From an uncultured Parasutterella sp. (GTDB lineage: Bacteria; Pseudomonadota; Gammaproteobacteria; Burkholderiales; Burkholderiaceae_F): DNA of 36,141 bases. Within the stretch, counting starts at the first letter, position 1; the number at the start of each line of letters is the position of its first letter. Location: NCBI GenBank assembly GCA_947625105.1, contig CANQMZ010000004.1, positions 1-36,141 on the forward strand, read 5' to 3'. The translations under genes and the position numbers were made by a program. The notes under the pieces were generated by a model. That model was not told where the DNA came from and did no database searches. It saw only the letters and a list, made by a program, of their open reading frames with translations. Below are positions 1 to 36,141 of the stretch, piece after piece.

Positions 1-71
1 GGGAGGCAGGACTCGAACCTGCGAATGCCGGGATCAAAACCCGGTGCCTTAACCAACTTGGCGACTCCCCT
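1..71 (-). tRNA. tRNA-Gln (anticodon UUG), 3' end cut by window
   Basis: Read on the minus strand, this folds as a cloverleaf. It has an acceptor strand GGGGAG, a D-arm starting GCC, an anticodon stem CCGGG/CCCGG around the loop TTTTGAT (anticodon TTG, glutamine), and a T-arm with GGTTCGAGTCC. The acceptor 3' strand reaches the window edge after CTCCC, so the last pairing bases and the discriminator base lie outside. It sits 17 bases downstream of ispE on the same strand, which is the usual Burkholderiales order (lolB–ispE–tRNA-Gln–prs), so prs probably follows beyond the window. Confidence 0.93.
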
Positions 72-88
72 ACTCGACGGACATCCTA

Positions 89-946
89 TTACAACAACCA
101 ACCATGTAAAGGATGTTCTCGTAAACTTTTTACCACCCAGCTTTCCCATTGAGTAGGAAAACTAGCAGGCTTTCGAAAGTCCTTACCAGCTACGGCTGCG
201 CAAAACACCGCCGAACCAGAACCAGTCATTCTTGGACTTCCGATCTCTTTCAAACAGTCTAGGACATCAGAAACCGTCGGGTATAGACCTTTAACAACAG
301 GCTCAAGATCATTTTTGCCGAAGAGCGTTTTCGAAAAATTCTTCAACTGACTCGAAAGGCTGTCTATTCTGAAACACTTACTGTTTCTTGTCAAATAGGG
401 AGAACAAAAAATTTCCCTAGTAGAAACATGTGTTTTTGGAAAACAAATAAAGAAAACAAGATCTTCCATCTCGACAGGAGTCAAAATTTCGCCTGTGCCT
501 TCAGCGATTGCATTTTGCCCAAAAACAAAAAAAGGAACATCTGCTCCAAGTTGTCCACCGAGCGATAATAAAGAATCTGTTGAGAAATTAAGATTCCATA
601 GGCGGTTTAGACCAATTAAACAGGTCGCAGCATCGGAAGAGCCTCCTCCCATACCCGCGCCCACAGGAATGTTTTTTTTAACTGTTATACGAACGCCCTT
701 GGAGGTGTGAGATTCTTTCTGTAAAAGCTTTGCGGCTTTTACGCAAAGATCATCATCGAAAGACCAATCCCTAGTTTCACTGAGTTCAATTCTTCCATCG
801 GGCAGTTCTTCTAAATCAATATAATCATTTAAATCAATGAGCTGGAAGGCACTCTGGAGCAAGTGCATACCGTCCGGTTTTCGCCCAACGATATGAAGAA
901 ATAAATTGAGCTTTGCGGGAGCGGGCAGAGAAAAAAAGTTTTTCAT
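89..946 (-). CDS. ispE: 4-diphosphocytidyl-2-C-methyl-D-erythritol kinase
   Basis: This GHMP kinase phosphorylates the 2-hydroxyl of CDP-methylerythritol in the cytoplasmic non-mevalonate (MEP) isoprenoid pathway. The 285-residue length is normal for the family. The N-terminus has the substrate-site motif PAPAKLNLFLHI, the ATP-binding glycine-rich loop is near residues 103-115 (PVGAGMGGGSSDAA), and the C-terminal GHMP motif reads MTGSGSAVFCA. The ATG overlaps the lolB stop (ATGA), so the two are translationally coupled, as is usual in Betaproteobacteria. tRNA-Gln follows immediately. Nothing looks damaged. Confidence 0.96.
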   Translation of the reverse strand: MKNFFSLPAPAKLNLFLHIVGRKPDGMHLLQSAFQLIDLNDYIDLEELPDGRIELSETRDWSFDDDLCVKAAKLLQKESHTSKGVRITVKKNIPVGAGMGGGSSDAATCLIGLNRLWNLNFSTDSLLSLGGQLGADVPFFVFGQNAIAEGTGEILTPVEMEDLVFFICFPKTHVSTREIFCSPYLTRNSKCFRIDSLSSQLKNFSKTLFGKNDLEPVVKGLYPTVSDVLDCLKEIGSPRMTGSGSAVFCAAVAGKDFRKPASFPTQWESWVVKSLREHPLHGWLL

Positions 947-1455
947 TGGGGATTTGGTAACAGTATGAGAGAGAACTTACCTTCATGAGCGGAGAGGCGG
1001 CCTTGAGCGTTAATTTTCCTGATGCTTCCATTCTCGTTCTTATCTATTGATACTTTCAGGAATTTCTCAGACGCAATTGAAGAGTCGCTCTCCCCCTTCA
1101 AAAGAGAAATCAGCTGCTCCATGGAGAAGGAAATCCCAAGCAAGTTATAAATCAAGGAACGTGAATCGGGGGCCGTAATTGTTTTTCCACCGGAATAGCT
1201 TAAAGAAGCTGCCTTGGGAGTTTGCACAAGAGTCGCCACTGTTGCTCCCAAGGGACCGGAAATTATTAGAGTGGTTGTACCATCAGAGGATAGGAACAGC
1301 CGATAAGTTCCAGAATTTCTTTCAACCTGATCCTTTTGTTGGGAGGTGATGGAAAAGCGACCAGAACTGAAGACGGTCTCTGTAGGGAGATTTGTTGCGC
1401 AACTTGCAAGCAACAACGCCGCACAAAAAGAGAAAAGTAAGAGGAAATTCTTCAA
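943..1455 (-). CDS. lolB: Outer-membrane lipoprotein receptor LolB
   Basis: LolB accepts lipoproteins from the periplasmic carrier LolA and inserts them into the outer membrane. The 170-residue protein starts with a lipoprotein signal peptide (MKNFLLLFSF then LLASC), giving a lipidated Cys at about residue 19. The rest is a small beta-rich domain of the expected length. The start is TTG, overlapping the stop of the upstream TPR gene (TTGA), with AAAGG upstream as a plausible ribosome site. LolB sequences diverge strongly, so the assignment rests on lipobox, size and its position between a TPR gene and ispE, which is standard in Burkholderiales. Confidence 0.85.
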   Translation of the reverse strand: MKNFLLLFSFCAALLLASCATNLPTETVFSSGRFSITSQQKDQVERNSGTYRLFLSSDGTTTLIISGPLGATVATLVQTPKAASLSYSGGKTITAPDSRSLIYNLLGISFSMEQLISLLKGESDSSIASEKFLKVSIDKNENGSIRKINAQGRLSAHEGKFSLILLPNPQ

Positions 1456-3191
1456 GGTAGACGCAACCTTTTCTTTAGTTCAGGTAATTCAACGGAATTC
1501 GGCCATAAGGATAAAGCTTTCTTGTAGCTTTCTAGCGCCTCTGCTTTGTCGCCTTTCACCCAATAAGCCTCGATAAGATGCATGTAAATATCCTCTTCCT
1601 CGGAAAGCTTCAATGCTTCTGACAGAAAATTTACCGCAGCCTTGTACTTTTTTCTTTTGAATTCCAACCAACCTTTAGAGTCCAAAATAAAAGGATTGTC
1701 GGGCTCTAATTCATAGGCACGGTTAATATACTTTGCAGCCTCTTTCAGGCGTTTTGTTCTTTCTAGCAACGTATATCCTAACGCATTGTAGGCATTAGCG
1801 AAGTTGGGATCTAGATTGATGGCTTCTTTTAAATGTTTTTCTGTATTTTTAAGATCATCAAGTCTTTCAGCCATCATCGCTGTTTCATAGTGGATGGTTT
1901 TGGATGAAGGGTTCGCCAAAGAGGCTTGTTGAAGCAAAGAGAAGGCAGCTTTTTCACCATGAATCTGACTGACAAGGCGCGCTTCAAATAAAGCGATATC
2001 CTCTTTTATGACAGGGTCATCAGAGCGGATGTCTTTCAGGCTAGCTAGAGCTTTTTCATTTTCTCCTTGTCTGGAATAGATGTTGGCGGTTTGTAACTGG
2101 GCGCTTGGAACAAGATTCCCTTTTACTTGTTGGGTATATCGCAGGGCGGCGGAGAAGTCTTTCCGACCGATTGCCAAATCACTTAGCAGTAAATAGGCCC
2201 GAGAGAGGTTGTCCTGCTGACCTTCCCTATCTTTGTATTTAGAGATGAAATTATCCAACGAGTTATGTGCTTCTTGGGGGTGGCCGGTTTGTATCAAAAT
2301 AAGCGCCAAGGATAAGACGTAGTTCGGGTCATTCGCGTATTGTTTGGCGAGGGATACGAGACCGTCCTTATCGTTTGTTTGAGCAAGCAACTGCGTGTAG
2401 GCATCACGGATTTTATTTTGATCGGCGTGATCTTTCAGGTAAGAAGAAAGAATATCCTTTGCCTTTTGAGGATCCTCTTTAACTGACAAACTTGCGAGGA
2501 TGAAAGCCGCATCGGCACTTCTGTCTTCTTTAAAAGCTGCCTCGGCGTATTTCTTGGCAGCCTTGAAATTGCCACTGAGAGCTTCTAGCCGTGCTAGGCC
2601 AAGTTTTGTTTGTGGCAAATTTTCATAGCCCGCACAAACCGCTTTAAAAAAGGCAAGCGCTGATTTTGGATTTTTGCCAGGGGGAATCGCAGAAGACAGT
2701 TTTGAAATCGTCGCAGGGATGTCCTTAGATTGGGAAAGATAGTTCTTCGTAAGAGCTGTGATTCTCCCAAACTCACCCGTGCTTAAAAAAGATTGGATAT
2801 ACGCTTCTTGGGCTCTCCGATTGTCGGGAGCCAACTTGAGCCAAACAGCTGACGCTTTTTGGAATTCTTTTTGGGCGTTAGCGGCCACAGCAATTTCAAC
2901 TGCTCTTTTGGCAATGCGAGGGTCTTTGGTTTCTTCAGCCAGATTAAGGTATGTTCTGTAAGCGGCTCCTGCTTCCTGTCTTTGTAAGGCAATTTCACTG
3001 GCGATCAACTGGAATAGGATTTTGTTATTTAAGTCAACAAAAGGAACAGTCCCGTCAACAGACAGGCTATCGGCTGAATCCGTGTTTACCGTCTTAACTT
3101 TAACTTCATCGGCCGTTGAGTCAGCACAAAAATGAACGCTGGCAACTGCCAGCATTACACATAAGAAGATTAATTTTTGTTTATTAAACAC
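1452..3191 (-). CDS. Secreted TPR-repeat protein of the lolB–ispE cluster
   Basis: The 579-residue protein has an N-terminal signal peptide (hydrophobic LIFLCVMLAVASVHF, then Ala/Asp-rich). Almost all the rest is degenerate tetratricopeptide repeats; the clearest are near the C-terminus (NFANAYNALGYTLLERTKRL, DNPFILDSKGWLEFKRKKYK). TPR arrays are protein-binding scaffolds and no enzyme motif is visible. A long TPR protein directly upstream of lolB is a conserved Burkholderiales arrangement, so a role in envelope assembly is reasonable inference. The start appears to be GTG with no strong ribosome site; a promoter or leader is expected in the 108 bases upstream. Confidence 0.8.
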   Translation of the reverse strand: MFNKQKLIFLCVMLAVASVHFCADSTADEVKVKTVNTDSADSLSVDGTVPFVDLNNKILFQLIASEIALQRQEAGAAYRTYLNLAEETKDPRIAKRAVEIAVAANAQKEFQKASAVWLKLAPDNRRAQEAYIQSFLSTGEFGRITALTKNYLSQSKDIPATISKLSSAIPPGKNPKSALAFFKAVCAGYENLPQTKLGLARLEALSGNFKAAKKYAEAAFKEDRSADAAFILASLSVKEDPQKAKDILSSYLKDHADQNKIRDAYTQLLAQTNDKDGLVSLAKQYANDPNYVLSLALILIQTGHPQEAHNSLDNFISKYKDREGQQDNLSRAYLLLSDLAIGRKDFSAALRYTQQVKGNLVPSAQLQTANIYSRQGENEKALASLKDIRSDDPVIKEDIALFEARLVSQIHGEKAAFSLLQQASLANPSSKTIHYETAMMAERLDDLKNTEKHLKEAINLDPNFANAYNALGYTLLERTKRLKEAAKYINRAYELEPDNPFILDSKGWLEFKRKKYKAAVNFLSEALKLSEEEDIYMHLIEAYWVKGDKAEALESYKKALSLWPNSVELPELKKRLRLP

Positions 3192-3214
3192 GTTTTATCG
3201 AAAAACATAGTCAT

Positions 3215-3247
3215 ACCCACCGTTTGTAGTTTATACAATCGGCGGGT
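3215..3247 (-). other. Hairpin upstream of the TPR gene
   Basis: The inverted repeat ACCCACCG ... CGGCGGGT (one mismatch, G·U on the minus strand) encloses 17 bases between the M20 peptidase stop and the TPR start. On neither strand is it followed by a T-run, so it is not a typical terminator. It may be a leader hairpin of the TPR–lolB–ispE transcript or incidental. Confidence 0.35.
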
Positions 3248-3299
3248 AAAAATTAAGATAATTCACAAAGAAGCAAAGCCAAGTAATTTATCGGCATTA

Positions 3300-4574
3300 T
3301 CAAGGGCGTTTAGTCAGGAGGGGTTGGGTTTCCCCAGCGACGCCGAGAAGGGCTAGGACAGTTAAAAATGCAAGTTGGGGACCGAGAAACGAATTGGTGG
3401 AGTCATACCACTCTTTGACATTGTGGTTATTGCCTTCCGTACCACCTCCTCCTAGGGTCGTAGCCGGGATACCTAGACTAATGGCGACATTCTGATCAGT
3501 GCTGGCACAATCATAACTTGTGAGCGGTATTTCAAGAGCATTCATTGCGCCGCGGGCGGCCAATAGCACAGGGGAATCATCGGATTGGTCTCCGGCCGGG
3601 CGCTGCCCTATCGGAACTAGATTTAGTTTGACAGTATCAGGCTCCGTCGCATTCCATCGAAGGTTTTCTTCTTCGGCTGCTTGTTCGAGGAGAGGCAAAA
3701 TTGTGTCGACAAGATTTTGCAAATTTTGGTCGGAAATAGAGCGCATATCAATTTCCATTTCGGCTGAGGCGGCGATTGCGTTGACCGTTGTCCCACCTTT
3801 TGCTGTCCCAACGGTGAAGGTTGTTTTGGGCTCTTTGGGAACCTGAACTTCGGATATTTTTGCAATTGCTCGTCCTAGCGCATGCAGTGCACTAGGGTTC
3901 CCAAAAGCTTTCCAACTATGACCACCGGGACCTTCGTAAATAGCTCGATACCTTCTAGAGCCTGTTGAGCCATGAAGCAAGCGAGAAATATTGACTCCAT
4001 CAATAGAGATGAAACCATCAATATGTTCTTCTCCTGAATTGAATAGATGTTTTGTTCCACGCAAGTCCCCATTGCCCTCTTCTCCTACAGAGCCAACAAA
4101 TAAAAGATCACCTACGGTATTAATTTTTTTGTCCTGAAGGACTCTTAGAACTTCTAACAAAACAGCCAATCCCCTCGCATCATCTGAAATACCTGGGGCT
4201 CGGTAAACGTTTCCCTCTCGGGAGACTTTAATGGCGGTACCCAACGGAAAAACAGTGTCAAGGTGCGCACCTAGTACAAGGCGAGGACCTTGTCCCGATC
4301 CGGGGTGGATGCCAATTACATTGCCTTCAGCATCAATTCGGACATTTTTAAGACCGAGCTGCTTGAGTTTATCCGCAAAAAAAGCGGCACGTTTATCTTC
4401 ATGAAACGGGGCAGACTCTACTTCAGCGAGTGATACTTGTTCGTCTACGGTTAGCTGCTCTTCCTGTTTGATTTGAGCCAGGGCATCTTGAACCGGGGCA
4501 AAAGCTTTTAACCGGGCAAAAGTATTCAGAACAGAATCAGGAAGAGGTTTAAGGGAAGAGACAGAATTTGCCAT
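3300..4574 (-). CDS. M20 family zinc metallopeptidase
   Basis: This is a putative cytosolic dinuclear-zinc peptidase or amidohydrolase of the M20 (PepT/CPG2/ArgE) clan. With the start used here it has 424 residues. Metal-site motifs are visible in order: LGAHLDTVFP (His104, Asp106), SDDARGL (Asp131/132), the Glu pair GSVGEEGNG (165/166), and a C-terminal HNVKEW that supplies the last His. The track ORF starts 14 codons earlier, but ATG at 4574 is preceded by AAAGGAGG at good spacing, so I prefer it. The substrate (tri-/dipeptide or acylated amino acid) cannot be read from sequence. It is divergent from ahpC. Confidence 0.85.
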   Translation of the reverse strand: MANSVSSLKPLPDSVLNTFARLKAFAPVQDALAQIKQEEQLTVDEQVSLAEVESAPFHEDKRAAFFADKLKQLGLKNVRIDAEGNVIGIHPGSGQGPRLVLGAHLDTVFPLGTAIKVSREGNVYRAPGISDDARGLAVLLEVLRVLQDKKINTVGDLLFVGSVGEEGNGDLRGTKHLFNSGEEHIDGFISIDGVNISRLLHGSTGSRRYRAIYEGPGGHSWKAFGNPSALHALGRAIAKISEVQVPKEPKTTFTVGTAKGGTTVNAIAASAEMEIDMRSISDQNLQNLVDTILPLLEQAAEEENLRWNATEPDTVKLNLVPIGQRPAGDQSDDSPVLLAARGAMNALEIPLTSYDCASTDQNVAISLGIPATTLGGGGTEGNNHNVKEWYDSTNSFLGPQLAFLTVLALLGVAGETQPLLTKRP

Positions 4575-4734
4575 GATGGCCTCCTTTCGGTTGATAAGAG
4601 AATCATAAAACAGCATGATGGGCGGGGCAATAAAAGAATTCTTTCGAGGTAGTTCACCAATATGGACGATAAAGTCAGTGCTTTTCTCTTAAATAGGGTA
4701 TTGTTAGCAGAATTTTTAACAGGAGGTATTTGAT

Positions 4735-5298
4735 ATGTCTTTAATTGGGACACAGATCCAGCCTTTCTCCGTAGAGGCTTTTGATAAGTTTGAATTTAAA
4801 ACAATTACCGATCAGGACCTCAAAGGGAAATGGTCTGTTATTTTCTTCTATCCGGCAGATTTCACTTTTGTTTGCCCTACAGAACTTGAAGATTTGGCTG
4901 AAAACTATGCCGAATTCCAGAAACTGGGTTGCGAGATTTATTCCGTGTCTACAGATACGCACTTTACACACAAAGCATGGCACGATACTTCAGAGGCCAT
5001 CAAAAAAGTTGAATTCCCAATGTTGGGTGACCCAACGGGACATTTGACTAGAAATTTTGGGGTGATGGTAGAGTCAGCAGGATTAGCACAGCGTGGGACA
5101 TTCGTGATAGATCCATCCGGAAAGATTGTGGTCTGTGAAATTCATGATGAAGGAATTGGACGCGATGCTAAGGAACTGTTACGTAAAGTACAGGCTGCCC
5201 AGTTTGTTGCAAACAATCCCGGTATGGTTTGCCCAGCCAAGTGGAAGCCAGGTCAAAAGACCTTGAAGCCATCTATTGATTTGGTCGGTAAGATCTAA
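4735..5298 (+). CDS. ahpC: Alkyl hydroperoxide reductase subunit C (typical 2-Cys peroxiredoxin)
   Basis: AhpC reduces hydrogen peroxide, organic peroxides and peroxynitrite in the cytoplasm. The 187-residue protein has the peroxidatic Cys47 in [10 protein letters not shown] and the resolving Cys166 in VCPAKWKPG, matching the classical AhpC spacing. The ATG follows an AGGAGG ribosome site by 8 bases. AhpF, its usual reductase partner, is not in the window and must be elsewhere or replaced by another donor. A terminator follows. The divergent region to the M20 gene (4575-4734) should hold its promoter, possibly peroxide-regulated, but I could not identify an OxyR site by eye. Confidence 0.96.
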
Positions 5299-5320
5299 TC
5301 ATTGATCCTTCCCATGAGAC

Positions 5321-5359
5321 AGCCTCGAAGCCGTTAGACTTCGGGGCTTATTTATTTTC
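5321..5359 (+). terminator. Rho-independent terminator of ahpC
   Basis: A 10-bp stem AGCCTCGAAG / CTTCGGGGCT (one U·G pair) with an 8-base loop starts 22 bases after the ahpC stop. It is followed by TATTTATTTTC. This is a good intrinsic terminator on the plus strand. Confidence 0.8.
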
Positions 5360-5882
5360 AATTGAAGTTAGCGGAAGAATCTTCCAGAAACGTTTTTACC
5401 ACAGCCTCAGCAATGTCCTTATCTTTTGCTTTCCATGCATTCCTCGTTAAAGCGAGAATTTCAGGATTAGTGGTAGTGTCGTTAGGCTTACGGCTGCGGT
5501 CGTCATCTAGTTGGTAGTAGCAAAACGTTAAAAGCGGTTTTTTTTCAGCTGATTTGTGCAGCCGGATTGTGAATTCGTAGGATGGGTACTGGTCTGACCC
5601 GGGGATATTGAAAATGACCTCGTGGCTATTTCTGAAATCAACAAATTCAGTAAGCGTTACGGTAGGAGTAAAGAGCACTTCCAGCGTATATCGTGTGCCC
5701 TCCCGATGATCAGATATTTCCTTGGTGTTGACTTTATTTATGTAGGGAAGATATACGTGTCTGTTCAAAATAACGAATTTCAACGCTGTCCACAGGCTTT
5801 CGACCGAAGGGTTGCTTGAAGTTTTCGAAGGTGCTTGGGAAAAAAGGGAAATCGAGTGCTTAAGAAGGAGTTTTTTCGACAT
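5358..5882 (-). CDS. Small AtaL/DUF1857-like (SRPBCC fold) protein, function unknown
   Basis: The 174-residue soluble protein has no signal peptide or membrane segment. The pattern 'SVESLWTALKFVILNRHVYLP ... REGTRYTLEVLF ... DFRNSHEVIFNI' followed by alternating beta strands and a C-terminal helix resembles DUF1857/AtaL-like members of the SRPBCC ligand-binding fold; this is pattern recognition, not a computed match. The ATG lies inside the end of the upstream permease gene (23-base overlap) after AGGGTG, so it is translated as the last gene of the amino-acid importer operon. That is the position where the ABC ATPase is normally found. It shows no Walker motifs and cannot be that ATPase. Confidence 0.5.
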   Translation of the reverse strand: MSKKLLLKHSISLFSQAPSKTSSNPSVESLWTALKFVILNRHVYLPYINKVNTKEISDHREGTRYTLEVLFTPTVTLTEFVDFRNSHEVIFNIPGSDQYPSYEFTIRLHKSAEKKPLLTFCYYQLDDDRSRKPNDTTTNPEILALTRNAWKAKDKDIAEAVVKTFLEDSSANFN

Positions 5883-6987
5883 TTTTCACCCTAACTTTTG
5901 TGTTGGCGCATAGTCTTTCTTTCTTGGACTGAATTCTTTTTTCCAGCCAGATGCTGTACCTGGACATGATAAAACTGAAAATAAAATAGATTATTGCAAT
6001 GAAAAGATAACCTTCAAGGAAGAACACTCTCCAGTTTGCATCGCCTAAGGCTAAACGAAGGCTTCCTGTTAAATCGTACATGGAGACAATGGTTACTAGC
6101 GAGGTATCCATGAAAGTCGAAAGAAGGCTGTTAACAAAGGCGGGAATAATTGTTACAAGAGCTTGAGGCAGAATCACATAGGTATAAACTTGGAATCTGT
6201 TTAAGCCCAAAGAGTCAGCAACTTCAAATTGACCCTTAGGGATGGTTTGCAGACCTCCTCGTACAGTTTCGGCCATGTAAGCGGCCTGGAACAAGACAAT
6301 GCCAATAACAATTCTCCAAAAGGCGTCAATCCTGAGATTTTGAGGAAGAATCAAAGGAAAAATGAATGTTGCCACGAAGAGGACGGTAATTAACGGGACG
6401 CCCCGGATTAATTCAATGTAGCCGACGGAAAGGCCGCGAATTATGGATAAATCGGACCGTCGCCCTATGGCTAACAGAATGCCGATCGGCGCCGACAATG
6501 TCATACCAAAGAGAGTCAGGATGATTGTCAAAGGCAATCCTCCCCAACTGTCCGAATCAACAGTTTGCAGGCCAAAGACGCCGCCCTTCATGAGGACGAA
6601 AAAGATGATCAGAGCTAATGCCCAAAAGAAACAGAGTAATTTGGCTCCCGTTTTATTCCATGTTTGGGGAAAAGCCGTAATTACAAGCATAGCCAAGATG
6701 GAAAAGGTCGCGATTGCCGGCCTCCACTGTAGCTCATACGGATAACGACCAAAGATGATCAAACGCCATTTTTCTGTTACAAAGCCCCAACAAGCACCGT
6801 CCTGATTAGCCATGCAGGCTTTAAAGTCGGCTCTGAAAATGGCGTCTGCAATACCCCACCGCCAGGCGTACCAACCAGCCGCGCCACCGAGCAGAATCAG
6901 GGCTATTGTGATCAAAGAAGCTGTCGGAGAATAAAAGAATGATCTCCAAAGGGAAGCGGGAGACGAAGATACGTGTCTGAGCGTCAT
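5860..6987 (-). CDS. aapM: Polar amino-acid ABC transporter permease, AapM type
   Basis: This is an inner-membrane permease of the general L-amino-acid (AapJQMP) importer family. The 375-residue length and long N-terminal region before the permease core fit AapM rather than the shorter HisM/GlnP type. There are about eight hydrophobic segments. The cytoplasmic coupling (EAA) loop is seen as EVADSLGLNRFQVYTYVILP, the surface that normally docks on the ATPase. Its ATG overlaps the aapQ stop (ATGA). It is followed by an AtaL-like gene instead of the expected aapP ATPase gene. Confidence 0.88.
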   Translation of the reverse strand: MTLRHVSSSPASLWRSFFYSPTASLITIALILLGGAAGWYAWRWGIADAIFRADFKACMANQDGACWGFVTEKWRLIIFGRYPYELQWRPAIATFSILAMLVITAFPQTWNKTGAKLLCFFWALALIIFFVLMKGGVFGLQTVDSDSWGGLPLTIILTLFGMTLSAPIGILLAIGRRSDLSIIRGLSVGYIELIRGVPLITVLFVATFIFPLILPQNLRIDAFWRIVIGIVLFQAAYMAETVRGGLQTIPKGQFEVADSLGLNRFQVYTYVILPQALVTIIPAFVNSLLSTFMDTSLVTIVSMYDLTGSLRLALGDANWRVFFLEGYLFIAIIYFIFSFIMSRYSIWLEKRIQSKKERLCANTKVRVKNVEKTPS

Positions 6988-8165
6988 CGCATTCCCCTTA
7001 GCACAAAGCCGTTTAATTTGTTCATCAGTACCGAGGTGATCAGGTTGAGTAACAAATAGACGGACATGACTATAACGATTACTTCAAGAGCTTGCCCATT
7101 GAGATTGATCGTGGAATTACCAATGGAGACCAAGTCGGGATACCCGACCACAACAGCCAAGGAAGAGTTTTTTGTCAGATTCATGTATTGACTGGCCAGC
7201 GGAGGGATTGCCAAACGAAGCGCTTGAGGAAAGACTACGTAGCTAATCGCCTCGATTGATGTCATACCCAAAGCCGAGGCTGAATGCCATTGTCCTTCAG
7301 GAACAGCCAAAACACCGGCGCGAATAATCTCCGCGATTGAAGCCGAGGTAAAGAAGGTAAGACCTAACCAAAGAGCTAAGAACTCAGGGGATAGGGAAGC
7401 ACCACCTTCAATAGCGAAGCCTTCTAAATGGGGTTTGGACCAACCGAAGACAGTGCCAAACAACACCCAAACACAAAACCCAACGAAAAGGGAGATAGCC
7501 AAAGCAAAAACACTGGAAATAAGGGAGGTGTATAGCTTCAGAAAGCGTCGACGGAAAATCAAGAAAGAAATCACCACTGAAAGAGACGAAGCTAAAACCG
7601 CGTATAGATTCTCCTCCGGAGTTGCAAATTGAAGTCCGGCTTTCGATAGGAGAGCCCAGCTACCCATATGCAGGGCTTCCATAGAATCGGGAAGAAGTTC
7701 GGTGATGATGAGATAGATTAATAAGAGCTGAACCAACAGCGGGATATTACGGTAAAACTCCACGTGGAGAGTACCGAGAAAACGCAACAGAGGATGGTGA
7801 GAAAGTCTCATTAAACCAATGAGTATCCCGAGCAAAGTCGCGGTGATGATTGAGATTACCGAAACCTTTATTGTGTTTAGTAGGCCAACAAGAAAGGCTT
7901 TGAAATAAGCTTGGGTCAAATCAAAAGAAATCAAAGATTCGCCTATTTCAAAACCTGATTGTTCAAAAAGAAAAGAAAACCCCGAGTGGATATTCCGGGC
8001 GTTCAAGTTGTTGACGATATTGAAAACAAAGCAGCCAAAAATAATAGACAAACCAAGCAAGAGAAACCCTTGCCAAAGACCTTCCTTTATTTTGCGGTGA
8101 TGTTCTCTCCTTCTCCAAGCATCGTCACCGTGGGCTTTCATCATTGTTCTACTTGTAATTGCCAT
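6984..8165 (-). CDS. aapQ: Polar amino-acid ABC transporter permease, AapQ type
   Basis: This is the partner permease of AapM in the inner membrane, 393 residues from the ATG used here. It has the long family-specific N-terminal half and a C-terminal core with the coupling loop SASALGMTSIEAISYVVFPQ. The track start at 8168 is a TTG one codon earlier. A further in-frame ATG pair (MMKAHGDD) seven codons later is also possible, since neither has a strong ribosome site. It lies 43 bases after aapJ across a hairpin that may lower its expression relative to the binding protein. Confidence 0.88.
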   Translation of the reverse strand: MAITSRTMMKAHGDDAWRRREHHRKIKEGLWQGFLLLGLSIIFGCFVFNIVNNLNARNIHSGFSFLFEQSGFEIGESLISFDLTQAYFKAFLVGLLNTIKVSVISIITATLLGILIGLMRLSHHPLLRFLGTLHVEFYRNIPLLVQLLLIYLIITELLPDSMEALHMGSWALLSKAGLQFATPEENLYAVLASSLSVVISFLIFRRRFLKLYTSLISSVFALAISLFVGFCVWVLFGTVFGWSKPHLEGFAIEGGASLSPEFLALWLGLTFFTSASIAEIIRAGVLAVPEGQWHSASALGMTSIEAISYVVFPQALRLAIPPLASQYMNLTKNSSLAVVVGYPDLVSIGNSTINLNGQALEVIVIVMSVYLLLNLITSVLMNKLNGFVLRGMR

Positions 8166-8172
8166 CAAACTA

Positions 8173-8200
8173 GGACTGGCTCTTATTTTCGAGCCAGCCC
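8173..8200 (-). promoter_or_regulatory. Intercistronic hairpin between aapJ and aapQ
   Basis: GGACTGGCTC and GAGCCAGCCC form a 10-bp stem (one wobble on the minus strand) with an 8-base loop, 12 bases after the aapJ stop. There is no T-run on the transcribed strand. Hairpins here are typical of importer operons in which the periplasmic binding protein must outnumber the permeases, by stabilising the upstream mRNA or by partial termination. The function here is inferred. Confidence 0.6.
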
Positions 8201-8211
8201 TTTACACTAAA

Positions 8212-9237
8212 TTAGCGGATGGGTTGAGCGTAAAGAATACCGCCCTTTGTCCACTGATTGTTGATTCCTCTTGGAAGGGCCAACGGAGTCTTCGGTCCGA
8301 GATTTCTCTCAAAACTTTCGCCGTAATTGCCTACCTGTTTGATAATTCTATAGGACCAATCTTTATCCAGACCAAGCAACTTGCCCATATCTTCTCCACT
8401 GCCAACGATACGTTTAATGTTTGGATCAGTGGAAGTCTTTTTGAGTTCATCAACGTTTGCCTGAGTGATACCCTTTTCCTCGGCTTCAATCATGGCATTG
8501 AGGACCCAACGAGCTATTTGGAACCATTCATTGTCGCCGCGCCTAACTGAAGGGCCAAGCGGCTCTTTGGAAATGACTTCAGGAAGAATTACAAAATCTT
8601 CAGGATTGCTAGCCTTTGTGCGCGCTCCGGCTAGGTCGCTCATGTCGGTCGTGTAGGCCTGACAACGTCCCGAGAGAAATGCTCCTTGGGTGGCTTCAGT
8701 AGTGTCAAAAATAACGGCCTTATATTTCATTCCGTTGGATTTGAAATAATCGGCGACACTGGGTTCACTGGAAGTTCCAGACTGAACGCAGATGGTTGCT
8801 CCATTAAGTTGCTTAGCAGATTTCACCCCCAGTTTTTTAGGGACCATGAATCCCTGGCCATCGTAATAGTTTGTGCCAACAAAGACAGCACCCAAAGAGG
8901 CATCACGAGTCAAATTCCAAGTCGTGTTTCTAGCTAGAACGTCAACTTCTCCTGCTTGTAAAGCGGAAAAACGCTGAGGGGAATTCAGTGGAACAAACTT
9001 TACCTTGGAAGCATCGCCCAATACGGCAGCGGCCAGTGCTCTGCAATAATCGACATCAAGCCCGGTCCATTTGCCCTGGCTATCTGCATTTGAAAAACCG
9101 GGGGCCGCCGTATTAACACCACAGACAACGACGCCGTCGGTTTTAACTTTATCCAACACGGAACCTGCGTTGGCTGAGGTGGCACAGAGGACAGCGGAAG
9201 TGGAAAGTACGAAAGTAAAAAACAGACTAGATTTCAT
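8212..9237 (-). CDS. aapJ: Periplasmic amino-acid-binding protein, AapJ type
   Basis: This is the solute-binding component of a general L-amino-acid ABC importer (family 3 substrate-binding fold). The 341-residue protein has a Sec signal peptide (MKSSLFFTFVLSTSAVLCATSANA). It then has a domain starting VKTDGVVVCGVN and the Aap-type segments RNTTWNLTRDASLGAVFVG and YDGQGFMVPKKLGVKSAKQL. The ATG follows AGGAGA at good spacing. It is first in the minus-strand operon aapJ–aapQ–aapM–AtaL-like. Substrate range cannot be told from sequence; AapJ relatives bind many polar amino acids. Confidence 0.92.
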   Translation of the reverse strand: MKSSLFFTFVLSTSAVLCATSANAGSVLDKVKTDGVVVCGVNTAAPGFSNADSQGKWTGLDVDYCRALAAAVLGDASKVKFVPLNSPQRFSALQAGEVDVLARNTTWNLTRDASLGAVFVGTNYYDGQGFMVPKKLGVKSAKQLNGATICVQSGTSSEPSVADYFKSNGMKYKAVIFDTTEATQGAFLSGRCQAYTTDMSDLAGARTKASNPEDFVILPEVISKEPLGPSVRRGDNEWFQIARWVLNAMIEAEEKGITQANVDELKKTSTDPNIKRIVGSGEDMGKLLGLDKDWSYRIIKQVGNYGESFERNLGPKTPLALPRGINNQWTKGGILYAQPIR

Positions 9238-9426
9238 GAGAGGTCTCCTATAGACGTTTTCCTCTTTTTACCACAGAGACTATTGAAAGTTTGGATTTAG
9301 GGAAGGAAAATCAATAAACGTGAAACGGTATAAGAAAAACTTTGGGCAAATTACCCATTTTTAGTAGGGAAACGCCAGTAGTAAGATTGAAAGGCTCAGA
9401 CTAGACAAAAGATTAAAGGAAAGGTT

Positions 9427-10353
9427 ATGGAATACAAAGATTATTACAAAATCTTGGGACTCGAGCGTGGCGCAAGCGAGGCGGAGATTAAGAAAGCGTT
9501 CCGTAAGTTGGCCCACAAGTATCATCCGGATATTTCAAAAGAGAAAGATGCGGAGACAAAATTCAAAGACGTCAATGAGGCCTATCAGACGCTGTCAGAT
9601 CCTGAAAAAAAGGCGGCTTATGATCAGTTGGGTCAAAGAGCGGAGGGGAGCAATTTTGAACCGCCACCCGGTTGGGGAGGCTTCTCCGCAGGTTCCGGCG
9701 GCTTTGAAGGGTTTGATTTCGGAGGCGGCGGTTTTGATTTCGCGGACCTCTTCGCGCATATGGGCAGAGGAGCCTCTAGAAAACGGGCGGGAGAAGATAT
9801 CGAGGCCACCGTGGATATAACCCCTGAGCAAGCTTTTAACGGCACTGCGGTCGGGTTGTCGTTACGCGAGCCCGAGCAGGATTCCAGTGGTCGGATAAGG
9901 AACGTCAGCAAAAAATTGGAAGTAAAGATTCCTGCGGGCACGATCAGTGGGCAGAGGATGAGGCTGGTCGGCAAAGGAGGAATAGGTCACAATGGAGGTC
10001 CGAACGGCAATCTTTATATAACGGTCAATATCATCGAGGGAGGCCGCTTTAAGGTTGAAGGTCGCGATGTGTATGTTTCATTGCCTTTGACCGATTATGA
10101 AGCCGTCCTAGGAGCTGAGGTGGTGGTTCCAATGCTGTCTGGCAAAAGAATATCTGTGAAAGTTCCTGCCGGGACGAACGCAGGAAAAAGAATCCGTATT
10201 CCCGGGAAGGGATTCCCCAACAAAAAAGGCTCCCCAGGAGATATGTATCTCTTGGTTTCCATAGAGGTACCTACCAACCCCTCTGATGAGGAGAAGGAGC
10301 TTTACAGGAAGCTGTCAGAGGTTTCGAAGTTTAATCCTAGAGAAACGAGTTAG
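9427..10353 (+). CDS. cbpA: DnaJ-class curved-DNA-binding co-chaperone CbpA
   Basis: This Hsp40 co-chaperone stimulates DnaK ATPase and, in E. coli, also binds curved DNA. The 308-residue protein has an N-terminal J-domain with HPD at residues 33-35, then a Gly/Phe-rich linker (residues 75-115). It goes straight to the C-terminal substrate-binding domains (starting [17 protein letters not shown]) without the four CxxCxGxG zinc repeats of DnaJ. That absence and the adjacent CbpM-like gene identify the CbpA type. AAGGAAAGG precedes the ATG. Confidence 0.9.
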
Positions 10354-10367
10354 AGGAGGAGAGGACC

Positions 10368-10673
10368 ATGAGTCAAACGATTTATACGGAGATTCAGGCG
10401 ACACTGGCTCCTGAAGAACTAAGAGAGATGAGCGGGTTACCAACAGAGATATTTGATGAGTTGGTTGAGTTAGGTGTTTTAAACGACATAGAGGAAGAAG
10501 GAGTAGATATCTCCCGGTGCGCACTTGTTTTTAGGAAAGCGAACCGCTTACAAAAGACGTTTGAGCTAGATAGCAGCGCCTTGGCATTATTGATTCATTA
10601 CATGTTGGAAGCCGAAGAACTCAGAAATGAACTTCATCGGACAAAAATTTTAAGTTTGAATCCTTACCTCTAG
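10368..10673 (+). CDS. cbpM: CbpM-like chaperone modulator
   Basis: This is a 101-residue MerR-like helical protein of the CbpM family. E. coli CbpM binds the CbpA J-domain and inhibits both its co-chaperone and DNA-binding activities. The segment MSGLPTEIFDELVELGVLND, followed by a hydrophobic C-terminal helix (LDSSALALLIHYMLEAEELR), fits the family. It starts 14 bases after cbpA behind a strong GAGGAGAGG ribosome site and is followed by a terminator, so cbpA–cbpM is a two-gene operon. The call leans partly on context because the protein is short. Confidence 0.75.
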   Translation: MSQTIYTEIQATLAPEELREMSGLPTEIFDELVELGVLNDIEEEGVDISRCALVFRKANRLQKTFELDSSALALLIHYMLEAEELRNELHRTKILSLNPYL

Positions 10674-10691
10674 TTGTTAAAAGACTATTGC

Positions 10692-10716
10692 GCCGGCGGA
10701 AGCCGGCTTATTTTTG
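10692..10716 (+). terminator. Rho-independent terminator of cbpA–cbpM
   Basis: GCCGGC-GGAA-GCCGGC forms a 6-bp all-GC stem with a tetraloop, followed by TTATTTTT, 18 bases after the cbpM stop. Confidence 0.85.
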
Positions 10717-10800
10717 CCAGTAGTCAACATACGGGATAACCCCTTTGTTAAGGCAAAATTCTTTTTGTTTTGCTAACCTTGAGGGAAAGGAAGCTATATC

Positions 10801-12114
10801 GTGGATTTAACAACAAAATGTATTTTGATTTTTTTCTTGATTTTGGCAGCCGCTTATTTTGCCATCGCTGAGATTTCTCTAGCCGGATCAAGGAAAGTGA
10901 GACTAACTCAAATGGCGGAAGCAGGAAACAGTTCTGCTCATTTAGTGCTTAATTTGCAAGAAAAACCAGGTCCTTTCTTTTCTGTTATTCAGATCGGAAT
11001 AAATGCGGTGGCCATCTTGGGAGGCATAGTAGGAGAATCTGCCTTCACGGACGTTTTTTCTGACATCCTCAAATGGGTGGTTCCGGAAGAATTTTTGGAA
11101 ACGGTCTCTTTTATCTGTTCGTTTGTCCTAGTGACAATGCTTTTTGTGATCTTTGCCGATTTGATCCCCAAAAGAATTGGTCTAAACAAACCGGAGGAGA
11201 TATCGGTCAAGTTAATTCGGTCTATGTTGGTTCTGATTACCGTTTTGAAACCGCTAGTGTGGTTTCTGACGGTTATCTCCAATGCGATTATGAGACTATT
11301 TGGGTTACCAACGCAGAACAAAGACAAGATTACCAGTGAGGATATTGTCGCTACGGTAGATGCAGGCGCGGCTGCGGGGTTGTTAGCGCCAAATGAGCAG
11401 GCGGCGATTGAAAACGTGATGGATTTGGAAAGTCGGTTGGTTCCCAGTGCGATGACAACGCGTGATTATGTTGTCTATTTCACGCTAAACGAAAGCTATG
11501 AAAGCATTGCCCGGAAAATCGCTCAAAGCCCGCACAACAAATTTCTCGTTTGTGACCGTGACATAGATCACGTGGTGGGTTATGTTGATTCCAAGGACTT
11601 ACTTAAGAAGGTTATCAAGGGAAAGTCTTTTTCGCTAAAGGATGAGAATTTCATTTCTCCTTTGCCAGCAGTTCCTGATTCTTTGACTCTTACAGAGGTT
11701 TTATCTCTTTTTAAAAGCCAAAGAGCAGACTTTGCCTTTGTGGTTAATGAGTATGCGCTAACCGTGGGAATTATTACTCTTAATGACATCATGAGCACAG
11801 TCATGGGAGAGTTTGTTTTGACGCCAGACGACGCCCAAATTGTCCAAAGAGATGACGGCTCTTGGCTGGTCGATGGCGCAACACCGATAGACGATGTTGA
11901 AAGAGTTTTTGATTTTGGGAATTTACCCGAGGATGAAACTTATGAAACCGTGGCTGGTTTTATGATGTATATGCTCAGAAAGATTCCAAAACTTACAGAT
12001 CGCGTTGAATATGACGGCTATCGGTTTGAAGTCATTGATATGGAACAAAACCGTGTTGATAAGATCTTAATTACAAAGATCAAACGGAAAGAAAAAGAGA
12101 ACGGAGACAACTAA
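10801..12114 (+). CDS. CNNM/CorC-type membrane protein with CBS pair
   Basis: This 437-residue inner-membrane protein belongs to the family annotated as hemolysin-like or HlyC/CorC (YtfL, TlyC). In order it has a DUF21/CNNM transmembrane domain (about residues 1-190, several hydrophobic helices and AYFAIAEISLAGSRKV), two CBS domains (about 205-330), and a C-terminal CorC_HlyC domain (about 345-430, DDGSWLVDGATPIDDVERVF). Relatives have been linked to magnesium or sodium export and polyamine stress; the direct role here is uncertain. It starts with GTG behind AAGGAAG and appears monocistronic. Confidence 0.85.
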   Translation: MDLTTKCILIFFLILAAAYFAIAEISLAGSRKVRLTQMAEAGNSSAHLVLNLQEKPGPFFSVIQIGINAVAILGGIVGESAFTDVFSDILKWVVPEEFLETVSFICSFVLVTMLFVIFADLIPKRIGLNKPEEISVKLIRSMLVLITVLKPLVWFLTVISNAIMRLFGLPTQNKDKITSEDIVATVDAGAAAGLLAPNEQAAIENVMDLESRLVPSAMTTRDYVVYFTLNESYESIARKIAQSPHNKFLVCDRDIDHVVGYVDSKDLLKKVIKGKSFSLKDENFISPLPAVPDSLTLTEVLSLFKSQRADFAFVVNEYALTVGIITLNDIMSTVMGEFVLTPDDAQIVQRDDGSWLVDGATPIDDVERVFDFGNLPEDETYETVAGFMMYMLRKIPKLTDRVEYDGYRFEVIDMEQNRVDKILITKIKRKEKENGDN

Positions 12115-12142
12115 CCAGAACGACAAGAGACGATTAAAAACC

Positions 12143-12239
12143 CAAACTCCTGCGAATTAATTCCTCGAATATTTTTTGGGTTGTGAAAATTTTTCTTGCT
12201 TAAGATAAAGAAAATAATGTGGGAAGTTATTTTTTATCA
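12143..12239. repeat. Copy A of a ~95-bp dispersed repeat
   Basis: It aligns by eye with 34921-35017 from AAACTCC through the core GTGAAAAT.TTCTTG, TAAAGAAAAT.AT and the AT-rich end TTTTT...ATCA. Most of the core is identical, with a few substitutions and 2-3 small gaps. TTCTTG-16 nt-TAATGT inside it could be a weak promoter. The copy lies 29 bases after the CNNM stop; copy B lies 32 bases after the pyrE stop. Confidence 0.65.
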
Positions 12240-12272
12240 GAGAGGTACAGAGACCATCATTCTGCTGCCTGA

Positions 12273-12473
12273 AGGAGAAAAATTCTCGTAGAAGCTGGAT
12301 ATTGCGGGGCACTAATCAGAGGCATGACTGGTGTTTCGAGAAAGAGGGGACTAGCCAAGGAGCGGCTTTACCAGTTTCTCAGCAAGACTGGTAATCCATC
12401 ATTTAACTCTACCCTGGAAGTTTTCTGCTCATTTGGAGTGCCGCAGCTTGTACCAGGCGTTAACTATCGCTAA
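12273..12473 (+). pseudogene. Relic of a HigA-like addiction-module antitoxin
   Basis: Reading in the frame ending at TAA 12471-12473, the translation contains GYCGALIRGMTGVSRKRG, then LAKERLYQFLSKTGNPSFNS and TLEVFCSFGVPQL. Intact antitoxins of this HTH family (probable addiction-module antidote, HigA/DinJ-neighbour type) typically read 'ALGDIARARGMT...TGLSREGLYKALS..GNPSF.TVLKVLKALGLKL', so the second helix-turn-helix and the GNPSF motif are recognisable. The frame opens after a stop at 12270-12272 with no start codon in the right place, the N-terminal half is missing, and no toxin gene is found upstream. It is too short for the ORF track. I judge it decayed. Confidence 0.6.
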
Positions 12474-12564
12474 TGACGTTTTTCGTTTTCTCAAACCGCT
12501 AGATATGTTGGTCCCAAACTCCCGAGTTATGAAACTTGATTGCTATATCCATCTAGCTAGTTGG

Positions 12565-15051
12565 TTAGGCAGTCTTTTTTGTTCTTTTAGTTGCAGTTGA
12601 ACGTTTAGCCCGGGGAGCTCTTTCCTCGAATTTGAACCCGATTTTTCCCTTTGCGTCTTTAACTAAGTAAGCAGAGAAATTTCGGTTAGTTTTTTTAGAG
12701 ACGAAACCATCGAGAAGGTCTGTGGATCCTGTTGAAAGGAGTTTTGCCATCTGCTCCCGGGAAATTGGCTGCTGAAGAATGATCTTAGAGCTTCTAAAGG
12801 TGCAGGGCTTATCTTTTTTGAGGGTATTTTCACAAACATAGCTCGACTCACTCTCGTAGACATTCCCACCACAGGCGGGACATTTACCGACAGGAGGTTC
12901 TTTCTTTAAATCATCGAGATTTTCGACTTGCTTCTTCTGTTCGTTACCAAAATCAAAATCGAGTTTGTAATCAGGAGCCCCAGACAGTCTAAGCAGGGCG
13001 GTAAAAGGACGGCCCAACTTGCTGATGAAGCCATCAACGGGTCCGAACTGACCTTTCAAAATGAGTTCATCGACTTCTTTGGGTTCAAATGTCCGACCAC
13101 CGGGATGTTTCGTGATGCTGAAATCACAATCTTCGCAAGCATAACGCTTATAGTTTTCTATAACCCTGCCACCACATTTCGGACAAGGAGCTTTCAGGAT
13201 CGAGGGATTTGCTAAAGGAACGGTATCGGCTTCATAGGATTTTGCTCTATCGACAATTTCTGTGGTTAGCTTTCCGATTTCGCTCATGAACTTTTCGCGA
13301 GAGAGCTGACCTTTTTCTATTTGAGCAAGTTTGTATTCCCATTCTCCGGTTAATTCAGCCTCCGATAGGGTTTCTATTCTTAAGCCTTTTAGTAGCGACA
13401 GAAGCTGGAATGCTTTTGCCGTCGGGGTGAGGTCTTTGCCTTCGCGGATCATATAACCCTGAAGGATCAATCCCTCAATAATTGCAGCCCTAGTGGCTGG
13501 AGTACCAATACCCTTCTCAGAAATGGCTTCTCTTAATTCGCTTTCTTCAATGTCTTTTCCAGCGCTTTCCATGGCGCTCAGCAAAGTCGCTTCAGTATAC
13601 CGAGCAGGAGGTTTTGTCGCGCAGGCTACGGGGGAAACTTTGACGGCGAGAGGAGTTTCGTCTTTTGTGACTTCAACCAAGGAGGTTTCACCACTTTCGG
13701 CTGTTTTGCCATAGACAGCAAGCCAACCGGGAACAACAAGAACTTTCCCTTCGGAAATAAAGGAATATTTCCCTATAACGGTAGTTCGAACTGTGTTTTT
13801 GTACTCTGCGACAGGGAAGAAATTTGCGATAAAACGTCTACAAACAAGGTCGTAAATCTTTTGTTCTGCTTCAGAAAGCTTATGCGTCGGTTTTTGAATC
13901 GTAGGGATAATCGCAAAGTGATCGCTAATCTTTGCATTGTTAAATATCCGCTTATTAGGTTTTACCCAATGATTTTTCAAAACTTCTTTTGCAAAAGGAC
14001 TATCAAGCTGTTCTAAAGTTTCTTTAACTGTCGGTATGTAGTCCTCAGGTAAGGCTCTCGAATCGGTTCTCGGATAAGTAAGGAGCTTATGCTTTTCGTA
14101 GAGTGCCTGGGCTAAAGAGAGAGTTGTTTTTGCGGAAAAACCGAAACGACTATTGGCTTCTCTTTGCAAAGAAGTCAAATCGAACAAAAGAGGGCAGACG
14201 TTTGTAGAAGGTTTGGAAGTCTCAGTAAAGGTACCGCTTTGATTAACACACGCAGAAGCAATCTCACGAGCCTGCTCTTCCGACCATATCCTTTCCTGTC
14301 GAAGGTCCGGGTCATCGGATTTCTTAAAACTGGGATCGAAATATTTTCCGGAGTAAACACCCCTTTGGACCTTGAAATCCGCATGGACTTCCCAGTAATT
14401 TCTAGGTTTAAATTGTCGAATCGCCTCCTCTCGTTTGACTACCAGAGCAAGAGTCGGGGTTTGGACTCTACCCACGGTGGTTAGGAAAAAGCCACCGTCT
14501 TTACTATTAAAAGCGGTCATGGCACGAGTGCCATTGATTCCGACAAGCCAATCGGCCTCAGAACGACTTTTGGCGGCGGCCGCCAAGTTCTGCATTTCAG
14601 AATCACTTCTTAAATGCTTAAAAGCTTCTTGGATTGAAGACTTGGTCATTGATTGCAGCCAAAGACGTTGTATGGGTTTCTTTGATTTAACTGCTTCAAC
14701 AATGTACCTGAAGATCAACTCTCCTTCTCTGCCGGCATCGCAGGCATTGATTAGAGAATCGACTTCTTTGCTTTTGATTAATTTGGAAAGACTCTTGAGT
14801 TTTGCTTCTGATTTTTTAATAGGAAGGAGGTCGAAATGCGGAGGAATCACGGGCAAGTGTGCAAAGCTCCACTTTCCTCTTTTTACTTCGTAAGCATCAG
14901 GGGCTTTAATTTCGAGAAGATGACCAACCGCTGAAGCAACGATATAGTGTTCTCCTTCGTAATGATCACCAACTTTTTTCATTCCGCCAAGGACTTTGGC
15001 GATATCGGTAGCCACGGACGGTTTTTCTGCAATAACTAAGGTTTTTCCCAT
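12565..15051 (-). CDS. topB: DNA topoisomerase III (type IA)
   Basis: This type IA topoisomerase unlinks single-stranded or catenated DNA during replication and recombination. The 828-residue protein opens with a TOPRIM domain (KTLVIAEKPSVATDIAKVLG, acidic NACDAGREGELIFRY). It has the TopoIII-type TTVGRVQTPTLALVV, the catalytic Tyr326 in LLTYPRTDSRALP, and EKGIGTPATRAAIIEGL. The C-terminus carries cysteine pairs (CPKCGG...CEDCDF, CPACGG...C) and Lys-rich TopA-like repeats, which make it longer than E. coli TopB (about 650) but usual for Betaproteobacteria. I use ATG 15051 rather than the TTG four codons upstream. It is divergent from def. Confidence 0.93.
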   Translation of the reverse strand: MGKTLVIAEKPSVATDIAKVLGGMKKVGDHYEGEHYIVASAVGHLLEIKAPDAYEVKRGKWSFAHLPVIPPHFDLLPIKKSEAKLKSLSKLIKSKEVDSLINACDAGREGELIFRYIVEAVKSKKPIQRLWLQSMTKSSIQEAFKHLRSDSEMQNLAAAAKSRSEADWLVGINGTRAMTAFNSKDGGFFLTTVGRVQTPTLALVVKREEAIRQFKPRNYWEVHADFKVQRGVYSGKYFDPSFKKSDDPDLRQERIWSEEQAREIASACVNQSGTFTETSKPSTNVCPLLFDLTSLQREANSRFGFSAKTTLSLAQALYEKHKLLTYPRTDSRALPEDYIPTVKETLEQLDSPFAKEVLKNHWVKPNKRIFNNAKISDHFAIIPTIQKPTHKLSEAEQKIYDLVCRRFIANFFPVAEYKNTVRTTVIGKYSFISEGKVLVVPGWLAVYGKTAESGETSLVEVTKDETPLAVKVSPVACATKPPARYTEATLLSAMESAGKDIEESELREAISEKGIGTPATRAAIIEGLILQGYMIREGKDLTPTAKAFQLLSLLKGLRIETLSEAELTGEWEYKLAQIEKGQLSREKFMSEIGKLTTEIVDRAKSYEADTVPLANPSILKAPCPKCGGRVIENYKRYACEDCDFSITKHPGGRTFEPKEVDELILKGQFGPVDGFISKLGRPFTALLRLSGAPDYKLDFDFGNEQKKQVENLDDLKKEPPVGKCPACGGNVYESESSYVCENTLKKDKPCTFRSSKIILQQPISREQMAKLLSTGSTDLLDGFVSKKTNRNFSAYLVKDAKGKIGFKFEERAPRAKRSTATKRTKKTA

Positions 15052-15134
15052 GATTTTTCCCAAAATCTTTTTTTTAAGTTAGCACTTTTTGAGATTTTGT
15101 GTTTTTGTGAGCGAGAAATCAGTGACTCAAGAGC

Positions 15135-15162
15135 TTGTCAATCTGTACAATTCGCTTAATTT
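15135..15162 (+). promoter_or_regulatory. def: Probable sigma-70 promoter of def
   Basis: TTGTCA, a 16-base spacer, then TAATTT. Transcription would begin near 15169, leaving a leader of about 20 bases before the GTG at 15189 with GGGAG correctly placed. This argues against the upstream GTG at 15180. Confidence 0.45.
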
Positions 15163-15188
15163 GAGGATAAAAACTGGGAGTGCATGTC

Positions 15189-15725
15189 GTGTCGTTGTTA
15201 CCGATTTTAAAGTATCCGGATTTAAGACTGACCAAAAAAGCAGCGGTTGTTACTGAATTCAACGATGAGTTAAAGCAGCTGGCAGCCGATATGGCTGAAA
15301 CAATGTATAAAGCCCCGGGAGTCGGTTTGGCAGCAACTCAAATAGATCGACACATCAGGCTAATCGTGATAGATGTCTCGGAGGAAAAAAACGAACTCTT
15401 GGTTCTTGTCAACCCGGAAGTTATAGAAAAAAGCGAAGAGACCAAGGTGTGCGAAGAGGGCTGCCTCTCACTGCCGGGGATATTCGACAAGGTTGAAAGG
15501 GCTTCTCAGGTAAAAATTAGGGCACAAAACTTGGAAGGAAAAAGCTTTGAAATTGATTGTGATGGTCTTTTGGCGGTGTGTGTGCAACACGAGATGGATC
15601 ATTTAGAAGGAAAAGTTTTTGTCGACCACCTCAGCCAGCTGAAAAAAACTCGCATTCTCCACAAAATCAAAAAACAAAGACTTGAAAAGGCCAAAGAAGA
15701 GAAAGCGGCTACAAATCCTAGTTAA
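15189..15725 (+). CDS. def: Peptide deformylase
   Basis: This metalloenzyme removes the formyl group from nascent N-termini in the cytoplasm, undoing the modification made by Fmt encoded just downstream. All three family motifs are present: GVGLAATQI, EEGCLSLPG (metal Cys) and QHEMDHLEG (metal His pair and catalytic Glu). From GTG 15189 it has 178 residues and begins SLLPILKYPDLRL, like typical deformylases; the track start three codons earlier has no ribosome site. The usual neighbours between def and the topoisomerase gene in Burkholderiales (dprA and smg/DUF494) are absent here. Confidence 0.95.
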   Translation: MSLLPILKYPDLRLTKKAAVVTEFNDELKQLAADMAETMYKAPGVGLAATQIDRHIRLIVIDVSEEKNELLVLVNPEVIEKSEETKVCEEGCLSLPGIFDKVERASQVKIRAQNLEGKSFEIDCDGLLAVCVQHEMDHLEGKVFVDHLSQLKKTRILHKIKKQRLEKAKEEKAATNPS

Positions 15726-15728
15726 TAA

Positions 15729-16628
15729 CTAAGCTTCTACCTGCCAAACATGAGACGCGATTAAGGAGGCTATAGTTTCGAAATGAATCGGAGGGAAGTC
15801 GTGTCCCATCTTCGGTAACACTTCCAATTTTGCATTTGGGATTAATTCCGCAACCTCCTTCCCTGCCGCAAGGGGAAGCAGAGGATCATCCTTTCCATGT
15901 ATAACCAGGGTTGGAGTTTTCAGGCGACTTAATTGAGAGGATCGATCTCCGCTGGCAAGAATAGCTAAAAGCTGTCGCTCGGAGGCTTTTGCGTCAAACT
16001 CGTACTGCGCAATCGAGGAAAGCATTTTCTTTGCGACGTCCTCAGGATATTGGTAGTCGGGACTTTTCAGGATGGAAAAGATTCTGTAGTAGTGTTGGGC
16101 GCGATTTTCAACGGAATGAATGTCTCCGTTCGGTTGCATGAGTAAGGTATAGATGGCTTTGACTTTTCCAAAGCCAGTCCTAGGATTGCCGGAGGCGGAC
16201 ATGATAGATGTTAAGGACTGCACTTTAGAGGGGCGTATCGTTGCCAATACTTGAGCAATCATTCCACCCAATGAAGCACCGACCACATGAATTCTTTTGA
16301 GGGACAAATACCCTAACAGCTCGTCAATGTCTAAAGCCATGTCTTCAAGCTTATAGGGGGCCGCGACAGGAAGCCTTAGCAGAGCTCTGCCAATAGCCAT
16401 CGGCACAGAGTAGGGAATGACGGCTTTCTTGAACTTATCTGAAAATCCGGAATCTCGGTTATCAACCGTGATGACTCTTAGACCTTTCTCGATTAACATC
16501 GAGATAAAAGACTGAGGCCAAACGGCTGATGGCGTTCCCAAACCCATCACGAGTAAAACGGCAGGCAAGCTCGTGTCGCCATAGGACTCGTAATAAAGAT
16601 TTATATGTTTTAGTTTGGCGATCGGCAT
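15729..16628 (-). CDS. Alpha/beta-hydrolase-fold protein
   Basis: This is a soluble 299-residue hydrolase of unknown substrate. The nucleophile elbow is GASLGG (Ser about 119), the acidic residue is in VIHGKDDPLLPL, and the catalytic His is in PKMGHDFPP near the C-terminus, so the triad is complete. The oxyanion-side motif is LVMGLGTPSAVWP. The start is either ATG 16628 or the TTG two codons upstream; neither has a strong ribosome site. It lies on the opposite strand between def and fmt, which are usually adjacent and co-directional, so it interrupts that pair. Its stop is 3 bases from the def stop. Confidence 0.82.
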   Translation of the reverse strand: MPIAKLKHINLYYESYGDTSLPAVLLVMGLGTPSAVWPQSFISMLIEKGLRVITVDNRDSGFSDKFKKAVIPYSVPMAIGRALLRLPVAAPYKLEDMALDIDELLGYLSLKRIHVVGASLGGMIAQVLATIRPSKVQSLTSIMSASGNPRTGFGKVKAIYTLLMQPNGDIHSVENRAQHYYRIFSILKSPDYQYPEDVAKKMLSSIAQYEFDAKASERQLLAILASGDRSSQLSRLKTPTLVIHGKDDPLLPLAAGKEVAELIPNAKLEVLPKMGHDFPPIHFETIASLIASHVWQVEA

Positions 16629-16719
16629 TTTCAAAAAAGCTCGTCAATGTCAAAAAAATGATATTTATGTAACATACTACTCACTTAGTTCGATCCTTTA
16701 CAGTTTTTACGAGGTCATA

Positions 16720-17691
16720 ATGAGGATTCTTTTTGCCGGAACACCTTTTTTTGCCGCAGAGGCTCTCGAGAGCTTGATCAAAGAACATTTTGATGTAGCT
16801 ATGGTTTTAAGCCAACCTGATCGTCCAGCAGGAAGAGGAAGAAAACTTAAGAGTAGTGAAGTAAAAGAGATTGCTTTAAGGCATGGAATTCCGGTGGAAA
16901 CCCCGTTGACCTTGAGGAAGAGCAAAGGCGGCGAGGCAGTTGAAAAATTGTACGAAAGACTGCGTTCCTTGCAAATTGATTTATTTGTGGTGGCCGCGTA
17001 CGGCTTGATTCTTCCGGAAGAATTTTTGGAAATTCCGAAAGGAATTCTTCATGACAAATATCCCTCGTTGAAGGCAATAAATATTCACGGGAGTTTGCTT
17101 CCTAGATGGCGCGGAGCTGCACCAATTGCCCGAGCAATAGAAGCGGGAGATAGCAAAACGGGTATCACGCTTATGCAAATGGATGCCGGCTTGGACACTG
17201 GTCCAATGCTATTTAAAAAGGAATTGCCGATTGAACCAAGTGATACAGCAGGTGAACTAACTCAAAAACTGGCCCGTCTTGGCGCACGGATGCTAATTGA
17301 GTATCTGAAAAATCCGGAGGATTTTCCTCCTCAGAATCAACCGGCAGACGGTACTTATGCAAAAAAAATAACAAAAGAGGAAACAAAAATAGATTGGACC
17401 GCTTCGGCGAAAACCATTGCCAACAAGATCAAGGCGTTTAACCCTGTGCCGGGTTGTGTTGCGGTTTATGAAGAAGAGAGTCTGAAAATTTGGATGGCGC
17501 AAGAATGCGAAGTACAGACTCAGGAAAAACCGGGAACGATTTTGACTGCGGACGCTTCAGGCTTGTACATTGCTTGTGGGCAATCGAGCGTTCTAAAGGT
17601 TACTGAATTACAAAAGCCGGGTGGTAGGCGGTTGGCGATTAAAGAATTTCTCCTTGGGCATCCTATTGAGAGAGGACAACAGCTTCAATGA
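16720..17691 (+). CDS. fmt: Methionyl-tRNA formyltransferase
   Basis: Fmt transfers the formyl group of 10-formyl-tetrahydrofolate to initiator Met-tRNA. The 323-residue protein starts MRILFAGTPFFAAEALESL at ATG 16720 behind GAGG; the track start 35 codons earlier is upstream non-coding sequence. Motifs are the formyl-donor site INIHGSLLPRWRGAAPI and GITLMQMDAGLDTGPML, followed by the C-terminal tRNA-binding barrel. The stop overlaps the rsmB start (ATGA), so they are co-translated. Confidence 0.95.
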   Translation: MRILFAGTPFFAAEALESLIKEHFDVAMVLSQPDRPAGRGRKLKSSEVKEIALRHGIPVETPLTLRKSKGGEAVEKLYERLRSLQIDLFVVAAYGLILPEEFLEIPKGILHDKYPSLKAINIHGSLLPRWRGAAPIARAIEAGDSKTGITLMQMDAGLDTGPMLFKKELPIEPSDTAGELTQKLARLGARMLIEYLKNPEDFPPQNQPADGTYAKKITKEETKIDWTASAKTIANKIKAFNPVPGCVAVYEEESLKIWMAQECEVQTQEKPGTILTADASGLYIACGQSSVLKVTELQKPGGRRLAIKEFLLGHPIERGQQLQ

Positions 17692-18992
17692 AACGAGACT
17701 CACTAGGTTTCCTGATAAAGTTGGCCGCAGAGGCGTGGAGGAGTTTTAAAGAGGGAAACTCCATTGAAAAAGCGATCTCTCAGAACAATTACGCCACTGG
17801 CAAAGAAAGAGCGGCAATCCAGAGCATCGTTTTTTTCTCAATGAGAAAGAAAGCTTTGATTGACTGGGTTGTTAAAAAGCTGGTATCAAGAGCGCCGACC
17901 GAGCCAACAAGGTCCGTCCTAGAAATTTCGATTGGTTTATTAAACAATCCCAAAGAAAACGCGTATACGGTGGTTAATCAGGCTGTTCAACTAGTGAAGG
18001 AGACACCCACTACCAAAAATTCCGCAAATTTCATCAATGCGATTCTTCGTCGTTTTTTGAGAGAAAAAGAGCAACTCTTGCAGGAGGCAGGTTCCGACGA
18101 AGTCGTTAAGTACAATGCTCCACGGTGGTGGATAAACAGATATAAGGCGGTTTTTGGTAAAGAGTCGGAAAAAATTTTCTTTCTCCAAAAACGTCAACCG
18201 CCGATGGTTCTTAGAGTTAACCGAAGGAAAGGTTCACCGGCAGAAATACAGGAAGAATTTCTGCGGCAAAGGATAAATGCTCAATGCATCGGGTTAGACG
18301 GATTAATACTGGAAAAACCGCTACCCGTTGATCAAGTGCCAGGATTTTTGGAAGGTTGGATTTCTGTTCAAGACGCAGGCAGTCAGTTGGCAGCTAGGTT
18401 TTTAGATGTAAAAGATGGAATGAGCGTTTTGGATGCCTGTGCCGCGCCCGGCGGGAAGACCGCTCATATCCTCGAGTTGGCAGAAGCAAATGTTTTGGCT
18501 TTGGAAGTGGACCCTAAGAGAGCAATCCGAATTCAGGAAAACCTCGACCGGTTGGGTTTTCAGGCGAGCATAAAAGTGGCCGATGCCGGAAAACCCGAGC
18601 AATGGTGGGATGGACAACCATTCGATAGGATTTTGCTTGATGCTCCCTGCACAGCATCGGGTATCGTTAGAAGACATCCGGATATTCCTTGGCTTAGGAG
18701 GCCGGAAGATATCGAGGCGTTGGCAAAAACGCAACAGTATCTGTTGATGAAACTTTGGCCGTTACTTGCCAGAGGCGGCAAAATGCTTTATTCGGTATGT
18801 TCAGTGTTTGACGAGGAAGGGCCAAGGCAAATCCAAAGATTTATGAAAACATCAGTTGGCGTTAAACTGATGCCCTTGGGAGGAAGTGGAGAAACGTTAT
18901 TGAGACTTAGACCATCACAAGAAGAAAGAGATGGCGCTTCATGGCCTGGGACTCACGATGGATTCTTTTATGCCTTAATTGAGAAGTTTTGA
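17688..18992 (+). CDS. rsmB: 16S rRNA m5C967 methyltransferase RsmB (Sun)
   Basis: RsmB methylates C967 of 16S rRNA. The 434-residue protein has an N-terminal NusB-like helical domain (about residues 1-140), then a SAM-dependent Rossmann domain with DACAAPGGKTAHILEL, the motif IV cysteine in DAPCTASGIVRRHPDI, and the catalytic motif VI cysteine in YSVCSVFDEEG. Both catalytic cysteines are therefore present. It overlaps fmt at its start and the DUF4390 gene at its stop (TGATG), as in most Burkholderiales. Confidence 0.93.
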   Translation: MKRDSLGFLIKLAAEAWRSFKEGNSIEKAISQNNYATGKERAAIQSIVFFSMRKKALIDWVVKKLVSRAPTEPTRSVLEISIGLLNNPKENAYTVVNQAVQLVKETPTTKNSANFINAILRRFLREKEQLLQEAGSDEVVKYNAPRWWINRYKAVFGKESEKIFFLQKRQPPMVLRVNRRKGSPAEIQEEFLRQRINAQCIGLDGLILEKPLPVDQVPGFLEGWISVQDAGSQLAARFLDVKDGMSVLDACAAPGGKTAHILELAEANVLALEVDPKRAIRIQENLDRLGFQASIKVADAGKPEQWWDGQPFDRILLDAPCTASGIVRRHPDIPWLRRPEDIEALAKTQQYLLMKLWPLLARGGKMLYSVCSVFDEEGPRQIQRFMKTSVGVKLMPLGGSGETLLRLRPSQEERDGASWPGTHDGFFYALIEKF

Positions 18993-19567
18993 TGAGGTTT
19001 ATTAGGAAAATAGCAATAATCCTGTTTTCGCTGAGCGCATTGCTGTGCGCAGCGGAAGGCGCGGCTGCCGATCAAATAGCGCCGTTAGAGTCGGAAATAT
19101 TTTCCATTAAAGGTCCGAGGGGAGGAGTCTTTTTCAAGGGTAGTTTCGAGTTGGACCTATCAAATGAAGTTTTCAACGTCCTGCGTAGGGGAATAGCGCT
19201 TACTTTTATTATTGAAGTCGAAATTGAAAAAAAACGCTGGTATTGGGTAGACAAGAAGATTGCCGATGCCAAAGAAAGGATCCGGTTGAGTTTTAACCCG
19301 TTAACTCGACAGTATCGAGTCAGCATCGGAAACATGAACCAAAGCTTCGAAACGCTCGAACAAGCAATTTACCTTCTGAGAGTTATCAGTAACCTTAAAG
19401 TCTCAAATTATCGAAAGATCGATGGCGAGGATTATGAGGCTAGAGCAAGATTCTTCTTGGATACTTCAAGATTACCTAAACCTTTCCAGGTTACGTTAAA
19501 AAAAGATGATGACTGGAATTTAGACACGGGTTGGTTTGATGTTCCAATAGGCGCGGAGGAGAACTGA
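18989..19567 (+). CDS. DUF4390 exported protein
   Basis: This 192-residue protein of unknown function has a signal peptide (RKIAIILFSLSALLCAAEGAAA) and a periplasmic beta-rich domain containing FKGSFELDLSNEVFNVLRRG, ALTFIIEVEIEKKRWYWVDK and the end DDWNLDTGWFDVPI. DUF4390 genes are consistently placed between rsmB and the ntrY-type kinase in Betaproteobacteria, so a sensory accessory role is conceivable but unproven. It is coupled to rsmB by a 4-base overlap and ends one base before the kinase start. Confidence 0.85.
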   Translation: MMRFIRKIAIILFSLSALLCAAEGAAADQIAPLESEIFSIKGPRGGVFFKGSFELDLSNEVFNVLRRGIALTFIIEVEIEKKRWYWVDKKIADAKERIRLSFNPLTRQYRVSIGNMNQSFETLEQAIYLLRVISNLKVSNYRKIDGEDYEARARFFLDTSRLPKPFQVTLKKDDDWNLDTGWFDVPIGAEEN

Positions 19568-19568
19568 T

Positions 19569-21812
19569 TTGTCTAGGCTCTACCGATTGGCATTGGTGAT
19601 TTTGGTAGGGCTCTGTTGCCTACTTTTATTTATGTTGGTTTTGGCCAGCCAAAACTCTGGCCTGTTTGAGAAGTATTACACGATCCTTCTGTGGACCAAT
19701 TCGTTATTTGTTTTGTCGTTTTTGGGATTGGTTTGCGTCTTGCTATTCAGGATCTACAAGAACGCACAAAAAAAGAAATACGGGACAAAAATCCTTTCCA
19801 AATTTGCACTGGCACTGGTGGTTACGGGAGTCATCCCGGGCGCGCTTATCTTTGCCGTTTCAGTGCAGTTTTTATACAAGTCAGTTGATTCCTGGTTTGA
19901 TGTAAAAGTGGAAAGGGCACTAGATTCAGGGCTCACCCTCGGAAGAGAAGTGCTTGAATCATTCCAAGCGAATTTGAGGGAACGAGCAAAGAGAGTTGCC
20001 ATCGAAATTTCTGAAACGCCTCCCGCCAATTGGGTTTCCGTACTCGACAGCCAACTGGAAAAGGAAAAGTTCCAAGAGGCAGTTTTGATCAGCTCTTCCG
20101 GAAACGTTCTAGGCGTTAGTGGTTCCTCTTTTAACAAGTTGGTTCCAACGGTTCCGCAGAATCGAATTCTCCAAAGTGCGAGGACACAAGGGTATTGGGA
20201 GCAAATTGATGACAATAATCAGGGTGCGATGAGAGCGCAAGTGATCATGCCGATTCCAAGCTCAGAGAATATCATGAACATGAAATTTCCCTTGGAAAGC
20301 TCGGAATCAGAAACTCCCTTGGAAAGCGGATTAGTGGCAGGTGCGATTAAAAATACCGAAACAATTTTTTTGCAGGTGGTCGACAACATTCCCCCTTCAT
20401 TAGCCAGGAATGCTGAATCTCTGATGAACGGTTATCGGGACTATCAGGAGATGGTTTTTGCTCGGTCGGGGCTGAGGAACATCTACTTGCTCTCTCTCAC
20501 GCTAGTTTTGCTGTTAGCAATGCTGGGCTCAATTGCCTTCTCCATTTTTATTGCGAACAGGATCAGTTATCCATTGATGTCTTTGATGGACGCAACAAGG
20601 CGTGTTGGCGAGGGACATTATGAAAAAATCCCCGAGCCAAAAACGAAAGACGAAGTCCAAGAGTTAACGCATTCCTTTAACACGATGACGACCCAGCTGT
20701 CGCAGACTCGTTTGGCATTGGAGAAAAGAGGAGAAGAGCTTAGCCAGGCAAAGAATTTCTTGGAGAGCATTCTTGCGAGAATGTCCTCAGGAGTTATCGT
20801 TCTTAATAAAAGTCTCGAAATTATTTTGGCCAATGAAAGTGCATCAAAAATTCTTGGTTTTGATGTTTCCAAGGTCTATGGGGACTTTCTCGAGAAGGTT
20901 CTCCCCGATTTTGTTCCTGACATCAAAGAAAAACTCGAGAATAGGAGTGCCGATGCCGATGACTTTGCCATCCAAGTCGAATACTCGGCTCCTGATAAAT
21001 CTCATCAGAGGGTCATTATTTTCCTCCGAGGAACGGAGCTTCCGCTTACTGAAGAAGAAGGCTTCTTGTTGGTGTTCGATGATATTACAGCCATGTCGTC
21101 TGCCCAGCGTATCGAGGCATGGGGAGAAGTGGCACGGAGGCTTGCTCACGAGATCAAAAATCCGTTAACACCAATCCAATTGGCTGCCGAGCGGCTTGAG
21201 ATGAAATTAGATGGAAAGGTGGAAGGAAAAGAACACGAGATTCTTGTCAGAGCAACCCACACCATAGTCAATCAAGTGACGGCAATGAAGCAAATGGTTG
21301 ACGATTTCAGACTCTATGCAAAGATAGGAACTCCAAAGTACCAAAAATTAAATCTTTCGGAATTTATTCAAGAGGTCGCAAAACTGTATCAAGCAGGAGG
21401 AGTTCACCTGGAATTGAATTTGGATGAGAAGGTACCCGACATATTGGCCGATCCTAATCAGCTTCGCCAGGTTTTGCATAACCTTTTGTCAAATGCTATG
21501 GAAGCGTCAACTTCCAAGGACGAGCTTCTCGTCAAGCTAAAAGTGTCTACTGAGAAGAACATCAAAAAGACTAGAGCTGCAAGAGTGCGACTAGAGGTCT
21601 CAGATAATGGACCAGGATTTTCTCCCCAAACATTGGAACACGCTTTTGAACCGTACGTAACCACCAAATCGCAAGGCACCGGCCTCGGGCTGGCAATGAT
21701 TAAGAAAATAGTGGTTGAACACGGCGCGGAAGTTTATGTGGACAATATCTCGAATGAACAGGGACAGGTAACGGGGGCGAGGATTATTATCCTATTTAGC
21801 CGTCTTGCCTGA
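19569..21812 (+). CDS. ntrY: NtrY-type membrane sensor histidine kinase
   Basis: This 747-residue membrane kinase has two N-terminal hydrophobic helices and a third at about residue 90. An extracytoplasmic domain of about 200 residues follows, then a further helix (IYLLSLTLVLLLAMLGSIAF), HAMP, PAS (about 395-500) and HisKA with phosphoacceptor His527 in RRLAHEIKNPLTPIQ. HATPase motifs are HNLLSNAMEAS, DNGPGFS and GTGLGLAMIKK. The TTG start lies after GGAGGAG. It pairs with the response regulator that follows. NtrY relatives respond to nitrogen or redox state; the signal here is not evident. Confidence 0.9.
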   Translation: MSRLYRLALVILVGLCCLLLFMLVLASQNSGLFEKYYTILLWTNSLFVLSFLGLVCVLLFRIYKNAQKKKYGTKILSKFALALVVTGVIPGALIFAVSVQFLYKSVDSWFDVKVERALDSGLTLGREVLESFQANLRERAKRVAIEISETPPANWVSVLDSQLEKEKFQEAVLISSSGNVLGVSGSSFNKLVPTVPQNRILQSARTQGYWEQIDDNNQGAMRAQVIMPIPSSENIMNMKFPLESSESETPLESGLVAGAIKNTETIFLQVVDNIPPSLARNAESLMNGYRDYQEMVFARSGLRNIYLLSLTLVLLLAMLGSIAFSIFIANRISYPLMSLMDATRRVGEGHYEKIPEPKTKDEVQELTHSFNTMTTQLSQTRLALEKRGEELSQAKNFLESILARMSSGVIVLNKSLEIILANESASKILGFDVSKVYGDFLEKVLPDFVPDIKEKLENRSADADDFAIQVEYSAPDKSHQRVIIFLRGTELPLTEEEGFLLVFDDITAMSSAQRIEAWGEVARRLAHEIKNPLTPIQLAAERLEMKLDGKVEGKEHEILVRATHTIVNQVTAMKQMVDDFRLYAKIGTPKYQKLNLSEFIQEVAKLYQAGGVHLELNLDEKVPDILADPNQLRQVLHNLLSNAMEASTSKDELLVKLKVSTEKNIKKTRAARVRLEVSDNGPGFSPQTLEHAFEPYVTTKSQGTGLGLAMIKKIVVEHGAEVYVDNISNEQGQVTGARIIILFSRLA

Positions 21813-21888
21813 TCTTCCAAAGGGCCCGAATTGCATTGTTATTTATGTAGAATTGTCTAATCATGTCGCTTTAGGGCCTAATGATAAG

Positions 21889-22626
21889 ATGTCAGATATT
21901 TTGGTTGTTGATGACGAGATTGGTATTAGAGAGATTCTAAATGAAACCCTCTCGGATGAAGGTTATGGTGTGCTGTTGGCTAAAGATGCTGCCGCCGCAC
22001 GGGAGCTCATAAAAAAGAAACCAGATTTAGTCCTTTTGGACATTTGGATGCCGGATACCGATGGTATTTCCTTGCTCAAGGAATGGACCGCGACAGGATC
22101 ATTTTCAATTCCAGTAATCACGATGAGCGGTCACGCCACTTTGGACATCGCTGTTGAAGCGGCAAAGATAGGTGCCGTTGCTTGCTTGGAGAAACCATTT
22201 TCAGTGAAAAGGCTGTTGGAGTCGGTAAAGGCAGCGTTAGAAGCGGCCTCTTCAGAGCCCAAAATCGGTGAAAAGCAATTGAATCCGATGCGAAGGGGAA
22301 CTGTCAATGGCGCAACAGACTTCCAGCATGGGCATACGGCGCCTCTGGCGGCAGGAGCGCCTAGAACATTTAATGCGCCGTCCACAGATGACTCGGGAGA
22401 AAATTTCTTTGAAGACGTCAATTTTGACGCACCCCTAAGAGACGCCAGAGACCAGTTCGAGAGGAAGTACTTCAAAAGGCTCTTGGTACGAGAAAAGTAC
22501 AGCATGACCCGCGTGGCGTTCCATGCAGGGTTGGAGCGAACACATCTATACAGAAAACTTAAGAACTTAGGTCTTGAGATCGGCAAAGGAGGGAAGGCCA
22601 AAGACGAAATTTTCCCCGAAGAGTAA
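21889..22626 (+). CDS. NtrX-like response regulator lacking the AAA+ domain
   Basis: This 245-residue regulator has an N-terminal receiver with phospho-acceptor Asp51 (LVLLDIWMPD), acidic pair DDE at 8-10, and the conserved Lys in CLEKPF. An Ala/Gly/Pro-rich linker of about 70 residues follows, then a C-terminal Fis-type helix-turn-helix (MTRVAFHAGLERTHLYRKLK). The central sigma-54-interacting AAA+ ATPase domain of true NtrX (GAFTGA motif) is absent, so it should work as a short DNA-binding regulator (like PrrA/RegA in layout) rather than a sigma-54 activator. ATG 21889 (MSDILVVDDE) is preferred over the track start, which overlaps ntrY. The ntrX label would be by context. Confidence 0.86.
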   Translation: MSDILVVDDEIGIREILNETLSDEGYGVLLAKDAAAARELIKKKPDLVLLDIWMPDTDGISLLKEWTATGSFSIPVITMSGHATLDIAVEAAKIGAVACLEKPFSVKRLLESVKAALEAASSEPKIGEKQLNPMRRGTVNGATDFQHGHTAPLAAGAPRTFNAPSTDDSGENFFEDVNFDAPLRDARDQFERKYFKRLLVREKYSMTRVAFHAGLERTHLYRKLKNLGLEIGKGGKAKDEIFPEE

Positions 22627-22655
22627 CTGGCAGCCAGTAGAACAGGAAAAAGGCC

Positions 22656-24068
22656 ATGCGCATTCTTATTGTAGGAGCAGGGAGAGTCGGATCATCGGTC
22701 GCCGGTAGTTTGGTATCAGAATCTAACGATATAACCATTGTTGACACCGATAAGGCCAGAATAAACGAGATCCAGAGTTTGTACGATCTTCAAGGGATAG
22801 TTGGGGATGCAACTTCACCTTCTGTCTTATCTGAGGCAGGAGCGGCAGACGCGGATATGATCATCGCCGTGACGGCCAAAGATGAGACAAATCTTTGTGC
22901 GACATTGATTGCGGAACAACTCTTTAATATTCCGTCAAGAATTGCGCGAGTTAGAAACGACGAATTAAGGGAATATCCGGCGCTATTGTCCTCCCAAGGT
23001 TTTAAGGCAACCTCTGTCATTTGGCCGGAGGAAGCCATTACAAACTATATCGTTCAACTGATCACCTTTCCAGAGGCTCTCCAGGTTATTGAGTTTTGTG
23101 ATGGCAAGGTTGTTTTGATAGCAGTCAAGGTGGTGAACGGCTCGCGCATGTCGGGCAAGCCGGTCAGCTACATTCACGATCTTCTACCAGAGACCAAGGT
23201 CCACATCGTTTCCATCTACCATGCAAAGTTCAGGGTAAATAACATCAAAGGCAGCACGATTGTTGAGTCAGGCGACGAGGTGTTCTTTTTGACGACCAAA
23301 GAGAGTGCCAAGATAGTGGTTCAGGAGTTCAGGGTAAAACTCAGAAAAAGTGACAGAGTGATGATTGTTGGCGGAGGCAGTTTAGGACTCCAACTTGCCA
23401 AGGCCCTCGATGAAATTGAGACGGAAAAAGGCAACTCATACAATGTCAAAATCATTGAAGAAGACTTGGAAAAATGCCAATTGCTTTCTCAAAACCTTTC
23501 TAGTTCCGTTTTGGTGTTGCATGGAGAAATGAACGACCAATCTCTCTTTGTGAACGAAGGGATCGCCAATACGGACCTCTTCATAGCGGTAGGCGCCGAC
23601 GATGAAGACAACATTATGAGTTGCTTACTGGCAAAACGGTTAGGAGCCCACCGGGCGATTGCTTTGATTAATCGTCCGAATTATTTGGATTTGGTGGAAG
23701 GAACAGACATAGATATCGCATTTTCTCCCACAGAGGCTACGCTTTCGGATCTTCTCAGGCACATTAGGCAAGGGGACGTGCTTTCAGCTCACTCTTTGAG
23801 AAGGGGAGGGGCAGAAATTTTGGAAATAGTTGCCCACGGTACAGAAAAAAGTTCAAAAGTTATCGGCAAAAAGCTTCAGGATATTCGAATGCCAAGCAAT
23901 GCAACCCTCGGTTGCATAATCCGTGAAGTCAATGGTCAGTTGGATGTTTTCATGTCCTCTAATGATTTCGTCATCCAGGATGGTGACCAAGTGATCGTTT
24001 TCGTAGCGGACAAAAGACAAATTCCAGAGGTGGAAAGGCTTTTTGCTCCATCCGTAGGATTTTTCTAA
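22656..24068 (+). CDS. trkA: Trk potassium uptake peripheral NAD-binding protein TrkA
   Basis: This cytoplasmic gating subunit of the TrkH potassium channel/transporter has 470 residues in two RCK halves. Each half has an N-terminal Rossmann NAD fold (MRILIVGAGRVGSSVAGSL; second MIVGGGSLGLQLAKALDE) and a TrkA-C domain. The duplicated layout is standard for proteobacterial TrkA. It follows the response regulator by 29 bases and precedes trkH by 9, so the kinase–regulator–trkAH set is probably one transcript. Confidence 0.95.
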   Translation: MRILIVGAGRVGSSVAGSLVSESNDITIVDTDKARINEIQSLYDLQGIVGDATSPSVLSEAGAADADMIIAVTAKDETNLCATLIAEQLFNIPSRIARVRNDELREYPALLSSQGFKATSVIWPEEAITNYIVQLITFPEALQVIEFCDGKVVLIAVKVVNGSRMSGKPVSYIHDLLPETKVHIVSIYHAKFRVNNIKGSTIVESGDEVFFLTTKESAKIVVQEFRVKLRKSDRVMIVGGGSLGLQLAKALDEIETEKGNSYNVKIIEEDLEKCQLLSQNLSSSVLVLHGEMNDQSLFVNEGIANTDLFIAVGADDEDNIMSCLLAKRLGAHRAIALINRPNYLDLVEGTDIDIAFSPTEATLSDLLRHIRQGDVLSAHSLRRGGAEILEIVAHGTEKSSKVIGKKLQDIRMPSNATLGCIIREVNGQLDVFMSSNDFVIQDGDQVIVFVADKRQIPEVERLFAPSVGFF

Positions 24069-24077
24069 GAGTTCACG

Positions 24078-25550
24078 ATGTTCAATCAGGCGCGAATCAT
24101 TTTCCTACCGGTTTTAAATGTCTTGGGACCAATATTGATTGGTTTTTCCCTTTCGATGTTGGTTCCATTGGTGCTTTCTTGGGTTAAGGAAGATGGTGCG
24201 GTCCTCGGTTTTGCGCTTTCGTTTGCAATTACTTTTTGTACCGGGTTGATCTTTTGGCTTTCTACGCAGCGCTTCAGACGAGAACTGATCCCTCGAGATG
24301 GTTTCCTCCTGGTGACGATGGCGTGGATTTTGCTTTCGCTCGCCGGATCAGTGCCGCTGTATTTGAACATAGAGGGTCTAAGTTTTTCTCATGCCGTTTT
24401 TGAATCGGTCTCCGGGCTAACGACAACATGTGCGACGATTCTTAATGGCCTTGATGACTTGCCCCTTAGTATCAACTTTTGGAGATGTTTCCTTGCCTGG
24501 ATGGGAGGCATAGGAATTCTCGTTATGGCCGTGGCCGTCTTACCGTTGTTGGGTGTTGGTGGTGCTCAGATGTTTAGGGCGGAAACCTCCGGACCAATGA
24601 AAGAAGGTAGATTAACGCCGAGAATTGCCGATACAGCTAAGGCTTTCTATAACATCTATATCGCAATTTCAGTTGCCTGTGCCGTCTGTTATCACTTTGC
24701 GGGGATGGATTGGGATGACGCGATCATGCACACGTTTACTACCGTCTCCTTGGGTGGTTACTCAAGCCACGATGCAAGCTTTGCGTACTGGTCAACAAGA
24801 ACGATTGATTGGGTAGCGGTGATCTTTTTAATTATCGGTGGCGTTAATTTCTCCATGCATTTTTTAGCGTGGAAAAGACTGTCCGTAAAGACGTACTTTA
24901 AAGATGTTGAAACACGTTGGTGGATTATTACCGCCTGTATAACACCGATTTTGGTGGTTTGTTATTTTGTTTATGCGGGAACATATGGAAGCCTGACCGA
25001 TGCTGTTTTTTATGGCGTGACCAACGCAATTTACGTCATCAGTACCAGTGGCTTCTGTAACACCAATTACGGCGATTGGCCGATGGTGGTCCAACTCTTT
25101 ATTCTTTTTGGTTCGTGTTTTGCAACATGCGCAGGCTCTACCGGAGGCGGGATAAAAATGATTCGAGCCATCACCCTAGTAAAGCAGGGAGGCTTGGAAT
25201 TTAAGAAGATTTTGCATCCCAAGCTAGTTAGTCCCCTCATCATTGGAAAGAGAGCAATCGGTATACAGGTTATTTTTTCGGTTCTAGCCTTCTTGATGCT
25301 CTACATCGCGATTGCAATGATCAGTACCCTGATCTTTCTATTTACAGGTTTGGATAGCTTAACGTCTTTTTCCGCTTCGCTGGCGTGCTTAAACAACTTA
25401 GGACCGGCGTTAGGGTCTCTTGGACCTGCGAGCAACTATTCTGATCTTTCGCAGTTCCAAGTTCTTTTTTGTTGCTTTTTGATGATTATCGGCCGCTTAG
25501 AACTCTTTACGGTGTTGGTGCTTTTTACGCGAAGTTTTTGGAGAGGTTAA
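24078..25550 (+). CDS. trkH: Trk potassium uptake membrane subunit TrkH
   Basis: This inner-membrane potassium-translocating subunit has 490 residues, about 10-12 hydrophobic segments and four pore-loop repeats. The filter-like segments include SGLTTTCATIL, TTVSLGGYSSH, STSGFCNTNYG and SACLNNLGPALGSLG. It forms a complex with TrkA encoded directly upstream. The last 187 bases of the gene are duplicated as a degenerate copy at 27477-27643, on the far side of an accessory gene; this copy is the intact one. Confidence 0.95.
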   Translation: MFNQARIIFLPVLNVLGPILIGFSLSMLVPLVLSWVKEDGAVLGFALSFAITFCTGLIFWLSTQRFRRELIPRDGFLLVTMAWILLSLAGSVPLYLNIEGLSFSHAVFESVSGLTTTCATILNGLDDLPLSINFWRCFLAWMGGIGILVMAVAVLPLLGVGGAQMFRAETSGPMKEGRLTPRIADTAKAFYNIYIAISVACAVCYHFAGMDWDDAIMHTFTTVSLGGYSSHDASFAYWSTRTIDWVAVIFLIIGGVNFSMHFLAWKRLSVKTYFKDVETRWWIITACITPILVVCYFVYAGTYGSLTDAVFYGVTNAIYVISTSGFCNTNYGDWPMVVQLFILFGSCFATCAGSTGGGIKMIRAITLVKQGGLEFKKILHPKLVSPLIIGKRAIGIQVIFSVLAFLMLYIAIAMISTLIFLFTGLDSLTSFSASLACLNNLGPALGSLGPASNYSDLSQFQVLFCCFLMIIGRLELFTVLVLFTRSFWRG

Positions 25551-25585
25551 ACTCCCCAAGCGACAGGCTTTCCTTTTTTCAAGCT
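25363..25585 (+). repeat. Direct repeat copy 1: trkH tail plus DUF1840 tail
   Basis: From CGTCTTTTTCCGCTTCG to about 25585 this aligns base by base with 27477-27678, apart from one 21-base stretch missing in copy 2. Up to the trkH stop I count 13 substitutions in 167 aligned bases (about 92% identity). It covers the last 62 codons of intact trkH and the end of a decayed minus-strand DUF1840 fragment; weaker similarity to the DUF1840 gene continues to about 25680. Confidence 0.9.
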
Positions 25586-25680
25586 GCGCACCGAGCTGTA
25601 TGGAAACATAGTTGCTGTGAGAAACTCTTTCTATATGCGTAGCATTAGGAATGGATGCTTTATTGAGCGCAGTCTTCAAG
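25547..25680 (-). pseudogene. Decayed C-terminal fragment of a DUF1840 gene
   Basis: The minus strand ends ...RSLKKGKPVAWGV-stop, against ...RSLKEGKPVTWGV-stop in the intact gene at 27640-27993. Further upstream LKTALNKAS resembles LKTAIEQEKS of the intact protein, but in another frame, so the fragment has a frameshift and has lost much of the variable middle. It has no start and should be non-functional. Its stop overlaps the trkH stop exactly as in the copy-2 arrangement. Confidence 0.7.
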
Positions 25681-25703
25681 AGAATTGAGTGTCAACATAA
25701 TAA
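25675..25703 (+). promoter_or_regulatory. Candidate promoter of the DUF1703-type gene
   Basis: TTCAAG, a 17-base spacer and TAATAA lie 30 bases before the ATG, which has AAAGGA as ribosome site. The -35 is a weak match; identified by eye only. Confidence 0.35.
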
Positions 25704-25732
25704 AATAAGGGAAACTTCAAAGGAAATTAAAG

Positions 25733-27346
25733 ATGAGCGCCAATATAACCAAACTACCTTTGGCCTACACAAATTTCAAAGAACTTCGTGACGATGGTTG
25801 TGTTTACGTGGATAAAACACGAATGGTTTACGAACTGGCCAGGTTAAAAGCTCCGATATTTTTGTCTCGCCCAAGAAGATTTGGGAAGTCGCTTCTAGTG
25901 TCTACCTTTGAATCGCTTTTTTCCAGGGGTCTTGAAGATTTTAAGGGCTTGGAAATAGAAAGTTTATGGAAGGAGGATGAGATATATCCGGTGATTCGTC
26001 TGGATTGTTCGAGTGTGAATGGGAGAAATTACGAAGAGATTGTTCAAGGCTTCAATAACAAACTACAAATTTCAGCGAAAAGAGCGGGATTCGTACCAGA
26101 TACTTTCTCCACATTGCCCCTGCTTGACCAGTTTGCTGACTGGCTAATGACAGTGCAAGAGGAAAACAAAAGCATCGTTTTACTTGTTGATGAATACGAC
26201 GCACCGCTCACCAAACTATTAAATAACACCAATCTGTTTGATGAAGTAAGTTCTTACTTAGCAAGCTTTTATGCCCTTATCAAAGAAAACAAAGGAGCTT
26301 TCAGATTTATTTTCGTTACCGGAATTGCTAAGTTCCAGAAGGCAAGTATTTTCTCGGAGATGAATATTTTTAGGGACATCTCGTTAAATAGCGAATTTGG
26401 GACCATCGTAGGTTATACCCAAGAAGAATTAAAAAAGTATTTTAGTCCGTACGTAGATAGCGCGGCCAACGTCCTGAAAATATCCCGGACGGAACTGTTG
26501 CAAAGAATGGAAGAGCAATATGACGGATTCTGTTTCGATCGGCAAGCAAAGTATCGTCTTTATGCACCTTGGTCGGTATTAAGTTTTTTAACAAGTCCAG
26601 GACAAGGTTTACTTAACTATTGGATGTCCACTGGCGGGACGCCGACCCTATTGCTTGAATACATTAAAGGTCATGAGTTTTTAAAGCCTGAAGAATTTGG
26701 CAAGGAGCAGGAAAGTTCCATTGATGAACTAAGCGATGCCTACAGTTATGACAATATCCAACTTATTCCTTTACTGACTCAAACGGGCTACTACACGATT
26801 GAATCGGTTGTAAACGACAAAGTTATTTTGCGGTATCCCAATGAGGAAGTTTTTAAATCAATGGGGCTGTTATACACCCGAGTTATTTACAACTTTAATG
26901 ATTCGAAAGTAGCCCAAGCTAAAGACATAGGAATAGCTGCCTTGAAAGACAAACCGGAAGAAGTGGTAAAGGCGATAAAACGCTCATTCCTGAATATTCC
27001 TCACGGTCCACATAGCGTATTTTGCGATGAGGCAGCGGTTCAGTCACATTTGATTGCGTTTTTAGCCGGTGGTAACTGGATGGTGATAGGAGAAAAGGCT
27101 AACCTTTTGGGAAGGGCAGATATCGTTGCAACTATCAAGGGCTATACCTACGTGTTTGAGTTAAAGTTTTTAAAGGACAAAGATCAAAAACCAAAGGAAT
27201 CAGCCGAACAACTATTGGAAAAAGCCATCAATCAGATCAAAGAAAAGAAGTACGGGTTAGAGTTTGGAACTAGGAAGGTCTATAGGATTGCGATGGTGTT
27301 CTCTGAAAAAGAGCGCCAATTCGTGAAATGGCAGTTAGTAGATTAA
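25733..27346 (+). CDS. DUF1703-type protein: AAA-ATPase-like domain plus PD-(D/E)XK nuclease domain
   Basis: This 537-residue protein of unknown biological role belongs to a family abundant in gut bacteria. The N-terminal AAA-ATPase-like domain (about residues 8-210) has the family's P-loop FLSRPRRFGKSLL (45-55), Walker B SIVLLVDEYDAPL (Asp153, Glu154) and sensor segment FRFIFVTGIAKF. The C-terminal part ends in a PD-(D/E)XK nuclease-like core, GRADIVATIKGYTYVFELKF (Asp463, Glu476, Lys478). All motifs are intact and the frame is undamaged. It stands alone between two copies of the trkH/DUF1840 junction, which marks it as an acquired or rearranged cassette. Proposed roles for the family (defence, mobile-element function) are unproven. 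Confidence 0.85.
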   Translation: MSANITKLPLAYTNFKELRDDGCVYVDKTRMVYELARLKAPIFLSRPRRFGKSLLVSTFESLFSRGLEDFKGLEIESLWKEDEIYPVIRLDCSSVNGRNYEEIVQGFNNKLQISAKRAGFVPDTFSTLPLLDQFADWLMTVQEENKSIVLLVDEYDAPLTKLLNNTNLFDEVSSYLASFYALIKENKGAFRFIFVTGIAKFQKASIFSEMNIFRDISLNSEFGTIVGYTQEELKKYFSPYVDSAANVLKISRTELLQRMEEQYDGFCFDRQAKYRLYAPWSVLSFLTSPGQGLLNYWMSTGGTPTLLLEYIKGHEFLKPEEFGKEQESSIDELSDAYSYDNIQLIPLLTQTGYYTIESVVNDKVILRYPNEEVFKSMGLLYTRVIYNFNDSKVAQAKDIGIAALKDKPEEVVKAIKRSFLNIPHGPHSVFCDEAAVQSHLIAFLAGGNWMVIGEKANLLGRADIVATIKGYTYVFELKFLKDKDQKPKESAEQLLEKAINQIKEKKYGLEFGTRKVYRIAMVFSEKERQFVKWQLVD

Positions 27347-27476
27347 CCGATGCAGGACTTATTTGCACCCTATACTACAGTGAAATAAAAAGCTGAAGAA
27401 GCGGAAAAGTCAGTGCTGATGGGACTTCCGTCTCATTTGACAACGAAAAAAGTGTAGAACTCATGAGTGCGCTGAT
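27347..27476. other. Non-coding tail of the accessory cassette
   Basis: It has no ORF and is not part of the duplication. A weak imperfect hairpin (GGAAaaGTC ... GACTTCC, 27403-27429) lies 57 bases after the DUF1703-type stop without a T-run. With 25681-25732, this is the only sequence unique to the inserted segment besides the gene itself. Confidence 0.5.
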
Positions 27477-27643
27477 CGTCTTTTTCCGCTTCGTTGGCGT
27501 GCTTAAGCCGCTTAGGACCGGCGAGCAACTATTCTGATCTCTGGCAGATCCAAGTTCTTTTCTGTTGCTTTTTGATGATTATCGACCGCTTAGAACTCTT
27601 TGCGGTGTTGGTGCCTTTTATGCGAAGTTTTTGGGGAGGTTAA
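27477..27643 (+). pseudogene. Orphan 3' fragment of trkH
   Basis: The last 62 codons of trkH minus an in-frame 7-codon deletion, ending ...FMRSFWGG-stop compared with FTRSFWRG-stop in intact trkH. It has no start, no upstream trkH sequence and several non-conservative changes, so it is a remnant created by the duplication. Its stop overlaps the DUF1840 stop on the other strand. Confidence 0.88.
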
Positions 27644-27678
27644 ACTCCCCAAGTTACAGGCTTCCCTTCTTTCAAACT
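27477..27678 (+). repeat. Direct repeat copy 2: trkH tail plus DUF1840 tail
   Basis: This is the partner of 25363-25585. A 21-base stretch of copy 1 (TTAGGGTCTCTTGGACCTGCG) is missing; the loss lies between short GCG repeats, consistent with slippage. After the trkH stop the copies remain similar for about 35 bases, covering the end of the convergent DUF1840 gene, which is intact here. Confidence 0.9.
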
Positions 27679-27993
27679 TCTTTCAAGAAGTTCAATGAAG
27701 GGATAGGCTCTCTGCCCAAAATACACGGGTTGTTCAAAAGGGCTCCTTTTTTCCCTGTCAAGATCCTTTCCCTCTCGAAAGTCTTTGTCTTCTCTTTCGC
27801 GAACTCCTTTGAGGAGGGATTTTTCTTGTTCAATGGCAGTTTTGAGCGCTGTCAGTGCCGGGGGCATTTCTTCGGGGGTTAGCACACCCCTTAAACCTAA
27901 AGGTTTACCGATAACTTTAAAAATTTTTTCCGCTGTTTCTCTAAACATGAAAATTTCACCAGCAGCTTGTGAGTGGAATGCGACAATAGCCAT
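27640..27993 (-). CDS. DUF1840 domain protein
   Basis: This 117-residue cytosolic protein of unknown function has the DUF1840 features: start MAIVAFHSQAAGEIFMF, middle LGLRGVLTPEEMPPALTALK, a variable charged linker, and the end YFGQRAYPFIELLERS ... VTWGV. DUF1840 is found mainly in Beta- and Gammaproteobacteria. The start at 27993 has GGGAGAAC just upstream and matches family N-termini; the track ORF extends 24 codons too far. It is convergent with the trkH remnant, which implies that trkH and this gene were direct convergent neighbours before the accessory gene arrived. Confidence 0.82.
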   Translation of the reverse strand: MAIVAFHSQAAGEIFMFRETAEKIFKVIGKPLGLRGVLTPEEMPPALTALKTAIEQEKSLLKGVREREDKDFREGKDLDREKRSPFEQPVYFGQRAYPFIELLERSLKEGKPVTWGV

Positions 27994-28106
27994 TTTGTTC
28001 TCCCGATAGATCTCGAATTTTAAAGCATATGGCAGAGCCATCAATTGAGAAAAGTAAGGGAGCATTTAACAAGGCTAAAATGTTTCTTAGTCCGCCGGAG
28101 GAAAAG

Positions 28107-28496
28107 ATGAGAACTGGTTTTTTAGTCGTTGCCCACAAACCCATTGCTTCATCCATGGTAAAAGTAGCAGAGGAAATAATGGGAAATCTTGATGGTTGTA
28201 TGCCAATTGATATTGTCTCGGATGATCCAAAAGAAAAAATTCAAGAGCAAATTAAGAACGCATGGGAAAGTCTAAAAGTACAACAAAGGATTGTTATCCT
28301 AGATGTTGAGGGTGCGACGCCGGGAAATATTTTGAGGGCATTTTGCAAGGATAAAAAATTTTTATTAGCGAGACCTCTAAGCCTGCCACTGCTTTTGAAA
28401 TTATTTGGTTATAGAGAACTTGACTTAGAGGAACTGGCCCGAAAAGCCAGAGAGGTTTGCGTGATAGCAAGTTTGGAGAAAGGGTCGAAAGCATGA
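28107..28496 (+). CDS. PTS EIIA component, mannose/fructose (EIIA-Man) family
   Basis: This 129-residue cytosolic phosphocarrier accepts phosphate from HPr. The phosphorylatable His10 lies in LVVAHKPIASSMVKVAEEIMG, and the domain ends at the HPr start. ATG 28107 follows CGGAGGAAAAG; the track start 26 codons upstream is rejected because the family begins directly with the first strand. Burkholderiales carry this EIIA–HPr–EI trio without sugar EIIB/EIIC permeases nearby, and none is present here, so a regulatory phosphorelay is more likely than sugar uptake. Its stop overlaps the HPr start (ATGA). Confidence 0.88.
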   Translation: MRTGFLVVAHKPIASSMVKVAEEIMGNLDGCMPIDIVSDDPKEKIQEQIKNAWESLKVQQRIVILDVEGATPGNILRAFCKDKKFLLARPLSLPLLLKLFGYRELDLEELARKAREVCVIASLEKGSKA

Positions 28497-28762
28497 AAAC
28501 CGCAAATGTGAAGGTAATCAACGAATTAGGATTACATGCAAGGCCGGCAGCAAAATTGACACAGAAAGCAAATGAGTTCCTGAGCGAAATAAAACTAATC
28601 AAAGGAGACAGGCAAGTTAATTGCAAATCTATTATGGGAGTAATGCTTCTTGCCGCATCCAAAGGAACAGAACTGACTCTAATTGCAGATGGAACTGACG
28701 AGGCAGAAGCCGTAGAGGAGATTTGCAAACTGTTCGAGAACCGTTTCGAAGAGGGAAATTAG
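28493..28762 (+). CDS. ptsH: HPr phosphocarrier protein
   Basis: This 89-residue histidine phosphocarrier passes phosphate from EI to EIIA. Catalytic His15 is in GLHARPAAKL and the regulatory-type Ser46 is in CKSIMGVMLLAASKG, where HPr kinase (HprK) could act if present; hprK is not in the window. I start it at ATG 28493 (MKTANVKV), coupled to EIIA, rather than at the track start, because HPr domains begin there and the residue numbers then match the family. Confidence 0.95.
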   Translation: MKTANVKVINELGLHARPAAKLTQKANEFLSEIKLIKGDRQVNCKSIMGVMLLAASKGTELTLIADGTDEAEAVEEICKLFENRFEEGN

Positions 28763-28765
28763 GGA

Positions 28766-30565
28766 ATGGCTGAAAAAAGCGGAAAAGAACCACTGGAACT
28801 CAGAGGTATCGGAATATCCAGCGGCGTGGGCTATGGGCAAGCTCGAGTTATGGCGGCGGCCCCTCTTCAGTTGCCTCAGTTTAAGCTTAAAGTCTCTGAG
28901 GTCGAAAAAGAGATTACGCGTCTTTCAAAGGCGGTTAAATCGGTTGATGCTGAAATCTGTCAGATGATGCAAAGGACGCCTAAACAGGCCCCCAAAGAGA
29001 TAAATTCTTTTTTGGATGTGTTCAAACTATTGGTTAATGACCCGATGATGTTTGATGAGGTCACTCGAATCATTAAAGAAAAACAAATCAACGCAGAGTG
29101 GGCTTTGGCTATTCATCTAGAGGAGACAAAAAAACTATTTGAAAATGTGTCTAACGAATACCTCATGGAAAGAGGAGATGATGTTGAGCAAGTTGTTAAC
29201 CGTCTCCAAGAAGAATTGATTGGTGGAAGGCGGCAAATCCAAATCCAAGTTCGTTCGGCACAGGAAGAAGTCATCCTCGTTACCAATGATCTTTCTTTGG
29301 CAGATGTGATTTGGCTCACTGAGTATGAAGAACTTGATCTAGTCGGAATTATTACTGAAAAAGGCGGCCCGAATTCGCATACAGCCATTCTTTCTCAGAC
29401 ATTATTTATCCCGGCCGTTGTGGGAGTAACGGATGCGAGAAAACTCATCCACAATGGCGATAGGGTTTTTGTTGACTCTAATAGCGGCAGGATCTTGTGC
29501 AATCCTCAAGGAGAAGATGTCAAGGAGATTGAGCAAAAAGTCCAGGCGCAGGAAAAGCTCTACAGCGAGCAATATCGGGCAAGAAAGCGGGTGGCAGAAA
29601 CAAAAGACCGCTTTAAAGTAAGACTGCTCGCTAATGTGGCCATGGCTACAGGCTTTGACGATATCTTGCACCTCGGAGCCCAAGGCGTCGGCTTGTATCG
29701 AAGTGAATATCTGTTTATGGGCCGCCGAGAGCTTCCTGATGAGAAAGAACAGGAAGAAAACTATCGGGAAATCATTGAAGAAATGGAGGGAAGACCCGTC
29801 ACCATACGAACTTTAGATGTTGGAGGAGACAAACTTCTAACACCGGAAGTGATGAAAAAAGGAGTTTTCAGAGTTTCTGCTGAGGAAGAAAATCCGGCGC
29901 TTGGCTTGAGGGCAATTCGATTTGCTTTGGCTAACCCAAGTATTTTGTTAACGCAAGTTAGAGCTATATTGAAGGCCGCCTACGGAAAAGATGTAAGGAT
30001 CCTTCTACCGCTTATCTCCTCGGTTGGAGAAATAAAAGAAGCTAAAAAATACATCGAATTGGCCAAACAGCAACTAACTGAGGAAAAAGCGTTATTCAAC
30101 GAAAGGACGCCAATTGGCATCATGATTGAACTGCCCGCCGTTGCGATTTGTCCCCACAAGTTTTTGAAAGAAGTCGATTTTGCGAGTATAGGAACCAATG
30201 ATTTGATTCAATACACGCTCGGAGTTGACCGTGGAAACGCCATGGTGGCGCCTTTGTTTGACGAATTGCATCCATCGGTCTTAAAACTTCTTTCCTCTAG
30301 TGCTAAAGCCGCGAGACAACTTTCTAAACCTATAAGTGTTTGTGGGGAAATGAGTGGAAAGCCCGAGTATGCGCCCATATTTGTCGGCATGGGGATTGAA
30401 GAGTTGTCCATGTCAGCACTTCAAATTCCCCTGGTTAAGCAGGAGATCCGAGAACTGTATAAGGAACAGTGCTCTAGGCTTGTTGGCAGGATGCTAAGGG
30501 CAGAGGACTCAGGTGAGGTCCGTAACATTCTGAACCGTTTTCGCAATAAATCTCTTCCACATTGA
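28766..30565 (+). CDS. ptsI: PTS enzyme I (phosphoenolpyruvate–protein phosphotransferase)
   Basis: Enzyme I takes phosphate from phosphoenolpyruvate and passes it to HPr. The 599-residue protein has an N-terminal HPr-binding helical domain and the phospho-histidine domain with His205 in GGPNSHTAILSQ (normally GGxxSHTAI). The C-terminal PEP-binding barrel has YRSEYLFM, RTLDVGGDKLL, GTNDLIQYTLGVDR and the catalytic Cys in SVCGEMSG. It starts 3 bases after ptsH and is the third gene of the phosphotransfer operon. Confidence 0.96.
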   Translation: MAEKSGKEPLELRGIGISSGVGYGQARVMAAAPLQLPQFKLKVSEVEKEITRLSKAVKSVDAEICQMMQRTPKQAPKEINSFLDVFKLLVNDPMMFDEVTRIIKEKQINAEWALAIHLEETKKLFENVSNEYLMERGDDVEQVVNRLQEELIGGRRQIQIQVRSAQEEVILVTNDLSLADVIWLTEYEELDLVGIITEKGGPNSHTAILSQTLFIPAVVGVTDARKLIHNGDRVFVDSNSGRILCNPQGEDVKEIEQKVQAQEKLYSEQYRARKRVAETKDRFKVRLLANVAMATGFDDILHLGAQGVGLYRSEYLFMGRRELPDEKEQEENYREIIEEMEGRPVTIRTLDVGGDKLLTPEVMKKGVFRVSAEEENPALGLRAIRFALANPSILLTQVRAILKAAYGKDVRILLPLISSVGEIKEAKKYIELAKQQLTEEKALFNERTPIGIMIELPAVAICPHKFLKEVDFASIGTNDLIQYTLGVDRGNAMVAPLFDELHPSVLKLLSSSAKAARQLSKPISVCGEMSGKPEYAPIFVGMGIEELSMSALQIPLVKQEIRELYKEQCSRLVGRMLRAEDSGEVRNILNRFRNKSLPH

Positions 30566-30589
30566 GGCAGATAAAAGGAGCTTGCCACT

Positions 30590-31270
30590 ATGAACAAAAA
30601 GCAGACCAAAGCTCAGGCTGAAGAATTGACCGATGAAGAATTGCTGGAAATGGATGAACTTCTCGCCAGTGTTGACGAAAAGTTCGAGTCAATGGACGCG
30701 GCAGAGGCAGACGGATTTATGACAGCCCTGGAGTTAATGCCAATCGAACCGGAAGAGCAAGAATGGATAGAGGAAATCCTTGCTCCCGGAGCTAAAGGCG
30801 GGACAACGGGAGAGCTCGCTAAGGATAGGCGTCTTAGGAAGTTGATTGAACGCCGAAAAAAGGAAATTAGCAAAACGCTAAAAGAATCTGAACCACTCGA
30901 TCCGATTTATTTTGACGTTGAAGATGAAGAAGGGAATGTCTTGGAGGGAAAAAAGGCGATTGCGGCATTGGAGCCGTTCGCTCTAGGTTTCCTAGAAGCG
31001 GCACAGAAGTGGCCGGGCCTTCTAGAAAGTGATTCGGATCAAATCGCGTCTGCGCTACACGGCATTTTGAGGCACTTGCCCAAATATGCTTTGGGAGATT
31101 TTGCGCCCATCAAAGAAGAGCTTGACAAAAATGTTCCGCTGGAGGATCTTCCCGCTGCTTTGTCGGACCTGGCCTGTTGCATCGCCTCGATTGCGCAAGT
31201 AACAAAGGGATATAAGTTACCGAGCCTAAATGAACCCCTCTCAGATGAAGAGGAAAGAGAAAAGGCTTGA
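30590..31270 (+). CDS. YecA/UPF0149 family protein
   Basis: This 226-residue acidic cytosolic protein has the UPF0149 core near the N-terminus (LASVDEKFESMDAAEADGFMTALELMP), where the (M/L)DGF(L/M)TAL pattern is typical. A second family segment follows (FALGFLEAAQKWPGLL). There is no C-terminal SEC-C zinc-binding motif, unlike E. coli YecA. Function is unknown. It follows ptsI by 24 bases with an AAGGAG ribosome site, so it may be read through from the pts operon. The stop lies 7 bases from the convergent ampG-like stop. Confidence 0.75.
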   Translation: MNKKQTKAQAEELTDEELLEMDELLASVDEKFESMDAAEADGFMTALELMPIEPEEQEWIEEILAPGAKGGTTGELAKDRRLRKLIERRKKEISKTLKESEPLDPIYFDVEDEEGNVLEGKKAIAALEPFALGFLEAAQKWPGLLESDSDQIASALHGILRHLPKYALGDFAPIKEELDKNVPLEDLPAALSDLACCIASIAQVTKGYKLPSLNEPLSDEEEREKA

Positions 31271-31277
31271 AACCACT

Positions 31278-32663
31278 TTAAGTTTTTTTTCCTTCCAGCC
31301 AGGCGATCAATAGGATTAGGAAAAGAACGGGGATGCCTATAGCTGCGGTTGTCAGAAAGAAGTTGGAATAACCAATAGACTCAACCATGACACCAGAGAA
31401 GCCGGCAAGAAATTTAGGTAAAAGCAGCATGATGGAGGAAAACACAGCGTATTGTGTAGCTGAGTACGCAACATTGGTTAGTCCTGAAAGGTAGGCAACA
31501 AAAGCGGCACTAGCAAGTCCTCCCGCAAGATTGTCTGCGCTTACTGTAAAGATTAAGAAAGTTAAGTTGTGCCCCAAGGAAGCCAAGAAAGAAAAAAGGA
31601 CATTGGTCGCCGCCGATAGCAACGCGCCGAGAAAAAGCGTTTTTAATACACCAGCTTTAAGTACGATGATACCGCCAAGGAAGGTTCCTATCAGTGTCAT
31701 GACTACCCCGAAAACTTTGGATATCGCGGCAACTTCGTCTTTGCTGAACCCCATATCTCTGTAGAAAGGGTTACTCATTACGCCCATGACAACGTCACTA
31801 ATTCTATAGGTGGCAATGAGCAACAAAATAGCTACGGCATGCCAGCGATAACGAACAAAGAAATCCGAGATTGGTACCCAAGCAATGAACTTGAGCCAAC
31901 CGATGATTTTTGCGAGCGAAGACGGCCAATGGGGATGGGATTCAATAAAGACCGTAATATTTTTCCCGATCTCAGAAAGCTGTTCATATTTATGTTCCTC
32001 ATCAACCTTGTTAGGTTTTGGGGACAGTAACGTAGTGACCAACCCAACTAACATGGAAGCGGACATAATCAGGTAGGCCACTTTCCAACCACCAGGGTCG
32101 TAAACATTGGAGTCGGTATGTTGAAAAAAAGCAGCTAAGGCTAGGGCACCTGCTCCGGCCCAAATCATGGCGACACGGTATCCGGTTTGATAGGCAGCAG
32201 CCAGTGCGCCTTGCATTTTGACATCGGCACTTTCTATTCGATAAGCGTCTAGAGATATGTCCTGAGTGGCAGATCCGAAAGCAGCAAAGAAAGTGAAGAA
32301 AACAAGAATTTTGAACTGGTTACTGGGATCGGAAAATGCCATCCCACACAAGCAAATGATGATCAAAATTTGAGAAACGAGAAGCCATGCTCTGCGTTGC
32401 CCCAAAAGACAGGTCAAAAAAGGAATTTTTAAGTTATCGACCAAAGGGGCCCATATCCATTTACATCCATAAACGAGTCCGATCCATGACATGAAGCCGA
32501 TTGTCTTGAGGTCAATGCCAGCTTCTCTGAGCCAGAAACCCAAAGTTCCAATTACGAGCAGAAGAGGCAACCCGGCAGAAAAGCCTAAAAAAAACATCCG
32601 AAGACATACGGGTTGTCCGTAAATCTTTAAGAGAGAAAGCCAAGAATTTTTAGAGGTAGTCAC
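31278..32663 (-). CDS. ampG: AmpG-like MFS permease
   Basis: This 461-residue inner-membrane transporter of the AmpG subfamily imports anhydromuropeptides released from the cell wall for recycling. There are about 12-14 hydrophobic helices. The N-terminal FFLGFSAGLPLLLVIGTLGFWLREAGI, the GCKWIWAPLVDN motif (family form YxxKFLWAPLxD) and SATQDISLDAYRIE (QDIAxDAW/Y) are diagnostic. It lies 4 bases downstream of the rsuA-like gene on the same strand. Confidence 0.87.
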   Translation of the reverse strand: MTTSKNSWLSLLKIYGQPVCLRMFFLGFSAGLPLLLVIGTLGFWLREAGIDLKTIGFMSWIGLVYGCKWIWAPLVDNLKIPFLTCLLGQRRAWLLVSQILIIICLCGMAFSDPSNQFKILVFFTFFAAFGSATQDISLDAYRIESADVKMQGALAAAYQTGYRVAMIWAGAGALALAAFFQHTDSNVYDPGGWKVAYLIMSASMLVGLVTTLLSPKPNKVDEEHKYEQLSEIGKNITVFIESHPHWPSSLAKIIGWLKFIAWVPISDFFVRYRWHAVAILLLIATYRISDVVMGVMSNPFYRDMGFSKDEVAAISKVFGVVMTLIGTFLGGIIVLKAGVLKTLFLGALLSAATNVLFSFLASLGHNLTFLIFTVSADNLAGGLASAAFVAYLSGLTNVAYSATQYAVFSSIMLLLPKFLAGFSGVMVESIGYSNFFLTTAAIGIPVLFLILLIAWLEGKKT

Positions 32664-32667
32664 TCGC

Positions 32668-33360
32668 TTAACCCGTTATTTCTTTTAGGGAGATCCATTT
32701 CCATTGACCGACAGCTAAATCGCTTGGTAAATGATACGAATTGAAAGCCAACCTATTTAAAGCAACAACTCGATTCGATACCGCAGCCAACATTCTTTTT
32801 ACCTGATGATACTTTCCTTGTGCAATTGTGAGTTCCAGTTTATGTGTTCCCAGGATTTTACAGGTCTGCGCCCTGACGATTTCATCTGCATCGTTAAGTT
32901 TGACGCCCCGGAGAAGCGAGTTGATCTGTTGTTCCGAAAGAGGATATTTTGTGGTGACTTCGTAGGTTTTTTTGATTTTGTTTTTTGGGTGAGTCAGTCG
33001 ATGCAGTAGTTGCCCATCGTCAGTAAGGATAAGAAGCCCTGTCGTATCTTCATCGAGTCGGCCAACAGGTTGTACGCCCCGGTTTCTTAGAGGTGGCGGG
33101 AGCAGAGACAATACACTGGGGTGATGAATTGGTTTGCGCGAGCACTCAAAGTTAGCAGGCTTGTTCATAGCAATAAGGGCTTTTTCGTGAAAAGGCCAGC
33201 AAACAGAGTCAACCTCGAAAAAAAGGTTTTGGACATTTATTTCTTCGTCAGGATCTAGGATCGTTCGACCTGATACCGTAAATCTGCCAGATAAAACCAA
33301 GCTTCTGCATTCACGGCGCGTACCGAACCCCTGAGAAAAAAGAATGTTCTCCGCCTTCAT
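32668..33360 (-). CDS. rsuA: RsuA/RluB-family pseudouridine synthase
   Basis: This enzyme isomerises uridine to pseudouridine in rRNA. The 230-residue protein has an N-terminal S4-like RNA-binding domain (about 1-60), then the catalytic domain with Asp103 in PVGRLDEDTTGLLILTDDG and the family motif GKYHQVKRMLAAVSNRV near the C-terminus. Size and motif spacing favour RsuA (16S U516) over the larger RluB/RluF, but the exact target is inferred. Its start overlaps the exonuclease gene stop by 4 bases (ATGA). Confidence 0.82.
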   Translation of the reverse strand: MKAENILFSQGFGTRRECRSLVLSGRFTVSGRTILDPDEEINVQNLFFEVDSVCWPFHEKALIAMNKPANFECSRKPIHHPSVLSLLPPPLRNRGVQPVGRLDEDTTGLLILTDDGQLLHRLTHPKNKIKKTYEVTTKYPLSEQQINSLLRGVKLNDADEIVRAQTCKILGTHKLELTIAQGKYHQVKRMLAAVSNRVVALNRLAFNSYHLPSDLAVGQWKWISLKEITG

Positions 33361-34133
33361 TTCAAGTCATACCGGTAATTGATTGTCAAGGGAGCGTGGT
33401 CGGAAAAGCGCTCGGCGGTGTATATAGATACATCCGTAGCCGAGGCAGCTATATTTCGTGTTCCCATCTGATAGTCAATGCGCCAACCCACATTCTTTGC
33501 GCGCGCCTGCCCCCGGTTACTCCACCAAGTAAATTGATCCGGTCTTTGGTCAATCAGACGGAACACATCAAACCAGCCATTTGAAAAACGTTCGGTCAGC
33601 CACTGTCGCTCTTCGGGCAGAAAGCCCGAATGGTTAAGATTTCCTCTCCAATTTTTTATGTCAATTTCCTTATGGGCGATGTTGAAGTCACCACACAGAA
33701 GAACTTCCCTGTTTTTTTTCATGAGGAGATCGAGTTGATTAACAAAGAGGTCTAAAAAGCGGAATTTGGCTTGTTGTCTCAGATCAGAGGAGGATCCCGA
33801 TGGAAAATAAACAGAAGCAACGATCAGGTTATCAAACTGTAATTCAACATATCGTCCCTCAGCATCAAATTCGGGGCTACCAAAACCGATTTGGACAGCG
33901 GAGGGTCTGTGTTTAGTTAGCAGGGCGCAACCCGAATAACCGGGTTTTTCGGCACAGTGAAGGAAGCGGTTATAGCCTTCCATACCCAATATCTCGTCGG
34001 ATATGTCTTTTTCTTGAGCTTTCAACTCCTGGATACAAACAAAATCCGCATCCTGTTTTTTGAGCCAAGCGAGAAACCCCTTTTTAGTCGCAGACCGTAT
34101 TCCATTCGTATTTGCTGTAATGATTCTGAGCAC
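33357..34133 (-). CDS. xth: Exodeoxyribonuclease III (AP endonuclease, ExoIII type)
   Basis: This metal-dependent EEP-fold nuclease cleaves abasic sites and degrades 3' ends in base-excision repair. From GTG 34133 it has 258 residues, close to the family length, and starts LRIITANTNGIRSA. Motifs are CIQELKAQ (metal Glu), YFPSGSSSD, LCGDFNIAH (catalytic Asp/Asn), RIDYQMG and SDHAPLTINY (catalytic Asp/His pair). The track ORF adds 16 codons that would run into the divergent pyrE promoter region, so I prefer GTG. The xth/pyrE divergent pair is usual in Burkholderiales. Confidence 0.9.
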   Translation of the reverse strand: MLRIITANTNGIRSATKKGFLAWLKKQDADFVCIQELKAQEKDISDEILGMEGYNRFLHCAEKPGYSGCALLTKHRPSAVQIGFGSPEFDAEGRYVELQFDNLIVASVYFPSGSSSDLRQQAKFRFLDLFVNQLDLLMKKNREVLLCGDFNIAHKEIDIKNWRGNLNHSGFLPEERQWLTERFSNGWFDVFRLIDQRPDQFTWWSNRGQARAKNVGWRIDYQMGTRNIAASATDVSIYTAERFSDHAPLTINYRYDLK

Positions 34134-34156
34134 GATGGTTATTAAACACTCTACAA

Positions 34157-34184
34157 TTGGATGGCTCAATTTTAATTTCATAAA
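34157..34184 (+). promoter_or_regulatory. pyrE: Candidate pyrE promoter
   Basis: TTGGAT, 16 bases, CATAAA. It would place transcription start about 8-10 bases before the pyrE ATG, leaving only a weak AGG as ribosome site. Eye-identified, modest match. Confidence 0.35.
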
Positions 34185-34199
34185 CCTAGGTATTTCACT

Positions 34200-34889
34200 A
34201 TGCTAACTACAGGTCAAGAATTTATTAAGTTCTGTATTGATTGTGACGTTCTGAGATTTGGCTCGTTTAAGACAAAAGCCGGAAGAGATTCTCCTTATTT
34301 TTTTAATGCAGGACTCTTTGATAACGGATCTAAACTTGCGCTATTTGCCGCTTTCTACGGTATGACTTTGTTAGAGGCCATCGAGCAAAAAGGACTTAAA
34401 TGCGACATGCTTTTTGGTCCAGCCTACAAAGGAATTCCTCTTGTGGCAGCAACGGCGACAGTTTTGGCAATGAGAATGGGAGTGAGTTTCCCGTTTAGTT
34501 TTAATCGGAAAGAAGTCAAGGATCACGGAGAAGGTGGTAACGTCATAGGAGCACCTATCGAGGGTAACGTGATCATTCTTGACGATGTCATTTCTGCCGG
34601 AACATCAGTTCGAGAATCCATCGAAATTATTAAGGCAAATGGAGGCAACCCTGCGGGCATCATTATTGCTCTTGATCGGATGGAAAGAGCAGGAGACGCT
34701 AAAAACATCAAACCACTATCGGCAGTTGAGGATGTTGAACAAACTTTCGGAATTCCCGTCATTGCGATCGCAACCCTCGAGGATCTTTTAGGTTACTTGA
34801 AAAAAACAAGAAAGAAGGCACTTTTGGGCAAAAGAGAAAAAATAGAGACTTACCTGAAAAAGTATGGGTCGCTAAAAATACAGAATTAA
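34200..34889 (+). CDS. pyrE: Orotate phosphoribosyltransferase
   Basis: PyrE converts orotate and PRPP to OMP in de novo pyrimidine synthesis. The 229-residue length is normal. It begins with QEFIKFCIDCDVLRFGSFK and KAGRDSPYFFNAG (orotate side), has FGPAYKGIPL and the flexible-loop Lys segment NRKEVKDHGEGG, and the PRPP-binding motif VIILDDVISAGTS. An imperfect hairpin (34882-34919) covers its stop; gene-poor DNA follows. Confidence 0.95.
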   Translation: MLTTGQEFIKFCIDCDVLRFGSFKTKAGRDSPYFFNAGLFDNGSKLALFAAFYGMTLLEAIEQKGLKCDMLFGPAYKGIPLVAATATVLAMRMGVSFPFSFNRKEVKDHGEGGNVIGAPIEGNVIILDDVISAGTSVRESIEIIKANGGNPAGIIIALDRMERAGDAKNIKPLSAVEDVEQTFGIPVIAIATLEDLLGYLKKTRKKALLGKREKIETYLKKYGSLKIQN

Positions 34890-34919
34890 AAAGGTTTATG
34901 ACGCAGTAACCTTAATTCT
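34882..34919 (+). other. Imperfect hairpin over the pyrE stop
   Basis: AGAATTAA(AAA)GGTT ... AACCTTAATTCT forms a 12-bp stem with a 3-base bulge and an 11-base loop. No T-run follows, so it is at best a poor terminator or an mRNA 3'-end stabiliser. Confidence 0.4.
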
Positions 34920-34920
34920 C

Positions 34921-35017
34921 AAAAACTCCCGCAAACGAGACCCGAATAATTTTGGGGTGTGAAAATATTCTTGATTGAGTTAAAGAAAATGATACGGTGA
35001 TATTTTTAAAAAAATCA
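34921..35017. repeat. Copy B of the ~95-bp dispersed repeat
   Basis: See 12143-12239. Shared landmarks in order: AAACTCC, GAATA.TTTT, GTGAAAAT.TTCTTG, TAAAGAAAAT, TTTTT and ATCA. The equivalent of the possible promoter is TTCTTG-16 nt-TGATAC. It is followed by the transposase-associated region, whereas copy A is followed by an antitoxin relic. Confidence 0.65.
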
Positions 35018-35040
35018 ATGCGTTATTGAGGAGTTTTATT

Positions 35041-35115
35041 ATGCCGTATCCTAGAATTTACGGTAACATCGGCTTTTCTTTTGCTCAAAAACCTCTATAC
35101 CATTGCCTACCTTAA
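35041..35115 (+). CDS. 24-codon ORF after repeat copy B (doubtful)
   Basis: ATG at 35041 follows GAGGAG by 8 bases and is read MPYPRIYGNIGFSFAQKPLY and four more residues to TAA. The ribosome site is good, but the product is short and unlike anything I recognise. It may be the 5' end of a lost gene or a leader peptide. Confidence 0.25.
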   Translation: MPYPRIYGNIGFSFAQKPLYHCLP

Positions 35116-35383
35116 CCATCGAGGTCTGATTAAAAATCCCCGGTTAAATACGTGGAGAGTTAAGCCTGTCAGAAAAAGGCGAAGAATCCACCCAGAAGTC
35201 TAAGCTTAATAAATAAGAGAAACCCTACAGACACGTAAAAGACAGCAAACAAAAGATGTAAACAATTGTGAAGCCTGTTTGCTTCAATGAACAGAGATTG
35301 TCAAAAATATCAAGCCTTTTATAGGCAAGAATCTTTGGCGACCAGGCGATCGTATGGCGTGTGCGAGGGCACAGCTTGCATCC

Positions 35384-35402
35384 TCCCCGTCACGGGGATT
35401 TT
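35384..35402 (+). terminator. Short GC hairpin with T-run upstream of the transposase promoter
   Basis: TCCCCG-TCA-CGGGGA followed by TTTT. It sits 4 bases before the -35 of the next promoter, so it could block read-through transcription into the element. Confidence 0.5.
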
Positions 35403-35406
35403 CAGA

Positions 35407-35435
35407 TTGGACATGGAGATGATATTAGATACAAT
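35407..35435 (+). promoter_or_regulatory. Sigma-70-like promoter of the PD-(D/E)XK transposase gene
   Basis: TTGGAC, exactly 17 bases, TACAAT: 4/6 matches at -35 and 5/6 at -10. The expected start point near 35442 leaves a leader of about 16 bases with AAGGAA before ATG 35458. Confidence 0.6.
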
Positions 35436-35457
35436 GTCAGAAAAAAGGAATACAAAT

Positions 35458-36141
35458 ATGAACAAAGAATTTAGATCGTATATCAGGGAAGTCAGGCTGT
35501 TCGATGATTACTTTTTTGGGATCTTTTTTCGTGATGATCCGAAGTATATCGAGGTCGTCATTCAGGCGATTTTCAAACAACAGGGAATCCCCTCAGTCAA
35601 AGTCAAAGAGATCCACGTCCAGCATGACCTCGTTTCCCCCTACAGAGGAGTACGCTTGTCAAACGGGCAAGATACTACAGTGCCATGATTGACACCAATA
35701 CACTGGAGCAGGGTAAGGATTTCGACAAACTGCCAGAGAACTACGTGATTTTTATCACGGAGAAAGACTTTCGGGGTGATGGAAAGCCAGCCTATCAAGT
35801 TGAAAGGTATTATGTGGATGATCATAGGCCTTTTTCGGATGGTACGCATATTATCTTTGTCAACGGACAGCATAGCGGGGACGACCCTATTGGAATGTTA
35901 ATGCATGATTTTTCAAGTAAAGGAGCTAATGAGATGAAGAACGCTGTATTGGCTGAAAGAGCCCGTTTCCTTAAAGAAACCGATGAAGGACATAGTGAGA
36001 TCTCGCGTATTGAAGAGGCTATCAGAGACGAGGGAAGAGCCGAGGGAAGAGCCGAGGGAAGAGTCGAGGGAAGAGTCGAGGGAGAGGCTATTGGAATGGT
36101 CAAGGGAAGAGCCGAGGAAAAAAATAGTTTGGCTAAGAGAA
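35458..36141 (+). pseudogene. Rpn-like PD-(D/E)XK nuclease family transposase, core deleted and frameshifted, runs off window
   Basis: From ATG 35458 (behind AAGGAA) the first 67 codons read NKEFRSYIREVRLFDDYFFG ... QHDLVSPYRGVRL, the N-terminal half of the PD-(D/E)XK 'transposase' family. The family then continues with a segment like 'D.YA.DE.G..YDIEIQ' carrying the catalytic Asp and Glu-x-Gln. Here that segment is absent: after RL (35658) the reading frame changes and resumes at 35661 with KRARYYSAMIDTNTLEQG, YVIFITEKDFRGDG and HIIFVNGQHSGDDP, open to the window end. The second half is not in the ORF track. A C-terminal Glu/Gly/Arg repeat (EGRAEGRAEGRVEGRVEG) is typical of the family. Deletion plus frameshift make it non-functional as written. 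Confidence 0.78.
36030..36083 (+). repeat. 12-bp tandem repeat in the transposase tail
   Basis: There are four full units of GAGGGAAGAGCC or GAGGGAAGAGTC and one partial unit, encoding EGRA/EGRV. The last base pair varies only at one position (C/T) between units 1-2 and 3-4, indicating recent unit duplication. Confidence 0.9.

Follow-up and report, generated by a model that had tools for sequence, protein, structure and literature searches.

Two AT-rich sequences lying behind conserved genes on one contig of an uncultured Parasutterella sp. (designated copies A and B) are homologous, and they are tentatively regarded here, with somewhat less than even confidence, as the eroded remains of one accessory DNA segment that landed twice. 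The end of a low-copy mobile element or an internal duplication would fit the observations nearly as well as an inert leftover. No evidence was obtained for any present function, and the shared sequence probably does nothing now.

Extent and similarity of the two copies

Within the window, i.e., the whole 36,141-nucleotide stretch of DNA that was analyzed, copy A occupies positions 34921 to 35007 and copy B positions 12142 to 12235, both on the plus strand, as supported by local alignment with shuffles, core alignment, and sequence profile matches of 66 and 97 bits, respectively. The copies are 22.8 kb apart, share the same orientation, and each lie ∼30 bases past the stop of a gene. The local alignment of A against B scored 60, whereas 2,000 dinucleotide shuffles averaged 18 (SD, 2.8) and reached 34 at most, and in a comparison of every intergenic region of the window with every other, the runner-up behind this pair scored 24. 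Chance resemblance of AT-rich DNA was therefore rejected. An earlier, sequence-only reading had claimed that such a sequence occurs twice and had named shuffled AT-rich DNA as a check; its claim was borne out, the shuffles falling far short of the observed score. It had also aligned 34921 to 35017 with 12143 to 12239 over nearly their whole length, of which the similarity stood but the length did not. The strong core covers only 34923 to 34995 in A and 12144 to 12220 in B, in an alignment of 78 columns of which 59 are identical, 13 are mismatched, and 6 contain gaps; outside it the similarity falls off and is weak in the extension on the right to 35007/12235. The described placement behind conserved plus-strand genes was confirmed, with stops at 34889 (a phosphoribosyltransferase gene) and 12114 (a CNNM gene).

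Search for further copies in this genome and others

Searching the genome by blastn with either copy returned that copy itself and short chance matches only; the partner copy was missed, which called for more tolerant searches. A degenerate pattern built on the best-conserved stretch recovered both copies plus one match with two mismatches. Altogether, blastn, pattern, and profile searches yielded no additional copy anywhere in the 2.1-Mb genome (215 contigs), extending to the rest of the genome the earlier observation that the window holds no other copy, and a genome-wide repeat family was rejected on these grounds. The sequence profile scored B at 97 and A at 66 bits, with all other matches at ≤18 bits in 66 family genomes; because copy A had been extended by a few bases in the profile rows to keep the alignment in register, these two scores are not independent proof of relatedness, which the raw local alignment provides. 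No convincing copy was detected by the profile in the 66 other genomes of the family, congeners included, and nothing further was found in 399 sampled genomes of the order. Plasmid and phage searches revealed no relatives of the shared sequence. Two exact patterns each matched viral contigs three times, with no sign of the element's second half in the immediate sequence, and a literature search found nothing on this element.

Most of the weak profile matches checked in relatives sit within long open frames, suggesting that they are due to chance, and those outside such frames (L015, L109, L111, L118, and L120) all had E-values at the chance level over the genomes searched. The most similar of them, L111 (G006 C167:2982-3016, minus strand, in another genus), aligns with copy B over ∼40 bases and is likewise at the noise level. 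Thus, the search of the genome and relatives proposed by the sequence-only reading was carried out and returned A and B, with no convincing copy elsewhere.

Gene relics beside the two copies

Copy B follows a CNNM/CorC-type gene (10801 to 12114, plus strand; Pfam match), the product of which is 80% identical to its counterpart in Parasutterella excrementihominis and 78% identical to that in P. muris, the nearest named relatives. In both species and in a related MAG, only tens of bases lie between the CNNM gene and a topoisomerase gene convergent with it, and a clear hairpin can be read from the sequence of this gap in P. muris and the MAG. At B, the corresponding gap measures 450 bases, versus tens in the Parasutterella relatives, and no terminator-like site was found in it. 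Copy B abuts the C-terminal relic of an HI1419-type (RelE/HigB-like) toxin gene, located at 12220 to 12303 on the plus strand by protein-to-DNA alignment, which begins near residue 57 of intact toxins and contains a stop. Compared with seven toxins from genomes of the family, this relic gave a best score of 58 and a summed score of 294, while the sums for shuffles averaged 175 (SD, 11; maximum, 203). The strong similarity between A and B stops at 12220, where the toxin relic starts. It is followed by an HI1420-type antitoxin relic (12309 to 12440, plus strand), matching TIGR02684/PF21716 at positions 41 to 84 of 89 only; the match to TIGR02684, over positions 42 to 84, has an E-value of 6e-9 and a score below the curated cutoff. 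The module relic as a whole spans 12220 to 12475, its toxin lacking the first ∼56 codons and its antitoxin the first ∼40. Consequently, the earlier statement that the sequence stands just before relics of accessory genes holds at B. The possibility that the shared sequence is itself the body of the toxin gene was rejected, considering that the main protein alignments begin at 12220 without reaching into it. Separately, the 10-mer CCCAAACTCC occurs at 12141 to 12150 and again at 12513 to 12522, 372 bases apart, bounding most of the scar at B, possibly by chance.

Copy A follows the phosphoribosyltransferase gene (34200 to 34889, plus strand; Pfam Pribosyltran), named pyrE in the earlier reading; 20 of 21 genomes have a match to it. 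A short gap separates this gene, in several relatives, from the next one, which reads as convergent and, by inspection, is a candidate gatB. The gene beyond the gap at A is not seen, since a damaged gene reaches the contig end before the next core gene, and we infer that this gap is convergent as well. The debris 3′ of copy A matched no family in any frame tried, and the scar at A showed neither a detectable toxin relic on either strand (not significant) nor a match to the antitoxin family TIGR02684. One frame at 35034 to 35201, reading ...LYTIAYLNHRGLIKNPRLNTWRVKPVRKRRRIHPEV, stays open for ∼55 codons after the copy, also with no family match. The damaged gene (35461 to 36141, plus strand, frame broken) resembles the PD-(D/E)XK nuclease family transposases (PDDEXK_2) weakly: the match at 35649 to 35864, ∼650 bases beyond copy A, has an E-value of 9e-4 and falls below the curated cutoff, and the gene continues to the contig end with a repetitive, EGR-rich C-terminal part. 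Therefore, the statement about relics of accessory genes is weaker at A. A query joining the two PDDEXK_2 frames with X gave a similarly weak match, and a hand-made speculative peptide query gave none; neither carries weight.

An association of the shared sequence with PD-(D/E)XK transposase or toxin-antitoxin genes, as the sequence-only reading had predicted, fails outside this contig. A profile search of 21 loci retrieved with TIGR02684 from this genome and its relatives did not find the sequence, indicating that it is not a standard upstream region of this toxin-antitoxin family. Moreover, two better PDDEXK_2 matches are present on other contigs of the genome (C201 and C11), and these genes lack the repeat, A and B being its only copies in the genome. 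The surroundings of copy B resemble an HI1419/HI1420 module in having relics of both genes immediately downstream, but no such relic occurs at A and the toxin-antitoxin loci searched are without the shared sequence. Similarly, a damaged member of the PD-(D/E)XK transposase genes (PF12784) lies downstream of A, but at that distance of ∼650 bases, and the C201 and C11 genes are not accompanied by the repeat.

Origin and possible function of the shared sequence

The suggestion that the sequence is a conserved small RNA or regulatory element received no support. Neither copy matched an Rfam family, and predicted folding was no better than that of shuffles (z-scores of −0.86 and −0.06 on the plus strand and −1.28 and 0.27 on the minus strand), which, together with the absence of the sequence from congeners, gives no support to a conserved small RNA. 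A promoter, also suggested earlier, was not supported by scans of both copies: no promoter-like or terminator-like site is common to A and B, B has no promoter-like site, and only the left end of A is overlapped by a weak terminator-like site, on the minus strand. One of the best-preserved stretches, TTCTTGnTTrAGnTAAAGAAA, forms a loose palindrome, as might be expected if the sequence were an operator, a regulator binding site, or a working small RNA conserved in the species; given the results above and the decaying genes beside both copies, such a role appears improbable. Still less probable is a regulatory element or small RNA specific to the species and located behind genes, held by selection while the neighboring accessory genes decay. 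A protein-coding origin, in which both scars would retain remains of the same gene, is comparably remote. Two runs of mismatches show three-base spacing, and with frames counted along B a single phase holds 8 of the 13 mismatches, but this pattern is not significant (P ≈ 0.13), the gaps are not in threes, and the frames tried matched no family; a decayed coding gene was thus rejected on the lack of significant codon periodicity.

MITEs, REP, ERIC, and similar small intergenic repeats are short, repeated, and located between genes. Copies A and B are likewise short, apparently noncoding, repeated, and intergenic, but they differ in being only two and in lacking shared terminal inverted repeats, a conserved hairpin, and a carrier element. 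A homologous pair in accessory-gene scars fits the insertion of one type of DNA, as the sequence-only reading had proposed, but the mobile-element family that it envisaged does not emerge from two copies with no relatives. That the copies are a solo end or nonautonomous (MITE-like) remnant of a low-copy mobile element inserted behind genes is unlikely, though worth considering, as both have the same orientation and the same position relative to a gene and as CCCAAACTCC recurs 372 bases from the start of B. This explanation is weakened by the low copy number, by the lack of terminal inverted repeats or any target-site pattern common to A and B, and by the lack of plasmid or phage relatives. The direct repeat CCCAAACTCC is found at B only, with no matching one around A, and the relatives are too diverged to provide a base-exact empty site.

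Ectopic duplication or gene conversion within the genome, by which one site was copied from the other, is also rather unlikely. It would account for only two copies, 22.8 kb apart on one contig in the same orientation, but the flanks of A and B differ. Moreover, the closeness of the copies is partly a selection effect, considering that the finding exists only because both fell in one window. As for att sites bounding a 22.8-kb island, this idea is not favored, since the stretch starts with the CNNM-topoisomerase neighborhood that Parasutterella shares and the genes scanned between the copies (topoisomerase, peptide deformylase, MFS, pseudouridine synthase, and exonuclease-type) have an ordinary chromosomal look.

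The tentative reading of A and B as eroded accessory DNA is consistent with a homology far above shuffle level, with the 450-base gap in place of tens of bases, with a toxin relic that begins where the similarity ends, with the lack of a significant codon pattern, stable fold, or shared promoter or terminator, and with the absence of the sequence from the other family genomes, congeners among them. A piece of accessory DNA would have arrived twice downstream of conserved genes, each time where relatives have a gap between two convergent genes; one type of incoming DNA would then explain both copies. This piece may derive from the leading end, or upstream region, of a gene cassette of the toxin-antitoxin type that had been acquired, and after landing both inserts would have decayed, leaving B next to a truncated toxin-antitoxin module and A next to debris with no family match. 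Against this stand the occurrence of only two copies on one contig, which local duplication explains as well, the missing toxin relic at A, the searched toxin-antitoxin loci that lack the sequence, and a source element found nowhere searched. The arrangement suggests that accessory genes land and decay in the intervals between convergent housekeeping genes in this Parasutterella-like gut bacterium; beyond this genome, such a two-copy relic, traceable by strain comparison, has little relevance. Elsewhere in the window, a tRNA on the minus strand (1 to 71) is cut by the start of the contig.

Follow-up and report, generated by a model that had tools for sequence, protein, structure and literature searches.

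The stretch of DNA analysed here, which will be referred to as the window, comprises 36,141 nucleotides and represents the entire contig C4 in the draft genome of an uncultured Parasutterella sp. (GCA_947625105.1). At its end, a gene copy of the Rpn family of recombination-promoting nucleases (PD-(D/E)XK) is located on the plus strand at positions 35458 to 36141, with its last ~30 codons lying beyond the contig end; all window features described below are on the same strand. Approximately 570 bp upstream, an ORF (34200 to 34889) was found whose translation resembles an orotate phosphoribosyltransferase and which we take to be pyrE. The initial annotation had designated the gene at the contig end as a transposase gene. 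Products of rpn genes are indeed annotated as putative transposases, but they have been described as DNA endonucleases with an anti-phage role, the tail of which is separately made as an antitoxin (PMC10327210, PMC5350276). As autonomous transposition is reported to be absent for rpn genes (PMC10327210), the designation was abandoned in favour of that of a nuclease toxin with an intragenic C-terminal antitoxin.

Judged by its sequence, the window gene is a member of the Rpn family, since both of its halves match an intact paralogue on contig C201 of the same genome (G000:C201), which encodes 281 aa and is clearly recognised by TIGR01784 (E = 2e-25, 90 bits versus a cut-off of 52). Comparison with C201 by tblastn yielded identities of 56% for the left part (E = 1.2e-16) and 73% for the right part (E = 3.7e-68), both far beyond chance. 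The left segment (35458 to 35658, 67 codons, to GVRL) and the right segment (35652 to 36141) also match homologues in genomes G002, which belongs to the same genus, and G063. The window remnant itself matched TIGR01784 below the cut-off, and PF12784 gave a weak match to the right-hand part. A second, more distant rpn copy of the same genome, on contig C11, is truncated by the contig end. No match to C201 was obtained among PADLOC and PDB sequences, and a plasmid search returned only distant Rpn of Lactobacillus iners. The D...ExQ arrangement of the PD-(D/E)XK pattern, known from RpnA-E of E. coli (TIGR01784, PF12784/PF04754, COG5464), is likewise present in C201, and as in E. coli there are multiple copies, tail-only copies and variable four-residue repeats in the C-terminal tail. 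In the window these repeats are EGRA/EGRV (36030 to 36086), resembling the variable repeats of RpnS (PMC10327210).

The alignment with C201 clearly confirmed what had been noticed initially, namely an N-terminal half that breaks off and resumes in a different frame with D...ExQ gone. The left segment reads MNKEF...PYRGVRL, and the right segment, TLVKRARYYSAMID... (TLVKRARYY...), is stop-free in a second frame from 35652 to the contig end. Thus, the two halves do lie in different frames, but they are not separated by two bases as proposed, since the frames overlap at the junction. Aligning the halves with this full-length homologue demonstrated that 73 bp are missing from the interval bounded by the left L and the right L, which are codons 68 and 92 in C201; this number is not divisible by 3, so that the reading frame is disrupted. 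Among the lost codons are those for D69, E83 and Q85 of C201, which by motif pattern rather than computed alignment correspond to D63, E82 and Q84 of E. coli RpnA. In RpnA, the exchanges D63A, E82A and Q84K abolish all three in vivo phenotypes, whereas Q84A causes loss of recombination with toxicity kept (PMC5350276). The four examined relatives that are full-length or nearly so (C201, C11, G002:C53 and G063:C14) all keep D...ExQ. In contrast to working Rpn members, the window copy is frameshifted and lacks the 73 bp carrying D, E and Q, and consequently represents a non-functional derivative from which an active nuclease cannot be made. Contrary to what had been claimed, not all of the catalytic core is missing: the lost stretch surrounds the active site, and the LFDD acidic pair and the arginine of VKR remain.

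The N-terminal fragment forms an ORF of 76 aa (35458 to 35688), family-like over codons 1 to 67 and frameshifted thereafter up to a TGA (35686 to 35688). This stop overlaps, as ATGA, the start codon at 35685 of a C-terminal ORF that is open at the contig end (35685 to 36141) and could be translated by reinitiation. The conserved MID motif gives rise to this overlap, which may be accidental. A rejoining of the halves by programmed frameshifting was rejected: inspection by eye revealed no standard slippery heptamer in frame 0, and D, E and Q would be missing from such a product as well.

The junction, GTACGCTTG (35650 to 35658), reads VRL in the left frame, which is the family pattern preceding the catalytic D (RTVRLD and RSVRLD in relatives). 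Read in the right frame it is ACG-CTT-G(TC), T-L-V, whose leucine is conserved across C201, G002 and G063. Because it reads sensibly in both parental frames, a stretch shared by both parents is probable, and a short direct repeat at the junction probably mediated the loss. The microhomology suspected near 35656 to 35662 is thus likely to exist, at 35650 to 35658. Its length (4 to 9 bp) and the exact endpoints are deduced from the paralogues, as an unbroken parent of the window copy was not found.

Our favoured interpretation, held with good but not full confidence, is that the window copy is a recently made pseudogene for the nuclease of an Rpn family member (TIGR01784 / PF12784), which lost ~73 bp with the catalytic residues via a short repeat. 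Short direct repeats, each with CTTG and probably (GTA)CGCTTG, would have allowed recombination or replication slippage, removing the segment carrying the three catalytic residues, a loss shown by the paralogue comparison, and shifting the frame. As far as the contig extends, the C-terminal part, including the candidate internal start, is left physically intact and might still be translated. Such an event would be in line with a genome in which rpn copies generally arise, recombine and decay. Searches of same-genus and same-family genomes, of a sample from the class and of viral contigs did not turn up the joined form, and the idea that it is widespread was dropped.

A simple deletion alone leaves a sharp jump in divergence at the junction unexplained, which argues for either conversion by a C201-like copy or a join between paralogues. 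Amino acid identity to C201 is 59% left of the junction and 91% immediately right of it, and third-position differences amount to 41% and about 20%, respectively (Fisher p = 0.006; the Fisher counts, in contrast to these identities and differences, are affected by a one-codon offset near the junction). The statement that both flanks are well conserved thus applies to the right flank, the left one being only moderately conserved. This step, which is located at the junction or within the missing segment, might be explained if the junction were not a deletion within one gene but the product of illegitimate recombination, which used a short sequence common to two rpn paralogues to fuse the 5′ part of one to the 3′ part of the other. 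We consider this possible but rather doubtful, as a simple deletion preceded or followed by C201-driven gene conversion of the right part would look identical and the searches revealed no second donor of the left type, though contig breaks in the repeats hide the donor gene order. On either side of the junction, the window copy and C201 are both far from G002 and G063.

Under the favoured reading of a short-repeat loss in a nuclease pseudogene, the loss looks recent from the sequence comparison, since the window copy shows neither an excess of amino acid changes relative to C201 nor a further stop. With G002 as outgroup, 6 changes in the window copy versus 11 in C201 were counted for the left part and 7 versus 12 for the right part, neither difference being significant. 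With both outgroups, G002 and G063, relaxed constraint was not seen in the window copy by this count, a test that is weak for very short times. The initial proposal of a recent deletion is therefore in agreement with the data, and no additional stops were present. The claim of an intact promoter was not supported: the promoter-like TGGACA-16-TACAAT upstream of the gene (35408 to 35435) is a consensus match at chance rate, with 2 such matches found versus 2.1 expected by chance, although its TACAAT element is shared with C201.

Self-inactivation or selection against nuclease activity had also been suggested. This proposal is not sustained, as there is only one such case, and remnants in the same genome consist of the tail only (C108, C183, C102 and C18) or of the core only (C154), although the pieces on C108, C183 and C102 are at or near contig ends and their upstream parts may be unassembled. 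The coexistence of tail-only pieces with the core-only C154 shows that breakage is not core-specific, and core-specific loss as a rule was rejected. Since intact and fragmentary copies of the family occur elsewhere in the genome, the locus looks like routine gene decay, in which one member of a recombining, multi-copy toxin-antitoxin family recently lost its nuclease function. Taken alone, such a decayed gene is ordinary.

The remnants differ in structure. The last 600 bp of C108 carry on the reverse strand two successive tail pieces, the second of which has its own ATG and a Shine-Dalgarno-like site ~17 residues before the repeats and represents a candidate stand-alone antitoxin-like gene. 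C18 contains a short stand-alone tail ORF (MTKATEK...LKAKI, about 1450 to 1620) without four-residue repeats, and C154 (85 to 246) contains the nuclease core stretch only (SVRLDVVA...NIEIQR), followed by TAG. On the reverse strand of G002:C53, several C-terminal tail pieces, each ending in a stop of its own, lie in tandem downstream of an intact rpn gene (1375 to 2016) and form an array of tail cassettes.

The window tail resembles the intragenic RpnL/RpnS toxin-antitoxin systems described by Zhong et al. 2023 (PMC10327210) in having a candidate internal start before the repeats, the toxin part of the window copy, in contrast, being dead. This candidate start of an RpnS-like C-terminal protein consists of a Shine-Dalgarno-like AAAGGAG and an ATG at 35934 (35919 to 35936) within the conserved KGA(D/N)EM motif, and close equivalents are present in C201, G002:C53 and G063:C14. 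Predicted duplex energies ranged from −7.7 to −8.4 kcal/mol in the four copies, near the best 2–5% of background positions. Compared with E. coli RpnAS, the predicted RpnS would be longer (about 95 aa in C201).

These features might indicate a selected toxin-null allele in which the nuclease was lost but the RpnS-like antitoxin encoded within the gene was kept and could act in trans to neutralise related Rpn toxins. RpnL is blocked by RpnS in E. coli (PMC10327210), the candidate ribosome site and ATG are conserved in four copies, and tail-only ORFs occur on C108, on C18 and in G002. According to Zhong et al., some rpn genes are followed by genes for small homologues (PMC10327210), so that tail-only copies, found here likewise, are a known phenomenon. 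Nevertheless, we regard this explanation as unlikely. Only a single such allele was seen, its tail is visible only to the contig end, and the internal Shine-Dalgarno sequence may simply reflect conservation of the amino acids encoded there. Moreover, the window tail exceeds that of C201 by one four-residue repeat, and as a one-repeat difference abolished inhibition in the case of E. coli RpnC (PMC10327210), action on C201 is not expected. That the RpnS-like tail is still expressed from an antitoxin-only allele under selection, protecting in trans against related Rpn toxins, appears less likely still. If the tail were made and blocked an Rpn toxin, the locus would be a natural gene-within-a-gene toxin-antitoxin pair minus the toxin, and such an antitoxin-only tail would illustrate one way in which the stand-alone antitoxin tails near rpn genes can arise.

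An assembly artefact, i.e. a chimeric contig or gap filling between rpn paralogues, would account for halves of unequal divergence in a gene at a contig end of a draft genome of 215 contigs, in which rpn repeats break contigs, but is highly improbable, as the sequence shared at the junction (≤9 bp) is well below usual assembler word sizes and no other contig is identical to either half. The end of C4 (36109 to 36141) is identical to C201 over 33 bp and the end of C108 over 77 bp, and because of these exact matches the rpn repeats seem to break the assembly.

Broken rpn copies were also observed in other genomes. G063 carries another copy that is frameshifted just past the core and contains stops. 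A Selenomonadaceae copy (L036, about 2000 to 2390) starts at QRARY, with the N-terminal half including the core absent and repeat-like sequence in its place. In G158, contigs C53, C56, C70 and C97 carry several N-terminal-only rpn ORFs (open frames of 107 to 132 aa) that end just past the core.
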